This document shows positions 1-64,000 of a DNA stretch of 64,000 bases, one piece after another. Every line of letters starts with the position of its first letter. The stretch's first letter is position 1. This DNA comes from Methanomassiliicoccaceae archaeon (GTDB lineage: Archaea; Thermoplasmatota; Thermoplasmata; Methanomassiliicoccales; Methanomethylophilaceae). Under the pieces are notes generated by a model. It was given only the letters and a program-made list of their open reading frames with translations. It searched no databases and had not been told where the DNA came from. The DNA lies in contig PWHV01000023.1 in NCBI GenBank assembly GCA_003555025.1, forward strand, positions 1 through 64,000, given 5' to 3'. The position numbers were made by a program, and so were the translations under genes.

Positions 1-77
1 ACATGTACTATGTGGTGGTCCCCCTGCTGTGGGTCTTCTCCCTGGGCATATTGTACGCCATCGTGGACGCGCTGTGA
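1..77 (+). CDS. 3' end of a gene cut by the window edge; hydrophobic C-terminus
   Basis: An open frame enters from the left edge and stops with TGA at 75-77. The roughly 25 visible residues are strongly hydrophobic and end in a short polar tail, which suggests a terminal membrane-spanning helix. The visible ATG at position 3 is probably internal. The identity of the gene cannot be told from so little sequence. It lies upstream of the alba gene on the same strand, but alba has its own promoter-like element. Confidence 0.5.
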   Translation, partial: MYYVVVPLLWVFSLGILYAIVDAL

Positions 78-102
78 GGCCGGCGGCAGTCCGGAAAACC
101 AA

Positions 103-112
103 TAAATAAAAA
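103..112 (+). promoter_or_regulatory. TATA-like element of alba
   Basis: An AATAAATAAAA-type AT tract lies in otherwise GC-rich sequence about 25-30 bp before the alba ATG at 135. That spacing would place the transcription start at or within a few bases of the start codon, so the message is probably leaderless. Confidence 0.5.
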
Positions 113-134
113 CGCTGACCATCATCTTTGCGGC

Positions 135-425
135 ATGGCGTCCTCCTCAGACAACACCGTTTTCATCGGCAAGAAGCCCACCATGAACTATGTCCTGGCA
201 GTGGTGACTCAGTTCAACAACGGCAACCGGAGGGTGAACGTGAAGGCCCGTGGCCGCGCCATAAGCCGGGCGGTGGATGTGGCCCTTATCGCCCAGCGAC
301 GTTTCCTCCCTCAGGTGGAGATCGGAGGCATAGAGGTGATGACCGAGGAGGTAGCGGTCGACGACGACGAGCGGACCAACGTATCCTCCATCGAGATAGT
401 GCTCATCGGCCCCGACGAGCCTTAG
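135..425 (+). CDS. albA: DNA/RNA-binding protein Alba
   Basis: This 96-residue protein has the usual Alba length and fold signature: [14 protein letters not shown] near the N-terminus, with the conserved Lys pair that contacts nucleic acid, followed by a [14 protein letters not shown] segment. Alba proteins are abundant archaeal chromatin proteins that bind duplex DNA and also RNA as dimers. The ATG at 135 is preceded by a TATA-like element at leaderless spacing and no ribosome-binding site is evident. The 3' end overlaps the convergent RNase III gene by 4 nt. Confidence 0.95.
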
Positions 426-910
426 ATGTCGGGATCCAGGAACAGGCGGCGGCAGACCTCGCTGACGGGGCCGAGGCCCTCGGAGAGATACAGGGCCCCC
501 AGCATCGCCTCGAACGCCCCCGCGAGCATCCTGTCGCTGAGCTCCTTCTGACCCTCGCCGGTGAGGAGCACGCCTTCCAGGTCCAGCGGCGCCCTACGCA
601 GCCCGGTCGCCAGGGCATTGTTGGAGATGAGGCGTTGCAGCTCCCATGTCATGCCCCCTTCGTCGAGGTCGCTGCGCAGGTAGAGGCGCTCCCTCACCAT
701 GAGCTCCAGCACCGCGTCCCCCAAAAATTCTAGCCTCTCGTTGTCCTCCCGGTCCGCATCCGGGTCCGCGGGCCTCCGCTCGTTGACGTAGCTGTCGTGC
801 CTGAGGGCGGTGTCGCAGAGGCGGACCGTCTCCTCGGAGGGGTCAGCGATGAGGAATGGCCAAGCTGCCAGAGCCCGTCTCAGATGGTCCCTTCTCTGCG
901 GGGAGGGCAT
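422..910 (-). CDS. rnc: Ribonuclease III, catalytic domain only
   Basis: The 162-residue product carries the RNase III signature [14 protein letters not shown] around residues 56-70, and a second acidic site, [17 protein letters not shown], towards the C-terminus. Both metal-binding acidic clusters therefore look intact. The protein ends soon after the endonuclease domain, so the C-terminal double-stranded-RNA-binding domain of bacterial RNase III is missing. RNase III is uncommon in archaea, and this form could process rRNA precursors or small RNAs. ATG at 910 follows a shared AT-rich element (928-938) at leaderless spacing. It is convergent with alba and divergent from the gene at 962. Confidence 0.88.
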
Positions 911-961
911 GGCGGCGAATCGCCGCGGCGGTAATTATCCTTTACCATCGCAAAGTATTAG

Positions 962-2491
962 GTGGCGACCGGCAATCCATCCGCCATGGGCAGAGGGGTG
1001 AGGATAAGGGGTGCCAAGCACACCTCCAAGCGCCAGGAGAAGGAGCTGATGCAACGGGCGGTGGAGCTCGCCAAGGACCCCGAACTGCTGCGCCCCGTCT
1101 GCATCGGCTCATGCCGGCGCTGCCATTTCGACAAGCCCCTGCGCAAGATGACCTCGATGTCGGGCATCATCGACGACACCGAGAGGCTGACCAAGGCCGC
1201 CTCCAGCGGATCCGACTCGCTGGTGAAGGCCTATGCGGGGACGGTATCCCTGGCGGCGGCGGGCAAGATCCCTTACCTGGCCACCGCCAAGCTACCCTCA
1301 GGGGACATATCGTACGCCGCCCGGGGCAAGGTGGGGCACGACAAGCTCATCGGGGTGCAGCATCACGACGACCCCGACCTCAGGCTATTGGCCTATACCG
1401 ATGTCATCAAGAAGAAGAAGTTGCGGATGTACTCCCTGGAGGACGAGGTGCTGTGCAGCGACCGCCCCGGCATGCCCGAGGACTACATCGCCGAGAGGCT
1501 GGAGGCGTCGCCCTATACGCTCGACGGCGGCAACTGCGGCCACGAGCAGTCGCGGGGCAAGCTGGCGCTCTCCTACAACGGCGGCGAGGGCCGCATCACC
1601 GTCTGCCGCAACTGCGCCGGCGACGCCAACCTTTTCCATGAAATAATCGCCCGCATGACATCCCCCGAGCCCCTCAAGGAGTTGGGGGTGCACGTGGTGC
1701 ACAACTTCCACGACATGGAAGGGCCGACGCTGCAGGACTTCAAGGTGGATGACGACCTTCTCGACACCTACACCAAAGGCAGGCTGAACGACCGCAAGCT
1801 GATCGACGAGACGGTGAAGAGGCGCTCCCAGGAGATGAAGCGTTCCGGGGCCGCGGTGCTGATGATCGGCGACCGCAACTACGGCCGCGATGTGGAGGAT
1901 TTTCTGGAGGACCTGCGGGGCTCCGACGAGGAGAAGGAGGTGCTGCGCCGCTTCCTCGAGGAGGAGGTCGTGACGGTGATGGTCAAAGGTGACCGCAGCA
2001 GCGAGGCCATCAACCAGCTGTGGCCGGAGCACCATGACCGCCTGGTGGCGGCGGCGGCGTCCGAGGAGGTGCTGGAGGAGATGGGGGACGTTGCAAGGAT
2101 GAACCCCAACAAGGCGGTCGCGGAGGCCCTGATGCGCCAGCAGGCCAGGGGCATACTGGCGGACATACCGGTGTTCACCGACCTCGGCGAGGGCGGCGCC
2201 TACGCCGACCGTCTGGCGCGCGCCTACAAGGTGGGGGGCGCCCCCGCGGTGCGCAAGGCGGTGGAGTCCGAGTCCCGCGGCTACCGCAACCGCGCCGTCG
2301 GCCTGGCTTTCCTCAATGCCACCGGTGAGCAGTCGGGGGCCTGGCAGTTCAACCACGAGGAGGTCGATTTCGCCAGCTTTTTGGAGCAGTTCGCCCGGCA
2401 GATGATGGAGGCCAAGGGCGACGATTACCGCGATGCGCTGGCCAACATGATAGTGGCCTCCGGCTCCGGCGAGGAGCCGCCTCAGCCGTAG
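962..2491 (+). CDS. Uncharacterised 509-residue protein with Cys pairs
   Basis: I do not recognise this family. The N-terminus is basic (GRGVRIRGAKHTSKRQEKEL). Cys/His clusters occur at about residues 47-54 (CIGSCRRCHF), 187-191 (CGHE) and about 214-217 (CRNC), which suggests a structural metal site. The remainder is helical and charged, with no membrane segment or signal peptide. The frame opens with GTG at 962, placed at leaderless distance from a TAATTAT element at 931-937. An in-frame ATG at 986 is an alternative start. Codon usage matches its neighbours, so it is a real gene. Its 3' end overlaps taw2 by 10 nt. Confidence 0.75.
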   Translation: MATGNPSAMGRGVRIRGAKHTSKRQEKELMQRAVELAKDPELLRPVCIGSCRRCHFDKPLRKMTSMSGIIDDTERLTKAASSGSDSLVKAYAGTVSLAAAGKIPYLATAKLPSGDISYAARGKVGHDKLIGVQHHDDPDLRLLAYTDVIKKKKLRMYSLEDEVLCSDRPGMPEDYIAERLEASPYTLDGGNCGHEQSRGKLALSYNGGEGRITVCRNCAGDANLFHEIIARMTSPEPLKELGVHVVHNFHDMEGPTLQDFKVDDDLLDTYTKGRLNDRKLIDETVKRRSQEMKRSGAAVLMIGDRNYGRDVEDFLEDLRGSDEEKEVLRRFLEEEVVTVMVKGDRSSEAINQLWPEHHDRLVAAAASEEVLEEMGDVARMNPNKAVAEALMRQQARGILADIPVFTDLGEGGAYADRLARAYKVGGAPAVRKAVESESRGYRNRAVGLAFLNATGEQSGAWQFNHEEVDFASFLEQFARQMMEAKGDDYRDALANMIVASGSGEEPPQP

Positions 2492-3498
2492 ACCCTGATG
2501 TCCGCCACGTAATGGGACACCGAGGGGGCGTAGGACTTCACTTCCCTGAGGGATACGACCTCGTGCTCCCGTCCCCCGGCGGCGAGGGAGACGTCCCGCT
2601 CCAGGGCGCGGGGCATCTCTCTGGTCTTGTAAGTGTCATGGAAATGCATGGTGCCTTCGGGGGCGAGCAGGTCGAAGCCCTTCCACAGGTAGTCCCTGGT
2701 GCCCCCCACGTAACCCATGATGACGCGGTCGGCGATCCCCGCCAACGGCAGGTCGCGGTTGTCCCCCAGCACCGGGGACACCGCCTCCCCCACGCCGTTG
2801 AGGGCCAGGTTCCCCTCCATATAGCGGAATGACACCGGGTTCTTCTCGCAGGCGTAGACCCTCTCCGCGCCGGCGTGCTTGGCGACGGGGATGCTGAAAT
2901 AGCCGATGCCGGCGAACATGTCCACCACCGTCTCCCCTTGGCAGTCGAGGGAGCCCATCCGCGCCCTCTCATCGACGTTCCCGGAGGCGAACATCAGCTC
3001 GCGGACGTCGAGCTTGTAGAGTATCCCGTTCTCCAAACGCACCGATTCCGAGCTCTCGCCGTGGATGAGGTCGATGCGCGGGCGCCGCAGCTCACCGCTC
3101 ACCCCGCCGCGGTCCACGCAGACCGATGAGACCCCCAGGGCCTTGGCGTAGGCCTCGCCTATCGCCGCCTCGTATGGTCGCAGCCTCTCGTCGAGGCGAA
3201 GTATGGCCACGTCGCCAACGAACTCCCACCTCATCGGCAGCAGCCTCATGACATCATCCGGCAGCGATAGGAGACGGGCCACGGTGCGCTGGGGGCTCTC
3301 GTCCTTGCGGCCGTGCACCTCGCCCTCGACCACCTCGAGGCCCAGGCGCCCGGCGTGCTCCTCGCCGGCGGGGTTGATAGGCACCAGGACCTCACCGTCC
3401 CGCTTGGAGATCTTCGCCGAACGCACCACCATGTCCCTCTCCAAGAGCTCGGAGACGGTGCCGGCGGCCCGCTCGCGGGGGACCAGCGCTAGGCGCAT
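2482..3498 (-). CDS. taw2: tRNA(Phe) wyosine-pathway aminocarboxypropyltransferase Taw2 (Trm5/TYW2 family)
   Basis: The 338-residue product has a Trm5/TYW2 N-terminal region and a Rossmann methyltransferase-like domain. The SAM motif is MFAGIGYFSIPVAKHAG at about residue 195, followed by an ACEKNP acidic loop. The motif after strand 4 reads DRVIMGYV. In Trm5 methyltransferases this position carries an Asn-Leu-Pro type sequence, so Taw2, which moves the aminocarboxypropyl group of SAM to 4-demethylwyosine at G37, is preferred over Trm5. That choice rests on remembered family motifs. ATG at 3498 lies just after the TGA of the upstream flavoprotein gene; an overlapping GTG at 3504 is an alternative. 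Confidence 0.75.
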   Translation of the reverse strand: MRLALVPRERAAGTVSELLERDMVVRSAKISKRDGEVLVPINPAGEEHAGRLGLEVVEGEVHGRKDESPQRTVARLLSLPDDVMRLLPMRWEFVGDVAILRLDERLRPYEAAIGEAYAKALGVSSVCVDRGGVSGELRRPRIDLIHGESSESVRLENGILYKLDVRELMFASGNVDERARMGSLDCQGETVVDMFAGIGYFSIPVAKHAGAERVYACEKNPVSFRYMEGNLALNGVGEAVSPVLGDNRDLPLAGIADRVIMGYVGGTRDYLWKGFDLLAPEGTMHFHDTYKTREMPRALERDVSLAAGGREHEVVSLREVKSYAPSVSHYVADIRVYG

Positions 3499-3500
3499 CC

Positions 3501-4664
3501 TCACTTCATCACCATGGCCGAGACCAGCCGGGGGGAGAAGCGCAGCAGCCCCGGGACCATCCGCAGCAGGGGCGGGGCGAGGTCGCTGGGCCGGTCTATG
3601 TCCCCGGAGTTCAACAGTTGCCGGACGTCGGGCCGGTCCACCATCGCCGACGCCTTGGCCATGTCCTCGTCGGACATCCGGAGGAATATGCGGCGCAGCC
3701 GGTAGCCGTTGGCGAGCTCCTTGCCCACCTCCTTCCTCCACGCCTTCTCGTAGCCCTTGAGGGATGCCGCGTCGCATCGGTCCTCCCGCAAGGCCCCGTC
3801 GGCCGCCGCGGCGAGGCAGCGGGCCGATTTGAGTCCTGGGAAAAGGCCGCCGCCGGACACCGGCTTGACCTGGCCGGCGGCGTCCCCTACCAGGAGAACG
3901 CCGTCGCCATAGGTCCTTCCCCTCCCTCCCAAAGGTATCTTGCCGCAATGCTTGGTCAGCGGCTCGACGTCCTGCAGGGACAGCTTCTTGAGGAAGGCGC
4001 GCAGGTAATGCGCCGGCGGTCCGTGCTCCCACGAGACGCAGAGACCGACGCGGGTGAAATCGCCGCAGGGCAGCTTCCAAGCGAAGAAGCCCGGGGCGGC
4101 CTCGCTGCCCACATGGATGTCCACCATGTCGGAGTCGTCGGCGATTGGAAGGTCCACCTGCAGCCCCCGCACCCATTCCCGGGGCCGGGGGTCGCCGGCC
4201 TCCGCCGCCACCTTCGAGCCCTGGCCGTCGGCGCCCACCAGCAGGCGGGCGCTCATTTCGCCCACCTCTCCGTCCTGACGGTAATGGATGCGGTTGCGCC
4301 CTTCCCAGCGGCGCGACAGGTAACGGTGGCCGTAGAAGAACTCCGCTCCGGCGTCCATGGCCTCCGCGGCCAGCCGGCGGTCGAAATCGGCGCGGTCTAT
4401 GACCACCGCCTTGGGCTCGGAAGAGCTCACCGCGATCCGCCTGCCGCCGGGGAACTCCATCTCCGCCCCGTGCAGGACATTCAGCGGCGTCTGCCTCACT
4501 CCGGCGATTTCCATCACCCGCGGCGACACCAGCCCAGTGCACTGCACCGGCTGGCCGCTCACAGCGTGCTCCTCGAGCACCGCCACGTCCCAGTCCTTGG
4601 CGAGCAGGGCGGCGGCCCTGCTGCCGGCGGGCCCGCCGCCGACCACGGCCACGTCTCGTGCCAT
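3501..4664 (-). CDS. Geranylgeranyl reductase family FAD-dependent oxidoreductase
   Basis: The 387-residue protein starts with the dinucleotide-binding motif VAVVGGGPAGSRAAALLA, followed by VQCTGLVSP, which is typical of geranylgeranyl reductase-like flavoproteins. It later has the FAD-contacting LLVGDAAGQVKPVSGGGLFPGL. Members of this family saturate isoprenoid chains of archaeal lipids or quinones. The substrate here cannot be fixed from sequence. It sits in the middle of a tightly packed minus-strand run (tkt-tkt-tal-this-taw2), 4 nt after the transaldolase-like gene. A second paralogue lies at 38324-39415 beside GGPP synthase. Confidence 0.85.
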   Translation of the reverse strand: MARDVAVVGGGPAGSRAAALLAKDWDVAVLEEHAVSGQPVQCTGLVSPRVMEIAGVRQTPLNVLHGAEMEFPGGRRIAVSSSEPKAVVIDRADFDRRLAAEAMDAGAEFFYGHRYLSRRWEGRNRIHYRQDGEVGEMSARLLVGADGQGSKVAAEAGDPRPREWVRGLQVDLPIADDSDMVDIHVGSEAAPGFFAWKLPCGDFTRVGLCVSWEHGPPAHYLRAFLKKLSLQDVEPLTKHCGKIPLGGRGRTYGDGVLLVGDAAGQVKPVSGGGLFPGLKSARCLAAAADGALREDRCDAASLKGYEKAWRKEVGKELANGYRLRRIFLRMSDEDMAKASAMVDRPDVRQLLNSGDIDRPSDLAPPLLRMVPGLLRFSPRLVSAMVMK

Positions 4665-4668
4665 GCGC

Positions 4669-5316
4669 TCAGAGGCTCTTCATTTTCTCCCAGTCGGCGA
4701 GGAAGGCCTCGATGCCCTCATCGGTCTTGGGATGGGAGATCATCTTCTTCAGTATCGCATGGGGTATGGTGGCGACCTGGGCGCCGACGGAGGCCGCCTG
4801 GGTGACATGCAGGGGGTGCCTGATGCTGGCGGCGATGACCTCGGTGTCGAAGTCGTAGTTGTCGTAGATGTCCAGTATCTCCGCCACCACGTCCATGCCG
4901 GTCTGGCCGATGTCGTCGAGGCGGCCGATGAACGGGGAGACGTAGCGGGCGCCGGCCTTGGCGGCGAGCAGCGCCTGCTGCGCCGAGAACACCAGGGTCA
5001 TGTTGACGTCCACGCCCTCGTTGTAGAGCGCCTTGGTCGCCTTAAGCCCCTCGATGGACATCGGCAGCTTGATGTTGATGTTGTGGTGTATGGACGAGAG
5101 CTCCATGCCCTCCTCGAACATCGCCTCGGCGTCGAGGCTTATCGCCTCCGCCGATATGGGGCCGTCAACCTCCCCAGCGATCTCCTCCACAATCGTTCTG
5201 AGGTCCTTGCCTTCCTTGGCGATGAGGCTGGGGTTGGTGGTAACCCCGTCCAGTATGCCCCAGCTGTGAATCTCTTTTATCTGTTCGATGTTGGCGGTGT
5301 CTATGAAAATCCTCAT
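4669..5316 (-). CDS. tal: Transaldolase / fructose-6-phosphate aldolase family protein
   Basis: This 215-residue protein is the short (MipB/TalC) form of transaldolase. [13 protein letters not shown] and GVTTNPSL form the N-terminal barrel strands. The Schiff-base lysine lies in [13 protein letters not shown] around residue 83-86, and [15 protein letters not shown] is the conserved later strand. It would interconvert sedoheptulose, erythrose and fructose phosphates, or cleave fructose-6-phosphate. Together with the split transketolase immediately upstream (1-nt gap) it provides the non-oxidative pentose phosphate steps that make ribose and erythrose phosphates. Confidence 0.92.
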
Positions 5317-5317
5317 G

Positions 5318-6289
5318 TCATTTCCTCCACAGGAATCCTTTCTTCTTCTGCTTGCGGGCGACGGCCTTGCGGGCCGCGTGCACGATGTCCTCCTTGGTCA
5401 GACCGTACTTCACCATCAGGTCCTCGGGGTCCCCGGACTCGCCGAAGCTGTCGCGCACGCCGACGCGGACCATCGGCTGGTTGCCGTTCTCGCCCAGGAA
5501 CTCCGCCACCGCCGAGCCGAGGCCGCCGATGACGCTGTGCTCCTCGGCGGTCACCACGCAGCGGGTGCGCTCCACCGAATCGATGAGGGTCTCGGCGTCC
5601 AACGGCTTAACGGTGGCCATGTTCAACACCTCGGCGGCGACCCCCTCGCCCTTGAGCATCTCGGCGGCCTCCAGGCACAGCGAGACCATCTGGCCGCTGC
5701 CCACCAGGGTGACGTCCTTGCCTTTCCTCAGGATGTTGGCCTTGCCCACCTCGAAAGGCGCGTCCTCCTCGGTGATGATGGGGAAGTCGGCCCGGCCCAT
5801 CCTGATGTAGCAGGGGCCGGGCATCGAGGCCACGGCGAGGGTGGCCTTGTATGCCTCGTTGGCGTCCGCCGGGCATATGACTGTCATGTTGGGAAGGGCC
5901 CTCATCAGGGCGATGTCCTCCAAGGCCTGATGGGAGGCACCGTCGCCGCCGACGCTTATGCCGCAATGGGTGGCGGCGATCTTCACGTTGAGCTGCGGGT
6001 AGGCTATGGACTGCCTGATCTGGTCCCAGCAGCGGCCGGTGGCGAACACCGCGAAGGTGGAGGTGAAAGCCGTCTTGCCGGCGGCGGCGAGGCCGGCGGC
6101 GGTGCCCATCATGTTCTGCTCGGCGATGCCGCATTGGAAGAAACGGTCGGGGAATACCTTGGCGAAGTCGCTGGTCTTGGTGCTGCTCCCCAAGTCGGCG
6201 TCCAAGGCCACGATGCTCTCGTCGGCCTCGCCCAGCTCCTGAAGGGCCTTGCCGAAGAACGAGCGCTGGCTGGCCTTCTTCACAGGCAT
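5318..6289 (-). CDS. tktB: Transketolase C-terminal subunit
   Basis: The 323 residues correspond to the central pyrimidine-binding and C-terminal domains of transketolase. [19 protein letters not shown] contains the conserved Glu that activates thiamine diphosphate, and the [24 protein letters not shown] segment is diagnostic. Archaea commonly encode transketolase as two chains. The gene overlaps the upstream N-terminal subunit by 10 nt, consistent with translational coupling and 1:1 assembly. Confidence 0.94.
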
Positions 6290-7113
6290 CCCTCCAGGTC
6301 GCTCATGGCAACTCCCTTCTGCTCATCGCTGCAGCACTTGCCGTGGAACTCGGGGTTGTTCTCCATGAAGGAGACCCCCCGGCCCTTGACGGTGTTAGCT
6401 ATTATCACGGTGGGACGGCCCTTGCAGCGCCGCGCCTGCTCGCAGGCCTCGATGATGCGCTCGAAGTCGTGGCCGTCGATGACGATGACGTTCCAGCCGA
6501 AGCCCGCCCATTTCTCCTCCATCGGCTCGATGGATAGGACGTCCTCGGTGTCGCCCATGATCTGCAGGTGGTTGCGGTCCACGAACACGGTGACGTTGTC
6601 TATGCCGTAATGGGCGGCAAACATCGCCGCCTCCCAGTTCTGGCCGCTCTGCATCTCCCCGTCGCCGCAGAGGCAGTAGATGCGATGGTCGGAGCCATCG
6701 AGGCGGGCGGCGAGCGCCATCCCGTTGCTGACGCTTATCCCCTGCCCCAGGGAGCCGGTGGACATCTCTATGCCCGGCAGCTTCCCCTTGGAAGGATGGC
6801 CCTGCAGGCGGCTGCCCAGTTCACGGAGGGTGAGCAGCTCTTCGGTGGGGAAATAGCCCGCCTCGGCGAGAGCGGCGTACAGCGCCGGCGCCACGTGGCC
6901 CTTGGAGAGGACGAAACGGTCTCGCCCCTCCCATTCTGGGTGCTCGGGGTCGTGCCTCATGACGCGGAAGTAAAGGGCGGTCAGTATATCGGCGGCGGAA
7001 AGGGAACCTCCAGGATGGCCGGAGCCCGCGGCGCAGGTCATCTCGATGACGTGGCGGCGCACCAGGCGGGCCTTCTCCTTCAAAGCGTCTATGGAACTGT
7101 CTTCACGGGGCAA
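6280..7113 (-). CDS. tktA: Transketolase N-terminal subunit
   Basis: The 277 residues form the diphosphate-binding domain of transketolase. GSGHPGGSLSAADIL and LCGDGEMQSGQNWEA (the GDG...N thiamine diphosphate/Mg motif) are both present. The pair formed with the next gene transfers two-carbon ketol units between pentose and hexose phosphates. It is the first gene of a five-gene minus-strand run. The upstream region to 7232 contains a T/A-rich element near 7160-7172 that could serve as its promoter, with a leader of a few tens of bases. Confidence 0.94.
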   Translation of the reverse strand: MPREDSSIDALKEKARLVRRHVIEMTCAAGSGHPGGSLSAADILTALYFRVMRHDPEHPEWEGRDRFVLSKGHVAPALYAALAEAGYFPTEELLTLRELGSRLQGHPSKGKLPGIEMSTGSLGQGISVSNGMALAARLDGSDHRIYCLCGDGEMQSGQNWEAAMFAAHYGIDNVTVFVDRNHLQIMGDTEDVLSIEPMEEKWAGFGWNVIVIDGHDFERIIEACEQARRCKGRPTVIIANTVKGRGVSFMENNPEFHGKCCSDEQKGVAMSDLEGCL

Positions 7114-7232
7114 TTGGAATACACCTCTTTGGAACCGGGCAACCGGAAGTATGGGGCCGGTGTAAAAAACATTTGTCCTTGACGGTGGGTAGGGCGGTAA
7201 GGGTTTTGCTCAGGTCTGCGTGCATGGACGCC

Positions 7233-7970
7233 TCAATCGCTCTCGATGCGCGGCGCCAGGAGGTATCCGACGTTGCCATTGCCGTCAGCGAGGTTGAACA
7301 TGATCCTCACTGGGAAGTTGTTTCCCAAGTTGATGCGCACGCTGGTGTCCGAAGGCACAGCCTTCACCAGGTTGGAGAAGTAGTCCAATGGGAACAACGA
7401 TCTCGCCTTCTCCTCCACGGTCACAGATATGAGCTGGGACTTCTCCAGCCTGAGGTTCACCGAGTCGGTGTCCCCCTCGGAATAGAGCTCGAAGTACTCC
7501 GGCTCGGCGGTCAGGGCTATGTGGTCGGAGACGCTCTCCGCGGCCTTGATGCCCTTCTGGATCTCACTGACGGAGACCTCCACCAGCGCCGGCAGGTTGA
7601 GCTCGGGGACGCGGGGGTCGCTCATGCTCGAGGTGTCCACCAGGTTCATGCGCCTGACGATGTTGCCCACCTTCATGACCAGGCGGCTCTTCTCCTCGTC
7701 CTGCTCCATCTCCACGATGTCTCCAGAGGAGGCGAGCTTCAGAACGTCCTTCACCTTGTCGAGGTCCACGCCGATGTTGGTCTCGTCCGCCGCATACTCT
7801 TCGAAGGCCTCCTTATTGATGTTGAGGTCAATCATGGCCACGTGGGCCGGATCCACTGCCTTGAGGTTCAGGCCCTCTGGCCCGATGTTGAACTTGGCCT
7901 CATCCACGAGGGTGGAGATTATGTTGACGATGCCCTTGAGAGTGTCTGACCTGATTTTTGCCTGAAACAT
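7233..7970 (-). CDS. pcn: DNA polymerase sliding clamp (PCNA)
   Basis: The 245-residue length is standard for PCNA. The N-terminus MFQAKIRSDTLKGIVNIIS, the domain-joining stretch with VRRMNLVD, and the C-terminal YLLAPRIESD all match archaeal PCNA. It forms a trimeric ring that tethers DNA polymerase, ligase and nucleases. An AT-rich box around 8003-8012 is followed by GGAAGGGG just before the ATG at 7970, so this message probably has a short leader with a ribosome-binding site. The TFS gene lies immediately upstream. Confidence 0.96.
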   Translation of the reverse strand: MFQAKIRSDTLKGIVNIISTLVDEAKFNIGPEGLNLKAVDPAHVAMIDLNINKEAFEEYAADETNIGVDLDKVKDVLKLASSGDIVEMEQDEEKSRLVMKVGNIVRRMNLVDTSSMSDPRVPELNLPALVEVSVSEIQKGIKAAESVSDHIALTAEPEYFELYSEGDTDSVNLRLEKSQLISVTVEEKARSLFPLDYFSNLVKAVPSDTSVRINLGNNFPVRIMFNLADGNGNVGYLLAPRIESD

Positions 7971-8022
7971 GTTTCCCCTTCCTTTGCCGACACAGTCGTT
8001 TTAGATAATAAAGTTTGACCCT

Positions 8023-8322
8023 TCAGTACTCGCGCCAGGAGTGGCTGCACTTGCAACAGCGGTAGATCCGGGTCTCCGGCTCGTCCGCCGCTCTGGTCTG
8101 CCTTATGACGAAGAACGCCTCGCTGTGACCGCACTCTGGGCAGGGGGCCCGGGTCTTGGGCAGCGTGGCCGAGGACTCCTCGATGACGGTGGTCTCCTTG
8201 TCCCTGGAACTGGTCACAAAACTCTGTGCCTCATCGCCTTGGCTCTTCTCGAAGTCGCAGCGGCTACAGCGGAACGTCGTTCCGCTGCGGAACATCAGGG
8301 AACTACAGTCAGGGCAGAACAT
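8023..8322 (-). CDS. tfs: Transcription factor S (TFIIS/Rpb9-like cleavage factor)
   Basis: The 99-residue product has two zinc ribbons. The N-terminal one is MFCPDCSSLM with CSRCDF. The C-terminal one is CPECGHSEAFF, an acidic/basic turn, and CCKCSHSWREY. TFS stimulates RNA cleavage by stalled archaeal RNA polymerase. The usual catalytic acidic pair of the hairpin reads ADEPETRIYR here, so an acidic dipeptide is present in slightly altered form (DE). It lies upstream of pcn on the same strand with a 52-bp gap containing a separate TATA-like box for pcn. Confidence 0.92.
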   Translation of the reverse strand: MFCPDCSSLMFRSGTTFRCSRCDFEKSQGDEAQSFVTSSRDKETTVIEESSATLPKTRAPCPECGHSEAFFVIRQTRAADEPETRIYRCCKCSHSWREY

Positions 8323-8385
8323 GTATCAATCCTCACTCTACCCCAACAAATGGACGTATAAAAAATATTAGCCTCGGACATGAAG

Positions 8386-9180
8386 CTATACGTGGTCCAA
8401 CTCTTCGCGGGCCTTGCGGTTCTGGCCCCTCTCCCGCTTGGGGTCGTTCACCTCGGCGCGGTGGAGGAGGCCGTTGAAGGCGTTTGCCGCTGCCGGGGCG
8501 ACCGGTCTGCTCCGCGGCTCCGCCTTGCTGGTCTGGCGCACCGCCTTGCCCTTGACGGGGGTGCATTCGTCGAAGCTTTCGAACGAGGCCCTCGCCGGTT
8601 GCTTGGCGACGGGGGGAGCATACTGCCGCACATAGTCCATCTCGCGGCGGCTCTGCTCCGACAGGATGCCGCCCACGTAGGCGAAGACGATGGTGATGAT
8701 GTAACTGTTGATGTTCAAGGAGGTGGTGTCGCCCACCGCCGCCAAGAAGGACTCCATGTATGCGACGGCGCTGACCATCATCGCCCCCAGGGCGGGAAGC
8801 TCGGCGCTGAACGCGTCAAGGAGAGGGAGGTTGCTGCCGTTGATGAACTCGATGGGGGCGATCACCCCCGCGTCGGCGGCGTAGATCAGGGCGGTGAAGG
8901 CCCCGACGGGTATCAGGGCGGCGAGCATGCCTCGGTTGGGGGAGCCCGCCTTCCTACCGCCCACGTAACCGGAGATCATCTGGCCGAATATGGGGAGCCA
9001 CCACAGCAACAGGGATAGGGCCAAGGTGTACTTGACGGCGGCCACGAAGCTGAAAGGACCGCCGGAGCCGCGGTCCGGCGCGGTGTTCCCCTTGCCATCG
9101 GCGTTCCTGTTCCGATAGCCACGGCTGGTCATCCCAAACCCTTTTTTCATGTGCATCCCTGTCAGACGGGGGTCCGACAT
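8386..9180 (-). CDS. Uncharacterised four-helix membrane protein
   Basis: I do not recognise the family. The 264 residues begin with a polar, glycine-rich N-terminus of about 40 residues. Four probable membrane helices follow at about 45-68, 83-104, 126-147 and 153-174. A basic, proline-containing cytoplasmic tail of about 90 residues ends the protein. Gly-rich turns (SGYVGGRKAG and FAYVGGILSE) separate helices. The start at 9180 lies about 25 bp downstream of an ATTAAATAAT element, consistent with leaderless transcription. An internal ATG ten codons later is an alternative. Confidence 0.7.
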   Translation of the reverse strand: MSDPRLTGMHMKKGFGMTSRGYRNRNADGKGNTAPDRGSGGPFSFVAAVKYTLALSLLLWWLPIFGQMISGYVGGRKAGSPNRGMLAALIPVGAFTALIYAADAGVIAPIEFINGSNLPLLDAFSAELPALGAMMVSAVAYMESFLAAVGDTTSLNINSYIITIVFAYVGGILSEQSRREMDYVRQYAPPVAKQPARASFESFDECTPVKGKAVRQTSKAEPRSRPVAPAAANAFNGLLHRAEVNDPKRERGQNRKAREELDHV

Positions 9181-9345
9181 TTTTGTATTACTGCCGAGAT
9201 TATTTAATGATTATCACTGAACTATCACGGGGAGTTTATAAGTTAGGAGCTCCGGGACAGGCTGAGAAAGTTACTCTGGATGCCTCACCAGGTCTGTGGC
9301 GTTCCGGGGGAAATTAAATAAAGGTGTTGTTGTTAGGCTTCAGCG
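9181..9345. promoter_or_regulatory. Divergent promoter region
   Basis: This 165-bp gap separates the membrane-protein gene (minus) from yjbQ (plus). An ATTAAATAAT box near 9200-9209 serves the minus gene. An AAATTAAATAAA box at 9311-9322 lies about 26 bp before the likely start of yjbQ. A third AT element, GAGTTTATAAG near 9232-9242, does not fit either start codon well and precedes a GC-rich stretch with a possible short hairpin (9278-9284 with 9298-9305). Confidence 0.5.
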
Positions 9346-9762
9346 ATGGGGACCTACAGGAAGGTTCTGAGCTACGACACCAGGAGCGGCGAGGTGCTTT
9401 ACGTCTGCGGGGACGCCCGCAACGCGCTGAAGGAGAGCGGCCTGAAAGAAGGTCTGCTGTGCATCTTCGTCAAGGGATCCACCGGTTCTCTGGTGTTCAT
9501 GGAGAGGGACGCCGAGCTCGAGCCTGACCTGTCGGAAGCCCTGGAGCGGATGGCCCCGCGCGGCGCCGAATACCGGCATGACCGGGTATGGGGCGACGGC
9601 AACGGCCATTCGCACATCCGCGCCAGCGTGCTGGGCGGAACGATAACGATCCCGTTCGCGGACGGCGAGATGGACCTGGGCCGATGGCAGCAGGTCGCCC
9701 TGGTGGAGAACGACGTCAGGGACCGCCGCCGCGAACTCATCATCCAGATAGTAGGTGAATGA
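9346..9762 (+). CDS. yjbQ: YjbQ/UPF0047 family protein
   Basis: The 138-residue protein carries the family signature HDRVWGDGNGHSHIRASV followed by GEMDLGRWQQVAL, with the conserved His residues of the presumed metal site. YjbQ proteins have been linked to secondary thiamine-phosphate synthase activity, but their cellular role is not settled. A TATA-like box lies about 26 bp upstream of the ATG and leaves essentially no leader. The next gene follows after 4 nt, so both are probably cotranscribed. Confidence 0.9.
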   Translation: MGTYRKVLSYDTRSGEVLYVCGDARNALKESGLKEGLLCIFVKGSTGSLVFMERDAELEPDLSEALERMAPRGAEYRHDRVWGDGNGHSHIRASVLGGTITIPFADGEMDLGRWQQVALVENDVRDRRRELIIQIVGE

Positions 9763-9766
9763 CCTA

Positions 9767-11002
9767 ATGACAACGAATATAAAATTCCTAGGAGGGGCGG
9801 ACATGGTGGGCCGCATGGGCATGCTCATGGAGGCCGGCGACCGCAGCCTGGTTTTCGAGTACGGCATGAGCCCAACGAAGCCGCCGAGCTATCCCTTGCC
9901 GGCCCCCAAGGTGGACCACGCTTTCCTGACCCACTGCCACCTCGACCACTGCGGCATGATACCCTGGCTCACCAGCAGGTACGACAACGACATCTTCACC
10001 GCCCCGCTCACCGCGGAGATAGCGGAGATGATGATGTACGACTCGTTGAAGATAGCCAAGGCCGAGGGGTACCCCGAACCCTACAACGAGAACGACATCG
10101 AGAGGACGATGAGGAACGTCATACCGCTGGAGTTCGGGGACGTCATCGAGGTGGGGGACTTGGAGGTGGAGATGCACCGCGCCGGCCACGTGCCGGGGGC
10201 GATGATGTTCCAGGTGTTCAACGGAAGCAGTACCCTCTACACCGGCGACATCCACACCATCAACACCCGCCTGGTGGAGTCGGCCGAGCCGGTCAAGTGC
10301 GACAACCTCATAATAGAGGGTACCTACGGCGGAAGGCTGCACCCGGACCGCAAGCAGAGCGAGAAAGCCTTCCTCGACAAGATAGAAGAGGTCGTCAACC
10401 GCGGCGGCAAGGTGCTGATACCCTGTTTCGCAGTGGGCAGGACCCAAGAGATAATGATGCTGCTCAACGGGACGCATTACGACAAATGGGTGGACGGCAT
10501 GGGCCGATCCATTGCAAGGATGTACATGCAATATCCCGAGTACCTCATCAACTCCAAGGCCCTGCGGGCGGCCCGTAAGTCCTTCAAGGAGGTCAAGAAC
10601 TCCCAGATGCGCAACAAGGCGCGCAAGGGGGAGGTCATAGTCACCACCGGCGGCATGCTCGATGGCGGGCCGGTGCTCAATTACATCAAGAGCGTCAAGG
10701 ACGACCCCCGTTCAGCGATACTCATAACCGGTTTCCAGGCCGAGGACACCAACGGCAGGATGCTGATGGAGAATGGGCACGTCAACATCGACGGCAGCAC
10801 GGAGAAGATCAACTGCGAGGTGCAGAGGTACGACTTCTCCGCCCACGCCGACCACGACCAGCTGGTTTCGTTCGTCAAGGGATGCGACCCGCAGAACATA
10901 GTGATAATGCATTCCGAGAGCCGTGAGCCCCTCTACGAGGAGCTCCATGGCAAGTACAACGTGATACTGCCGGAGCTGGAGAAGACTTACGAGCTGGAGT
11001 AG
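9767..11002 (+). CDS. Beta-CASP metallo-beta-lactamase ribonuclease (aCPSF2-like)
   Basis: The 411-residue product has the metallo-beta-lactamase motif HCHLDHCGMIP, a later AGHVPGAMMF and TGDIHT (metal ligands), and the beta-CASP features of the CPSF/RNase J group. These include IPCFAVGRTQEIM, and SAHADHDQL near the end. It lacks the N-terminal KH domains of aCPSF1, so it resembles aCPSF2-type nucleases that act on RNA. The open frame begins with GTG at 9755, but ATG 9767 is preceded by AGGTGA at good spacing and is preferred. Confidence 0.88.
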   Translation: MTTNIKFLGGADMVGRMGMLMEAGDRSLVFEYGMSPTKPPSYPLPAPKVDHAFLTHCHLDHCGMIPWLTSRYDNDIFTAPLTAEIAEMMMYDSLKIAKAEGYPEPYNENDIERTMRNVIPLEFGDVIEVGDLEVEMHRAGHVPGAMMFQVFNGSSTLYTGDIHTINTRLVESAEPVKCDNLIIEGTYGGRLHPDRKQSEKAFLDKIEEVVNRGGKVLIPCFAVGRTQEIMMLLNGTHYDKWVDGMGRSIARMYMQYPEYLINSKALRAARKSFKEVKNSQMRNKARKGEVIVTTGGMLDGGPVLNYIKSVKDDPRSAILITGFQAEDTNGRMLMENGHVNIDGSTEKINCEVQRYDFSAHADHDQLVSFVKGCDPQNIVIMHSESREPLYEELHGKYNVILPELEKTYELE

Positions 11003-11006
11003 GGAC

Positions 11007-11819
11007 ATGGAAGGACTGAGGCGCTTCCTGGAGGAGGACGCCCCCGCGGGCGACGTCACCAGCGAGCTGCTGGTGCCCGAGGGGGCCCAGGCCCGCGCCG
11101 TGCTCAGCAGCGGCAATGCGGGAGTGCTCGCCGGAGCGGAGGAGGCCGCCTGGCTTTTCCGTGACGGGGGCCTCGAGGTAGGTCTCCTGTTGGTCGACGG
11201 CTCCCAACTGGCCGCTGGAGACGAGGTCATGAAGGTGGAGGGGGACCTGCGCCAGATACTCCTGCGGGAGAGGACCTGTCTCAACATCATGATGATGATG
11301 TCCGGCGTCGCTACCGTCACGCGCGACGTCCTGGAGCGCTGTCGCGCCGTGAACCCCGCGGTCACATTGGCCGCCACCCGCAAGACCCTGCCCGGCCTGC
11401 GATCGCTGCAGAAGAAGGCCGTCTCCCTCGGCGGCGGGGAGCCCCACCGCATGAGCCTCTCCGACCACATAATGGTCAAGGACAACCACATCGATGCCGC
11501 CGGCGGGATGAACAAGGCGCTGGGTCTTCTCAAGGGCCGAAGGCCCGGGACGGTGGTGGTGGAGGCCGAGGAGCTCGCCGCCGCCCTCGCCGCCGCATCC
11601 TGGGGCGCGGACGTGGTGATGCTCGACAACATGACCCCTGAAGAGGCCCGCCGCAGCTATCGCAGAATCAAGGAGGAGCATCCCTATGTCATGGTGGAGG
11701 CCTCTGGAGGCATAGGTCCTGAGGAGGCGCCCGCCTACGCCGACGCCGCCGACCGGGTGTCGATGGGTTTCCTTACTCACTCGGCGCCCTCGTTGCAGTT
11801 CTCCCTGCACCTGCTCTAG
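11007..11819 (+). CDS. nadC: Nicotinate-nucleotide pyrophosphorylase (quinolinate phosphoribosyltransferase)
   Basis: The 270 residues include EDAPAGDVTSELL at the N-terminus and the catalytic block AATRKTLPGLRSLQKKAV with its Arg and Lys residues. The segment HRMSLSDHIMVKDNHI and a VDVVMLDNM-like strand (ADVVMLDNMTPEEA) complete the barrel. It converts quinolinate and PRPP to nicotinate mononucleotide in NAD synthesis. It starts 4 nt after the nuclease gene, so it belongs to the same unit. NadA and NadB are not in the window. Confidence 0.93.
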   Translation: MEGLRRFLEEDAPAGDVTSELLVPEGAQARAVLSSGNAGVLAGAEEAAWLFRDGGLEVGLLLVDGSQLAAGDEVMKVEGDLRQILLRERTCLNIMMMMSGVATVTRDVLERCRAVNPAVTLAATRKTLPGLRSLQKKAVSLGGGEPHRMSLSDHIMVKDNHIDAAGGMNKALGLLKGRRPGTVVVEAEELAAALAAASWGADVVMLDNMTPEEARRSYRRIKEEHPYVMVEASGGIGPEEAPAYADAADRVSMGFLTHSAPSLQFSLHLL

Positions 11820-12601
11820 GCGCGGGTGCGGTGATGGGACATGTGGTCCGCGTCCCAGCCGATGCAGCTGGCCACCAGCTCGGCCACATGGATCACCGGA
11901 ACCTTCCTGGTGACGGTGTCGAACTGCAGGAAGCAGAACGGACAGGAGGTGACCAGCGCTTCCGCGCCCGGATAGGCGGAGACGGCCTCGTCGCTGACCT
12001 TTCTGGATACATCGTCGTTGACCGATGTCAGCGAACCGCCGCAGCAAACACGGCCCTCGGCCTGCACCGCCTCGCATCCCAGCGCCTCGACGATCTCCGT
12101 GAGCATGGCGTCGGCGCCCCCGCCGCCGTTCCCTGAGAGGTGGCTGCCGTGGCATCCCGGATGGATGCCCAGGCGCAGGCCGCAATCGTCCCTCTTCAAC
12201 TCCATTATCCTTTCCAATCGGGAATGGACGAGCTCAAGGAACCCTACCACCTTCGCCTGGCCGGTGTATTCCATCCCCAGCTCCCTGAGCACAGGGTCGG
12301 CATGCTCTTTGCCGCTGGAGTCCAGCAGCTCGCCCGACTCCCTCAGGGACAATGTGCAGCCATCGCAGAGGGTCAGTACCGCGCGGCCTCCGCGTTCAGC
12401 GATGGTATGCAACCTGGCGCCGCTTACGAGCCAGGTCTCTAGCCCCAAGGACCTCAGGCCCACCGGCTCGACGCAGCAGGTGAAATCAGGGAAGTCTTCA
12501 TGGGCGATGCCCAGGGAATCAAGCAGGAAACGGGCCGCGGACTCCACGAAAGGCAGCTTTGTGGGTATGGCACAGCCAGGGTAGACATAAAATTCAGTCA
12601 T
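11816..12601 (-). CDS. hdrB: CoB-CoM heterodisulfide reductase subunit B
   Basis: The 261-residue protein contains both cysteine-rich CCG modules. The first comprises YPGCAIP, FTCCVEP and LTLCDGC; the second comprises HPGCHGSH, VCCGGSL and SCPFCF. In HdrB these bind the unusual [4Fe-4S] clusters that split the CoM-S-S-CoB disulfide. The start at 12601 overlaps the end of hdrC by 8 nt; the open frame extends 13 codons further upstream, but that part lies within hdrC. It is convergent with nadC (4-nt overlap). HdrA is not present here. Confidence 0.93.
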   Translation of the reverse strand: MTEFYVYPGCAIPTKLPFVESAARFLLDSLGIAHEDFPDFTCCVEPVGLRSLGLETWLVSGARLHTIAERGGRAVLTLCDGCTLSLRESGELLDSSGKEHADPVLRELGMEYTGQAKVVGFLELVHSRLERIMELKRDDCGLRLGIHPGCHGSHLSGNGGGGADAMLTEIVEALGCEAVQAEGRVCCGGSLTSVNDDVSRKVSDEAVSAYPGAEALVTSCPFCFLQFDTVTRKVPVIHVAELVASCIGWDADHMSHHRTRA

Positions 12602-13055
12602 GAGAGAACCCCGTTCGGGACACGATCTTCCCCAGCTCACGCATGGCCCGGTCCCCGTCCCCCATCTCCGGCAGGCCCAGGTCCTGGCGTGACTTGGCGG
12701 TCCGCGGCCCCGCGGGGAAGCCCCTCCCTTCCTTGAGGAACGAGGCCGCCCCCTTCTTGAACCGAGATGGGGCGCCGCCCTCGAGGGCGGAGCGGTAGCG
12801 CAGATGGGTTATGAGCAGGGCGATCGAGATGTCCACCGGGCAGACGTCTTCACAGATGTAGCACAGAAGGCAGTCCCACACGTTCTCCTCGTTGCCCTCT
12901 TCCAGCATCCCCTGCACCAGCTTGTGCGGGTCTATCCCGCCGTGTCTGGTGCTGGGGCAGGACCGGGCGCAGGCGCCACAGTCCTGGCACTCGTCGAGGG
13001 AGAACATCTCCGTGAGTCGCTCGTCGGAGATGTCTTCGAGGTCGAAATCATCCAT
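12594..13055 (-). CDS. hdrC: CoB-CoM heterodisulfide reductase subunit C
   Basis: The 153-residue product has two ferredoxin-type clusters, CQDCGACARSCP near residue 23 and CLLCYICEDVCPVDI near residue 62, followed by a basic helical tail. HdrC passes electrons to HdrB, its partner in the next gene. The pair without hdrA is known from methylotrophic methanogens, where electrons can come from an HdrA elsewhere, HdrD-type modules or membrane complexes. The gene is divergent from a small Cys-containing ORF. Confidence 0.93.
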   Translation of the reverse strand: MDDFDLEDISDERLTEMFSLDECQDCGACARSCPSTRHGGIDPHKLVQGMLEEGNEENVWDCLLCYICEDVCPVDISIALLITHLRYRSALEGGAPSRFKKGAASFLKEGRGFPAGPRTAKSRQDLGLPEMGDGDRAMRELGKIVSRTGFSHD

Positions 13056-13130
13056 CCCCGTCTTTATCGGGGGTGACGGTTAAGGAATTTTCCCCGCAAA
13101 ACGGTTATCCGTATGGGACCATGACGTGTC

Positions 13131-13316
13131 ATGAACATCGAGGACTATGAATGCCAGTTCTGCGGCAGAACCGCGAAGAACTTCGTCTTTGCCGCCTTCA
13201 CCTGTGAATCGGAGGAATGCATCGAAACGGCGCGAAAGGAGAGGGGCGGCCCCGGGGGCCATATGAAGAGGAAGGCCGAAGGCAAGCCGATGATACTCTT
13301 CGATGAAGAAGAGTGA
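13131..13316 (+). CDS. Small Cys-rich protein, unrecognised
   Basis: The 61-residue product begins [16 protein letters not shown] and contains a second Cys pair in [16 protein letters not shown]. The arrangement CxxC...CxxxxC suggests a zinc ribbon or similar small metal site. It ends in an acidic tail. The gene sits alone between the divergent hdrC promoter and the 3' end of purH, and its stop directly abuts purH. Size and location make it uncertain, but the Cys spacing and codon use favour a real gene. Confidence 0.6.
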
Positions 13317-14912
13317 TCAGTGGCGGAAGACGCGGCAGCCGGTGAACACCATGGCCATGCCGTGCTCGTCGGCGGCGTCTATCGACTCCTGGTCCCTGAT
13401 TGACCCGCCCGGCTGGATTATCGCGGTCACCCCTGCCTTGGCGGCCTCGTCCACGCCGTCGCGGAAGGGGAAGAAGGCGTCCGAGGCCATCACGCTGCCG
13501 GCGGTGTCCTCCCCCCCTTTCACGCTGGCAATCATCGCCGAGTCCACCCTGCTCATCTGCCCGGCGCCGATGCCCACGGCCCTCTCCCCTTTGACATAGA
13601 CCACCGAATTGGACCAGACGTGCTTGACCAGCTTCCAGGCGAATAGCAGCGCCCGCATCTCCTCCTCGCTGGGCGGCCTCCTCGTCACCACCTTGAGGTC
13701 TTCAGAGGAGGTCCTCAGCTCCTCGTCGGTCTGCACCAGCAGCCCGCCCTGCACCTTCTTCATCTTCAGCCCTCGGTTCCGGACGGAGGGCCCGATGGGG
13801 CAATCGGTCCTCAGCAGACGGATGTTCTTCCTCTGCAGGAGTATGTCCAGGGCGCCCTGCTCGAAATCGGGGGCGATGATGGCCTCCACGAAGTACTTGT
13901 TGTCGCGTATCTCCTCCGCCACCGAGGCGGGGCAGTCGCGGTTGAGGCAGATGACGCAGCCGAAGGCCGACTTCGGGTCCACCGCGTAAGCGGACACGAA
14001 GGCCTGGTGCACGTCATCGGCGCTGGCGAGGCCGCAGGGGTTGGTATGCTTCATGATGACCGCGGTGGGTCGCTCGAAGTCCATGGCGATGTCCAGTGAC
14101 TTGTCGAGGTCGAGGATGTTGTTGAACGACAGCTGCTTGCCGTGCAGCTGCTCCGCCTTGGCGACGGCGGGCCCCGGCGTGAACGGGTCGGCGTAGAAGG
14201 CCGCCTTTTGGTCGGGGTTCTCGCCGTAACGCAGGCCCATCGCCTTCTCGTTGGGGAAGGGCATGGAACTGGGGAACGACTCCGGCTGGTGGCGACCTCT
14301 CATCACATCGGCGACCATCGCATCGTAGTTGGCACTCCTTATGAAGGCCTCGGCCATGAGCCAGGAACGGGTCTCCTCGCCAACGCCGCCGCCGCGCATC
14401 TCGCTCAGCACCATGGGGTACTGCTCCGGCGAGCTGACCACCGTCACCGAGCGGTAATTCTTGGCGGCCGCCCTCAGCATGCTGGGCCCGCCGATGTCGA
14501 TGTTCTCGATGACGGCCTCCATGTCATCGGGGCTGTCCGCCACCGTCCTTTTGAAGGGGTAGAGGTCGATGACCACCATGTCGATGGGGCCGATGCCCAT
14601 GGCGGCGATGGACTCCATGTGTTCCGGGACTTCGCGTCGGGCGAGTATGCCGGCGTGGATGCGGGGGTGCAACGTCTTGACCCGGCCGTCGAGCATCTCG
14701 GGGAATCCGGTGACCTCGGATACCTCCACCACATCCAGTCCGTTGTCCGCCAGGAGCCTGGCCGTGCCTCCGGTGGATATCAGCTCCACACCCAAGGAGG
14801 CCAGCTCCCGCGCGAACTCGACCACCCCCTCCTTGTCAGAAACACTCAGAAGCGCCCTCTCGATTTTTACCAGTGAGATTCCTCCCCGATGCGGGCATAA
14901 CGAGTATGCCAT
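13317..14912 (-). CDS. purH: Bifunctional AICAR formyltransferase/IMP cyclohydrolase
   Basis: The 531-residue protein has the complete two-domain PurH layout. The N-terminal MGS-like cyclohydrolase starts at [15 protein letters not shown] and includes TGGTARLL and [18 protein letters not shown]. The C-terminal transformylase contains [23 protein letters not shown] and [12 protein letters not shown]. It makes IMP using 10-formyl-THF, which fits the fhs/folD genes nearby. The ATG at 14912 is placed at leaderless distance from a TTTATGAT box. A GGAGG sequence inside the 5' end precedes a CTG at 14873, where the family's homology begins. Confidence 0.95.
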
Positions 14913-15002
14913 GCCTATATCGCTAGGTCAATCATAAATGTAATGCATCCCCCGCCGCGGGTCATCTTTTTTATAATGATGCAATATCCATCACTGAAGG
15001 AC
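14913..15002. promoter_or_regulatory. Divergent promoters of purH and the methyl-THF methyltransferase gene
   Basis: On the minus strand a TTTATGAT box near 14931-14938 lies about 25 bp from the purH ATG. On the plus strand a TTTATAAT box at 14970-14977 lies about 25-30 bp before the ATG pair at 15003/15006. This box argues against the longer frame that begins at 14943, because it would lie inside that coding sequence. Confidence 0.5.
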
Positions 15003-15782
15003 ATGATGGTCATCAGCGAGAGGATAAACGGCCTTTTCCGTTCAGTGGGCAAGGCCATCGACGAGGGCGACTCGGACTTCATCCAGGAGCTGACCCTCCG
15101 TCAGGTGCAGGCGGGCGCGGGCGCGTTGGACGTGAACGTCGGCCCCGGGCGGGGCGCCGATGGGCCGGAGGCCATGCGTTGGCTGGTGAGTACGGTGCAG
15201 GAGGTCAGCGACCTTCCCCTGTGCATCGACACCCCTGGGCAGAAGACCATGGCCGCCGGCCTGGAGGTCTGCGAGAACCCGGCGATCGTAAACTCCACCA
15301 CTGCCGAGATGGAGAAGATGCAGGCGCTATTTCCCCTGGCCAGGGATCATGATGCTGACATAATCTGTCTAACCATGGACGAGCGCGGCGTGCCCAACGA
15401 CGCCGACAGCCGCGCGGAGATGGCCATGCTCATGATGACCACCGCCATGGACCACGAGATCATGCCCGACCGCATCCTCCTCGACCCGTTGGTGCTGCCG
15501 GTGGTGGCCGCCCAGGACCAGGGCTGGAAAGTGATCGAGGCGTTGCGGGCGTTCCGCATGCTCAACGACCCCGCCCCCCGCACGGTGGTGGGCCTCAGCA
15601 ACGTGTCCAACGGATGCCGTGACCGGAGCCTGCTCAACAGCACATACATGGCGATGCTGATGGGCGCCGGCCTGAGCGCCGCCATCCTCGATCCCGAGGA
15701 CAGTATGACCATGGACACGGTGAAGACGGCGCAGGTCCTGCTCGACCAGAAGCTCTATTGCGAGGACTACCTGCGCGCCTGA
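15003..15782 (+). CDS. acsE: Methyltetrahydrofolate:corrinoid protein methyltransferase (AcsE/MeTr type)
   Basis: The 259-residue protein is a pterin-binding TIM barrel that closely tracks acetogen MeTr from end to end. The segments visible are VISERINGLF, GALDVNVGPG, LCIDTPGQK, IVNSTTAE, ILLDPLVLP and VVGLSNVSNG. The Asp and Asn residues known to bind and protonate methyl-THF in MeTr are all retained. It would move the methyl group between methyl-THF and a corrinoid protein; the partner is not in the window. MtgA of Methanosarcina is a possible functional equivalent. Start chosen by alignment with MeTr and the upstream TATA box. Confidence 0.85.
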   Translation: MMVISERINGLFRSVGKAIDEGDSDFIQELTLRQVQAGAGALDVNVGPGRGADGPEAMRWLVSTVQEVSDLPLCIDTPGQKTMAAGLEVCENPAIVNSTTAEMEKMQALFPLARDHDADIICLTMDERGVPNDADSRAEMAMLMMTTAMDHEIMPDRILLDPLVLPVVAAQDQGWKVIEALRAFRMLNDPAPRTVVGLSNVSNGCRDRSLLNSTYMAMLMGAGLSAAILDPEDSMTMDTVKTAQVLLDQKLYCEDYLRA

Positions 15783-16690
15783 GGGCGGGGCAGCAGCCCC
15801 GCTCTCTCGGTTATCTCCGGAAGGGCGCTCTCCCAGTTGACCGGCATCAGGTGGATGCCGTCGATGCCCGGGCGCCCCCGCAGCTCCTCGATGGTCTCCA
15901 GGCATATCCTCAGGCCCTCCGCCTTCTCGTCGGAGGCCCGGGACATCCGCGCCAGCACCTCATCGGGCACGCTCATGCCCGGCACCTTGCTGGCCATGAA
16001 CCTCGCCGCCTTGGCCGACCGCAAAGGTATGATCCCCGCCAGAATGTGGACGTCCTTGTCGATACCGCGGGAGCGCACCATGCCCATCCATTCATCGAAA
16101 CGCTGCAGGTCGAAGATCGCCTGAGTCTGGATGAAGTCCGCGCCCGCCACGGCCTTCTTCGCTAACCGGACCACCCCCAGCTCCAGGGGGTCGGCGAACG
16201 GGTTGGCCGCCGCCCCCAGGAACATGCGCGGCGGGACCTTGATGGAATCCCCGCACCACATCTCCCCCTCGTCGCGCATCCGTTTGAAGACCATCAGCTG
16301 CTGGGTGGAGTCGAGGTCGAAGACGTTGCGGGACTGGGGCTGGTTGCCGAACTTCTGATGGTCGCCGGTTATGCACAAGAGGTTCTTGACGCCCAGCGCG
16401 CCGGCCCCCAGCATCTCCGACTGCATGGCCAGGCGGTTGCGGTCCCTGCAGGTCATCTGCATGATGGGCTCCACGCCCTCCTGTATGCAGAAGAGACTCG
16501 CCGCCAGCGAGGACATGCGCACTATGGCGGTCTGGTTGTCGGTGACGTTGAACGCGTCGGCATGCCCTTTCATGAGGCGCGCCTTGCGACGCACGTCCTC
16601 GCCGTCGGCGGACTTCGGCGGCCCTATCTCCGAGGTGACGACGAACTCCCCGTCGGCGAGAAGGCGCTCCAGCGCGCTGTCGGACCTCAA
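15767..16690 (-). CDS. metF: Methylenetetrahydrofolate reductase, MetF
   Basis: The 307-residue TIM-barrel flavoprotein contains FVVTSEIGPPKSAD with the conserved catalytic Glu. NVTDNQTAIVRMSSLA, MTCRDRNRLA, LCITGDH and ADFIQTQAIFD are typical of MetF. It interconverts methylene-THF and methyl-THF. A TTG start at 16690 overlaps the metV stop in a TTGA arrangement; no closer ATG preserves the conserved N-terminus. The enzyme is of the short form that partners with MetV in acetogens. The 3' end overlaps the convergent methyltransferase gene by 16 nt. Confidence 0.92.
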   Translation of the reverse strand: MRSDSALERLLADGEFVVTSEIGPPKSADGEDVRRKARLMKGHADAFNVTDNQTAIVRMSSLAASLFCIQEGVEPIMQMTCRDRNRLAMQSEMLGAGALGVKNLLCITGDHQKFGNQPQSRNVFDLDSTQQLMVFKRMRDEGEMWCGDSIKVPPRMFLGAAANPFADPLELGVVRLAKKAVAGADFIQTQAIFDLQRFDEWMGMVRSRGIDKDVHILAGIIPLRSAKAARFMASKVPGMSVPDEVLARMSRASDEKAEGLRICLETIEELRGRPGIDGIHLMPVNWESALPEITERAGLLPRPQARR

Positions 16691-17364
16691 CGGCCCGACC
16701 CCCTGCCCCTCACCACCGTACGGGGACCTCCGTCGCGCGACCTGGACCAGTCCTTGGGCGGCAGCGAGGCCTCCAGGAGGTCGAGCCTGTCCTTGGCGCG
16801 CAGATGGTCGTAGATGAGCTGCCAGGCGCAATCCCGTTCCGGCGACGTCTCGCACTTGCCCTCCTGCGATCCTCCGCAAGGGCCGTTCTGCAACATCTTG
16901 GAGCAACGGGCGATGGGGCATATGCCGCCGCTGAGATGGATGGTGCAGTCGCCGCAGCCGGAGCAGCGCTCCTTCCATTTACCCCCGCCCTCGGGGGCGC
17001 CCATCGAAGAGGTGTCTATGGCGGGGAGTATGACCCTTCGCGGATAGACCTCGCTGAGAACCTGGGCGCCCACGCCGCATCCCAGGGATACCAGAGCATC
17101 GGACCAGTCCACCAGTTCGGATATGGCCTCATCGAAGGATCTCTCGCACTGCCTCTGCAAGGTGACCGTGCGCAGCTCCCATCCCAGAGAGCGGTCGTCC
17201 GAATGCTCGCGCAGGGAGCTGGCAAGCTGCTCCACCTCCTCCTCGCCCCCGGCGAGGCAGACCGCCACGCAGGAGCGGCAGCCGGCCACCAGTATGCGGC
17301 CGCCCCCTTCCTTCTCCACCATTGCGATTATCTCATCCAACGGTTTCTGCTCGCCGATTATCAT
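16687..17364 (-). CDS. metV: Methylenetetrahydrofolate reductase partner MetV (zinc/Fe-S protein)
   Basis: The 225-residue product starts with a Rossmann-like region (RILVAGCRSCVAVCLAGG), then DALVSLGCGVGAQVL. A Cys-rich C-terminal domain follows, with CSGCGDC, GGICPIARC, MLQNGPCGG and CETSPERDC. This is the MetV architecture found beside metF in acetogens, where MetV is needed for the MetF-containing reductase. ATG 17364 is preceded by GGAGGT at 6-nt spacing. The open frame continues upstream, but that part has no family similarity. Confidence 0.88.
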   Translation of the reverse strand: MIIGEQKPLDEIIAMVEKEGGGRILVAGCRSCVAVCLAGGEEEVEQLASSLREHSDDRSLGWELRTVTLQRQCERSFDEAISELVDWSDALVSLGCGVGAQVLSEVYPRRVILPAIDTSSMGAPEGGGKWKERCSGCGDCTIHLSGGICPIARCSKMLQNGPCGGSQEGKCETSPERDCAWQLIYDHLRAKDRLDLLEASLPPKDWSRSRDGGPRTVVRGRGSGR

Positions 17365-17457
17365 CGCCCGACCTCCGCGCCCCCTCGGGGAGGGCATCAT
17401 CCAATCAAGGGCAGGGCGGATATAACCTTTATGTCCGCCGGCGCCCTTGACTGATTG

Positions 17458-18309
17458 ATGCAGATGCGCCCCCATCACCACAGCATGAGGGTCCTGGCGT
17501 TCACCGTGGACCTGGACCGGGACTGCAACACCGCCGTCGCGGGCGAGATGGCCGCAGTGTCCCGCGAACGGGGCCGCAGCGTCCCGCCGCGCTACTCCGC
17601 CTCGGCCGAGGGAATGGAGGCCATCGCCGACATGCTGCGCTCCCATTCACTGCGGGCCACGGTGTTCGCCGAGGGGGACACCCTCCTCAGCCTGCCCGAC
17701 GCCTCGGTCCTGAAGGGGCAGGAGCTGGCCTGCCATGGCATGGGCCACGAGGACCTGACCGGCGGCCACAGCGGCCTCGTCCCCGACGACGACGAGCTGC
17801 GCGGGATCATCCGCCGCTCCAAGGAGGCGGTGTCCTCCCGCTGCGGCATCGCCCCCCGCGGCTTCCGCGCTCCCTACCTCAACATAGACCCCCGGGCGCT
17901 CGCCCATCTGGGGGAGGAGGGCTTCTCCTACGACTCGTCGATCACGGCCCCGGTGGTCGACGGCTCGGTGACGCCATGGAGGCTGGAGAACGGCATGCTG
18001 GAGATGCCGCTGGCGAGGGACAAGGACTCCGAAGGCCGCACAATGGACTCGTACATGTGGGCGATGCACGAGGGCCGGCGGCCGGAGGAAGACTACCTGG
18101 GGATGCTGGAGCGCTTCCAGGCGGGGGCGCTGGTGATGGCGACGCACAGCTGGCACGTGGTGGAGAGCGTCCGCGGCGGCCGCCGAACGAAGGGGGATAC
18201 CGCTGCGCAGACGGAGGCCATAGGCCGGGTCCTCTGCCGCGCCCAGGACCTCGGCTTCGAGGTCCTCGCCCTCGATGAGCTGGAGCGCCGCATCAGCGCA
18301 GACCGATGA
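17458..18309 (+). CDS. Polysaccharide deacetylase (NodB-homology) family protein
   Basis: The 283-residue protein has the NodB-like opening LAFTVDLDRDCN (metal-binding Asp pair), a middle LACHGMGHEDLTG providing the H..H metal ligands, GFRAPYLNID, and a late LVMATHSWHVV. These are the five motif positions of carbohydrate esterase family 4. There is no signal peptide, so it probably acts in the cytoplasm on a soluble amide or N-acetyl substrate. It reads against the folate genes on either side, with a TATA-like GATATAACC near 17418-17426. A TTG three bases upstream also opens the frame. The 3' end overlaps fhs by 17 nt. Confidence 0.85.
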   Translation: MQMRPHHHSMRVLAFTVDLDRDCNTAVAGEMAAVSRERGRSVPPRYSASAEGMEAIADMLRSHSLRATVFAEGDTLLSLPDASVLKGQELACHGMGHEDLTGGHSGLVPDDDELRGIIRRSKEAVSSRCGIAPRGFRAPYLNIDPRALAHLGEEGFSYDSSITAPVVDGSVTPWRLENGMLEMPLARDKDSEGRTMDSYMWAMHEGRRPEEDYLGMLERFQAGALVMATHSWHVVESVRGGRRTKGDTAAQTEAIGRVLCRAQDLGFEVLALDELERRISADR

Positions 18310-19960
18310 CCTTGCCGTCCTCGTCCAGGTCTATGTCGAGGGCCGAAGGGCGCTTGGGGAGCCCGGGCATGAGATTCATCTGGCCGCAGACCGGGACCAC
18401 GAAGCCCGCGCCGCTGGAGATGAAGACCTCCCTGACGGTCAGCTTCCAACCCTCGGGGGCGCCTCGCCTGCGCGGATCATCGGTGAGCGACGCCTGGGTC
18501 TTGGCCATGCACACCGGCAGCCGGCCGTAGCCGTGCTCCTCGGCGGCGTCGATCGCCCTCTCCGCGGAGCTGAGGAATATCACCTGCCCCGCGCCGTAGA
18601 TCTTCTTGGCCACCGTCTCCACTTTCTCCCTTATGCCCAGAGAGCAGTCGTAGAGGTTGTGGAAATCGGCCTCTCCCCGCTCCAAAACGTCGAGCACCTT
18701 GCGGGCCAGCTCCTCGCCGCCGGCCCCGCCGTCCTCGAACACATTGGACACCGCCGCCTCCACTCCCATGCCCCGCAAGCGCTCCAGCACCATCTGGAGC
18801 TCCTCGGCGGCGTCCCCGTAGAAGCGGTTCAGCGCCACCACCGCCGGAAGGCCGAAGCGGCCGATGTTGGACAGATGGCGGTCGAGGTTGCTCATCCCCC
18901 TCTCCAAGGCGTCGGCGTCGGGCAGGTGGCAGTCCTCCACCGCCTTGCCGCCGTGCATCTTCAGCGCCCGAAGTGAGGCCACCATTACAACGCAGTCGGG
19001 CTCCAGGCCGGACTGGCGGCAGACGATGTTGAAGAACTTCTCCGCCCCCAGGTCAGCGGCGAAGCCGGTCTCGGTCACCACCACGTCAGCGAGCTTGAGG
19101 GCGTAGCGAGTGGCCATGACCGAGTTGGTGCCATGGGCGATGTTGGCGAAAGGGAAGCCGTGCACGAACACCGGTTGCCCCTCGGCGGTCTGCACCAGGT
19201 TGGGGTTGACCGCGTCCTTCAGCAACGCCATCAGCGAGCCCACGCAGCCCAGCTGCCGCGCCAGCACCGGTCTGCCTTGGTTGTCGTAGGCCACCGTCAT
19301 CTCCTCCAGCCGACGCCTCAGGTCCCCGAGGTCGTTGGCGAGGGCGAGGATGGCGCTGATCTCCGATGCGGGGGTGATCATGAACGAGCTCTCATGGGGG
19401 ACGCCCCCGCTGGCCTTGCCTCCCAGGCCGATGACGATGTGCCTCAGCTCCCGGGATCCGATGTCCATGGCCTTGCCCAGCATGATGCGGACGGGGTCGA
19501 TGTCCAGATCGTTGCCCTTGGCGATGTGGCTCTCCAGGACCGCTGATAGCAGGTTGTGGGCGGCGCCCACCGCATGGATGTCCCCGGTGAAGTGGAGGTT
19601 GATGTCCACCATGGGGTGCACCTGGGCCCTGCCGCCGCCGGTGGCGCCCCCTTTGATGCCGAAAGTCGGCCCGAGGGACGGCTCGCGCAGGGTGCCCATG
19701 GCCTTGGCGCCCAGCCTTCCCATGCCCTGCACCAGTCCGATGGTGGTGACGGTCTTGCCCTCGCCGGCGGGGGTGGCTGTTATGGCGGTGGTGACAACCA
19801 GTTTGCCGTCGGGGCGTCCTTTCAGGCCATCCAACGAGGTCAAGGGCACCTTGGCGGTTTCCCGGCCGTAGAGCACCAGGTCCTCGCGGTCGAGGCCGAG
19901 CGACTCCGCCACCTCCTCGATGGGACGGAGGCCAGGTTCTGAGCTGCCGATGCCGTTCAT
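18293..19960 (-). CDS. fhs: Formate--tetrahydrofolate ligase
   Basis: The 555-residue length and the motifs are those of FTHFS. The P-loop TPAGEGKTVTTIGL sits near residue 64, then LREPSLGPTFGIKGGATGGG and MVDINLHFTGDIHAVGAAHNLL. It makes 10-formyl-THF from formate, THF and ATP, or runs backwards to make ATP. It shares a short divergent region with folD, and its ATG at 19960 lies about 25 bp from a CTAATTTAAAGG element. Fhs is rare in archaea and is consistent with a THF-based C1 metabolism. Confidence 0.96.
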   Translation of the reverse strand: MNGIGSSEPGLRPIEEVAESLGLDREDLVLYGRETAKVPLTSLDGLKGRPDGKLVVTTAITATPAGEGKTVTTIGLVQGMGRLGAKAMGTLREPSLGPTFGIKGGATGGGRAQVHPMVDINLHFTGDIHAVGAAHNLLSAVLESHIAKGNDLDIDPVRIMLGKAMDIGSRELRHIVIGLGGKASGGVPHESSFMITPASEISAILALANDLGDLRRRLEEMTVAYDNQGRPVLARQLGCVGSLMALLKDAVNPNLVQTAEGQPVFVHGFPFANIAHGTNSVMATRYALKLADVVVTETGFAADLGAEKFFNIVCRQSGLEPDCVVMVASLRALKMHGGKAVEDCHLPDADALERGMSNLDRHLSNIGRFGLPAVVALNRFYGDAAEELQMVLERLRGMGVEAAVSNVFEDGGAGGEELARKVLDVLERGEADFHNLYDCSLGIREKVETVAKKIYGAGQVIFLSSAERAIDAAEEHGYGRLPVCMAKTQASLTDDPRRRGAPEGWKLTVREVFISSGAGFVVPVCGQMNLMPGLPKRPSALDIDLDEDGKVIGLR

Positions 19961-20044
19961 CGAGGGGAGATTCCCTTACCTTTAAATTAGGTTTCTCCGG
20001 CTGAAAAGAATATATAGCGACCTAGCATAGTCGAGCAGGGTAAG
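19961..20044. promoter_or_regulatory. Divergent fhs/folD promoter region
   Basis: The 84-bp gap holds a CTAATTTAAAGG-type box (minus strand, about 19980-19991) for fhs and a GAATATATAG box (plus strand, about 20008-20016) for folD. Each lies roughly 25-30 bp from its start codon. Back-to-back placement suggests the two enzymes that feed the 10-formyl/methenyl/methylene-THF pool are controlled together. Confidence 0.55.
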
Positions 20045-20941
20045 ATGAGCTACCGCTTGATAAACGGCAAGGAGGGGGCCGCCCAGGTCACCGCGGAGCT
20101 GGAGGGGAGGCTCGGTGAGCTGCGCGGCAAGGGGGTAAATCCCTGCCTGGCGGTGGTCATGGTGGGCGACGACCCCGCATCCCACGTATATGTGCGCATG
20201 AAAGGCAAGGCCTGTGACCGGCTGGGAATCAGGTCTCTGACCCGGGCCCTGCCCGCCGACGCTTCCGAGGAGGAGCTGCTGTCCGTCCTCGACGGGCTGA
20301 ACGGCGACCCTGATGTGCACGGTGTCCTATGCCAACTGCCGCTGCCGCCGCACATGGACGAGAGGAGGGTCGTCGAGCGCATAGACTCCCTCAAGGACGT
20401 CGACGCCTTCCATCCGCTGAACGTGGGCCGCATGCTCATTGGCGACCCCCTGTTCCTGCCGGCCACGCCGGCGGGCATACAGCAGCTCCTGCTGCGCAGC
20501 GACGTGGCCTTGGAGGGGCGTGAGGCGGTGGTCCTCGGCCGCAGCAACATCGTGGGCAAGCCCATAGCGGCCATGCTCATGCAGAAGGGCGCAGGCGCGG
20601 ATGCCACCGTCACCGTGGCCCATTCCCGCACCGCCGGGTTGGCCCAGGTCACGGCGCGGGCCGATGTGCTCATAGCGGCCATCGGCAAGCCCCGGTTCGT
20701 CACCGCTGACATGGTGAAGGAGGGCGCGGTGGTGATAGATGTGGGCACCAACCGCGTCGATGACCCCAGCAGCGAGAAGGGCTACCGCCTGGTGGGCGAC
20801 GTGGACTTCGAGAACGTCAAGCACAAGACGGAGGCGATATCCCCCTCGCCCGGGGGCGTCGGCCCGATGACCATCGCGATGCTGATGCAGAACACGGTGA
20901 AGGCGGCCGAGATCGCCGCCGCATCGAAAGGTATTTCTTGA
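20045..20941 (+). CDS. folD: Bifunctional methylene-THF dehydrogenase/methenyl-THF cyclohydrolase
   Basis: The 298-residue protein shows SHVYVRMKGKACDRLGI with the catalytic Tyr-xxx-Lys pair. GVLCQLPLPPHMDERRV and DVDAFHPLNVGRM follow, then the NADP-binding segment VVLGRSNIVGKPIAAMLM and the C-terminal SPSPGGVGPMTIAMLMQNT. It interconverts 10-formyl-, methenyl- and methylene-THF, linking Fhs to MetF. The TGA overlaps the TTG start of kptA. Confidence 0.96.
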   Translation: MSYRLINGKEGAAQVTAELEGRLGELRGKGVNPCLAVVMVGDDPASHVYVRMKGKACDRLGIRSLTRALPADASEEELLSVLDGLNGDPDVHGVLCQLPLPPHMDERRVVERIDSLKDVDAFHPLNVGRMLIGDPLFLPATPAGIQQLLLRSDVALEGREAVVLGRSNIVGKPIAAMLMQKGAGADATVTVAHSRTAGLAQVTARADVLIAAIGKPRFVTADMVKEGAVVIDVGTNRVDDPSSEKGYRLVGDVDFENVKHKTEAISPSPGGVGPMTIAMLMQNTVKAAEIAAASKGIS

Positions 20942-21600
20942 CTGTACGGCCTTGTGGGATGAACATGCTGAGGGAATGCGAGGTCCATGGGTATTTCCGT
21001 GACGAGAGCTGCCCGGTCTGCGGTGAGGAGGGCAAGTTCCTCATGAGCGCTGAGGAGATGGACAAGATCGGCCGCACCATGGCCGGCGTGCTGCGCCATT
21101 TCCCCGAGCGATTCGACCTGGAGATGGACGAGCAGGGCTACGTGGACCTGCGCGACCTGGTCTCCGCCATGAGGGACAAGAGCCGCCGCATGCACTGGAT
21201 GCGCAGCCACCACATCGTGGCATTGGTGGAGAGCGACCCCAAAGGGCGCTATCAGGTGAGCAACGACAAGGTCCGGGCCAGCTACGGCCACACCTTTGAC
21301 CTCGACCTCAGGCACCCCACCGACGACATCCCCGATGAGCTGTTCTACCCCGCCACGCCCGAGGAGGCGGAGATAATCCTGGAGATGGGGATAATCCCTT
21401 CCGACCGCCGCATGGTGCACCTGTCCAAGACCTATGAGGACGCCCACTCCGCCGGCTCGGTGAGGGTGGACGAGCCGGTGATATTGGCGGTGGACACCGC
21501 CGCCGCCATCGCCGACGGCGTGGCCATCGGCCGCGCCGCCCGCACGGTCTACCTCTGCAAAGAGGTGCCGCCGCAGTACCTCAGCGTCCGCCAGCGCTGA
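20938..21600 (+). CDS. kptA: RNA 2'-phosphotransferase Tpt1/KptA with N-terminal Cys cluster
   Basis: The 220-residue protein has the KptA fold with KSRRMHWMRSHHIVALVES, YQVSNDKVRASYGHTF and FYPATPEEAEIILEMG, then HLSKTYEDAHSAGSVR near the C-terminus. The family removes an internal 2'-phosphate from RNA using NAD. An N-terminal CEVHGYF...CPVC motif adds a likely zinc finger, as in other archaeal members. The TTG at 20938 overlaps the folD stop and has AAAGGT before it. ATGs at 20959 and 20965 are alternatives that keep the zinc finger. Confidence 0.88.
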   Translation: MTVRPCGMNMLRECEVHGYFRDESCPVCGEEGKFLMSAEEMDKIGRTMAGVLRHFPERFDLEMDEQGYVDLRDLVSAMRDKSRRMHWMRSHHIVALVESDPKGRYQVSNDKVRASYGHTFDLDLRHPTDDIPDELFYPATPEEAEIILEMGIIPSDRRMVHLSKTYEDAHSAGSVRVDEPVILAVDTAAAIADGVAIGRAARTVYLCKEVPPQYLSVRQR

Positions 21601-21601
21601 A

Positions 21602-22441
21602 ATGTTCCGCGACGCCGCCGAGATCATCGGGTCGGACCCTCCGACATGCCACCGCTCCCAGGTGGTTTCCTTCCGCTGGAGGGGATTCTCCCCCGAGCTG
21701 TGGGAGAGGCTGAACGCCAACGGCGAGCTGCGACCTCTAACCCTCGAACCTTTGGACCTCTTCGTCTCCGAGGTCCGCCTCTGTGTGGGCGACCGGAACG
21801 GCTCCCCCTGCCTGGAGGAGCTGCCGTCCCGGCTCGACCGCTGCCGCTCCTGCGACAGCTTCCCGGTGCAGGAGTGCCGCTTCCAGCCGCGCTGCCGCGG
21901 TTCACTGTGCGAGGGCACGGTCTGCGGCGAGGAGCACACGGTGTACCTGGCGCTCTTCGGTCCCCGGACGAAGGCGGGTATGACCCGTAGCACGCGCCTG
22001 CGGGAGAGGGGCATAGAGCAGGGCGCTGACCTCATCGTTCCGCTGGAGCGGCACGGCAGCCGCTACGAGGCGCGGGAGGCCGAGCAGAGGATTTCCCGAG
22101 AGAGGGGCCTGCCGCAGTCCATGCCCCTGCCGGCGCTGGCGGCGACAACGGTGGATGGCAGCTCGGATGAGGCCGTCCGCATGTGGGAGGGCATGTCCCC
22201 GTCGTTCCCGGACGCGGGAGGGCTCCAGGTCCTGGACGGATACCCGCTCCGCGGCCTGGTCTCGGCGCCGCGGGTGATGCCCACCGCGGGCAAGCACCGC
22301 GGAGAGCTGGTCGGCGCCAAGGGGAGGCTCGCGGTCTACCGCGACGAGCTGGGGATGCTCAAGGCCCTCGACCTCAAGGACCTGGTCTCCCGCTTCGTGG
22401 GCACCGTTCCGTCGGCATGCGCCCAGTCCACCCTTTTCTGA
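21602..22441 (+). CDS. DUF2797 family protein
   Basis: The 279-residue protein resembles the archaeal/bacterial DUF2797 family. It has a Cys-rich middle (CRSCDSFPVQECRF followed by a further CxxxxC pattern), then HTVYLALFGPRTKAGMTRSTRLRERGIEQGADL. The Cys residues probably bind zinc, and the GMTR...RGIEQGA part recalls the GIY-YIG-like region seen in this family. Function is unknown. It follows kptA by 1 nt, so folD-kptA-DUF2797 form one unit. Confidence 0.78.
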   Translation: MFRDAAEIIGSDPPTCHRSQVVSFRWRGFSPELWERLNANGELRPLTLEPLDLFVSEVRLCVGDRNGSPCLEELPSRLDRCRSCDSFPVQECRFQPRCRGSLCEGTVCGEEHTVYLALFGPRTKAGMTRSTRLRERGIEQGADLIVPLERHGSRYEAREAEQRISRERGLPQSMPLPALAATTVDGSSDEAVRMWEGMSPSFPDAGGLQVLDGYPLRGLVSAPRVMPTAGKHRGELVGAKGRLAVYRDELGMLKALDLKDLVSRFVGTVPSACAQSTLF

Positions 22442-22504
22442 GCGCCCCCTAAAAGCATTAAAAACGTTGAGGGCATTAACCAGGGACGGAACCGGGGCGC
22501 TCCA

Positions 22505-23455
22505 ATGACAGAGATACTCAGTCCAGACCAGGTCCGGGACAGATACGGGAAGATGTTCTGCAAGGGTTTCTTCACCATTGTGGACGAGCCGAACGGCATC
22601 GCCCAGGTCATAGAGCAGTGCATAGCCCGCGGGCCTCCGGAGTGGGACGCGGTCAACCGCAAACGGGCCGGAGGCGTGGTCAAGGACGTCCGTGTCGAGG
22701 GCCACACCCTGGTGATGGACACCCTGATCGGCGAAGGCGAGCTCTTCTTCGGCCCGGTCACCGAGGATCTCGGCGGCCAGGGGCTAAAGTCCTTGCTGCT
22801 CGACGGCGACAGCGTCCTCACCAACTGGGTAGGCCTCGCCGGAGCTTCGGTGGGCGTGGGCGCCTGCATCCCGCAGGCCCCGGAGGTAATCGAAGCCATC
22901 TACCCCGAAGGGTTCCGCATCGGCGGGGCCCACCAGGCCGAGCTGCAGGTGCGCAGCCCTAAGATGTTGAGGGTGGTTATCGGCGCCGATGACACCGACA
23001 CCAAGGACAAGGGCGCCTCGTGGGCGCTGATGATGAACCTTGCCCAGGAATGCCCGGTGGGGCGTTTCTTGGAGCACAAGATAATCCAGTTGAACCCCAA
23101 GGTGCCCAACAAGACCACCAACTGCTGCTCCACCGCGGTATCCTTCGCGGTGGAGGAGAGGAAAGTGGACGAGCTGCTTCGTTTCGCCCAGGGCTATCTG
23201 CAAGAGAACACCTACTCCGATGACACCGTAATGACCTCGTTCACGGGCCTGAAGGTCCCCCCGGCGCTGGCCGACTTCGGCTGGCGCTGCAAGAGCGAGA
23301 TATTCACCATCGAGGACGCCCTCGCCGCAGCTGCCGCCAACTCGGTGGATGTGCGCGAGGTGACCGGCCCCAAGGGAACCATCGGCGCCGTGGCCGCCAT
23401 CGGCTGCTTCGACATGGGCCTGCGCTCCGCCGGCCTGCCCCAAGACTTCAAGTGA
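22505..23455 (+). CDS. Methanogenesis marker protein 11
   Basis: The 316-residue protein matches methanogenesis marker 11, a family restricted to methanogens. It has an N-terminal domain with VRDRYGKMFCKGFFTIVD, then a TiaS-like nucleotide-binding segment VVIGADDTDTKDKGASWAL and NPKVPNKTTNCCSTAVSFAV. The biochemical role is unknown. The similarity to agmatinylcytidine synthetase suggests an ATP-using RNA or small-molecule modification. A TATA-like ATTAAAAACG lies about 40-48 bp before the ATG. It probably heads a unit with the cis-prenyltransferase gene 7 nt downstream. Confidence 0.88.
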   Translation: MTEILSPDQVRDRYGKMFCKGFFTIVDEPNGIAQVIEQCIARGPPEWDAVNRKRAGGVVKDVRVEGHTLVMDTLIGEGELFFGPVTEDLGGQGLKSLLLDGDSVLTNWVGLAGASVGVGACIPQAPEVIEAIYPEGFRIGGAHQAELQVRSPKMLRVVIGADDTDTKDKGASWALMMNLAQECPVGRFLEHKIIQLNPKVPNKTTNCCSTAVSFAVEERKVDELLRFAQGYLQENTYSDDTVMTSFTGLKVPPALADFGWRCKSEIFTIEDALAAAAANSVDVREVTGPKGTIGAVAAIGCFDMGLRSAGLPQDFK

Positions 23456-23462
23456 TCTGACG

Positions 23463-24251
23463 ATGACAGTAAAGAAAGGCATTTCAAAAATCATATCCGA
23501 GACCGCCTACAGCACATACGAGGCAAAGCTGGAGAAGGAGGTCCTCGCCCACCCGGCGCCCGGTCACGTCGCCATAATAATGGACGGAAACCGCCGCTTC
23601 GCCAAGGAGATGGGGATGGGCGGGGGCGACGGCCACCTCCACGGCAGGGAGAAGCTGGAGGAGGTCATGGAATGGTGCCAGGAGCTGGGGATAAGGATTC
23701 TGACCGTCTATGCGTTCTCCACCGAGAACTTCAGCCGCAAAAGCGATGAGGTGGAGCTGCTGATGGAGATCTTCGAGGAGAGCCTGCGCTCCCTGTTGGA
23801 GGAGGAGCGCATACACGAGAGCCGCATCAGGATCAAGATACTCGGCAACCGCGAGCTGCTGCCGCAGAGCGTGCAGGACGCCATCGATGAGGTGGAGGCG
23901 GCCACCGCCGAGTACGACGAATACTTCTACAACGTGGCGATCGCCTACGGAGGGAGGGAGGAGCTGGTGTACGCCTTCCGCCGCATCGCCGCCAAGGTGG
24001 AGGAGGGCTGCATCAAGGCGGAGGACATCGACGAGAAGATGATATCCAAGCACATGTACACATCCCATGTCCCTGACCCCGACCTGGTGCTCCGCACCAG
24101 TGGGGAGGTGAGGATCTCCAACTTCCTCCTGTGGCAGATGGCGTACTCCGAGCTCTACTTCACCGACGTGTATTGGCCCGGGTTCCGCCGCATCGATTTC
24201 ATGCGCGCCGTGCGCGCCTATCAGCAGCGCAAGAGGCGTTTCGGCACGTGA
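23463..24251 (+). CDS. uppS: Cis-prenyltransferase (polyprenyl diphosphate synthase, UppS family)
   Basis: The 262-residue protein has the signature IIMDGNRRFAKEMG with the catalytic Asp, LTVYAFSTENFSRKSDEVE, and VLRTSGEVRISNFLLWQMAYSELYF with the Arg residues that bind isopentenyl diphosphate. It would extend an allylic primer in cis to make the dolichyl-type carrier of archaeal glycosylation. The usual RTSGE-RIS-F-LWQ-AYSE block is intact. Confidence 0.93.
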   Translation: MTVKKGISKIISETAYSTYEAKLEKEVLAHPAPGHVAIIMDGNRRFAKEMGMGGGDGHLHGREKLEEVMEWCQELGIRILTVYAFSTENFSRKSDEVELLMEIFEESLRSLLEEERIHESRIRIKILGNRELLPQSVQDAIDEVEAATAEYDEYFYNVAIAYGGREELVYAFRRIAAKVEEGCIKAEDIDEKMISKHMYTSHVPDPDLVLRTSGEVRISNFLLWQMAYSELYFTDVYWPGFRRIDFMRAVRAYQQRKRRFGT

Positions 24252-24303
24252 GCGAAGAACCTTTAAGTACCCTCTCGGCTTAGAGCGCGGCGAGGGAACC
24301 CCA

Positions 24304-26052
24304 GTGCCCAGATCGGACATAGTATTCCTGCACGCGCCGAGCGTGTACGACTTCCGCAAGAAGCCCATATTCTACGGTCCGGTGAGCGACGTGGTTCCGT
24401 CGTCGCCAGTATTCGAGATGTACCCTATCGGGTTCATGACCATCTCCACTCACTTGGAGAGGGCCGGCTACCGCACCCGCATAGTAAATCTGGCGGTGCA
24501 GATGCTCGCCGACGAGCGCTTCGACGTGGAGAGGCGGATACGCTCCTTGGATGCGGACGTGTTCGCCATCGACCTGCACTGGATGCCCCATGCCCACGGC
24601 GCCCTGGAGATCGCCAAGCTGGTGAAGTCGATACACCCCCACGCCAAGGTGCAGCTGGGGGGATTCTCCGCCACCTACTACCACCAGGAGCTGATGCAGC
24701 GGGAGGAGGTGGATTTCGTCATGCGGGGGGACTCCACCGAGCTGCCGCAGGTGGAGTTCATGGACGCCGTCACCGGAAACGGCGACTTCTCCGAGGTGCA
24801 GAACCTGTGCTGGAAGGACTCCGATGGCAAAGTGAGGGTCAACCCTCTGAGCTTCGTGCCCGACTCCTTGGACTATGTGGAGTTCGACTACGGCACCATG
24901 ATCAAGAGCACCATGAGGAACCGCGACATCAAGGGCGCCCTCCCTTGGCTGGGATGGGACAAGCTCCCCCTCACCTCGGTCTTCACCGTGCGCGGCTGCT
25001 GCCACACCTGCACCGAGTGCGGAGGCTCCGCCTACGCCGGCAGGGGCTTCCTCTGCCGGCGCCGCCCGGCCTTCCGCAGCCCGGAGAAACTGGCCGAGGA
25101 CATAGAGCGCATCGGTGATTACCTGGCCTCGCCGGTGTTCATCATCGGCGACGTCCGCCAGGGCGGCAAGGACTACGCGGAGAGGCTTTTCAACGGCATC
25201 AAGGAGCGAGGCGTCGACAACCACATCGCCATGGAGATCTTCCGCCCCGCCGACCGCGAGTTCTACCGCATGGCCGGCTCGGCCTTGGGCGAGTACACCC
25301 TGGAGTTCTCCCCCGAATCCCATGACCAGTCGGTGCGCAGCAAGCTAAGCCCCTTGGGCGATTTCGACGACTCGGTGATGGAGGGCACCATAAGGAAGGC
25401 GCTCGAGAACGGATGCCAACGCTTCGACCTCTTCTTCATGGTGGGCCTGCCGGAGCAGACCCGCGAGTCCGCCCTCGCCACCGCCGACTACTCTCGCAGC
25501 CTGTGGAAGAGGCTGGACGACGACCGGCGCCTGTTCGTCTACTCGGCGCCGTTCGCCCCCTTCGTCGACCCGGGCAGCAAGGGCTTCGAGGAGCCCGGGA
25601 AGCATGGATACCGCTTCTTCGCCCGCACCTTGGAAGAGCACCGCCGCCTCCTCGACAGCCCCTCGTGGAAGTACGTGCTCTCCTACGAGACGGAATGGAT
25701 GAGCCGCGATGAGATCGCCGAGACCTCGTACGATGTGGCCCTCGGCCTCAACCAGGCGATGTTGGACTGCGGGCAGGTAACGGCGGAGGAGAAGGACTCC
25801 CGCGACCTGCGCACCGAGACCGCCCGCGGCCTGATGCATCGCATCGACGAGATCATGACCGTCCCCGACCCCGAGCGGAGGGAGTCGTTGCTGTGGGAGG
25901 TCAAGGACGAGGGCGAGCGCATCATGGCCTCCACCATATGCGACAAGAGAGACCTCGACTGGGACACCGGCTCCATCTGGCGCAACGCCCCCCGTGTGGC
26001 CGCTGGGCTGGCGAAGTCCACGCTGCGCTCGGCGCTGTCCCGCCGAGCCTAG
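24304..26052 (+). CDS. B12-binding/radical SAM protein, Ta0216 type
   Basis: The 582-residue protein starts with a B12-binding-like Rossmann region (DIVFLHAPS, then DVFAIDLHW and [15 protein letters not shown]). The radical SAM core contains the cluster motif in [13 protein letters not shown] (CxxxCxxC). It resembles a family first seen in Thermoplasma (Ta0216); the substrate is unknown. The start is GTG at 24304, with GAGGG about 8 bases before it and a CTTTAAGTA box further upstream. Its stop overlaps the convergent proC by 4 nt. Confidence 0.8.
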
Positions 26053-26858
26053 GACTTTCGCCCCAGCTCCTTGGACCTCTCCGCCGAGGCCTCGACCGCG
26101 CCCATGAGGGCGCCCCGGACGCCCGACTCCTCCAAGACATGGAGGGCGGCTATGGTGGTGCCCCCGGGGGAGCTGACCACGTCCTTCATCTGCCCTGGGT
26201 GCACGCCGGTCTCGAGGACGGTCTTCGCCGCCCCTAGCAGGGTCTGCGCCGCCAGCATGGTGGAGACGTCCCGCGGCAGGCCCATGAGCACCCCTCCGTC
26301 GGAGAGGGCCTCTATCATCATGTAAGCATAGGCGGGGCCGCTGCCGCTGAGGCCGGTGACCGCGTCCATGTTGCGCTCCTCCACTGGGTAGGCGACGCCG
26401 ACCGACTCGAGGAAGGACCTGACCCTCTCCCCGTCCTCCGTCGTCGCCTTGCCGCCCAGCGAATAGGCGGATGCGCTGGCCATCACCATGCACGGCTGGT
26501 TGGGCATCACCCTCACCACCCGGGCCTCGGGGATCATCCCCTCCAGCGACTCCAGGGTGACGCCGGCTACGATGGACACGACCAGGTGCCCCTCGCCGAA
26601 CGAGCCCTCAAGATCGCCGAGCACCTGCCGCAGGTGCTGCGGCTTCACCGCCAGGAAGACCACATCCGCGGACCGCACCACCTCTTCGTTGCTGGCGGTG
26701 GTCGCCACGCCCAGGGTCCTGGCGATGTACTCGCGGCGGGGCTCGAAGACCTCGCCGGCGATAACATCTTCCTTGCAGCATACCTCCTGCTCTAACAGGC
26801 CTCTTATGAGCGCCTCGGCCATGTTGCCGGCGCCTATGAATCCGATCTTGCCTTGCAT
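26049..26858 (-). CDS. proC: Pyrroline-5-carboxylate reductase
   Basis: The 269-residue enzyme has the N-terminal [21 protein letters not shown] motif, [22 protein letters not shown], and the family signature region from [16 protein letters not shown] to [20 protein letters not shown]. It performs the last step of proline synthesis. The other two steps, proA and proB, are encoded at 50-52.5 kb in this window. A CATTAATAAG element near 26889-26898 is a plausible promoter, facing away from the fpo operon. Confidence 0.96.
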
Positions 26859-26966
26859 TCGCGATCCCTAAATACGTATCTGAGAGCTGCTTATTAATGA
26901 CTGCGGGAATGCCAAGGGGCCGGGTTTCTATATGCCAGTCTGATAAAAGTTAAAATCCATAGAATC

Positions 26967-26976
26967 TTTAAATAAT
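26967..26976 (+). promoter_or_regulatory. TATA box of the fpo operon
   Basis: TTTAAATAAT lies about 26 bp before the fpoA ATG at 26998, in a 139-bp AT-rich gap between proC and fpoA. The spacing would make the long fpo transcript leaderless at fpoA. No ribosome-binding site is seen before this ATG, whereas most downstream genes have a GGAG/GGTG sequence. Confidence 0.6.
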
Positions 26977-26997
26977 TATATTCTTTACCGTGTCGCA

Positions 26998-27360
26998 ATG
27001 ATGCTCGTGGAGGAATACTTACCAGTAGCGTTATTCGCTGTGCTGGCCCTGGGATTCGCTCCCTTGGCCTGGTGGGCCTCCAGGTTCTTTCGTCCCGAGA
27101 AACCTTCCGAGTGGAGGAACACGACCTATGAGTGCGGCTCGGTGCCTATCGGCGAGGCGCAGGTCCAGTTCAAATTCCAATACTACATGTTCGGCATTAT
27201 CTTCGTGGTCTTTGACCTCGTTATCGTTTTCTTGATGCTTTGGGCCGTCGCCTTCGCCGACCTCACCGCCATGGGCAAGATGTGGGCGGTGGCCTTCCTC
27301 GGAATTCTTCTTTTGGGAGTGACTTACGCTTTGAAGAAGGAGGAGTCACTATGGATATGA
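26998..27360 (+). CDS. fpoA: Fpo/complex I-like subunit A
   Basis: The 120-residue protein has three membrane helices. It carries the NuoA/FpoA hallmark of a conserved Cys and acidic region (RNTTYECGSVP, EAQVQFKFQYYMFGIIFVVFD) between helices 1 and 2. It is part of the membrane arm near the quinone/methanophenazine site. First gene of a 12-gene run in the order A-B-C-D-H-I-J-J-K-L-M-N. It ends 10 nt inside fpoB. Confidence 0.95.
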   Translation: MMLVEEYLPVALFAVLALGFAPLAWWASRFFRPEKPSEWRNTTYECGSVPIGEAQVQFKFQYYMFGIIFVVFDLVIVFLMLWAVAFADLTAMGKMWAVAFLGILLLGVTYALKKEESLWI

Positions 27361-27914
27361 GCCTGTACCCGCACGCGATTGCTATGAGCGCCTCTGAATA
27401 CATGTCCTGGTCGACGGCGATGATCGACGGGCTGCTCAGCAGCGGCATGAGGAGGCAAGTGGATAGGCTGACCGGCCCGATCTGGGCGTGGGCGATGAAG
27501 AACTCCATCCATCCCCTGCACTTCGGACTGGCATGCTGCGCTCTGGAGATGGCGGCCGCGTCCAACACCAAGTACGACGCGGAGAGGCTGGGGATGATCT
27601 ACCGCTCCTCGCCCCGTCAGACCGATGTGCTGATAATCAACGGCTGGATATCCAAGAAGGTCCGCCCGGACATCAGGCGCCTTTACGAGCAGATGCCTTC
27701 GCCCAAGTGGGTGGTGGCGATGGGCGAGTGCGCCATATCCGGCGGACCCTGGTACGACTCCTACAACATAGTCCAGGGCACCGACCAGATAGTGCCTGTG
27801 GACATCTACATACCCGGATGCCCGGTGAAGCCCGACGCGATGATTGACGGTTTCCTTCTTCTGCAGAAGAAGATCGAGAAGTACTTCGCGCGCGGCGTGT
27901 TCCTGGAGGGATGA
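27351..27914 (+). CDS. fpoB: Fpo/complex I-like subunit B (terminal Fe-S subunit)
   Basis: The 187-residue protein carries the ligands of the terminal [4Fe-4S] cluster N2: the double Cys in GLACCALEMAAASNTKYD, then VVAMGECAISGG and IYIPGCPVKPDAM. It hands electrons to the methanophenazine-type carrier in the membrane. The start at 27351 overlaps the end of fpoA and is preceded by AAGGAGGAG. Confidence 0.96.
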   Translation: MDMSLYPHAIAMSASEYMSWSTAMIDGLLSSGMRRQVDRLTGPIWAWAMKNSIHPLHFGLACCALEMAAASNTKYDAERLGMIYRSSPRQTDVLIINGWISKKVRPDIRRLYEQMPSPKWVVAMGECAISGGPWYDSYNIVQGTDQIVPVDIYIPGCPVKPDAMIDGFLLLQKKIEKYFARGVFLEG

Positions 27915-27918
27915 TAGC

Positions 27919-28395
27919 ATGGCCGGCAACGATGATTTCCATGAGGCTCCCACAGTGGAGCAGGTCATAGAGCTGCTGAGCGCCAAGTTCGGCGACGATG
28001 TGACATTGCGCGGGAGCAAGGCCCGCCGGGTCAATCTCAACGTCAAAAGGGAGAGGGTCTACGAGCTGTGCGAGTACATCCACGATGTTCTGAACTTCGA
28101 GCAGGCCTCCTCGGTCTGCGGCGTGGACTGGGAGACGCACATGCAGGTGGTCTACCACCTCTCCAACTACTTCAACGGCGTCATGATCGAGGTCGAGACG
28201 GACATCCCATTGGATGACCTCCGCGTCGATTCGGTGACGCCCATATGGGAGGGCGCCAACTGGCATGAGAGGGAGACCTACGAGCTCTTCGGGATAGTGT
28301 TCGACAACCACCCCCATCTGGAGAGGCTGCTCACCCCCTGCGACTACCAGTTCTTCCCCTTCCGCAAATCGTACAAGCTAAGGAGGGCTGAATGA
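27919..28395 (+). CDS. fpoC: Fpo/complex I-like subunit C
   Basis: The 158-residue NuoC/30-kDa-type protein has the family signature EGANWHERETYELFGIVFDNHPHLERLLTP near its end. It forms part of the peripheral arm connecting to subunit D. It is 4 nt after fpoB and shares an ATGA-type junction with fpoD. Confidence 0.95.
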   Translation: MAGNDDFHEAPTVEQVIELLSAKFGDDVTLRGSKARRVNLNVKRERVYELCEYIHDVLNFEQASSVCGVDWETHMQVVYHLSNYFNGVMIEVETDIPLDDLRVDSVTPIWEGANWHERETYELFGIVFDNHPHLERLLTPCDYQFFPFRKSYKLRRAE

Positions 28396-29480
28396 TGACC
28401 TCGAAAATGTGGGTTACCATGGGGCCGCAGCACCCGTTCTCGCACGGGCTGTGGACCCTCAAGGTCAGAGTGGACGGCGAGGTCATAACCGACGCGACGC
28501 CGATCATCGGCTACCTGCACCGCGGGTGGGAGAAGGAGTGCGAGCACCGCACCTATCCGCAGATCATACCGATGGCGGACCGTCTGTGCTACTCCGCCTC
28601 CATGACCTGGGCCCATCTATACGTGATGGCGGTGGAGGAGGGCCTCGACCTGGAGGTCCCCGAGAGAGCGCAGTACCTCCGGGTGGTAGCGGACGAGATA
28701 TGCCGCATACAGTCTCACCTGATGTGGCTGGCGGCCATGGGCACCGACCTGGGCAACCTGACGGTGTTCCTATGGTCCCTCCGCGAGAGGGAGATCTTCC
28801 TGGACCTCTTCGTCAAGCTCTGCGGTCAGAGGCTGACCACCAACTATCCCCGCATCGGCGGCGTCCGCAACGACATGCCCTATCTCTTCGAGAGGGACTG
28901 CATGCGCGCCGTGGATCGCTTCGAGAAGAAGCTGTGGGACATAATCGCGCTGATGGACGACTCCGCCATATTCCTCTCCAGGATGCAAGGCGTCGGCCAC
29001 GTCACCCGCAAGGAGGCGGCCAACCTCGGACTCACCGGTCCGACCATGAGGGGCTGCGGCGTGGACTTCGACATCCGCCGCGACGACCCCTACGAGGTAT
29101 ACGACCAATTGGACTTCGAGGTGCCGGTGTCCCAGGACGGGGACGCCTACGGCCGCTACGCGGTGCGCATCGAGGAGATGTTCCAGAGCTGTGAGATAAT
29201 CAGGCAGGCCATGGAGGGGATGCCTGACGGGCCGGTGAGGGTCAAGGCCCCGCGCAACGTCCCCGAGGGCAAGCATTTCGCCCGCCTCGAGGATCCCCGC
29301 GGCGAGGGGCTGATGTACCTGATATCCGACGGTACCGACCGCCCCTACCGCCTCAAGGTGAAAAGCCCGATATTCGTGAACGTCTCCGCCTCCAAGAGGC
29401 TGGTCCTGGGAGCGAGGATGGCCGACGTGCCCGCGGTGATGGGCACCCTGGACATGTGTCTAGGGGAGACGGACAGGTGA
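28392..29480 (+). CDS. fpoD: Fpo/complex I-like subunit D
   Basis: The 362-residue NuoD/49-kDa-type protein starts with WVTMGPQHPFSHG and IIGYLHRGWEKECEHRTY, forming the quinone-site surface. The segments GVRNDMP and GPTMRGCGVDFDIRRDDPY follow. The NiFe ligands of related hydrogenases are absent, as expected for Fpo. ATG codons at 28392 and 28395 both fit; AGGAGGG lies just before them. Confidence 0.95.
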   Translation: MMTSKMWVTMGPQHPFSHGLWTLKVRVDGEVITDATPIIGYLHRGWEKECEHRTYPQIIPMADRLCYSASMTWAHLYVMAVEEGLDLEVPERAQYLRVVADEICRIQSHLMWLAAMGTDLGNLTVFLWSLREREIFLDLFVKLCGQRLTTNYPRIGGVRNDMPYLFERDCMRAVDRFEKKLWDIIALMDDSAIFLSRMQGVGHVTRKEAANLGLTGPTMRGCGVDFDIRRDDPYEVYDQLDFEVPVSQDGDAYGRYAVRIEEMFQSCEIIRQAMEGMPDGPVRVKAPRNVPEGKHFARLEDPRGEGLMYLISDGTDRPYRLKVKSPIFVNVSASKRLVLGARMADVPAVMGTLDMCLGETDR

Positions 29481-29484
29481 TCGC

Positions 29485-30639
29485 ATGAGCATCTCTGACT
29501 GGGTAAGCATAAGCGACTCAACCGCCAACAAGGTCTCCCCCTACGAGGTCTACAACCTGCCCTACGCCATCGGCCATGGCTTGTGGGAGTTAATCGGCGG
29601 CGTCATCGCATGGATAGTGAACATCCTCGCCCCCGGGAACCGGCTCTCACCGTTCCTCATCGGCGACTTCATCACCAACCTGATGGGTCTGCTCATCATG
29701 GTGGTGGTCTTCTTCGCCGTGATATTCCTCGTCAACCTGACGATGATCTGGATCGAAAGGAAGACCCTGGGGAGGATAATGGACCGCCGGGCCACCAAGA
29801 TAGGCCCGCTGGGATACCTGCAGAACCTCGCCGACGGCCTGAAGACCTTCCTCAAGGAGCACATCATGCCGGACAAGGCGGACAAGAAGGGCTACATGTG
29901 GGCGGTGAGCATCGTCATCGGCAGCGCCGTCCTCATCGCGGGCATGATACCGCTCAGCCCGCGCTGGTTCCTGGCGGACTACGGCACCGGCCTGCTGATA
30001 ATATTCGGCATCTTCGCCGTCTCGCCGTTCATGATCCTGGTCGCCGGTTGGGCGCAGAACAACAAGTACTCGCTCATCGGCGGCATGAGGGCCGCGGCGC
30101 AGATGATCAGCTACGAGATACCGATGCTGCTGGTCTTCGCCTCCATCGCCCTGATGGCGGGAAGCTTCAACATAAACGACATAGTGCAGTTCCAGATGGA
30201 CACCACCTGGTTCATCGTGCCGCAGATAATCGGGTTCGTGGTCTTCATGGTCGCCGCCACCGCGGAGGCCGAGAGGATACCCTTCGACCTGCCTGAGGCC
30301 GAGGCCGAGCTGGTGGAGGGATGGCAGACCGAGTACGGCGGGATGAAGTGGGGGCTCATCATGCTCTCCGACTACTTCCGCGGCTATGTGGCCTGCGCCC
30401 TGGGGGCGATAATGTTCCTGGGTGGGTGGTCGATACCGTTCGTGGACAGTCTGGTCGCTCCGGAGATAGTCTTCCTGCTGAAGGTAGTGCTGCTGTTCCT
30501 CATCATGGTCTGGGCCCGGGGCACCTTCGGCCGCATCAGGACCGACCAGATCCTCAACATAGGATGGAGGGTCCTGCTGCCGCTGGCGGTGGTAAACCTG
30601 TTCATCGTGGTGCTGCTCAAGATAGGAGGTGTCTACTGA
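29485..30639 (+). CDS. fpoH: Fpo/complex I-like subunit H
   Basis: The 384-residue membrane protein has about eight to nine helices and the NuoH motifs WIERKTLGRIMDRRATKIGPLGYLQNLADGLK and AERIPFDLPEAEAELVEGWQTEYGG. This subunit forms the entrance of the carrier cavity and links the peripheral arm to the proton-pumping arm. The N-terminus has an extra polar stretch of about 25 residues before the first helix. Confidence 0.95.
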   Translation: MSISDWVSISDSTANKVSPYEVYNLPYAIGHGLWELIGGVIAWIVNILAPGNRLSPFLIGDFITNLMGLLIMVVVFFAVIFLVNLTMIWIERKTLGRIMDRRATKIGPLGYLQNLADGLKTFLKEHIMPDKADKKGYMWAVSIVIGSAVLIAGMIPLSPRWFLADYGTGLLIIFGIFAVSPFMILVAGWAQNNKYSLIGGMRAAAQMISYEIPMLLVFASIALMAGSFNINDIVQFQMDTTWFIVPQIIGFVVFMVAATAEAERIPFDLPEAEAELVEGWQTEYGGMKWGLIMLSDYFRGYVACALGAIMFLGGWSIPFVDSLVAPEIVFLLKVVLLFLIMVWARGTFGRIRTDQILNIGWRVLLPLAVVNLFIVVLLKIGGVY

Positions 30640-31379
30640 TGGCGCTGAAATACCTTGACAAGTACCCGAAGAACGTCGCCCTGCGCGGATGGATACTTAA
30701 ACCGTTCTTCACCACCTTGAAGAGCCTGGTGAAGACCACCATCCGCCGGCCGGTCACCATAATGTACCCCTACGAGAAAGAGTGGGTCCCCGACAACTAC
30801 CGCGGAAGGCCAGGGCTGGTGTTCGAGAAGTGCCTGGGCTGCGGCATATGCGCCCGCATATGCCCCACCACCTGCATCGAGATGGTGGAGGTGGACGACG
30901 AGGAGCTGGGCGCCGTGAAGCGCCCCCAGGTCAACGTTGGCAGGTGCATGATGTGCGGCTACTGCGCCGAGTACTGCCCGGTCGAGGCGATGACGGTGAC
31001 GCCGGAGTACGAGCTGGCGGCGTTCACCCGCGAGGAGCTCATCTACGACCCCTACAGCCTCAAGTGGGAGAACACCACCAAGGGCATGGAGGTCAAGATG
31101 GAGGAGCATCTCATCTCCAACCTGAAGAAGGGCATCGTCGACCAGCCTTCTGCATTCTATGAGCTGGACCGGCCCAAGCTTATCGGCGAGAAATGCATAA
31201 GCTGCTCCCGCTGCGCCAAGATATGCCCCGTGGATGCGATCGAGATGGTCGTGGTCGGCGAGAACGAGAAGGGCAAGCCGATCAAGCATCCCAAGATAGA
31301 CGAATCAAAGTGCGTCTTCTGCGAGCAGTGCATCACGATCTGCCCCAAGGACGCCCTGGAAATCAACGAGGTGCTCTGA
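30639..31379 (+). CDS. fpoI: Extended FpoI with four [4Fe-4S] motifs
   Basis: The 246-residue product starts like NuoI/FpoI and has the usual two cluster motifs, CLGCGICARICP and CMMCGYCAEYCP. After a helical linker of about 70 residues it carries a second two-cluster ferredoxin unit, CISCSRCAKICP and CVFCEQCITICP. Typical FpoI is around 100 residues shorter and has only two clusters. The extension could be a docked ferredoxin-type domain that receives electrons directly, which suits an Fpo complex without the F420H2-oxidising FpoF. That role is inference. Starts at ATG 30639, 1-nt overlap with the fpoH stop. Confidence 0.9.
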   Translation: MALKYLDKYPKNVALRGWILKPFFTTLKSLVKTTIRRPVTIMYPYEKEWVPDNYRGRPGLVFEKCLGCGICARICPTTCIEMVEVDDEELGAVKRPQVNVGRCMMCGYCAEYCPVEAMTVTPEYELAAFTREELIYDPYSLKWENTTKGMEVKMEEHLISNLKKGIVDQPSAFYELDRPKLIGEKCISCSRCAKICPVDAIEMVVVGENEKGKPIKHPKIDESKCVFCEQCITICPKDALEINEVL

Positions 31380-31693
31380 TGTTCGGAATAGACACAAGCG
31401 ACCTGCTGGGCATGGACCTCAGCTGGTTCGGCCTGGACACCTTCTTCTTCCTGATAGCGGCGGCCATAACCGTCGCCGCGGCGATCTACGTGGTAATCTC
31501 GAAGGAGGTGGTGCACAGCGCGTTCTACCTGGCACTGACCTTCGTGGGAGTCGCCGCCGTCTACTTCTTCCTGAATGCGGAGTACATAGCCGTCATTCAG
31601 CTGATGGTCTACGTCGGCGCGATCACCATCCTCTTCGCCTTCAGCATCATGCTGACCAGGAGGAACATCGTTGGGGGTGACCTCAATGAGTAG
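31379..31693 (+). CDS. fpoJ: Fpo/complex I-like subunit J, N-terminal part
   Basis: The 104-residue protein has three helices, with HSAFYLALTFVGVAAVYFFLNAEYIAVIQLMVYVGAITILFAFSIML, the conserved NuoJ core. It ends after RRNIVGGDLNE, where NuoJ of bacteria would continue, and the remaining helices are encoded by the next gene. The split arrangement is also seen in Methanosarcina Fpo. Confidence 0.9.
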   Translation: MFGIDTSDLLGMDLSWFGLDTFFFLIAAAITVAAAIYVVISKEVVHSAFYLALTFVGVAAVYFFLNAEYIAVIQLMVYVGAITILFAFSIMLTRRNIVGGDLNE

Positions 31694-31949
31694 GAAGACT
31701 ACTGCGGCGCTGGTCCTGGTGATAGCGTTGGGGGCGGTGCTTCTCGGCACCGCCGCCACCGTCGACTGGGACGCCGGCGAGACCATACACAGCATACCGT
31801 TCAACCCCGATGAGGGCGAGATGGCGCCCGGCGACCTAAACCACGCGCTCTTCGAGGAGTACGGGGCGGTCGTCATGGTGATGGCGATACTCATGTTCGC
31901 CGCCATCCTCGGAGGCGTGTATCTGGCGAAGGAGGAGGATACGCAATGA
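31686..31949 (+). CDS. fpoJ: Fpo/complex I-like subunit J, C-terminal part
   Basis: The 87-residue protein has an N-terminal helix, an extracellular loop rich in acidic residues, and a C-terminal helix (YGAVVMVMAILMFAAILGGVYLAKEE) corresponding to the last part of NuoJ. ATG 31686 overlaps the first J gene by 8 nt and is preceded by GGGGGTGA; a TTG at 31671 also opens the frame. It overlaps fpoK in an ATGA junction. Confidence 0.88.
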   Translation: MSRKTTAALVLVIALGAVLLGTAATVDWDAGETIHSIPFNPDEGEMAPGDLNHALFEEYGAVVMVMAILMFAAILGGVYLAKEEDTQ

Positions 31950-32248
31950 TACCCATAGAGATGTTCCTTGGGCTCTCCGCGGCCCTCTTCGCGGTCGGCG
32001 CATACGGAGTGCTGACGAAGAACAACGGCCTGGTCGTGCTGATGTGCATCGAGTTGATGCTCAACGCCGCCAACATCAACTTCATCGCCTTCGCGGCGTT
32101 CTTCAACGATGTCGCCGGGCAGGTATTCGTCATCATGGCGATAGCGGTGGCGGCGGCGGAGGTCGCGGTGGGCATAGCCATACTGCTGAACCTCTACAAG
32201 ACCAGCGGGACGACCGACCTCGAAGAGATCAACATCCTGAGGTGGTGA
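31946..32248 (+). CDS. fpoK: Fpo/complex I-like subunit K
   Basis: The 100-residue protein has three helices and the NuoK signature VLMCIELMLNAANINFIAF with the buried Glu used in proton translocation, plus a second Glu in AAAEVAVGIAILLNLY. It overlaps the preceding gene by 4 nt. Confidence 0.95.
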   Translation: MIPIEMFLGLSAALFAVGAYGVLTKNNGLVVLMCIELMLNAANINFIAFAAFFNDVAGQVFVIMAIAVAAAEVAVGIAILLNLYKTSGTTDLEEINILRW

Positions 32249-32252
32249 AGAC

Positions 32253-34289
32253 ATGATGTTCATTGAATACGCATGGCTCATACCCATAATACCGCTGGTG
32301 GCCTTCCTGGTCATCGGATTCTTCGGACACCGGACCCCGGAAGGGGGAGGATACATCGCTGTCGGCGCCGCCGGCCTGGCGTTCGTGCTCTCCGCCCTGG
32401 TGGGGTATGAGATACTCACCGGCAAGGTGTCGGCGCCTTACGTGGACCAGGTGCTGTGGTTGGAGATATCCCAGGGCATCACCCTGGACTTCGGCCTCTA
32501 CCTGGACAACCTCGCGGTGCTGATGATGATCTTCGCATCCCTCATCAGCACCCTGATATTCATCTACTCCATCGGCTACATGCACGATGAGGGCGAGAAG
32601 AAGAGGAGATACTACACCAAGGTCTCCCTCTTCCTGACGGCGATGCTCGGCCTGGTCATGGCCAGCAACTTCCTTCAGATGTTCATCTTCTGGGAGATCG
32701 TCGGCCTCTGCTCCTACCTGCTCATCGGCTTCTGGGGTTTCAAGCACCCCAAGGGGGAGAAGGCCTCGGCCGCGGCCGCCTCGGCCGCCAAGAAGGCCTT
32801 CCTGGTGACCAGGATGGGCGACGTCGCCCTGTTGGCGGGTCTTTTCGTCCTGCTCAACGAGTTCGGCACCCTCAACTACGCGGAGCTGTTCTCGGCCGCC
32901 ACCCTGGCCGCCGCTGACACCTCCGTCGTGGCCCTGGGCTCGGTGCTGATATTCGGCGGCGTCATCGGCAAGAGCGCGCAGTTCCCGCTGCACGACTGGT
33001 TGCCGGACGCGATGGAAGGTCCCACTACAGTCTCCGCTCTGATACACGCGGCGACGATGGTCAAGGCCGGTGTTTACCTCACCGCGCGCTCCTTCCCGCT
33101 CTTCGTTCAGAGCGCAGATGTGATGCTCTTCGTGGCAATCATCGGCGGCGTGACGGCGTTCTACGCGGCCACCATGGCCCTGAACAACATGAACATAAAG
33201 AGGGTCCTGGCCTACTCCACCCTCTCCCAGCTGGGATTCATGATCCTCGCCCTGGGGGCGGGAGGCTACGTGGTCGCCACCGGCGTCGCCAGCGGCGTGG
33301 ACGTTTCCGGCGCCAAGGCGTTCGGCTACACCGCCGGAGTCTTCCACATGATGAACCACGCCTTCTTCAAGGCCCTGCTCTTCCTCGGCGCCGGATCGGT
33401 GATACACGCCGTGGGCAGCGAGGACATGCGGCAGATGGGCGGCCTGCGCAAGCGGATGGGAATAACGTCCATCACCATGCTGATAGGCACCCTGTCCATC
33501 GCTGGCATACCGGTCTTCGCCGGGTTCTGGTCCAAGGACTTCGTCCTCGAATCGGTGCTCGTCGTCGCCGAGAGCAGCGAGCCAGCGGCGATGATATTCC
33601 TGCTGCTTTACGTGCTGGCGCTGGCCACCGCGTTCATGACCGCCTTCTACATGTTCCGCCTTTGGTTCATGACCTTCGGCGGCGAGGAGGGCGAGGCGAG
33701 CAGGCATTGCCACGGCGAGTCACCGCCGGTGATGAGCTACCCGCTCATAGTGCTATCCGCCTTCGCCGCCCTCTCGGGCTTCGCCATCCTCTTCGGCTTC
33801 AACGCCGCGCTGACATTCAACTACGTCGGCGGCGAGTTCGTGGTCGGAGGCGGAGGCTACGCGATGCTCGATGTGCTGGAGAAGATATTCACCAGCCCGT
33901 GGGCCTACATGGCGATCGTGATCGCGCTGCTCGGCATATACGCCGCTTACCGCATGTACTACGTCAAGGACCTCAGCCCCGGACGCTTCAACCGCGACGG
34001 GCAGTCGGCCTTGTATCAGCTGCTGCAGAGGAGGTACTACTTCCCGCAGTTCTATGACGGTATAGCGCTGAAGATGGCCTACCCGACGGCCTTGGCCGTC
34101 GAGGAGGTCGACCGCAAGGCCGTCGACGGCACCGTCGACGGCATAGCCAACTCCCTCGCCGGAGGGTCGCAGATGCTGCGCCGGATACAGACCGGCTTCC
34201 TGCAGACCTACGCGGCCTACGTGGTGGGAGGTCTGGTGGTGTTGATCGCTATGATCTACCTCATCGGCTGGATGACAGGAGGGGTGTGA
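32253..34289 (+). CDS. fpoL: Fpo/complex I-like subunit L (antiporter-like)
   Basis: The 678-residue membrane protein has about 16 helices and the antiporter-like core FWEIVGLCSYLLIGFW, AQFPLHDWLPDAMEGPTTVSALIHAATMVKAGVYL and MMNHAFFKALLFLGAGSVIHA. It also carries the C-terminal long amphipathic region that braces the membrane arm. Charged residues of the proton channel (Glu in helix 5, Lys and His in the discontinuous helices) are present. Confidence 0.95.
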   Translation: MMFIEYAWLIPIIPLVAFLVIGFFGHRTPEGGGYIAVGAAGLAFVLSALVGYEILTGKVSAPYVDQVLWLEISQGITLDFGLYLDNLAVLMMIFASLISTLIFIYSIGYMHDEGEKKRRYYTKVSLFLTAMLGLVMASNFLQMFIFWEIVGLCSYLLIGFWGFKHPKGEKASAAAASAAKKAFLVTRMGDVALLAGLFVLLNEFGTLNYAELFSAATLAAADTSVVALGSVLIFGGVIGKSAQFPLHDWLPDAMEGPTTVSALIHAATMVKAGVYLTARSFPLFVQSADVMLFVAIIGGVTAFYAATMALNNMNIKRVLAYSTLSQLGFMILALGAGGYVVATGVASGVDVSGAKAFGYTAGVFHMMNHAFFKALLFLGAGSVIHAVGSEDMRQMGGLRKRMGITSITMLIGTLSIAGIPVFAGFWSKDFVLESVLVVAESSEPAAMIFLLLYVLALATAFMTAFYMFRLWFMTFGGEEGEASRHCHGESPPVMSYPLIVLSAFAALSGFAILFGFNAALTFNYVGGEFVVGGGGYAMLDVLEKIFTSPWAYMAIVIALLGIYAAYRMYYVKDLSPGRFNRDGQSALYQLLQRRYYFPQFYDGIALKMAYPTALAVEEVDRKAVDGTVDGIANSLAGGSQMLRRIQTGFLQTYAAYVVGGLVVLIAMIYLIGWMTGGV

Positions 34290-34290
34290 A

Positions 34291-35808
34291 ATGACGGACA
34301 TGCTGCTTTCATTGGTGCTCTTCACCCCTCTGGTGGGAGCGGTCCTGGCGCTGGCGATGGCCGGCGACATGGCCAAGTACGCCCGCTATGTGGCACTGGC
34401 GTTCACCGCCTTGCCGCTGGCGGCGACGCTGTACCTGGTGACCGCGTTCGACGCGTCGTCAGGTTACCAGTTCGTGGACCAGTACACGTGGATAGAGACC
34501 TCATTCCTGAGCATGCAGTACATCGTGGGACTCGACGGCCTGAGCCTGATAATGGTCCTGCTGACCAATGTGCTGATGTTCCTGGTCGTGCTGTTCTCCT
34601 GGGAGGAGAAGGAGAGGCCCAACTTCTTCTTCGCCCTCCTGCTGGGGATGCAGGTCGGCCTGCTGGGGGTGTTCATGGCGATGGACTACTTCCTGTTCTT
34701 CATCTTTTGGGAGGTGGCGCTCATCCCCATGTACTTCCTCATCAACATATGGGGAGGTCCGAAGAGGCATTACGCGGCGATCAAGTTCTTCATCTACACC
34801 CACGTGGCAAGCCTGGTCATGATGATCGGCATATTCGCGCTGGTGATGGAGTCCGCCGCGGTGACCGGTACCGGCCAGCTCTCGTTCGCGTTCGCGGACG
34901 TCAGCGCGGCAGCGGCGCTGTTCAGCCAGGGCTTCCAGGTCCTGGTGTTCGGCCTGCTGTTCTTCGGCTTCGCCGTGAAGATGCCCATAGTGCCCTTCCA
35001 CACCTGGTTGCCGGACGCCCACGTCGAGGCGCCCACCGCCGGCAGCGTGCTGCTGGCCGGCGTGATGCTGAAGATGGGCACCTACGGTATAATCAGGATC
35101 TGCCTGGAGGTCCTCCCCGAGGGGGCGGTCGCCTGGCAGATACCGATGATAGTCATCGCCCTGGTGGCCATAGTCTACGGCGCGCTGGCGTGCATAGCCC
35201 AACGCGACCTGAAGAAGCTGGTGGCGTTCTCGTCCATCAGCCACATGGGCATGGTCCTCCTCGGCATCGCCACCCTGAGCGACATCGGCATCGCCGCCGC
35301 CGCCTTCCAGATGTTCGCCCACGGGCTGATCACCGCGGTGCTCTTCATGGTCTGCGGCATAGCGGGCCACAATGTGGGCACCCGGCAGATACCGCTCCTG
35401 GGCGGGCTGGCAGAGAAGATGCCCAACTACGCCGCCTTCATGATGATAGGCTTCATGGCGTCCCTCGGGCTTCCCAGCCTGGTGGGCTTCGTTGCGGAGT
35501 TCAACATCCTGGTGGCGTTCTACAACTGGGGCCTGAGCGAGGGAATGGTATGGACCATAATGATCGCGCTGGCAGCCCTGCTTCTCACCGCCGGTTACTA
35601 CCTGTGGGCGATGCAGAGGAGCATATTCGGCCCGTTGACTGACAAGATCGACACCAGCAAGGTGCACGACGTCAGCGTCTACGAGGGCGTCTCCCTCGCC
35701 GCGCTCTGCGGCCTGATCGCGTTGTTCGGGATATTCCCCGCCCTGGCGTGGGACTTCATATTCCCCTACGCCAGTGATCTCGCCGCTGTTCTGGAGGTGT
35801 TCCTGTGA
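34291..35808 (+). CDS. fpoM: Fpo/complex I-like subunit M (antiporter-like)
   Basis: The 505-residue membrane protein has the NuoM-type motifs FWEVALIPMYFLINIWGG, VPFHTWLPDAHVEAPTAGSVLLAGVMLKMGTYG and ISHMGMVLLGIATL. It is one of three Mrp-antiporter-like proton-pumping subunits of the complex. Stop overlaps the GTG start of fpoN (GTGA). Confidence 0.95.
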   Translation: MTDMLLSLVLFTPLVGAVLALAMAGDMAKYARYVALAFTALPLAATLYLVTAFDASSGYQFVDQYTWIETSFLSMQYIVGLDGLSLIMVLLTNVLMFLVVLFSWEEKERPNFFFALLLGMQVGLLGVFMAMDYFLFFIFWEVALIPMYFLINIWGGPKRHYAAIKFFIYTHVASLVMMIGIFALVMESAAVTGTGQLSFAFADVSAAAALFSQGFQVLVFGLLFFGFAVKMPIVPFHTWLPDAHVEAPTAGSVLLAGVMLKMGTYGIIRICLEVLPEGAVAWQIPMIVIALVAIVYGALACIAQRDLKKLVAFSSISHMGMVLLGIATLSDIGIAAAAFQMFAHGLITAVLFMVCGIAGHNVGTRQIPLLGGLAEKMPNYAAFMMIGFMASLGLPSLVGFVAEFNILVAFYNWGLSEGMVWTIMIALAALLLTAGYYLWAMQRSIFGPLTDKIDTSKVHDVSVYEGVSLAALCGLIALFGIFPALAWDFIFPYASDLAAVLEVFL

Positions 35809-37262
35809 CGATGCCTGACTTCACTCTGATAGCCCCGCAGCTGATCGTGCTGGTGGCGGCGCTGCTAGTACCGGGACTGTACCTCCTCACCAAGAACGAC
35901 AAGCTGGTGGGCGTCGTCTCGCTCATATCGGTGCTGGCCGCCGGCCTGTACCTGGGCTGGATGATGATGGAGGGCGTGTCGGGGAGCTTCCTCGGCGTCT
36001 ACGCGGTGGACGACTTCTCACTGCTGCTCACCGGCCTGTTCCTGGTGGTGGCCTTCCTGGTGCTGCTCACCTCCCTCAGGAGCGTGGAGCGCGACCGGCA
36101 CCACGGCGAGTACTACGCGCTGATGCTGGCGGCCACCGCTGGTATGATGTTCGTGGCCTGCGCCGAGGACCTTATAGGTATATTCGTCGGTGTCGAGCTT
36201 ACGAGCATCTCCTCCTACGCGTTGGTGGCGTTCCGCAAGAACGACCCCCGCGCCGCCGAGGCGGCGGTGAAGTACCTGGTCATCGGTGGCCTGTCCACCG
36301 CTCTGACCCTCTACGGCTTCTCGCTGCTCTACGGCGTGACGCAGACCACCAACCTGGATGCCATCGCCCTCGCAATCGGCTCCGCCCCCACTGCGGGCCT
36401 GCTGCTATCGGTGGCGATGATCATAGCCGGTCTGGGATTCAAGATAACAGCCGTCCCCTTCCACATGTGGGCCCCCGACGTCTACGAAGGCGCGACCGTA
36501 CCGGTCACCACCTTCCTGGCGGTGGGCTCCAAGAAGATGGGGTTCGTTGCTCTCTTCAAGATATTCCTCATCGGCTTCATCGCCGCCCAGGCGACGTTGG
36601 TCAGCGACGTTCAGTACGCCTTCGCCGTGCTCGCGGCCATCACCATGACCGTGGGCAACGTCGTGGCCCTGTCGCAGACCAACATGAAGAGGCTTCTCGC
36701 CTACTCCAGCATCGCCCAGGCGGGCTATCTGATGATGGTCCTGGCCATAATGACGCCCTACGCGCTGACCGGCGGCCTGTTCCACATGATCACCCATGTG
36801 TTCATGAAGGGAGGGGCCTTCATCATCGTGGCCGCGCTCTGCTACCTCTCCATGGGGGAGAAGCTCAGCGACTATAAGGGCCTGGCCAAGAGGGCGCCGG
36901 TGCTGGCGTTCGCCATGCTGATATTCCTTTTCGCCCTGGCGGGCATTCCGCCGCTGGCGGGTTTTGTCAGCAAGTTCGTGCTGTTCTCCAGCGCGGTGGG
37001 CGTCCCCGGTGCGATGGTGGAGACGCAATGGATATGGCTGGTCTTCGTGGCGGTCATCAACAGCGCCATCTCGTTGTACTACTACGCGAGGGTGGTCAAG
37101 TTCATGTACGTCGACGAGGCCGAGAGCGTCGAGCCCATCAGGGTCCCCATGCCATTCATGGCGGCCATACTGATTTGCCTCGTCGCCGTCATCGCCATGG
37201 GTGTGTTCCCCGAGCCGGTGATCACCCTGTGCGAGAACGCCGCCACCGCCCTTATGGGTTGA
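35805..37262 (+). CDS. fpoN: Fpo/complex I-like subunit N (antiporter-like)
   Basis: The 485-residue membrane protein has the NuoN-type motifs GVELTSISSYALVAF, VPFHMWAPDVYEGATVPVTTFLAVGSKKMGFVALFK and LAYSSIAQAGYLMM. GTG 35805 overlaps fpoM and follows GGAGGTG at good spacing; ATG 35811 is a possible alternative. It is the last gene of the operon. Neither fpoF nor fpoO follows. Confidence 0.95.
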   Translation: MTMPDFTLIAPQLIVLVAALLVPGLYLLTKNDKLVGVVSLISVLAAGLYLGWMMMEGVSGSFLGVYAVDDFSLLLTGLFLVVAFLVLLTSLRSVERDRHHGEYYALMLAATAGMMFVACAEDLIGIFVGVELTSISSYALVAFRKNDPRAAEAAVKYLVIGGLSTALTLYGFSLLYGVTQTTNLDAIALAIGSAPTAGLLLSVAMIIAGLGFKITAVPFHMWAPDVYEGATVPVTTFLAVGSKKMGFVALFKIFLIGFIAAQATLVSDVQYAFAVLAAITMTVGNVVALSQTNMKRLLAYSSIAQAGYLMMVLAIMTPYALTGGLFHMITHVFMKGGAFIIVAALCYLSMGEKLSDYKGLAKRAPVLAFAMLIFLFALAGIPPLAGFVSKFVLFSSAVGVPGAMVETQWIWLVFVAVINSAISLYYYARVVKFMYVDEAESVEPIRVPMPFMAAILICLVAVIAMGVFPEPVITLCENAATALMG

Positions 37263-37264
37263 GG

Positions 37265-37301
37265 CCAAACACCTTTTCCAAACCCAACCTTTTCTAATTT
37301 A
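37265..37301 (+). terminator. Probable C/T-rich terminator after fpoN
   Basis: Immediately after fpoN the plus strand reads a run of CAAAC/CCTTTT blocks that ends in CTTTTCTAATTTA. Archaeal transcription commonly stops at T-rich tracts without a hairpin. A very similar sequence follows the symporter gene at 60752-60785. Confidence 0.5.
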
Positions 37302-37346
37302 TTGTATACCCAGCAAGTCTTAAGTAGACCATATCATTATCAGCCG

Positions 37347-38315
37347 ATGATGGGTCAGACCTGGGACTCCGCCATCGAGGACCATCTCCGCCGGGTGGAC
37401 GAGCTGATGGAGGAGAGCATCTCCTCCAGCCAGGCGGAGCTGACGGAGATATGCCGCCACATCCTGGAGTCCGGAGGCAAGCGCCTGCGCCCGGGGGTCT
37501 GCATACTTGCCTTCCTGGCATCCGGCGGCGACGACCCCTCAAGGATCATCAAGACCGCCACCGCTTTCGAGCTCATCCACAGCGCCACCCTGATACACGA
37601 CGACATCAACGACGACAGCGAGCTGCGGCGGGGCAGGCTCACGGCGCACCGGCTCTTCACCGTCCCCAAGGCCATCATCGCCGGGGACTACCTTTTCGTT
37701 CAGGGCTTCCGTCTCGGGGGGACAATGGATGAGGAGATCGTCAACGCCATCGCCGACGCCTGCAACTCCATGGCGGAGGGCGAATTCATCCAGTCGGACC
37801 ACGAGCGCCGCGCCGAGACCTCGATGGAGGTCTACCGGCGCATCATCGAGGGCAAGACCGCCAAACCCATCGCTGCCGGGGCGCGGGTGGGCTCTTACCT
37901 CGCCGGCGCCGACACCATGCTGATTGAGGCCATGGGAGGCTTCGGCCTCAACATAGGCCTCGCCTTCCAGATAGCCGACGACATCCTCGACATCGAAGGT
38001 GACGAGACAAGCACCGGGAAGATGACCGGCATCGACATCTACGAGGGCAAGCCGACGCTGCCCATAATCATGGCGATGCGGGACGAGGAAACGGGGCCGA
38101 GGGTCCGGGAGATATTCGCTCTCAAGCAGAAGAGCGACGATGATGTGGCCGAGGCCCTGCAGCTCATCCGTGGCGCTGACGTGCTCGAGCGTTGCCGCGA
38201 ACACGCCCGTGACTTCGTCCGCGAGGCCAAGGAGTTCCTCGAGGGCGCGCCGCCATCGGAGTACCTGGATTCCCTGACGGCAGTGGCGGACTACGTTCTG
38301 GAGAGGAAGCTTTAG
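37347..38315 (+). CDS. Geranylgeranyl diphosphate synthase family protein
   Basis: The 322-residue prenyltransferase has SGGKRLRPGVCILAF, the first Asp-rich motif HDDINDDSELRRG and the second motif ADDILDIEGD followed by TGKMTGIDIYEGKPTLPI. It condenses isopentenyl units into a C20 chain for archaeal lipids; exact product length cannot be read from this. The frame is open from a TTG at 37302, but the ATG pair at 37347/37350 fits the family N-terminus. An AT-rich TTTATTGTATA stretch lies about 45 bp upstream. It is followed after 8 nt by a GGR-like gene. Confidence 0.92.
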   Translation: MMGQTWDSAIEDHLRRVDELMEESISSSQAELTEICRHILESGGKRLRPGVCILAFLASGGDDPSRIIKTATAFELIHSATLIHDDINDDSELRRGRLTAHRLFTVPKAIIAGDYLFVQGFRLGGTMDEEIVNAIADACNSMAEGEFIQSDHERRAETSMEVYRRIIEGKTAKPIAAGARVGSYLAGADTMLIEAMGGFGLNIGLAFQIADDILDIEGDETSTGKMTGIDIYEGKPTLPIIMAMRDEETGPRVREIFALKQKSDDDVAEALQLIRGADVLERCREHARDFVREAKEFLEGAPPSEYLDSLTAVADYVLERKL

Positions 38316-38323
38316 GAGGCACC

Positions 38324-39415
38324 ATGTCGGCCTTGAAGACCGATGTCCTCGTCGTCGGAGCAGGGCCCGCGGGAAGCACCGTGGCCCGTTACGCGGCGTT
38401 GCAAGGCCTTGATGTCACGATCATAGAGCGACGGTCGCGCATCGGCGTCCCCGTTCGCTGCGGCGAGTTCATGCCCAGCATCGACGAGGTCCGCGGCATG
38501 TTCCCCGAGGCCGCGGGCATGGAGGAGCTGTTCGACATCCCCTCCCCCCTCCGCCGCCGGGAGATAGAGGCCATACGCCTGGTCACGCCCAAAGGGAGGT
38601 CATACGATCTTCCCTTCCAAGGCTACAGCACCGACCGCGACCGCTTCGACCAACATCTGGCCTCGCAGGCGGTCTCCGCCGGCGCCGAGCTCATGACCTC
38701 CTGCGCATTCCAGAGGCGCGAGGGTGACCGCTTCATGACCTCGCAGGGGCCCATCGAGGCCAAGGTGCTCGTCGGCGCCGACGGCCCCGGCTCGCGGGTG
38801 GCGAGGGAGACGGGCCTGCCTCTCCCCAAGGACCCCTACCCCGCCGTCACCGCCCAGGCCGAGGGGGATTTCGAGCCGGTGTTGGTGATGTTCTTCGGCG
38901 GCATAGCCCCCGGAGCCTACGGCTGGATAATACCCAAGGACGGCGGCGCCAACGTCGGCGTGGGGCACAACCCTCGGCTGGCCGACCGCAGCACCTCGGA
39001 GTACTTCCGTCGCTTCGCTGAAGGCCAGGGCTTCAGCCTCGAAGGGAGGGTCAGCGGGAAGCACGTCCCCGCTCAGGGACCGATCTCCCCCATTCACGGT
39101 GAGGGGGTGCTGACCGTTGGTGACGCCGCCGGCCATGTCATGGCGGTTAACGGCGGCGGCGTGCCGTTGGCGATGATCGGCGGCCGTCTCGCCGCCGATG
39201 CCATAGGCGGCCACCTGCTGCGTGGAGAGCCGTTGTCCCTCTACGAGGACGCCTGCCGCCGGGCGCTGTTCCCGCGGCTGCGCAGCGCCGCCTGGACCAA
39301 GCTGCTGGCGGACACCTTCGCCTTCGGCTCCGACCTCCGCACCGAATGGTGCATGTTGGCCCTCGGCCGCCGCCGCATGGCGAAGATGCTCCGCTGCCGC
39401 TTCCCCTTCCCGTGA
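38324..39415 (+). CDS. Geranylgeranyl reductase family FAD-dependent oxidoreductase (second copy)
   Basis: The 363-residue flavoprotein has DVLVVGAGPAGSTVARYAA, VPVRCGEFMPS, VLVGADGPGSRVAR and the FAD-binding LTVGDAAGHVMAVNGGGVPLAMIGG. Adjacent placement 8 nt after a GGPP synthase gene makes hydrogenation of geranylgeranyl chains in membrane lipids the most likely role. It is distinct in sequence from the copy at 3501-4664, so the two probably act on different isoprenoids or steps. The gene is convergent with nob1 (stops adjoin). Confidence 0.88.
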   Translation: MSALKTDVLVVGAGPAGSTVARYAALQGLDVTIIERRSRIGVPVRCGEFMPSIDEVRGMFPEAAGMEELFDIPSPLRRREIEAIRLVTPKGRSYDLPFQGYSTDRDRFDQHLASQAVSAGAELMTSCAFQRREGDRFMTSQGPIEAKVLVGADGPGSRVARETGLPLPKDPYPAVTAQAEGDFEPVLVMFFGGIAPGAYGWIIPKDGGANVGVGHNPRLADRSTSEYFRRFAEGQGFSLEGRVSGKHVPAQGPISPIHGEGVLTVGDAAGHVMAVNGGGVPLAMIGGRLAADAIGGHLLRGEPLSLYEDACRRALFPRLRSAAWTKLLADTFAFGSDLRTEWCMLALGRRRMAKMLRCRFPFP

Positions 39416-39877
39416 TCAGCGGGCCCGCACGCTTTTCATCCGCGAGCCGCAGACCGGGCACTCGCCCATGTCCCGCTCTTCGCTGCGGCCGCAGCCCAGG
39501 CAACGGTACCGCCAGCGCCAGACCTTCTTGATCCCTTGGGCGCCGACGGTGACGCAACTCACCCCGATGATCCGCGCGGTGTTCTGCATCGAGTAGTCGT
39601 CGGTGAGCAGCCGCGCCCCCAGCTCCCAGGCCAGCGCGAGGAGCTCCACATCGGTGGTCGACAGCCTTCCCAGATCGCCGCTGCCCTCCGCCGCCCCGCG
39701 CACCTCGGCCAACGAGGCTTCCCCGGGGGAGGCGGTGCGCAGCAGCCCCTCCCAATAATCGACACGGGGGTCATTGTAGCGGCGGAGCTCGTCCCACACC
39801 CCCGGCACGGTGACGCTGTCCTCGCCGGGGAGGTCCTGCATGGAGAACAAGGCCGAACTGTCCAGTACCAGAGTCAC
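39416..39877 (-). CDS. nob1: rRNA maturation endonuclease Nob1
   Basis: The 153-residue protein has a PIN domain (VLDSSALF at the start; STTDVELLALAWELGARLLTDDYSMQNTA with further acidic residues). A C-terminal zinc ribbon (YRCLGCGRS...GECPVCGSRM) completes it. This is the Nob1 arrangement, which cuts the 3' end of 16S rRNA. It starts with GTG at 39877, at leaderless distance from a CTAATAAATC element. Confidence 0.9.
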   Translation of the reverse strand: MTLVLDSSALFSMQDLPGEDSVTVPGVWDELRRYNDPRVDYWEGLLRTASPGEASLAEVRGAAEGSGDLGRLSTTDVELLALAWELGARLLTDDYSMQNTARIIGVSCVTVGAQGIKKVWRWRYRCLGCGRSEERDMGECPVCGSRMKSVRAR

Positions 39878-39948
39878 GCGGAAGAATCCACCCCCGATTT
39901 ATTAGTTTTTGTGAACATATTATATATCATTAACAGAATCAGACGGCG

Positions 39949-40215
39949 ATGATGAGGAAGATCGCTGTGGACGATGAGGTCAAGGACCACATGGCCGCCT
40001 CCGGCAGGGACTACCGCGTCTGCACCTCCTGCTACGGGCCGGCGATGGTCCCGGTGGAGATCAAGGCGCCCAAGAGCTCCGACATCAGGGTGGATATAGG
40101 CGGCAACACCCTCTTCGTGTCCCGGGTGCAGGCCATGTACATAAGCCGGGTGTCCATGGACATGCTCTACGAGCCCGAGTACCTGAACGCCTGCCCGGCG
40201 ATCAAGCAGTATTGA
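39949..40215 (+). CDS. Conserved-looking 88-residue protein, unrecognised
   Basis: The product starts MMRKIAVDDEVKDHM, has a Cys pair in YRVCTSCYGPAMVPVEIK and a beta-rich middle (IRVDIGGNTLFVSRVQAM). A further Cys lies near its end. I cannot assign a family. It has one of the clearest TATA boxes in the window, CATATTATATATC at 39916-39928, about 26 bp upstream of the ATG, so it is probably a well expressed leaderless gene. It is divergent from nob1, and its 3' end overlaps the thiI-like gene by 14 nt. Confidence 0.7.
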   Translation: MMRKIAVDDEVKDHMAASGRDYRVCTSCYGPAMVPVEIKAPKSSDIRVDIGGNTLFVSRVQAMYISRVSMDMLYEPEYLNACPAIKQY

Positions 40216-40828
40216 GCGTAACGGAGCCCAGGGTCCTGGCGACCATGGCCTCCATGTCGAGGCGCGACTCCATGCTTCTCATTCTCTCAGGGTCGGCCAC
40301 GGTCACCGGCTTCGTCGGCACCGCGCGGCAGGAGGCCTCAGGGCCGATGGAGAGGCCATAGGTCCCTATCTCTTTGGCGACCGCCTCTATCTCCAGCTTG
40401 TCAAAGCCGATTATCGGTCTCAGCACCGGGACCGTGACGTCCGCCGTCGAGGCCTTGATGTTGTGCAGGGTCTGCGAGGCCACTTGACCCAACGAATCCC
40501 CCATGATCAGCGCCTTCGCGCCCACGCTCTTGGCGAAGGCCTCGGCGCTGGCGAGCATCAATCGCTTGCACAGGACGCACTGGTAAGCGCGGTCGCAACC
40601 GCGGGCGATGTCGTCCTGGTTGGGGCCGTGCTCGGCCACGTACAACGGCATCCCTCCGTGGATCCCGCGGAGCCGGGCGGCGACCCTCTCCACCTTCTCC
40701 ACGCTGCGGTCGTCGCTGTAGGGGCGGTTGTCCATGTGCAGCAGGAGCACGTCCGCGCCGCGGCGTGCCATGAGATGGGCGGCCACCGGGGAGTCTATCC
40801 CTCCGGAAAGGAGGGCCACCATCCTCAT
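40202..40828 (-). CDS. thiI: ThiI-type PP-loop sulfurtransferase without THUMP domain
   Basis: The 208 residues cover only the adenylating half of ThiI. The PP-loop is MVALLSGGIDSPVAAHLMA at the N-terminus; a Cys pair follows in AYQCVLCKRLMLASAEAFA and GDSLGQVASQTLHNI in the middle. The family makes 4-thiouridine in tRNA or thiazole sulfur. The N-terminal ferredoxin-like/THUMP RNA-binding part is missing, and the frame starts at the PP-loop. RNA binding would need another protein or the gene acts on a different substrate. Confidence 0.82.
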   Translation of the reverse strand: MRMVALLSGGIDSPVAAHLMARRGADVLLLHMDNRPYSDDRSVEKVERVAARLRGIHGGMPLYVAEHGPNQDDIARGCDRAYQCVLCKRLMLASAEAFAKSVGAKALIMGDSLGQVASQTLHNIKASTADVTVPVLRPIIGFDKLEIEAVAKEIGTYGLSIGPEASCRAVPTKPVTVADPERMRSMESRLDMEAMVARTLGSVTLNTA

Positions 40829-40837
40829 CCTTGCACC

Positions 40838-41011
40838 TCAGTTGTTGAACCTGCTCAAGTCTATGCCGCCGATGGTCGGTCCGCAGTACTCCTCGTCGTC
40901 CTCGTCCATCTCCACCACCATGGAGAGGAGCATGCTGACCATCTCCTTCATCTGCTGCATCTCCGCTTTGAGATCGTTCACTTGCTGGATTAGCTCTTCG
41001 TTCGAGGTCAT
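40838..41011 (-). CDS. Small coiled-coil protein, unrecognised
   Basis: The 57-residue frame from ATG 41011 begins with a helical heptad-like segment (NEELIQQVNDLKAEMQQMKEM) followed by an acidic stretch and GGIDLSRFNN. It lies between csl4 (19 nt) and thiI (9 nt) on the same strand, so it is probably cotranscribed. The upstream frame adds 15 residues without obvious merit. Function unknown; a dimerisation or adaptor role is only a guess. Confidence 0.6.
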   Translation of the reverse strand: MTSNEELIQQVNDLKAEMQQMKEMVSMLLSMVVEMDEDDEEYCGPTIGGIDLSRFNN

Positions 41012-41030
41012 ATCGATTCCGTAGCGGTAC

Positions 41031-41591
41031 TCAGACGACGACCTTGCCGTAATCATCGGCCGTCTTCCTGCTCACGTTCTGCTCGCAGGTGTCGCAGTAG
41101 AGTCCCTTTCCCTTGGACTGCAACGGCCCGCGGCATTTGCTGCAGCGGGCCAGTATAACGCCCAGATCAGGGTCGACGGTCACTATCTGCAACGAGGGCT
41201 TGGTCTGCGTCACCCTTCCCCTGATTATGTCGCCCTTGCGGAACTCCTTGCTCACGTCCTCGGTGTATCCTGGTGATATCTTGGACACGTGTATGGTGCC
41301 ATAGGTCTCGCCGCCCACAGTCCTTTTCACGCCCTCCTTGGCGACCACGTCGCAGGTGGCCATGGTGGGCTTGGTGTTGGCGATCACTGCGAACACGGTG
41401 TCCCCCGGCCTCAGTATGTTGGGGGGATTGGGTGAGACGACCTTGGCGGTCATCTCCTCGCGGTTTAAATCCAGGCTACCGTACTGGGCAGCGTAGATAA
41501 CACCGTCCTGGTTGTATGTGCCCTCGGCGGCGAGGTATTCCTCCTCGACTGCGACCTCCTCGCCTGGAAGCACTGTCCTGCTCTCTTTCAT
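41031..41591 (-). CDS. csl4: Exosome RNA-binding subunit Csl4
   Basis: The 186-residue protein has an N-terminal domain (VLPGEEVAVEEEYLAAEGTY...GVIYAAQYGSL) and a central S1-like domain ending in KGDIIRGRVTQTKPSLQI. A C-terminal zinc ribbon (CSKCRGPLQSKGKGLYCDTCE) follows. Csl4 caps the archaeal RNA exosome. It is 6 nt after the METTL5-like gene, so RNA modification and decay genes share one unit. Confidence 0.94.
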   Translation of the reverse strand: MKESRTVLPGEEVAVEEEYLAAEGTYNQDGVIYAAQYGSLDLNREEMTAKVVSPNPPNILRPGDTVFAVIANTKPTMATCDVVAKEGVKRTVGGETYGTIHVSKISPGYTEDVSKEFRKGDIIRGRVTQTKPSLQIVTVDPDLGVILARCSKCRGPLQSKGKGLYCDTCEQNVSRKTADDYGKVVV

Positions 41592-41597
41592 AACAAA

Positions 41598-42191
41598 TCA
41601 CCTTATGGAAATCATGACGATGTCAACGGTCCTCTTGGACCGGCCATGGAACGTGAACAAGTGAGGGATATCGTATTTATATGCTTTGTGGAACCACAGC
41701 TCCCGGCCCATGCTGGACGCGTAACCCTCCAGGAAAGGCAGGGTGCTCTGCATGTGCAGCGAGTAGGAGATGTCCGCCGCCTCCATCGCCTTGCGCAGGA
41801 AGGCGCGGTCGGCGTTCCTGCTCTGACAGCCGAAGGGCGGGTTCATTACCACCGTGTCGCCCTTCGCATCCAGCTCCTCCACGTCCCCGAGGCGCAGCTC
41901 GACCTCTGCTCCCGTCTCCTCGCAGGCCCTCTCCGCCTGCGCCAGCGCTGCCGGGGAGGCGTCCACGCCCAGGACGCTCTCGGCGCCCAGCAGCCATGCG
42001 CCGATGGACAGTATGCCGCTGCCGCAGCCCAGGTCGATAACCCTCATGCCGGCGATCGCCCCGTGGCCCAAGGCGGTGTATAGCATGTCGGCCGCTATGG
42101 GCGCAGGGGTGGAGTACTGCTCCAGCTCCGCCCGCGGGTCCGCTATGGGCGGTATTCTCTGCAGCTCCATCTCCAGGTCTCTCAGCCTCAT
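41598..42191 (-). CDS. METTL5-like rRNA adenine N6-methyltransferase
   Basis: The 197-residue Rossmann methyltransferase shows LEQYSTPAPIAADMLY, the SAM motif VIDLGCGSGILSIGAWLLGA and VVMNPPFGCQ. The NPPF motif indicates methylation of a nucleic-acid base amine. The overall layout resembles METTL5, which makes m6A in small-subunit rRNA. Substrate assignment is by family resemblance. Confidence 0.85.
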   Translation of the reverse strand: MRLRDLEMELQRIPPIADPRAELEQYSTPAPIAADMLYTALGHGAIAGMRVIDLGCGSGILSIGAWLLGAESVLGVDASPAALAQAERACEETGAEVELRLGDVEELDAKGDTVVMNPPFGCQSRNADRAFLRKAMEAADISYSLHMQSTLPFLEGYASSMGRELWFHKAYKYDIPHLFTFHGRSKRTVDIVMISIR

Positions 42192-42444
42192 GCCTCAGTC
42201 ACCATGAAATACCATACTCGCCCATGTATTCAAGGCTTGTCGGTGTTTCGGTCGGCGGACTGCGGCGCTCATAAGACGAATATCTAATTCATGTCTTGAT
42301 TTTTCCATGATACTATCAATATGTCTAATTATAGAATTATTATTAGATGTTTGAACAAAAACTTGATATAGTGACATAAGATTCGTGCTCATGGACCGAG
42401 TGGCACGTGAACACGTTCCCGCACGGCAGTGAGGTCACGATCAC
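42192..42444. other. AT-rich intergenic stretch upstream of glutamate synthase
   Basis: The region between the METTL5-like gene and gltB1 has unusually low GC content for the window, especially 42270-42380. It contains a repeated TCTAATT (42283-42289 and 42324-42330), and TCTAAT at 42324-42329 pairs with ATTAGA at 42342-42347. A short minus-strand frame here (42195-42392) has no recognisable content. The TTGATATAGTG element near 42361 is a possible gltB1 promoter with a long leader. Confidence 0.4.
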
Positions 42445-43671
42445 ATGTACGAATATGAACCGCGAACGGCGTCGCTACGCGGACCAGAGGCCCCCCACGG
42501 CTTCTCCGAGCGCAGCTACCTCGTCGACATACCTGACCGGCACAAGCCCCGTCACGGGAGCTGTGGCATCGCCGGGTGCATGAACATCGACGGCTCGCTG
42601 ATATCCGGGTCCAGGATAGAGAAGATGATCACCACCATGTCGGAGAGGGAGAACGGCCTCGGCTCCGGCTTCGTGGCCTACGGGCTGTTCCCTGACTTCG
42701 CTGACGAGTACTGCATGCAGTTCCTCTTCGAGAACGAGGAATCGCAGGCCCTAACCGAGGAGACCCTGTCCGAATGGGTCTACATGATAAAGGACGAGAA
42801 GGTGCCCACCTTCCCGCAGTCGGGTATGAGCCCCCCTTTCCCGCTGGTATGGCGTTACTTCGTGCGCCCTAAGACGGGGACCGAGGCCTACGTGCGCACC
42901 GGCCTCAGCGAGGAGGACTACATGGTGCGCCTGGTGATGTCCGTCAACGACTCTGTCCCCGGCTCCTACTGCGTCTCCAGCGGCAAGGACATGGCGGTGT
43001 TCAAGGGCTCGGGCTACGCCCGGGAGATAGCCAAGTTCTACGACATATCACGTTACAAGGGCTGCATGTGGCTTTCCCACTCCCGCTTCCCCACCAACTC
43101 TCCCGGATGGTGGGCGGGCTCGCACCCCATAAGCATACTCGACTGGAGCGTCTGCCACAACGGCGAGATAACCTCCTACGGCGTGAACCGCAAGCTGGTG
43201 GAGATGGCCGGCTACAAGTGCAACCTGCTCACCGACTCCGAGGTGGTCACCTACCTCTGGGACCTGATGGTGCGCCGCCACCGCCTCCCCGTGACCGCCG
43301 CCGCCTTCGCCATGGCCCCGTGGTACTATCGCGACATCGAGAGGCTCCCCGAGGACGAGCGCAGGCTGGCCAACCAGCTCCGCATCACCTACAAGGAGGC
43401 CTTCCTCAACGGCCCGTTCAGCATCTTGGTGGGCAGGAGCGACCCGGTCACCATGATAGCCCTGGCGGACCGCAAGAAGCTACGCCCCCTGGTTATGGGG
43501 GAGTCGGACGACGGGAACTCGGTCTACGCTGCCAGCGAGGAGTGTGCCATCAAGTCGGTGCAGTACGATGCGCGGATATGGGCCACCCGCGCCGGCAACC
43601 CGGCGGTGGTCAAGGTCGGAGAGGGCATAGTCAGACGCGGCACTGAGTCGCCGTTCCTGGGGGCGATCTGA
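42445..43671 (+). CDS. gltB1: Glutamate synthase, glutaminase (GATase II) subunit
   Basis: The 408-residue class II amidotransferase has the catalytic Cys in HGSCGIAGCMNID, at about residue 40 rather than at the N-terminus. Later come MWLSHSRFPTNSPGWWAGSHPISI and WSVCHNGEITSYG. In bacterial glutamate synthase this is the N-terminal domain that releases ammonia from glutamine. Archaea encode it separately. The first 39 residues may be a pro-sequence removed to expose the Cys. Its stop overlaps gltB2 by 1 nt. Confidence 0.92.
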   Translation: MYEYEPRTASLRGPEAPHGFSERSYLVDIPDRHKPRHGSCGIAGCMNIDGSLISGSRIEKMITTMSERENGLGSGFVAYGLFPDFADEYCMQFLFENEESQALTEETLSEWVYMIKDEKVPTFPQSGMSPPFPLVWRYFVRPKTGTEAYVRTGLSEEDYMVRLVMSVNDSVPGSYCVSSGKDMAVFKGSGYAREIAKFYDISRYKGCMWLSHSRFPTNSPGWWAGSHPISILDWSVCHNGEITSYGVNRKLVEMAGYKCNLLTDSEVVTYLWDLMVRRHRLPVTAAAFAMAPWYYRDIERLPEDERRLANQLRITYKEAFLNGPFSILVGRSDPVTMIALADRKKLRPLVMGESDDGNSVYAASEECAIKSVQYDARIWATRAGNPAVVKVGEGIVRRGTESPFLGAI

Positions 43672-45185
43672 TGAGGACCGACATCAAGGTGCCTGAGAAG
43701 TACCTCCCCATCATAGACCAGGAGGCGTGCATCCGCTGCAAGCGCTGCATCAAGTCCTGCTCCTATGGCGCGCTGGAGTTCAAGGACGACAAGGTCAGGG
43801 TGAAGGACGGCTGCGTCTCCTGCCTGCGCTGCGTCATCGACTGCCCCACCTCCGCCATCACCGTGGTGGAGAGGCCCAGCTCCTACGCGCCGCACGCGGT
43901 GTTCAGCCCCGAGATAAGGCGGAGCATCATGGCCCAGGCCAATTCCGGCGGGGTGCTGCTCTCCTCCTGCGGCGCCAACGCCGAGTACATGGACATATTC
44001 AACGACATCCTGCTCGATGCCGCCCAGGTCACCAACCCGTCCATAGACCCGCTGCGGGAGCCGGTGGAGACCAAGACCTACCTGGGCCGGCGGCCCGGCA
44101 AGGTCGTGGTCGACGACGACGGCAGGATAGACCTCGATGCCAGCGAGACGCCGATAGTGGTCATGGACATGCCCATCATGATCGGCCACATCTCCCTGGG
44201 ATCGATAAGCTACAACGCCCAGGCGGCGCTCTTCCGCGCCGCCAGCGAGCTCAACATACTCGCCGGCACCGGCGAGGGCGGGCTGCACAACGACTTCTAC
44301 TGCCACTCCAAGAACCTCTGCGCCGAGGTCGCCAGCGGCAGGTTCGGCGTCACCAGCCACTACCTGAAGGAGGTCTCCTGCGTGGACATCAAGATAGGCC
44401 AGGGGGCCAAGCCCGGCCACGGCGGCCATCTCCCCGGTGAGAAGGTGCAGAAGCTCATATCGGAGACACGCATGATACCGTTGGGAACGGACGCCCTCTC
44501 TCCCTACCCGCATCACGACATCTACAGCATAGAGGACCTGCAGCAGCTGATATCGGTGCTTAAGGAGTCCACCGAGTACAGCGTGCCGGTGGGCGTGAAG
44601 ATAGCCGCCGTCCACAACGTCGGCGCCATCGCCTCGGGCATAGTGCGCGCCGGCGCGGACTTCCTCACCATCGATGGGCTGCGCGGCGGCACCGGCTCCG
44701 CTCCGCGGGTCATCAGGGACCACGCGGGCATGCCCATCGAGATTGCGGTGTCCGCCGTGGACCAGCGATTGCAGGAGGAGGGCCTGAGGGACAAGGTCAC
44801 CCTCTGCGCCTCCGGCAGCATACGCACCGCCGCCGACATGATCAAGTGCATCGCCCTGGGGGCGGACGTGGTCGGCGTGTGCACCTCGGCGATGATAGCC
44901 ATGGGCTGCACCGTATGCCAGCAGTGCCATCGCGGCGCCTGCAGCTGGGGCATAGCCACCCAGGTGCCGGAGCTGGCGGCACGTCTGGACACCGAGGTCG
45001 CCGCCCAGAGGGTGATCAACATGTTCCACGCCTGGAACGAGGAGCTGAAGGAGATCATGGGGGCCATGGGCATAGATTCGGTGGAGAGCCTGGTGGGCAA
45101 CCGCGACCGCCTGCGCTACATCGGCCCCAACCCCCGCATCGCCGAGATACTCGATGTCAAGCACTCCGGGGAGGGATGGGGATGA
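43671..45185 (+). CDS. gltB2: Glutamate synthase, FMN/Fe-S synthase subunit
   Basis: The 504-residue protein has two N-terminal ferredoxin motifs (CIRCKRCIKSCS and CVSCLRCVIDCP) and the FMN-binding barrel with IGQGAKPGHGGHLPGEKV, TIDGLRGGTGSAP and CASGSIRTAADMIKCIALGAD. The 3Fe-4S-type Cys group is CTVCQQCHRGACSWGIATQ. It makes glutamate from 2-oxoglutarate and ammonia with electrons entering through the ferredoxin domain. ATGA junction with gltB3. Confidence 0.94.
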   Translation: MRTDIKVPEKYLPIIDQEACIRCKRCIKSCSYGALEFKDDKVRVKDGCVSCLRCVIDCPTSAITVVERPSSYAPHAVFSPEIRRSIMAQANSGGVLLSSCGANAEYMDIFNDILLDAAQVTNPSIDPLREPVETKTYLGRRPGKVVVDDDGRIDLDASETPIVVMDMPIMIGHISLGSISYNAQAALFRAASELNILAGTGEGGLHNDFYCHSKNLCAEVASGRFGVTSHYLKEVSCVDIKIGQGAKPGHGGHLPGEKVQKLISETRMIPLGTDALSPYPHHDIYSIEDLQQLISVLKESTEYSVPVGVKIAAVHNVGAIASGIVRAGADFLTIDGLRGGTGSAPRVIRDHAGMPIEIAVSAVDQRLQEEGLRDKVTLCASGSIRTAADMIKCIALGADVVGVCTSAMIAMGCTVCQQCHRGACSWGIATQVPELAARLDTEVAAQRVINMFHAWNEELKEIMGAMGIDSVESLVGNRDRLRYIGPNPRIAEILDVKHSGEGWG

Positions 45186-45958
45186 GCGACGACAACAGCA
45201 CCGTGGTCATAGACGCGGGCGAGCGCGACCGGCTGGGCCACCCGCTGGATTACCGCGAGCTTAACCGACGGATACGCAAGACTCTGAGCGAGGGCCAGGA
45301 GCGCATAGTCCTGATGAACGTCATGGGACAGCGCTACATCGCCTCCGCCACCGGAGGCACGAGGATGCGCATCGAGATCCATGGCACCCCCGGCAACGAC
45401 CTGGGCGCCTTCCTGAACGGCGGAACGCTGGAGGTCTTCGGCAACGCCCAGGACGTCACCGCCAACACCATGAACGGCGGCAGGATAGTGGTGCACGGCA
45501 ACTCCGGGGACATCACCGGCCTGGCGGCGCGCGGCGGCACCCTGCTGGTCAAGGGCAACTCCGGATATAGAGTGGGCATACACATCAAGGAGTTCGAGGG
45601 GGTCGGCCCGTCCCTGGTCATCGGCGGCTTCGTCAACGACTACGTGGGCGAGTACATGGCGGGAGGCACCATATTCGTGATGGGCCTCGGATGCACGTCA
45701 TCCCCGGTGGGGCTGAACGTGGGCGCCGGCATGCATGGCGGCAGGATCCTCGTACGCGGCGGCCTGGATGAGCACCAGCTGGGGCCGGGGGCCTGCCTGG
45801 CCGAGCTGGACGAAAAAGACGCCGCCGTGGTGGAGGGTCTCATGTCCCAGTACGAAGCGGCCTTCGCCGCCACCATCGACCGCTCGGTGCCGGTGCTTAA
45901 GGTCATGCCCCTCGACAGCCGGCCGTTCCGCGGCCACTACGACAGCACCACCATCTGA
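45182..45958 (+). CDS. gltB3: Glutamate synthase, GXGXG-domain subunit
   Basis: The 258-residue right-handed beta-helix has repeated glycine motifs such as DLGAFLNGGTLEVFGNAQ, MNGGRIVVHGNSGDITG and GGTLLVKGNSGYRVG. These match the C-terminal domain of bacterial GltB. With the two preceding genes it completes the three-piece archaeal enzyme. Confidence 0.93.
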   Translation: MSDDNSTVVIDAGERDRLGHPLDYRELNRRIRKTLSEGQERIVLMNVMGQRYIASATGGTRMRIEIHGTPGNDLGAFLNGGTLEVFGNAQDVTANTMNGGRIVVHGNSGDITGLAARGGTLLVKGNSGYRVGIHIKEFEGVGPSLVIGGFVNDYVGEYMAGGTIFVMGLGCTSSPVGLNVGAGMHGGRILVRGGLDEHQLGPGACLAELDEKDAAVVEGLMSQYEAAFAATIDRSVPVLKVMPLDSRPFRGHYDSTTI

Positions 45959-46004
45959 GCGCTGCCAGTGGGAAAAAGGAAAAAGGAAGGTGGGGACGCG
46001 CCCC

Positions 46005-47609
46005 TTAAAGCAGGCTCTCCATCACCCGCGCCGCGCGCTGGTCTATGGTCTCGATGCCGCTGACCTTGGCGGCGTACTCGGTGAGGGTGTTGAGGTCGCC
46101 TCTCTCGATGCAGTCCAGGCTGAACTTGCGGGTCCCCGCCATCAGCTGCTTGAGCCCCTCCACCGTGCGCTCGCTGAAGTAGGTGTAGAGGCCCACCGCT
46201 CCCCAGGGGATGTCCTCTCCCACCTTGTGGTCGGGGAAGCGGTCCTGCAGCATCTCCTGGGCGATGAAGAACTGGTGGGGGTCGTTGCCGTACAGGGCCT
46301 GGAATCCGGTGGGGAGCTTGCTCTGATCCGCCAGCTCGGTGAAGAAACGGCTCTTCATGACCGCCAGCAGCGGGCTGCGCGCCATGGCGATGGATTTCAC
46401 CAACGGGCCGTCGCCCAGGTCGCTCCAGGCCATCACCTTGTACATCTGCGCCTCGTTGAGGAAACCGCCGGCGAAGGAAAGGTCGGGCACGTACCTGCCC
46501 TTGGCCTTGAGTATCTCGGCGCACTTCATCACCTCGGCTATCAGGTGGATGGTGGGGGTGCCCATCTCGTTCATCATCGGCACCGGGCTCATGCCGGTGC
46601 CGCCGCCGGCGCCGTCGAAGGTCAGCAGGTCGATCTTGGCCTCGGAGGCGGCGGCCATGGTGAACGCGACGACCTCGGGGCGGTAGGCCCCGGTCTTGAG
46701 GAATATGTTCTTGGCCCCTTTCTGGCGGAACATATCGCACTCCTCCATGAAGCTCTCCATGGTGGGGAAGCCCACCCGGCTGTGCCTCTCGAAGCTACGG
46801 AACAGGCCGTCGTTGAAGGCCTGCTGCACCTTGGGGTCCTCTGGGTCTGGCATGACCATGTATCCGCGGCTCTTGAGCTCCAACGCCCTCTCCAGCGAGC
46901 TCAGTCGCACCTCGCCTCCGATGGCCTTGGCGCCCTGACCCCACTTCCTCTCCAGGGTGTCGACCTCCAGCTTGGACATCGCGTAGTCCTCCACATTGCC
47001 GCGGCCGTCCTCGATGTTGGTCTGCAGTACGATGCGGCCGTGCTCCCCGTCCCACAGCTCGTTGTAGGAGTTGACGCGGAACTCGAGGTCGGGGGAGCGC
47101 TGCACGTTTCCGTTGGAGTACACCGCGTCCTTGTCCATGCCGCAGATGTTCTCGCCGATGACGTGGATAACGCCGCTCATGGCCGCTCCTTTGGCCATGC
47201 CCTCCCAGTGCCGCTTGGCGACGGCGGTGGAGCCCATGCCGGCGATGTGCACCGGCAGCTTCATCTTTATGGGCCGCTTCGACCGCGACCCCACCACGGT
47301 GGAGACTTCGGCGTTCTCGAAGAAGGCCAGGTCGGGGTCGGCCTCGATCCCTTTGGCGTCCATGAGCTCGGCCATTATCTGGAAGTGGGACCAGTCCAGG
47401 AAGTAGTCTTTGTTCGATCCCGCTGTGCTCCGGCCGAAGTGCTCGGGGCTGGGATACAGCACCTCCCTTCCGCGGAAGGCGGACTTTCCCACCTCGCAGA
47501 GAACGTTGCATCTCTCAAGGCAGAGGGGGCACATGCCGTTGATGGGCGCTATGTCCTTGACCCGTGTACTGGTGCCAGTGGTCGATCTTGAATTCTCAAT
47601 GCAATCCAT
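46005..47609 (-). CDS. Glutamate synthase-like FMN protein with Cys-rich N-terminus
   Basis: The 534-residue protein has an N-terminal Cys cluster (CPLCLERCNVLCEVGKSAF) and a glutamate synthase-type FMN barrel (VHIAGMGSTAV, DLLTFDGAGGGTGMSP, LSFAGGFLNEAQMYKV). The canonical 3Fe-4S Cys group of GltB2 is not apparent. Such stand-alone proteins are annotated as FMN-binding glutamate synthase family and have no settled role. It is not in the glutamate synthase operon but converges with it. GGAGGG precedes ATG 47609 and a TTAATATACG box lies about 40 bp upstream. Confidence 0.8.
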   Translation of the reverse strand: MDCIENSRSTTGTSTRVKDIAPINGMCPLCLERCNVLCEVGKSAFRGREVLYPSPEHFGRSTAGSNKDYFLDWSHFQIMAELMDAKGIEADPDLAFFENAEVSTVVGSRSKRPIKMKLPVHIAGMGSTAVAKRHWEGMAKGAAMSGVIHVIGENICGMDKDAVYSNGNVQRSPDLEFRVNSYNELWDGEHGRIVLQTNIEDGRGNVEDYAMSKLEVDTLERKWGQGAKAIGGEVRLSSLERALELKSRGYMVMPDPEDPKVQQAFNDGLFRSFERHSRVGFPTMESFMEECDMFRQKGAKNIFLKTGAYRPEVVAFTMAAASEAKIDLLTFDGAGGGTGMSPVPMMNEMGTPTIHLIAEVMKCAEILKAKGRYVPDLSFAGGFLNEAQMYKVMAWSDLGDGPLVKSIAMARSPLLAVMKSRFFTELADQSKLPTGFQALYGNDPHQFFIAQEMLQDRFPDHKVGEDIPWGAVGLYTYFSERTVEGLKQLMAGTRKFSLDCIERGDLNTLTEYAAKVSGIETIDQRAARVMESLL

Positions 47610-47748
47610 TTTTTGCCCTCCGAATCTAGATGGTGATTGTCAAAATCGTATATTAAGAATCGTCCCGTTTGGAACCCGCATTGATAAAGGGACCCGACAT
47701 TTGCCCAGTTCAATAAGGTTTCAATGGACAAAACGTCGGTCAGAGCGC
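47610..47748 (-). promoter_or_regulatory. Promoter and leader of the FMN-protein gene
   Basis: This 139-bp AT-rich gap separates the CobW-type gene from the FMN-protein gene on the same strand. A TTAATATAC box (about 47648-47657) and a GGAGGG ribosome-binding site just before the ATG suggest an independent transcript with a leader of roughly 15-20 nt. Confidence 0.5.
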
Positions 47749-48837
47749 TCACTCGAAGAGATAATGGCTGGGGGACTCCGGGCGGGGGGAGAAGCAGGAC
47801 TCGCTCTCCCTCTCCAAACGCAGCGAGTGCCGCTCCGCGGCCTCGGACACGACCTTCCTCATCACGCTCTCCAAGCGCACTGGTGGAGACTCCACCCTGG
47901 CATTGAGGATCAGCCTTCCCTCTCCGCGGAAGTAGCGCGACCCGTGTATCCCGTCCACTTGCATCGAGTCCTGCACCAGGGACATCTTGGCGGCGGCGTC
48001 CTCAGAGCTCAGCACCATCTTCACGTGGGCGATGGAGCGAGGGTCGTACTCTGCGGCAACCGCTCTGATGGTCTCGGTGATGAGGGCGTACATGTCCACC
48101 CTGCCGCCGCTGGAGGCCAGATAGGTGCTGGAATACCAGCCCAGCTTGGCCTTCTCAAAGGCGAAGTTCTTATTGGGGTCATTCACGGGCATCTTCTCGC
48201 TGCGGCGCTCGGAGAGCACCATGTCTATCAAGGACGGGAGGTTGCGCAGGTCCAACGACGAGGTCTCGATGAGCTCCGCCTCCGGTACCTGGGACTCCAA
48301 ACCCTCCTTTATCCGCTGCAGCTGGTCGGCGCTGACCCTGTCGGCCTTGGAGAGGACCACCACCTCCGCCTCCCGCATCTGATGGGAGGGTATCATGCCC
48401 TCCTCGCCATCCTCCTCGATGTTGGACAGCGCGCGGAGGCAGTCCACCACCACGCAGAGCGGCGCCACATCGAACTCGTCCGGGTAGAGGGTCTTGAGCG
48501 GAGCCACCACCGACGCTAATATGTTGGTGGACGTGCCGATGGGCTCGGCGATGATCACGTCGGGCCGACCCATGGATACCAGGGAGCGGGCGTTGTGCAC
48601 GAACTCGTCGAAGTTGGCGCAGAAGCATCCCCCCAGGACCTCCTGCACATCCAAGCCGGAGTCCCTGGTGTACTCGGTGTCAACCAGCACGTCGCCCTGG
48701 TCGTTGGTGATGATGGCGACGGACTTGCCGTGGGCCTCCTTCATGGCCTTGGCCAGATTCACCGCGAGGGTGGTCTTTCCCGCTCCCAGGAACCCGCCGA
48801 GGACCAGGAAGCGCGTCGCTGCTCCGTTGACGCTCAT
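47749..48837 (-). CDS. CobW/COG0523-family G3E GTPase
   Basis: The 362-residue P-loop GTPase has LVLGGFLGAGKTTLAVNLAKA (Walker A), IITNDQGDVLVD, and the metal-binding Cys motif reduced to GGCFCANFDEF in place of CxCC. VVVLSKADRVS provides the NKxD-like base motif. CobW family proteins deliver metals or support cobalamin and metalloenzyme maturation. The chaperoned target is unknown. It follows a Cys-rich winged-helix gene by 26 nt. The open frame runs further upstream, but ATG 48837 begins the G3E homology. Confidence 0.85.
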   Translation of the reverse strand: MSVNGAATRFLVLGGFLGAGKTTLAVNLAKAMKEAHGKSVAIITNDQGDVLVDTEYTRDSGLDVQEVLGGCFCANFDEFVHNARSLVSMGRPDVIIAEPIGTSTNILASVVAPLKTLYPDEFDVAPLCVVVDCLRALSNIEEDGEEGMIPSHQMREAEVVVLSKADRVSADQLQRIKEGLESQVPEAELIETSSLDLRNLPSLIDMVLSERRSEKMPVNDPNKNFAFEKAKLGWYSSTYLASSGGRVDMYALITETIRAVAAEYDPRSIAHVKMVLSSEDAAAKMSLVQDSMQVDGIHGSRYFRGEGRLILNARVESPPVRLESVMRKVVSEAAERHSLRLERESESCFSPRPESPSHYLFE

Positions 48838-48863
48838 GAGGACGGTGAGAGCGCACGGAGCTA

Positions 48864-49493
48864 TTATTCCTTTCCCGTCCCCTCGGGAACGAGGATGTTG
48901 CGGCGACGAAGGAAGTGGCAGCTCTCGCAGGGTATGGACAGGGTGCAGGCGCCCCCTGTCGCCATCTGACGCATGGCGGCGATCAGCGCCATGTCCAGCG
49001 GTCTCCAGGGAGGCGAGCGCACATTCCTCTCCAACGTCTGCCTCTCCCCCGCGTCGGTATCCGCCCTGATGCCATCGTCGAGGGAGAGCATGCATGACGC
49101 CGCCTCGTCCCGGCTGCAGGCATCGCAGCGCAGGCCCACGTCCTCCACCGGGCCGAAGAGCTTCGCCAGCGGGTCCACCACGAAGGCCTTGCCGCCGGAG
49201 CCGATGGCCAGATATACGGCGTTGCGGTTGCGGGGCCCGATGTATTCCATACGGGTGCCGCGCACCTTCTCCTCCCCCTTGACCTCCCAGAACTCGCGCA
49301 GGTGATTGTTCAGCTGGTATACCAGCTGGGGGTACTTGAGGCCCAGGGAGTCGGCGATGGACTGCTTGGTCACGGGCGAATGGTATGCGGAGCGGAAGAG
49401 TTCCACCAGGATGCCCTGCCTCATCCCGTGGTCGGAGATCGAGGTGTAGGTAACGGGGTCCAAGAAGACGATCTCCATGCGGCAGCTTTCCAT
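48864..49493 (-). CDS. Winged-helix protein with C-terminal Cys clusters
   Basis: The 209-residue protein starts with a DNA-binding winged-helix region (TKQSIADSLGLKYPQLVYQLNNHLREFWEVKG) and then has two Cys groups, LRCDACSRDEAASC near residue 125 and GGACTLSIPCESCHF near the end. The arrangement suggests a metal, Fe-S or redox sensor regulating the adjoining CobW-type gene. The family is not otherwise recognised. TTTATTAAT at about 49518-49526 lies close to 25 bp before ATG 49493, a leaderless arrangement. Confidence 0.75.
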   Translation of the reverse strand: MESCRMEIVFLDPVTYTSISDHGMRQGILVELFRSAYHSPVTKQSIADSLGLKYPQLVYQLNNHLREFWEVKGEEKVRGTRMEYIGPRNRNAVYLAIGSGGKAFVVDPLAKLFGPVEDVGLRCDACSRDEAASCMLSLDDGIRADTDAGERQTLERNVRSPPWRPLDMALIAAMRQMATGGACTLSIPCESCHFLRRRNILVPEGTGKE

Positions 49494-49527
49494 GCTGCTA
49501 ACACATGGCGGTGGATTAATAAATTTT

Positions 49528-49989
49528 TCACTCTAATTTTCCACCCTCGATCTCCATCACGTACTTCCACAGCTCGAAACCGCGGGAGCGGTAGAAGTCC
49601 ATGACCTCCTCGTTGCCCGGGGTGACCGTCAGCCGCACCGCTTTGGCATCCTGCGAGCGTATCCACGCCACCGAACGGTCCAGCAGTTCGGCGCCCAGCC
49701 CCTTGCCCCGTTGGGAAGGGAGCACGTAGAACGCCTCCACCCAGCCCGCGCCGTCCTTGCGCATTGTGCTGAGGGAGAACCCCACCGGCTCTTCGCCCTC
49801 CACCGCCTTGACCAGGTGCATCCGGCCGTCGGACTGCTCCCGGAGCACGGTGATGTAGCCCTCGAAACTGACGTCGCGATAGCGCTCCTGGAAGGTCAGC
49901 GCCCGCTCGGCCACAAGCCCCCTCAGCCGCTCCCACAGCCCGCTTACGGAGTCCATGCCGTCGCCCTCGTTCTCGAGGTAGCGCACCAT
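49528..49989 (-). CDS. GNAT-family N-acetyltransferase
   Basis: The 153-residue protein has the acetyl-CoA motif AFYVLPSQRGKGLGAELLDR and the later VTPGNEEVMDFYRSRGFELWKY, typical of GNAT enzymes. The acceptor is unknown. A CTTTATCATTATC box near 50010-50022 lies at leaderless spacing from ATG 49989 and overlaps the promoter region of proA on the other strand. Confidence 0.88.
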   Translation of the reverse strand: MVRYLENEGDGMDSVSGLWERLRGLVAERALTFQERYRDVSFEGYITVLREQSDGRMHLVKAVEGEEPVGFSLSTMRKDGAGWVEAFYVLPSQRGKGLGAELLDRSVAWIRSQDAKAVRLTVTPGNEEVMDFYRSRGFELWKYVMEIEGGKLE

Positions 49990-50059
49990 GCTCCAGCAAC
50001 GGGCGAGATAATGATAAAGGTAATGAACCCGCTAAGGATTCCCTGTTGCAGGTGAGTCG

Positions 50060-51397
50060 ATGTCCACGGATGTGAGAGAGAGGGTAAGGAAGGCCAAGGA
50101 GGCGTACATCGCCCTGATGTCCGAGAGCAGCGCCCGCAAGAACGAGGCCCTCGAGGCCATGGCGGCGGCGCTCGACTCCGGCAGGGCGGCGATAATGGAG
50201 GCCAACGCCAAGGACCTGGATGCCGCGGAGGACATGCTGGCCGAGGGCAAGCTCACCCCCGCGCTCCTGAAGAGGCTGAAGGTCGACGACGCCAAGATCG
50301 ATGAGATGATCGCCGGCATCAGGGACGTCAAGGGGCTGCCGGACCCGGTGGGCAGGACCGTCAGCGCCTTGGAGCTCGACGACGGCCTGGAGCTATACCA
50401 GGTGAGCACGCCCATAGGCCTCATCGGCGTTATCTTCGAATCGCGCCCGGACGTGGTGCCGCAGATAATGGCCCTCTGCCTCAAGAGCGGTAACGCCACC
50501 ATATTCAAGGGCGGAAGCGAGGCGCGGGAGTCCAACCGCGCCCTCTTCGACCTGCTGACCGGCGCCATAGCATCCGTCGCAGGCATGCCCTCGGACGCCT
50601 TCCAGCTCATGGAGACCCGTGACGACGTGGCCGCCATGCTGGACCTCGATGATCACATAGACCTCATCATACCCCGTGGCTCCAACGACTTCGTCCGTTA
50701 CATACAGGACAACACCCGCATACCCGTTCTCGGCCATGCCGATGGCGTCTGCCATGTCTACCTGGACGAGAACGCCGACCCTGAGAAGGCCCTCGAGGTG
50801 GCGGTGGACTCCAAGGTGCAGTACGCCGCGGTCTGCAACGCCGCAGAGACTCTGCTGGTGCACGCGGCGGCGGCGCCGGCCCTCCTTCCGGGCATAGCGG
50901 ACATACTGGCGTCCAACGGGGTGGAGCTCCGGTGCGACGCCGCCTCCAAAAGGATCGTGGCCGCGTCGGGGGCGGAGGCAGTGGACGCCACCGCGGAGGA
51001 CTGGGACACCGAGTACAACGACCTCATACTCTCGATCAAGGTGGTGGATAACATGGAGGACGCGGTCGCCCACATCAACGCCCATGGCTCCGGGCACACC
51101 GACGCCATCGTCACCAAGGACCGTGGCAGGGCGGCGAGATTCGTGGCCATGGTCGACTCGTCCTCGGTGATGGTGAACGCATCCACCCGCTTCGCTGACG
51201 GCTACCGCTACGGGAAAGGGGCGGAGGTGGGCATCAGCACCAACAAGATACACGCCCGCGGCCCGGTGGGGATGGAAGGCCTCATGATCTACAAGTACGT
51301 GCTGCTGGGGGAGGGTCACGCCGTCAAGGACTACGCGGGCAAAGGGGCGAGGCCATTCAAGCACCTGTCCCTGTCCAGGCAGCTGGAGATAAGGTGA
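50060..51397 (+). CDS. proA: Gamma-glutamyl phosphate reductase
   Basis: The 445-residue aldehyde-dehydrogenase-like enzyme has IGVIFESRPDVVPQIMALCLKSGNATIFKGGSEA, DLIIPRGSNDFVRYIQDNTRIPVLGHADGVCHVY, a catalytic Cys in VQYAAVCNAAETLLVH, and the C-terminal GRGPVGMEGL-type motif (HARGPVGMEGLMIYKYVL). It makes glutamate semialdehyde for proline. AGGTGA precedes ATG 50060. proB follows after 6 nt. Confidence 0.96.
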   Translation: MSTDVRERVRKAKEAYIALMSESSARKNEALEAMAAALDSGRAAIMEANAKDLDAAEDMLAEGKLTPALLKRLKVDDAKIDEMIAGIRDVKGLPDPVGRTVSALELDDGLELYQVSTPIGLIGVIFESRPDVVPQIMALCLKSGNATIFKGGSEARESNRALFDLLTGAIASVAGMPSDAFQLMETRDDVAAMLDLDDHIDLIIPRGSNDFVRYIQDNTRIPVLGHADGVCHVYLDENADPEKALEVAVDSKVQYAAVCNAAETLLVHAAAAPALLPGIADILASNGVELRCDAASKRIVAASGAEAVDATAEDWDTEYNDLILSIKVVDNMEDAVAHINAHGSGHTDAIVTKDRGRAARFVAMVDSSSVMVNASTRFADGYRYGKGAEVGISTNKIHARGPVGMEGLMIYKYVLLGEGHAVKDYAGKGARPFKHLSLSRQLEIR

Positions 51398-51403
51398 GCG
51401 CGG

Positions 51404-52528
51404 ATGCGGAGCGAGAAGCTGGGCGAGATAAGGGGGGCGGTCATAAAGGTGGGGACCTCCTCCATAACCAATGACGACTTCCAGGTGGACGCCGAGTTCA
51501 TGGACTCGGTGGCCCGGCAGGTGAAGTGGATACGCTCCCGCGGCATGGAGGCCATCGTCGTCACATCGGGGGCCATAGGCATCGGCCTCGATGCCATGGA
51601 GGTCGTTCCCAAGCCCAAGGAGGTCCCCATCCGCCAGGCGGCGGCCTCGGTGGGCCAGAGCATACTTATGCAGAGATGGGCGGAGAGCTTCGCCAAGGTC
51701 GACCTCAAGATTGCGCAGGTCCTGCTGACCTACGACTTCTACTCGGACCGGGTCCGCTACCTCAACGTCAGGAACACCCTCAACACCCTGCTGGAGAACG
51801 GCGTCATTCCTGTGATCAATGAGAATGACGCCGTCTGCATCAAGGAGATAGAGGCGGTGTTCGGGGACAACGACACCCTGTCCGCCATGGTGGCCAGCAA
51901 GCTCGACAGCGACATCCTCATCATCCTCTCGGACGTGGACGGGCTCTACGACCGCAACCCCCGGGTCCATGCCGACGCCGAGCTGATATCGGAGGTGCAC
52001 TCCATCGATGATACCATCGAGTCCTTCGCCGGCAGGCCCAGCACCACCCGCGGCGTGGGCGGGATGAGGACTAAGATCCAGGCGGCGCGGATATGCAACA
52101 TGGCCGGCTGCCACATGGTCATAGCCAACCACTCGGAGGAGGACGTCATCATCCGCGTGCTGCAGGGGGAGGAGATCGGCACGCTGTTCGTCGCCGATGG
52201 CGAGGTGCGGCGCATACGCACCCGCTGGATACTGCTGGCGCATTCCAACGGCACCATAGATGTCGACGAGGGCGCCCGCAGGGCGCTGACCGAAAGGCAC
52301 ATGGGGCTGCTGCCCAGCGGGGTGAAGGGAGTCCACGGCAGCTTCCGCAGGGGTGACGTGGTCGACATCCGCTGCGACGGCGAGGTCTTCGCCAAGGGCA
52401 TAAGCGACTACGACCACGAGGAGCTTCGCAAGGTCATGGGGGCGCACAGCAACAGGATAGAGTCCATCCTCGGCTACAAGAACTACGACAACGTCGTCCG
52501 GGGCGGGAACATCGCCATCAGGGCATGA
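51404..52528 (+). CDS. proB: Glutamate 5-kinase with C-terminal PUA domain
   Basis: The 374-residue kinase has AVIKVGTSSITN, VVTSGAIGIGLDAM, VIPVINENDAVCIKEIE, FGDNDTLSAMVASKLDSD and GVGGMRTKIQAARI, all typical of ProB. A PUA domain occupies the last 90 or so residues. The order proA-proB with proC elsewhere gives a full bacterial-type proline pathway, uncommon in archaea. Confidence 0.96.
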   Translation: MRSEKLGEIRGAVIKVGTSSITNDDFQVDAEFMDSVARQVKWIRSRGMEAIVVTSGAIGIGLDAMEVVPKPKEVPIRQAAASVGQSILMQRWAESFAKVDLKIAQVLLTYDFYSDRVRYLNVRNTLNTLLENGVIPVINENDAVCIKEIEAVFGDNDTLSAMVASKLDSDILIILSDVDGLYDRNPRVHADAELISEVHSIDDTIESFAGRPSTTRGVGGMRTKIQAARICNMAGCHMVIANHSEEDVIIRVLQGEEIGTLFVADGEVRRIRTRWILLAHSNGTIDVDEGARRALTERHMGLLPSGVKGVHGSFRRGDVVDIRCDGEVFAKGISDYDHEELRKVMGAHSNRIESILGYKNYDNVVRGGNIAIRA

Positions 52529-52885
52529 TCAAAGCTCGCAGGAGGAGCAGTCCTGGCCTTGGCAGTCCAGGTTGTCCACCATCCATGTAAGCGCCCACTG
52601 CTTGAGCTCCTTGATGATGCGGATGACGTCCTCGCCGGCGGGTGTGAGCTCATACTCCACCTTGAACGGCACCGAGGAGGCGTCCACCTCCCTCCTTATC
52701 AGACCGCGCTCCTCCAGCTCCTTGAGCCTCGTGGTGAGCACTTTCGCGGTTATACCGTCAAGGCCCCCTCGTAGCTCGCCGAAACGCCTCCTGCCCCCTC
52801 CTTTGTATATCTCCAGGAGTATGAGCATGGCCCATTTGCGCCCTAGATACTCCAGGGTCATGTTGACGGTGCAGCCTTGCCTCAC
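52529..52885 (-). CDS. HxlR-family winged-helix regulator with Cys-rich tail
   Basis: The 118-residue protein matches HxlR/MarR-type regulators: TLEYLGRKWAMLILLEIYKGG, FGELRGGLDGITAKVLTTRLKELEERGLI and a wing with VEYELTPAGEDV. A Cys near the N-terminus (residue 5) and a C-terminal DCQGQDCSSCEL tail provide thiols, which suggests redox or metal sensing. GTG start at 52885. It is divergent from hcp with palindromes in between. Confidence 0.88.
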   Translation of the reverse strand: MRQGCTVNMTLEYLGRKWAMLILLEIYKGGGRRRFGELRGGLDGITAKVLTTRLKELEERGLIRREVDASSVPFKVEYELTPAGEDVIRIIKELKQWALTWMVDNLDCQGQDCSSCEL

Positions 52886-52906
52886 GGTTACTTGGTAGAA
52901 ACTCTC

Positions 52907-52957
52907 GGATATTTATATTTAGGTATACATTGTATATCTAGTATCTATTATATACTA
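52907..52957. promoter_or_regulatory. Divergent promoter with two tandem palindromic operators
   Basis: An AT-rich TATTTATATTTAG box at about 52909-52921 can serve as TATA box for both genes. Next to it lie two 15-bp near-palindromes: GTATACATTGTATAT (52923-52937) and GTATCTATTATATAC (52941-52955), each matching its complement in 12 of 14 symmetric positions. Their starts are 18 bp apart. They cover the expected hcp transcription start, so binding of the HxlR-type regulator there would repress hcp. Site function is inferred. Confidence 0.7.
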
Positions 52958-52961
52958 TGAA

Positions 52962-54575
52962 GTGACAAAGACAATGTTCTGTTTCCAATGCGAAGAGACC
53001 GCGGGCGGCAAGGGCTGCACCAAGGGCGGGGTATGCGGCAAGCCGGCGGAGGTCGCCGAGCTGCAGGACCTGCTGATATACGTGCTCAAAGGAATGGCAT
53101 GCCGCAGCCTGGCCGCAGAGCAATACCGCCAGGTGGAGGATTTCATCGCCGATTCGCTGTTCTCCACCATAACCAACGTGAACTTCGACGCGGAGCACTT
53201 CTCCGCGAAAATATGGGAGGCCTTGGACCTCAGGGACTCCCTGCCTTTGCCGAAAGATGCACCCGAGGCCGCCACTTGGAGGCCAGCTGATGAAAGGGAT
53301 CTGACGGCCAAGGCCAGGACGGAGGGCGTACTCGCGAGCGAGGACGAGGACGTCCGCTCCCTGCGCGAGCTCCTCATCTACGGCCTCAAAGGGATGGCCG
53401 CCTACTACAGCCACGCCCGGGCCCTGGGCTTCGAGGACCCGGCGATCGCAGAGTTCATGCGCAAGGGCCTGGCCTCGACTCTCGAGGACCTCGACGCCGA
53501 TGCCATGGTCGGATGGGCCCTGGAATGCGGCCGCGCAGGCGTCGAGACCATGGCGTTGCTGGACAAGGCCAACACATCCACCTACGGCGACCCGGAGCCC
53601 AGCACGGTGAGCATCGGCGTGCGCGAAAGGCCGGGAATACTGGTCAGCGGACACGACCTCAAGGACCTGGAGATGCTGCTGCAGCAGACAGAGGGCACGG
53701 GAGTAGACGTCTACACCCACGGCGAGATGCTGCCCTGCAACGCCTATCCGGGGCTGAAGAGGTACGAGCACCTGGTCGGCAACTACGGCGGCTCGTGGTG
53801 GCAGCAGAAGGAGGAGTTCGAAAGCTTCAACGGACCGGTGCTACTCACCACCAACTGCCTCGTTCCTCCCGAGGATTCCTATGCGGACCGGATCTTCATG
53901 ACCGGCGCGGTGGGATTCCCGGGGCTGAAGAGGATCGAGGCCGACGCGGACGGGCGGAAGGACTTCTCTCCGCTGGTGGAGATGGCCCTACGCAGCGATC
54001 CACCCCGGCCTCTGGAGGAGGGCGAGATGACCATAGGTCTGGCGCGGAAGGCCCTCGCGGATAACGCCGGCAGGCTGCTGGAACTGGTCTCCGAAGGCAG
54101 GATCAAGCGCTTCATGGTGATGGCGGGCTGTGATGGCCGGAGGAAGGAGAGGGAGTATTACACCGAGTTCGCCAAGGCGCTGCCTGACGACGTGATGATA
54201 CTGACCGCCGGCTGCGCCAAGTACCGTTACAACAAGCTCTCTCTGGGCGACATCGACGGCATACCGCGGGTTGTCGACGCGGGGCAATGCAACGACTCCT
54301 ACTCGCTGGTGGCCACCGCCATGGCTTTGGCGGAGGAGCTGGGAGTGGACGTTGACGAGCTCCCCATATCATACAACATCGCCTGGTACGAGCAGAAGGC
54401 GGTGCTGGTACTGCTGGCGTTGCTGAGCCTCGGCATCAAGGACATCACCCTCGGCCCGAGGCTGCCCGCCTTCGTGTCGCCGGGCATCCTGGACGTGCTA
54501 GTGGAAAAGTTCAACATCCGTAAGAACACCGATGTGGAGCAGGACCTGCGTCTCCTGCTGCCTGAGGAAGCATGA
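52962..54575 (+). CDS. hcp: Hybrid cluster protein (hydroxylamine reductase)
   Basis: The 537-residue protein has the N-terminal cubane motif [22 protein letters not shown] with C-x2-C-x8-C-x5-C spacing, as in class I Hcp of strict anaerobes. [49 protein letters not shown] and [21 protein letters not shown] carry the hybrid-cluster ligands. Hcp proteins reduce hydroxylamine or NO. The GTG at 52962 opens the frame; ATG 52974 is an alternative start. It overlaps a ferredoxin-like gene downstream in an ATGA junction. Confidence 0.95.
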
Positions 54576-55360
54576 TCAGGGACATAATCGAGATAGACGA
54601 GGACCTATGCGACGGCTGCGGCGACTGCGTCCGCTCCTGCCCGGAGGGGGCGATACAGCTTGTTGACGGCAAGGCGAGGCTGGTGGCGGACGATTACTGC
54701 GACGGCCTCGGAGCCTGCGTGGGCGAGTGCCCTCAAGGGGCGATATCGGTGGAGCGGAGGGAGAGCGAGCCCTATGACGAGCGCATGGTGATGGAGACCA
54801 TCGCCGCCCAAGGGGAGGAGATGATAATCCTCCACCTGCGCCATCTCAAGGAGCACGGCGCCGATGAATGGCTGCAGGAGGCCTTGTCATACCTGGAGGA
54901 GAAAGGACACCCCCTGCCGCAGGGATGGGAGGAGGCTGATTCCGAAAGCGCCTGCCTGACCCTGCATCCTCCCAGCCCCGCATCGGAGACGCAGTGGCCC
55001 ATCCAGCTTCACCTGGTCCCCGCCAGGGCTCCTTATCTGAACGGTAGGGAGCTGCTGCTGGCGGCAAACTGCGCCGGCTTCGTGCGCTCCGGCGTCAAGG
55101 ACCTGTACGGCGACGCCGCCACCCTGGTGACCGCGTGCCCCAAGCTGGACCGCGATGTGCCGTTGTACGCGCAGAAGATCGCTGACATGGTCGACGGCGG
55201 CGGAGCGACGGGCGTCACGGTGGTGACGATGGAGGTGCCCTGCTGCAAAGGCCTGGTGCGCCTGGTGCAGCAGGCCCGCGACCTGTCCGGAAGTGAATTC
55301 CCCGCCACCCACATCGTGCTCACCCGCCAGGGGGATGTGAAGAGCATGGAGCGGATCTGA
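54572..55360 (+). CDS. Ferredoxin-domain protein linked to hcp
   Basis: The 262-residue protein begins with a two-cluster ferredoxin ([12 protein letters not shown]; then [12 protein letters not shown]). A C-terminal domain of about 180 residues follows, with [23 protein letters not shown] and MEVPCCKGL. Placement after hcp with overlapping start and stop argues that it delivers electrons to Hcp. The C-terminal Cys residues may bind another cofactor. Its stop is followed by the convergent aconitase X gene. Confidence 0.88.
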
Positions 55361-55380
55361 GGGAACGGCGCGGAAACTCT

Positions 55381-56433
55381 TCAAATGCGGAATAGGGCCT
55401 GAGCCATACCCTCCTCGTTCAAATAGAAGGCGTCCAGCCCGCGGTCTGAAAGCATATCGGCGAGCACCGGGCTGCTGCAAGCGACCCTCTTCCCCTCCAT
55501 CTCCTCGGCCATGGCGATGGGACAGAGGTCGACGATGACCCTGCCGGCGGCTCGCAGCACCTCTCCTGTCTTGGGGGATTTGTCGCTGCAGAGCCGCGAC
55601 ATGAAGAACCACGCCTCCATGGCCGGGCGGTCGTCACCGATCCTTCTTGCCCAGCGGTTGATCTCTTGCTCCGACAGGTGGGGGCAGCCTATGACTAGGA
55701 GGTCCGCCTCTTTCCGTAACGTCCCCTGCGAAGCGAGGTCGGCGGCATTGACGCGCTCCAGTCCAGGAGGCGGTCCGCCATCGGTGACGTGGAAAAGAGG
55801 CGACCCGCCTCTGCTGTTCACGGCCAGGGCCAATCGTTTGAAGGCGCCCATGCCGGGACGGACGCCGCAGAACAGGGGCCTCTCCCCCGGAAGAAGGGCG
55901 GACGCGGCATGGCCCACCATTTCCAGGTCTTGGCCGCTGTCGTCGATGACCACCGCGACCGTGGCCTCCCTGTTCTCATCCAGGTGCAGGCCTCTCTCCG
56001 GCGTCAGGCCGCATATGGCCGCGGCCAGCGCTGTTCGAGTGCTCTCCTGCTCGCTGCGGGCGCCGATGGCCGAGTTTACGAAGGCGCAGGCGGCCCTGCC
56101 CCCCCACGCCACCACGCTGCCAGGGGCGACGTTCTGGCCGCAGAGATAGGGGGCGCAACTGCGGACGTCCATGATATTGGGGGGATGTTCTGCCGCTTCC
56201 GGGGAGGCGCAGGCGGGGTTGAGGCTGCACCGTGCCCCCAAGCCATCTCTGGCGAGAGCAAGCAGCGACCTCCCCTCAGGGCCGTCCCAAGATGGGATGT
56301 GGGCCGATGCGACCGCCACCATCCTCGAGGAGCCGGCCTCATCGCCCACCCTGCAGAGCACCTCCATGGCCCAGCGCCTCGGCTCTCCTCTCTCTCCGGA
56401 GAGGTCTGACTCCTGGCGGCGGTCGAGGTGCAT
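55381..56433 (-). CDS. Divergent aconitase X (AcnX/DUF521)-type protein
   Basis: The 350-residue protein keeps the AcnX frame: MVAVASAHIPSWDG, RSCAPYLCGQNVAPGSVVAW, FVNSAIGARSEQESTR and CGLTPERGLHLDENR. It is shorter than the usual 390-400 residues. The conserved ESSA after the Trp of the active-site region is replaced by GGRAA, and the late Ser/Lys signature is altered. In archaea AcnX includes mevalonate-5-phosphate dehydratase, but the changed motifs and missing small subunit make that activity doubtful. Part of a three-gene minus-strand run with DUF169 and a methyltransferase. Confidence 0.72.
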   Translation of the reverse strand: MHLDRRQESDLSGERGEPRRWAMEVLCRVGDEAGSSRMVAVASAHIPSWDGPEGRSLLALARDGLGARCSLNPACASPEAAEHPPNIMDVRSCAPYLCGQNVAPGSVVAWGGRAACAFVNSAIGARSEQESTRTALAAAICGLTPERGLHLDENREATVAVVIDDSGQDLEMVGHAASALLPGERPLFCGVRPGMGAFKRLALAVNSRGGSPLFHVTDGGPPPGLERVNAADLASQGTLRKEADLLVIGCPHLSEQEINRWARRIGDDRPAMEAWFFMSRLCSDKSPKTGEVLRAAGRVIVDLCPIAMAEEMEGKRVACSSPVLADMLSDRGLDAFYLNEEGMAQALFRI

Positions 56434-56438
56434 GGACG

Positions 56439-57101
56439 CTAGCGCTCAGGCTTCCTTAGAACGACCTCGTAGAGCCTCTTGACGAAGGGCGGTGAGGAGT
56501 CCTCGAACTCTTTGATCCATTCGAGCAGGTAGCCCTCGGACAGACGCCGCACCTTCTCCTCCGGGAAGAAATGGACCACGAACCCCATGGGGTTCTGGTA
56601 CATGTCCTCGCCCACATGGAGGAACTGGCCGTAGTGCGGGTCGTGGTCGTTCCTCACCGAATAGATGTTCAGGCCCCCTGGCCTGAGCACCCTGAGGCAT
56701 TCCTGGAGCACATAGGATATCTCCTCCTCGACGAGCTCCATGGTGAGAAGCATGTGTGAGTAGACCGCATCGAAACTCTCGTCGGGGAAGGGCAGCGGGT
56801 CGCGGACGTCATGGACTCCAATGTCCATCTTCAGCCCGCCATCCTCGGCCTTGGACCTCATCAGCTCTATCCCTTCTGACGAATAGTCGAGGGCGTGGAC
56901 ATCGAAGCCCTTCCGGGCAAAGAAGAATGTGTCCCTTCCCTGGCCGCAACCAAGCTCCAGCATCCTCTCGACCTCCTCCATCTCCAAGGTGCCGACGACC
57001 GACAGGGCGAGCTCGCTGGGCTCCTCGCCGAAGAAGTCCACGTTGTTCTGGTACGCCTTCTCCCATTGCTGCTTCTGGTTTTTCTTCTCCTCCATACGCA
57101 T
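56439..57101 (-). CDS. Class I SAM-dependent methyltransferase
   Basis: The 220-residue protein has MLELGCGQGRDTFFFARKGFDVHALDYSSEGI (SAM motif), then FDAVYSHMLLTMELVEEE and LRVLRPGGLNIYSVRNDHDP. It resembles tellurite-resistance/TehB-like or UbiE-type small-molecule methyltransferases. The substrate is not evident. ATG 57101 is preceded by GGGAGG-like sequence; a TTG just upstream also opens the frame. It sits 15 nt after the DUF169 gene and 5 nt before the aconitase X gene. Confidence 0.83.
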   Translation of the reverse strand: MRMEEKKNQKQQWEKAYQNNVDFFGEEPSELALSVVGTLEMEEVERMLELGCGQGRDTFFFARKGFDVHALDYSSEGIELMRSKAEDGGLKMDIGVHDVRDPLPFPDESFDAVYSHMLLTMELVEEEISYVLQECLRVLRPGGLNIYSVRNDHDPHYGQFLHVGEDMYQNPMGFVVHFFPEEKVRRLSEGYLLEWIKEFEDSSPPFVKRLYEVVLRKPER

Positions 57102-57116
57102 CAACCCTGGGAGGCC

Positions 57117-57830
57117 TCAGCCCTTAACGCGGGATTTCGGTATCGGCCCCTCTTCAAGCTCCTCGACCGCATCTACGATGCCCGGGAACAGCACCGCCGG
57201 TATGCCCAGGAGCATCTCATGGGGCTCCATGTCCGTGGATTTGCGGCAACCGAAGCAGCCCAGGGAGAGGTTGCTATGCTGGCAGAGGAAAGGCACCGCG
57301 GTCGCGTCGGCGCAAGCGGCCTGGACGGATGCGAGGTCCACCAGGCTGCGTCCGCCTTCCCGGTAGGTGGAGGCCACAGGAAGGAGCCAGTATATCTGCT
57401 CCGGCGTGGCTGTCACAACGATCACGTCCGGCTCCCCCTCGAACCGGGAGAGGGGCGCCACCACTGTGGCGATGGTGCTTCCCGCAGGTAGCGAAGGACT
57501 CACATCCATGGTCGCTCCGGCGGCCTCTTCGGCCCCGTAAAGACCCATCTTTGTGTGCAACTCCCCCGATTTGACGTTCTCGGCGAGCTCGGCCATCCCC
57601 AGGGCAGCGGCGCCTACGCCGCACATATGCTTCTCCGCCGGAATGGCCATGGACTCACCTCGGCGCGCCCTCATTATGGACTGGCAATGTCTGACCGGCT
57701 GTTCCGGCACATCGCACCAGGTAGGCAGCTCGGCCCCGCTCTCGATCATCCCCACCCCTACCGGCTCTCCTTCTAGACCCAACGCCTTTACCAAGGTCTC
57801 GGAATGCTTGCCGTATGACATATCAATCAT
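57117..57830 (-). CDS. DUF169 family protein
   Basis: The 237-residue protein resembles DUF169. It has GLEGEPVGVGMI at the start, IPAEKHMCGVGAAALGMAEL in the middle and a Cys-containing LSLGCFGCRKSTDMEPHEMLLGIP near the end. The function of DUF169 is unknown; conserved Cys residues may bind metal or an Fe-S cluster. ATG 57830 lies about 25 bp from a GTATTTATTC box (about 57851-57860), so the three-gene unit starts here, probably leaderless. Confidence 0.82.
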   Translation of the reverse strand: MIDMSYGKHSETLVKALGLEGEPVGVGMIESGAELPTWCDVPEQPVRHCQSIMRARRGESMAIPAEKHMCGVGAAALGMAELAENVKSGELHTKMGLYGAEEAAGATMDVSPSLPAGSTIATVVAPLSRFEGEPDVIVVTATPEQIYWLLPVASTYREGGRSLVDLASVQAACADATAVPFLCQHSNLSLGCFGCRKSTDMEPHEMLLGIPAVLFPGIVDAVEELEEGPIPKSRVKG

Positions 57831-57911
57831 TCAATCAGAAATCCGCGAGAATAAATACTGTTCGAGGAAAGTATCAGCGGAGTGTGACAATCGTTGACAG
57901 GATGTTTATGG

Positions 57912-57984
57912 TGGGCTCGGCCGGATTTGAACCGGCGACCTACGCCTTGTAAGGGCGTCGTCATGACCCCTAGACCACGAGCCC
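57912..57984 (-). tRNA. tRNA-Val (anticodon TAC)
   Basis: The 73-nt minus-strand gene folds into a full cloverleaf. The acceptor stem is GGGCTCG/CGAGCCC with discriminator A, the anticodon stem is ACGCC/GGCGT around loop CTTACAA, and the T arm is GCCGG-TTCAAAT-CCGGC. The anticodon TAC reads GUA valine codons. No CCA is encoded. A TTTTAATAC box upstream fits an archaeal tRNA promoter. It shares its whole D arm and T arm with the second tRNA-Val at 60836. Confidence 0.95.
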
Positions 57985-58247
57985 CGAGGGATGCGCTTAA
58001 ATCGAGATGAGGTATTAAAAGATACTGCAACGCTCCCCGTGCTGGACGTGGCGGTAGACAAGGCATGCGCAAACGTACACATTGTCTTTTGGCTGTTTAG
58101 GATGATTTTCTACGAATTCCGTAAAAAATACAAGATAAAATGCCGGATTATCCCGAGAAGTAAGAGTTGAACAATCGTTTTCTGCTATATATCGTAGTAG
58201 AGATAATTGAAAATCACGCTAAGTTTATATAATATCTGTTTTGTAAG
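57985..58247. other. AT-rich intergenic region upstream of the stress-protein gene
   Basis: Between the tRNA and the structured leader this 263-bp stretch (part of a 344-bp gene-free gap) has low GC content. It contains the tRNA promoter (TTTTAATAC near 58010-58018) and, at its right end, the TATA box TTTATATAATAT (about 58224-58235) that serves the gene at 58329. I see no convincing gene in it. Confidence 0.45.
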
Positions 58248-58320
58248 TTCCGTTCGGCACCCTGTCCGCCCCGGGGGACGCATTCGCCGCGGACCATGGG
58301 CAGGGTGACGAAGGAACGGA
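58248..58320 (+). promoter_or_regulatory. Structured 5' leader of the stress-protein/symporter operon
   Basis: The 70-80 nt leader between the expected transcription start (about 58254) and ATG 58329 has several complementary arms. CACCCTG (58258-58264) pairs with CAGGGTG (58301-58307), CGTTC (58251-58255) with GAACG (58314-58318), and GTCC (58264-58267) with GGAC (58276-58279). A CCGCGG palindrome lies near 58287. The outer stem ends just before the GGAG ribosome-binding site, so folding could influence translation. No known riboswitch class is recognised. Confidence 0.5.
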
Positions 58321-58328
58321 GATGATAC

Positions 58329-59111
58329 ATGACAACGGAACGAGAGGAAGGGAATCTGCCCGATAGACGGATTCTCCTCGCGTCGGACGGATCGATGCCC
58401 GCCCTCGCCGCCACCAAGAAGGCCATGGATCTCGCGGAAATGATGGACGCGACAGTGTTCGTGGCCACGGTGCCCGAGAAGACGCCACTGACGGTGCTGG
58501 AGCAGATGGGGGAGCATGTCGAGGAATTCCGTTACACCGGAGAGATTGCCAACGGGCCAGAGGTGGCCCGCGAGTACGGCATACTCAGAGGTATCGAGGT
58601 GCGGGAGATGCCCATGGAGTCAGGTCCCATCGTCGGTTCGATACTGAGGGTGGCCGACGAGGTCAAGCCGGACATGATAGTCATCGGCAACTCCGGCCGT
58701 AGCGGGTGGGAGAGGATCACTCTCGGCAGCGTCGCCGAGGGCGTCATGCGCCACTCCCGCTACCCGGTCACGATGACCAAGGGCTACAACAAGGACGAGC
58801 TCACGGAGATCCTGTCGATAGCGAACGGCTTGATTAAGCCTTCGATGGACTACGTCACCGAGACCAAAGTTGTCAAGGTCCCGCTGCAGGAGCTCCAACT
58901 GGGCAAGAGGCTCGGCATGTCATTCGCGGCATTGCTGACCTTCCTCGCACCATATTTCGGCCTGGGGATACTGAACTCATTCTTCGAGGACGTCGCCACC
59001 ACGGCGGTCATCGGTAGCATGACCGTCGGATTGATATGGCTCTTGGCGCTCTTTCCTCTGGGGATAATAACCGGCATCGGGTTCCACCGATTGGCGGCGG
59101 AGTACGACTGA
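58329..59111 (+). CDS. Universal stress protein domain fused to a two-helix membrane domain
   Basis: The first about 160 residues form a UspA domain (RRILLASDGSMPALAATKKAMDLAEMM, then MIVIGNSGRSGWERITLGSVAEGVMRHSRYPV) with the GxxGxxxxxxGS-type ATP-binding glycines. After a linker the last 70 residues hold two membrane helices and end IGFHRLAAEYD. This resembles the small partner (DUF485/DUF4212-like) of acetate-type symporters. It lies 11 nt before such a symporter gene, so it is probably a nucleotide-sensing small subunit. Confidence 0.8.
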   Translation: MTTEREEGNLPDRRILLASDGSMPALAATKKAMDLAEMMDATVFVATVPEKTPLTVLEQMGEHVEEFRYTGEIANGPEVAREYGILRGIEVREMPMESGPIVGSILRVADEVKPDMIVIGNSGRSGWERITLGSVAEGVMRHSRYPVTMTKGYNKDELTEILSIANGLIKPSMDYVTETKVVKVPLQELQLGKRLGMSFAALLTFLAPYFGLGILNSFFEDVATTAVIGSMTVGLIWLLALFPLGIITGIGFHRLAAEYD

Positions 59112-59122
59112 GGTGACCAGAT

Positions 59123-60742
59123 ATGAATTATGTCGCATTATCGATAGTTCTCGGCCTCGTCGCCGTCTCGTTGCTGGTGGCCATATACTCGCGCCGGTAC
59201 TCGCGTACCGCCGCTGAGTTCTACGTCGCCGGCCGCAAGATCTCGTGGCTGCAGAACTCTTTGGCCCTCACTGGCGATTACCTCTCGGCCGCTAGCTTCC
59301 TCGGCGTCGCTGGGGCGATAGCGGTCGTGGGCATCGACAAGGCGTGGGACGGGATCGGCTACTTCGGCGGCTACATCGTCCTGCTGCTGCTATTGGCTGT
59401 CCCGCTGCGGAAGATCGGCAAGTTCACCGCCCCTGAGGCCCTGACCACCAGATTCACTGGCAACCGGGCGATCAGGTTCAGCGCCATGTTCTCTGTGGTC
59501 CTGATATCGACTTTCTACATCATACCGCAGTTCATCGGCGCCGGAGCGTTGCTGCAGCTATTGCTGGGATGGGATTACGTGTTCTCGCTACTGGTCATCG
59601 GTGTCATCGTCATATCCTACGTCGCGATCGGCGGGATGAGGGCAACCACCTACAACCAGATCATCCAAGGGGTCATCCTGTGGATGGCCATGGCCTTGAT
59701 ACTGATACTGACGGTGGTGAACTTCTTCGACGGCAACATACTCGGTATAGTCGAAAAGGCGAACCAGACCATACCGCCTGAGTATGCCGCATCCAGAATC
59801 GCCGACCCTGACATACCGACCTGGAGCGAGCTCACCGCCGGAGCGGCGGTGGCCCACGTGGCCCAGGCGCTCACCGGTGAGCCGACCGGTCTGACGCCGG
59901 GGATCTTCGCTACAGGATGGATGAACGTCTTCGCCCTGTCGATAGGGCTGGTCTTCGGGACCGCTGGTCTGCCCCACGTCCTGACCCGCTACTTCACCGT
60001 CGAGAGGCCCCGCGACGCCCGCACCAGCACCCTAGGGGTCCTGGTCCTGGTGGGCACCTTCTATCTGATGGCCACCTTCGTCGGGCTCGCCGCGATGTAC
60101 CTGCTCTACCCTGACCTGATGGGATACTTCCTTGACGGGCAGGATTCCATAGCTCAGAACATGGCGGTGCCGTTGCTCGGCCAGTTGGTGGGAGGCAACA
60201 TAATGTTGGGCATCGCCATCGGCGGCGCCTTCTGCGCCATATTGTCCACCGTCGCCGGGCTGCTGATAACCATCGGCACATCGGTCACCCATGACTTCTA
60301 CAAGGAGGTCATCAACCCCGATGCGGATGAGAGGCGCCAGGTCAAGGTCGCCAAGATGGCCATCGTCGGAGCGGGAACGATAGCGGTCCTCTTCGGCATA
60401 GGTCTCGCTGACCAGAACGTCAGCTACCTGGTCACGCTGGCCTTCGGCATCGCCGCCAGTGTGTTCTTCCCGGTGCTGTTCCTCTCGGTCTGGTGGACCA
60501 AGTACACCAGCCAGGGAGCTTTGGCGACCATCGTCACCGGTATAACGATATCGGCGGTATTCGTTGGCGCCAGGCTCCTGGGCATGGACGACCTCGCCGG
60601 CATACCGGTCCTGGTCAATCCCGCCCTGTACAGCCTGCCCGCCGCTATGATCGTCGGCACCATCGTCAGTCTCAGGACCGACGACTACGGCGACGTGGAC
60701 AACTTCATGTCCCTCGCTCACGGCGCTGAGGTCGAGGAGTAG
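59123..60742 (+). CDS. Sodium:solute symporter, acetate permease (ActP) type
   Basis: The 539-residue protein has about 13 helices and SSS-family motifs: RTAAEFYVAGRKISWLQNSLALTGDYLSAASFLG near the N-terminus, IGGMRATTYNQIIQGVILW and GLPHVLTRYFTVERPRDAR. The combination is typical of ActP-like carriers for acetate or other short carboxylates. Substrate and coupling ion cannot be read from sequence. It probably works with the preceding fused small subunit. Confidence 0.9.
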   Translation: MNYVALSIVLGLVAVSLLVAIYSRRYSRTAAEFYVAGRKISWLQNSLALTGDYLSAASFLGVAGAIAVVGIDKAWDGIGYFGGYIVLLLLLAVPLRKIGKFTAPEALTTRFTGNRAIRFSAMFSVVLISTFYIIPQFIGAGALLQLLLGWDYVFSLLVIGVIVISYVAIGGMRATTYNQIIQGVILWMAMALILILTVVNFFDGNILGIVEKANQTIPPEYAASRIADPDIPTWSELTAGAAVAHVAQALTGEPTGLTPGIFATGWMNVFALSIGLVFGTAGLPHVLTRYFTVERPRDARTSTLGVLVLVGTFYLMATFVGLAAMYLLYPDLMGYFLDGQDSIAQNMAVPLLGQLVGGNIMLGIAIGGAFCAILSTVAGLLITIGTSVTHDFYKEVINPDADERRQVKVAKMAIVGAGTIAVLFGIGLADQNVSYLVTLAFGIAASVFFPVLFLSVWWTKYTSQGALATIVTGITISAVFVGARLLGMDDLAGIPVLVNPALYSLPAAMIVGTIVSLRTDDYGDVDNFMSLAHGAEVEE

Positions 60743-60751
60743 GCACGCGGC

Positions 60752-60785
60752 GCAAACCCTTTACCAAACCCCACTTTTTAATTCA
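60752..60785 (+). terminator. Probable C/T-rich terminator after the symporter gene
   Basis: Just after the symporter stop the plus strand carries CAAACCCTTTACCAAACCCC then a TTTTTAATT run. It resembles the sequence after fpoN (37265-37301) over about 35 bases. A T-rich stop without a hairpin fits archaeal termination. Confidence 0.5.
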
Positions 60786-60835
60786 TCGCGGGGAGCGCCC
60801 GCTGGCGACAATCAGGTTCAAGAACGTGATGATGG

Positions 60836-60908
60836 TGGGCTCGGCCGGATTTGAACCGGCGATCTCTGCCGTGTGAAGGCAACGTCATGACCCCTAGACC
60901 ACGAGCCC
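60836..60908 (-). tRNA. tRNA-Val (anticodon CAC)
   Basis: The 73-nt minus-strand gene has acceptor stem GGGCTCG/CGAGCCC with discriminator A, a D arm identical to the other tRNA-Val, and anticodon stem TTGCC/GGCAG (one G-U pair) around loop TTCACAC. The T arm is GCCGG-TTCAAAT-CCGGC. Anticodon CAC reads GUG valine codons. CCA is not encoded. Together with the TAC gene it covers the purine-ending valine codons. Confidence 0.95.
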
Positions 60909-61010
60909 GGTGAAGGGAAAAAAGGTAATCCTGTATTAATTAATGACGGTGGGCCGCAGTAGGGAAAACACTTATCAGTCCAACCGCTTCTAGCGGGATT
61001 CGTGACAGCC

Positions 61011-62393
61011 ATGAACCAGGAAGACACCCCCGTGGAGCGCAAGACTAAGTTCGACGCTGCATTCAACTCCATCCTCAACAACGAGAAGGTGGACCAGCCC
61101 AATTGGATCGCGGGCATCAAGTACGGCGCCTCCAAGGACTATCTGGTCTCCAGCCCCATCGACATAAGCATACAGTTCGGCCGCTTCCAGCGCAGCGAGG
61201 CCGACCTTCCCCAGTCAGTTATGCCCAATGTGGTCAAGGCCCATGGGTCCTGGTCATCGACCAGCGTGGAGGAGAGGAGGGGGATCCTCGAGCAGGTGAG
61301 GGAGAGGGTGCAGCGCCAGCGATACCGCCTCGCCGCCGTCGTCTCGATCAGCGCCGGCATGACCGAGACCGAGTCGCTGTTCGAGGTGGAGAGGCTTCTG
61401 GACGTGATCGAGACGCTGCATGAGGAGATGGAGCCCCCCATGTCTCCGGGTAAGGGCCCCTGGGCTGTCCTGGCGAGCTACAACTCCCCGCTGGCGGGCC
61501 CGATGTCCTATGCACTCTCGGCACTGATGGCGGGCAACGCCGTCTTCCTGGTGCCCCCCCACGAATGCCCCGCTCCCTGCTTCATGACCTTCAACGCCAT
61601 CGCCACCGGCAAGCTGGCGGAAGCCCTCAGCATAGCCACCGACCCTGATGGGGCTATGCGCCGCAACCTCATGGACCATCCCGACATCGCCGGCGTCGCG
61701 GTCTGCGGCTCGGGGGAGCTGGTCGACGAGGCGATGTTCACCCACGTCGACGATGAGCTGGGATTCGTGGCGGAGATCAAGGGCATGAACCCCGCTCTGG
61801 TCGCGGGCAACGACAACATGGACGAGGTCGCGGTCATGGTGCTCAAGTCGGCGTTCTCCTACAGCGGCCAGCGTATGGACTCCTGCTCCAAGGTGGTGGT
61901 TTTGGAGGACCATGCCGAGGAGTTCGTCAGCGCCCTGCTGAAGAACGCCGAGGTCTTCAAGGTGGGCGACCCGGCCGACAGCACCGTCGACACCGGACCG
62001 TTGGCCTCGCCCGAGAGGCTGGACGAGTTCACCTCCCTGATACGTGAGCTGGGGGGCAAGGTGCTACATGGCGGCAAGGTGCTGCGAGGGGAATTCCTCG
62101 ATGAAGGGCAGTACGTGCAGCCGGCGATACTGATGGGCCTGGAGGACGAGCACGAGTTCAATTGCATCGACCACTCCCTCCCCTTCCTGTCGGTGCAGAC
62201 CGCCAAGGACATGGACGAAGCGCTGGGGATGATAGACGCCTGCGAGACCGGCATCAGCGCCGGGGTTTTCAGCTCGTCGCAGGAGGTCGTGGAGAGGTTC
62301 CTCGCCGAGATGAAGGCGGATGTCGCCTACGTGAACAGCAGCAACAACCGCATCGCCCCCGGCACCAGGGCGATGATCGCCGAGTTCCTCTAG
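61011..62393 (+). CDS. Aldehyde dehydrogenase-fold protein with altered catalytic Cys
   Basis: The roughly 460-residue protein has ALDH landmarks: VLASYNSPLAGPMSYALSALMAGNAVFLVPP, VAGVAVCGSGELVDEAMF-like strand, VAEIKGMNPALV with the general-base Glu, and VGDPADSTVDTGPLASPERLDEF. In the catalytic loop SGQRMDSCSKVVV the position of the nucleophilic Cys (usually GQ-x-C) is Met, with a Cys three residues later. It may be inactive as a dehydrogenase or use a shifted thiol. An in-frame GTG at 61002 is an alternative start; a CTTATC box lies near 60970. Confidence 0.8.
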   Translation: MNQEDTPVERKTKFDAAFNSILNNEKVDQPNWIAGIKYGASKDYLVSSPIDISIQFGRFQRSEADLPQSVMPNVVKAHGSWSSTSVEERRGILEQVRERVQRQRYRLAAVVSISAGMTETESLFEVERLLDVIETLHEEMEPPMSPGKGPWAVLASYNSPLAGPMSYALSALMAGNAVFLVPPHECPAPCFMTFNAIATGKLAEALSIATDPDGAMRRNLMDHPDIAGVAVCGSGELVDEAMFTHVDDELGFVAEIKGMNPALVAGNDNMDEVAVMVLKSAFSYSGQRMDSCSKVVVLEDHAEEFVSALLKNAEVFKVGDPADSTVDTGPLASPERLDEFTSLIRELGGKVLHGGKVLRGEFLDEGQYVQPAILMGLEDEHEFNCIDHSLPFLSVQTAKDMDEALGMIDACETGISAGVFSSSQEVVERFLAEMKADVAYVNSSNNRIAPGTRAMIAEFL

Positions 62394-63088
62394 ATCCCGC
62401 GCACCTTCACGTTGGAAACGTGGCGCCGGGCCGCCTCGGCCATGGAGCGGAGCTCTGAATCAGGCAGAGGGTCCAACGCCCCCAGGTTCTGGTCTAGGGT
62501 GACCTTGGGCCGGAACTGTTGCAACACCAAGCGCTTCGCCCCCTCCAAGGAGCGGGCGATGTCCTCCACGTCCTTCTGCTTGAGATATATGGGCACCACG
62601 GTGGTGCGGAACTCGTGTTCGATGCCGGACGATATAACCACTTCGACCGATCGCCTGACCTCCTCCGCCTGCCCCGGCACGCCGCAGAGCTGGTCGTAGC
62701 GCTCGTCCAAAGGCGCCTTGACGTCCATGGACACGAAGTCCACCAGTCCGGCGCCGATGAGGTCGTCGAGCACGTCCGGCATGCTGCCGTTGGTGTCCAG
62801 CTTGACCTTCAGGCCCAATGACCTCACCCTCTTCACCATTTCATGGAGGAAAGGGCTCAATGTGGGCTCCCCTCCGGAGAACACCACGCCGTCGAGGAAG
62901 TCGTTGTTGTCCCTCAGGTACTCCTCCACATCCTCCCATGTTATGTCGTCCGCCGCGCGGCCGGGTATGACCAGGTCGGGGTTGTGGCAGAAAGGGCAGC
63001 GGAAACCGCAGCCGGACAGGTAGACGGTGGCGGCGATGCAGCCGTCCCAATCGAGCAGGGATGTCTTGATGAAGCCCGCGACCTTCAT
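62390..63088 (-). CDS. nrdG: Anaerobic ribonucleotide reductase activating protein (NrdG-type radical SAM)
   Basis: The 232-residue radical SAM protein starts MKVAGFIKTSLLDWDG and has the cluster motif LSGCGFRCPFCHNPDLV. VFSGGEPTLSP and KLDTNGSMPDVL follow. It is closest to NrdG-type glycyl-radical activases, which generate the radical of the class III ribonucleotide reductase. The reductase itself is not in the window, so another glycyl radical enzyme or a different target remains possible. The 3' end overlaps the ALDH-like gene by 4 nt. Confidence 0.85.
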   Translation of the reverse strand: MKVAGFIKTSLLDWDGCIAATVYLSGCGFRCPFCHNPDLVIPGRAADDITWEDVEEYLRDNNDFLDGVVFSGGEPTLSPFLHEMVKRVRSLGLKVKLDTNGSMPDVLDDLIGAGLVDFVSMDVKAPLDERYDQLCGVPGQAEEVRRSVEVVISSGIEHEFRTTVVPIYLKQKDVEDIARSLEGAKRLVLQQFRPKVTLDQNLGALDPLPDSELRSMAEAARRHVSNVKVRGI

Positions 63089-63163
63089 GCCGGTAACAAC
63101 CGCTAACGCCTATATCGTTTTTCCGTGGACACAATTAAAAACGCGCAAAAGGTTCATCGGCGC

Positions 63164-64000
63164 ATGGGCCGCAGGGTGACGTTCCTACCGGACGATGCGC
63201 GCATAGACGCCGGAGATGGCGAGACCATCGCCCAAGCCGCGGCGCGCGCCGGGGTGGCGGTGGAATCCCCCTGCGGCGGCCAGGGGCGTTGCGGGCGCTG
63301 CAAGGTGTCCGTTGACGGACGCACCGGCGACAAGGGCATGGAATCATTGTCCAAAGCGGAATGGGAGTCAGGCGTGAGGCTGGCATGCCAGGCGGAGGTC
63401 ATGGAGGACTGCATCGTGATGGTGGGCCACCCCACCATCCATGACATCGACGCCGTCGTCGACCACTCGCCGCTGCGCGAGCTCCCCTTCTCCCCCATGG
63501 TGGGCGGCAGGGGCCACGGCCTGGCGCTGGACATAGGTACCACCACCATCGCCGCCAGCCTCCTCGACCTCAGCGACGGCAGGGAACTCATCACGCTGAG
63601 CGACTACAACCACCAGCTGTTGCTGGGCGAGGACGTCCTGAGCCGGATGGAGCATGCGGAGGACGGCGGGGTCCAGGGCCTGCGCAGCCTAGCGCTGAGG
63701 TCCATCAACGGCATCTTGGCCCGCATGGCCGACCACGCCGAAACCGATGTTGGAGCGGTGTCAGTGGCGGCCAACACCGTCATGGGGCATCTCTTCCTCG
63801 GGGTCGACCCCTCGCCTTTGCGCAATCCGCCCTTCAAGCCCCTCGTCGAAGAGACGATTTACGATGCCAGCGCCTGCGGCCTGGAGGTGGAGGGCGGCGC
63901 CGAGCTGATCATGCTGCCATGTCTCTCGTCCTATGTGGGAGGGGACGTGGTCGCCGACATACTGCACTCGGGTATGCACCGGGACCCCCGGGTGTCGCTC
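63164..64000 (+). CDS. Corrinoid-protein reductive activator (RACo/RamA-like), cut by window end
   Basis: The 279 visible residues start with a [2Fe-2S] plant-type ferredoxin domain (SPCGGQGRCGRCKVSV and a later LACQAE Cys). After a linker comes an ASKHA-type domain with GLALDIGTTTIAASLLDL, SVAANTVMGHLFLGVDPSPL and PCLSSYVGGDVVADIL. This is the layout of ATP-dependent activators that re-reduce inactive Co(II) corrinoid proteins (RACo of acetogens). Archaeal RamA instead carries C-terminal [4Fe-4S] clusters, but the C-terminus is off the window. An ATTAAAAA box at about 63133-63140 lies at near-leaderless spacing from ATG 63164. Confidence 0.88.
   Translation, partial: MGRRVTFLPDDARIDAGDGETIAQAAARAGVAVESPCGGQGRCGRCKVSVDGRTGDKGMESLSKAEWESGVRLACQAEVMEDCIVMVGHPTIHDIDAVVDHSPLRELPFSPMVGGRGHGLALDIGTTTIAASLLDLSDGRELITLSDYNHQLLLGEDVLSRMEHAEDGGVQGLRSLALRSINGILARMADHAETDVGAVSVAANTVMGHLFLGVDPSPLRNPPFKPLVEETIYDASACGLEVEGGAELIMLPCLSSYVGGDVVADILHSGMHRDPRVSL

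Follow-up and report, generated by a model that had tools for sequence, protein, structure and literature searches.

A second two-cluster ferredoxin module in subunit I of an archaeal Fpo-type complex I

Methanomassiliicoccales depend for their energy metabolism on electron entry into a headless complex I-like enzyme, and where those electrons enter is the question raised by an fpo operon from a Methanomassiliicoccaceae archaeon. The operon lies within a 64,000-nucleotide stretch of DNA (contig PWHV01000023.1, positions 1 to 64,000), here called the window. An earlier note on this DNA counted four CxxCxxCxxxCP motifs and about 100 extra residues in FpoI, saw no fpoF in the operon, and proposed that the extension serves as an electron entry point. 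The translation and profile models bear out both counts. The statement on fpoF also holds, as PF04432, the C-terminal family of FpoF, has no match in the window's genome (97.4% complete).

FpoI contains a second complete dicluster fold

The extended gene sits between fpoH and fpoJ in an operon with the gene order A-B-C-D-H-I-Jn-Jc-K-L-M-N (Table 1). Its start overlaps the stop of fpoH, and its stop overlaps the start of the next gene. The four motifs begin at residues 65, 103, 186 and 225, each followed by proline. The NuoI model TIGR01971 recognizes the protein with 164.6 bits (cut-off 113.05), the best stretch being residues 31-140, and the curated model for FpoI of F420H2 dehydrogenase, NF040612, scores 119.2 bits against a cut-off of 180. 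Because NF040612 comprises 135 positions and aligns only to residues 27-144, the extension amounts to approximately 100 residues. The FwdF polyferredoxin model NF042909 likewise remains below its cut-off (81.6 against 375 bits), and Pfam marks Fer4 four times and the dicluster family Fer4_7 twice. FpoI belongs to the NuoI family by its profile score, by the two motifs of its core and by the location of its gene between those for the H and J subunits, but the sequence does not end after the two-cluster core. Rather, a normal two-cluster NuoI core is followed C-terminally by a second complete two-cluster ferredoxin fold, which would place four [4Fe-4S] clusters in a single chain. A predicted helix of FpoI stands where NuoI and NdhI have their amphipathic N-helix, which has been described for NdhI (PMC6992706).

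Table 1. Features of the extended fpoI gene and its surroundings (window coordinates)
Feature	Position	Strand	Basis
fpoI, extended subunit I, 246 aa, four CxxCxxCxxxCP motifs	30639..31379	+	ORF translation, profile matches
N-terminal helix, aa 14-35, in place of the NuoI/NdhI amphipathic N-helix	30678..30743	+	predicted helix
Module 1, aa 62-120, canonical NuoI dicluster (N6a/N6b ligands)	30822..30998	+	profile, alignment, predicted fold
Variable linker, aa 143-176	31065..31166	+	low pairwise identity
Module 2, aa 180-243, added 2[4Fe-4S] ferredoxin fold	31176..31367	+	8 further invariant Cys, predicted fold, Fer4_7
K211-G-K213, module 2 hairpin tip, candidate docking residues chosen post hoc	31269..31277	+	basic columns in alignment
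fpoABCDHIJnJcKLMN operon, without fpoF	26998..37262	+	profile matches
Polyprenyl diphosphate synthase and geranylgeranyl-reductase-family genes, after fpoN	37302..39415	+	profile matches

An AlphaFold2 model of FpoI, built from a 62-sequence alignment, has a mean pLDDT of 80.6 (∼85 over the extension) and a pTM of 0.66, which leaves the relative placement of the modules unfixed. In the model, module 1 (E58-60, H70-74, E80-87, E91-99, H108-111, E118-120) and module 2 (E178-181, H191-195, E201-208, E214-220, H230-234, E240-243) present the same order of elements, which in module 2 is strand-helix-hairpin-helix-strand. Foldseek searches of the PDB return chains of complex I subunit I as the top matches, mostly over 105-175 columns. 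The matches that span most of FpoI (∼210 columns) are FwdF polyferredoxins, with low TM-scores.

All 16 cysteines are invariant across 62 diverse FpoI/NuoI sequences (members less than 93% identical to one another). Within the order, mean pairwise identity is 71% in module 1, 61% in module 2 and 38% in the linker. Judging from these alignments, the second ferredoxin module is under strong constraint. At its hairpin tip, column 211 is basic in 90% of the 62 sequences and column 213 is K or R in 95%. The hairpin tip of module 1 has no such basic column, and module 2 as a whole is near neutral.

Distribution and origin of the extension

Our survey comprised 243 genomes, all from a single phylum. 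A full-length match is present in all 32 sampled Methanomassiliicoccales genomes, each with four motifs on inspection. Of the 80 best named loci, all but one also have four motifs (79/80), and the exception is cut off by a contig end; these 80 were chosen by similarity to extended sequences, leaving 32/32 as the sole unbiased count. The closest named relative (L095, 92% identical) comes from Methanomassiliicoccaceae archaeon B1Sed10_99.

Four-motif NuoI proteins are also found in Marine Group III (family f11, 5/5), in a further Thermoplasmata family (f5, 8/8, including Thermoplasmata archaeon DBS1-1.bin134 at L129) and in one genome, G026, of family f27. The gene mcrA is present in all 14 Methanomassiliicoccales tested, none of which has a haem-copper oxidase, and was not found in any tested f11, f5 or f27 genome, where haem-copper oxidases occur in 5/5, 4/5 and 1/1, respectively. 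Two-cluster NuoI proteins were seen in f6, f7, f8, f9, f12, f20, f26, f28, f34, f35 and f39. Since the extension is also present in archaea that lack mcrA, most of which have terminal oxidases, the input domain may well have arisen before both of these uses. A tblastn search against plasmids gave two-cluster rhizobial NuoI as top matches, a single dicluster aligning to both modules.

In G026 (L040:4295-9681, + strand), no J-N homologue was recognized within 9 kb after nuoI, which is followed by large FG-GAP and PKD-domain proteins. In genome G010 of family f17 (L175:1565-3460, + strand), one reading frame joins a NuoI-like dicluster domain to the sequence of a GltD-like FAD oxidoreductase, an arrangement similar to NCBIfam PRK13984.

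In a tree of NuoH and the NuoI core, built without the extension and without a root outside the phylum, all 29 extended rows fall on one side of a branch together with one two-cluster row (f12, on a long branch), with support of 98/98. The data do not reject a constraint of the extended rows to one clade (p-AU 0.33). A second tree, of the modules alone, is based on few columns and likewise has no outgroup from beyond the phylum; it unites all module 2 sequences, from four lineages, in one group (98/92), and f27 adjoins Marine Group III among the module 2 sequences, as it does among the module 1 sequences. Because the extended complexes group together and their second modules form one group, module 2 is ancient and most likely of single origin, with possible loss in f12. 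Its best relative in the window's genome is module 1 of FpoI itself (41% identity, 49 bits; the next match has 24 bits), which hints at internal duplication of the subunit I dicluster module. In the module tree, however, module 2 does not nest among the extended module 1 sequences.

A possible electron entry point

By the presence of an FpoF subunit, the complex of the window's genome does not qualify as an F420H2 dehydrogenase, PF04432 being absent there and found in the Methanosarcina control. Across 52 genomes, with Methanosarcina acetivorans as positive control, PF04432 occurs in three and never at an fpo locus. Three genomes of the order (G174, G119 and G079; L055, L056 and L057) carry PF04432 genes of the FrhB/FpoF family away from the fpo locus. 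The two-cluster lineages searched also lack PF04432. NuoF (PF10589) was considered as a hidden head and rejected: it is present in only 9 of 48 genomes, has no match in the order, is absent in most two-cluster lineages, and bears no clear relation to the extension among these 48. In the ORFs scanned beside operons L035, L040, L041 and L052, no electron-input genes were recognized.

With no FpoF and hardly any NuoF at extended loci, another electron input is needed. However, the lack of FpoF alone does not call for module 2, since many two-cluster complexes of this phylum have neither FpoF nor NuoF. For the same reason, we rejected as a rule that the extension compensates for an absent FpoF. 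The absence of FpoF and NuoF is shared by both types of subunit I and does not predict the extension. The proposed function is plausible but too narrowly drawn, as the extension follows neither a methanogenic lifestyle nor, in itself, the lack of FpoF. The pattern that the earlier note gave as a refutation, an extension common in complexes that retain FpoF, was not seen in our search of one phylum. As for the proposed entry point, a complete, constrained module in an operon without fpoF favors it; a methanogen-specific replacement of FpoF does not fit the occurrence of the extension in lineages lacking mcrA.

We consider it somewhat better than an even chance that module 2 is an ancient built-in relay on which reduced ferredoxin docks, passing electrons into N6a. 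Beyond the presence, completeness, conservation, grouping and distribution of module 2, which the data support directly, we infer its position, its donor and the direction of electron flow. Module 2 would lie at the arm's cytoplasmic end, where NuoG or FpoF otherwise feeds in electrons, and reduced ferredoxin would dock there. Electrons would then travel from module 2 through N6a, N6b and N2 to the acceptor, driving proton pumping. In methanogens, the donor would be the ferredoxin reduced by MvhADG/HdrABC.

Published work on related enzymes is consistent with such a route. Ferredoxin oxidation has been reported for the Fpo-like complex of this order (PMC7374477), and the complex has been proposed to oxidize ferredoxin made by HdrABC/MvhADG, with electrons going to HdrD (PMC7374477, PMC6019823). 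For Methanothrix, clusters of FpoB or FpoI have been proposed as the ferredoxin entry site (PMC10470525). Ferredoxin docking in cyanobacterial NDH-1 involves a basic patch that the NdhI hairpin and NdhH form together; two lysines of this hairpin are conserved, and the ferredoxin cluster lies 9.6 Å from N6a (PMC6992706). The basic hairpin tip of module 2 may be an analogous docking surface, a parallel picked after looking at the sequences. By the same analogy, a second module would not be required for ferredoxin entry, as ferredoxin docks on the two-cluster NdhI in NDH-1 and the phylum has two-cluster headless complexes of its own. We found no mention of the FpoI extension in the literature searched, a body to which key subscription papers do not belong.

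Alternatives to the relay differ in what they make of module 2. An artefact of gene fusion or assembly, or a peculiarity of one genome, has a negligible probability and was rejected: the frame is unbroken, and length and motif spacing are the same in all 32 genomes of the order and in dozens of independent assemblies. The single-genome error that the earlier note had allowed for is thus excluded. Another possibility, which we regard as unlikely, is that module 2 serves to dock another enzyme instead of free ferredoxin, either HdrD, as the electron exit to heterodisulfide, or HdrABC/MvhADG, for direct channelling into the complex. In this order, Fpo and HdrD have been proposed to interact directly (Lang 2015, as cited in PMC7374477), and the window's genome encodes two HdrD-like proteins, but their genes are on contigs other than that of fpo, and Marine Group III, f5 and f27, which have no mcrA, carry module 2 as well. 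Because of these lineages, a role specific to HdrD cannot be original, and module 2 may have been co-opted for HdrD later, in methanogens.

Less probable still is that module 2 acts as an electron reservoir or structural cap, shielding the arm end left open by the missing head without docking any partner. This would accord with the variable linker and with the many headless complexes that work without module 2, but a mere cap would need neither eight invariant cysteines nor a conserved basic hairpin tip.

The two HdrD-like proteins (L184:361-1527, 388 aa, contig C34; L185:382-1461, 359 aa, contig C13) have TfrB as the nearest model, below its cut-off, and PF02754 is too general for tracing HdrD. 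Within the window, adjacent HdrB-like and HdrC-like genes (11816-13055, − strand; 127.5 against 345 and 72.5 against 160 bits) form a divergent HdrBC pair. The prenyl synthase and reductase genes that follow fpoN are found there in 9/9 other genomes of the order examined. The same pair occurs near nuoN in the f5 locus L052, in swapped order, and Marine Group III has a prenyl synthase beside nuoN. The conserved prenyl genes after fpoN may fit a lipid-soluble (prenylated) electron carrier, or membrane lipid synthesis.

Relation to known systems

The relay reading can be extended to a broader proposal, which we put forward tentatively and at rather less than even odds. A distinct class of complex I might have as its input a second ferredoxin domain in place of a set of separate subunits, a domain that possibly arose by internal duplication and would predate the split of Methanomassiliicoccales, Marine Group III and the two further lineages. 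In that case, methanogenesis and aerobic respiration would both have made use of one ferredoxin-fed complex. As a bounded, conserved domain, module 2 lends itself to deletion and to detection in a structure, and Methanomassiliicoccus luminyensis is culturable. The extension also provides a trait for sorting the evolution of archaeal complex I.

Compared with NuoI/Nqo9/NDUFS8 and with FpoI of the Methanosarcina F420H2 dehydrogenase, the extended FpoI is alike in its core dicluster, N-terminal helix and operon position, and differs in its ∼100 extra residues, its second dicluster fold and the lack of FpoF. NdhI of cyanobacterial and chloroplast NDH-1 is likewise subunit I of a complex I without an NADH module that takes its electrons from ferredoxin (PMC6992706). 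However, NdhI has two clusters on which ferredoxin docks directly, whereas the extended FpoI adds a built-in dicluster module. Apart from NuoI, the polyferredoxins FwdF and MvhB match the extension over the greatest length in fold and sequence. They have several dicluster modules per chain, but they lack a NuoI core and serve other enzymes. In formate hydrogenlyase, the four-cluster ferredoxin-like subunit HycB feeds the NuoI-like two-cluster subunit HycF, the two being separate proteins with formate dehydrogenase H as the donor. The extended FpoI, by contrast, is one chain. It is real, old and highly conserved, and represents a new form of subunit I within complex I rather than a new system.
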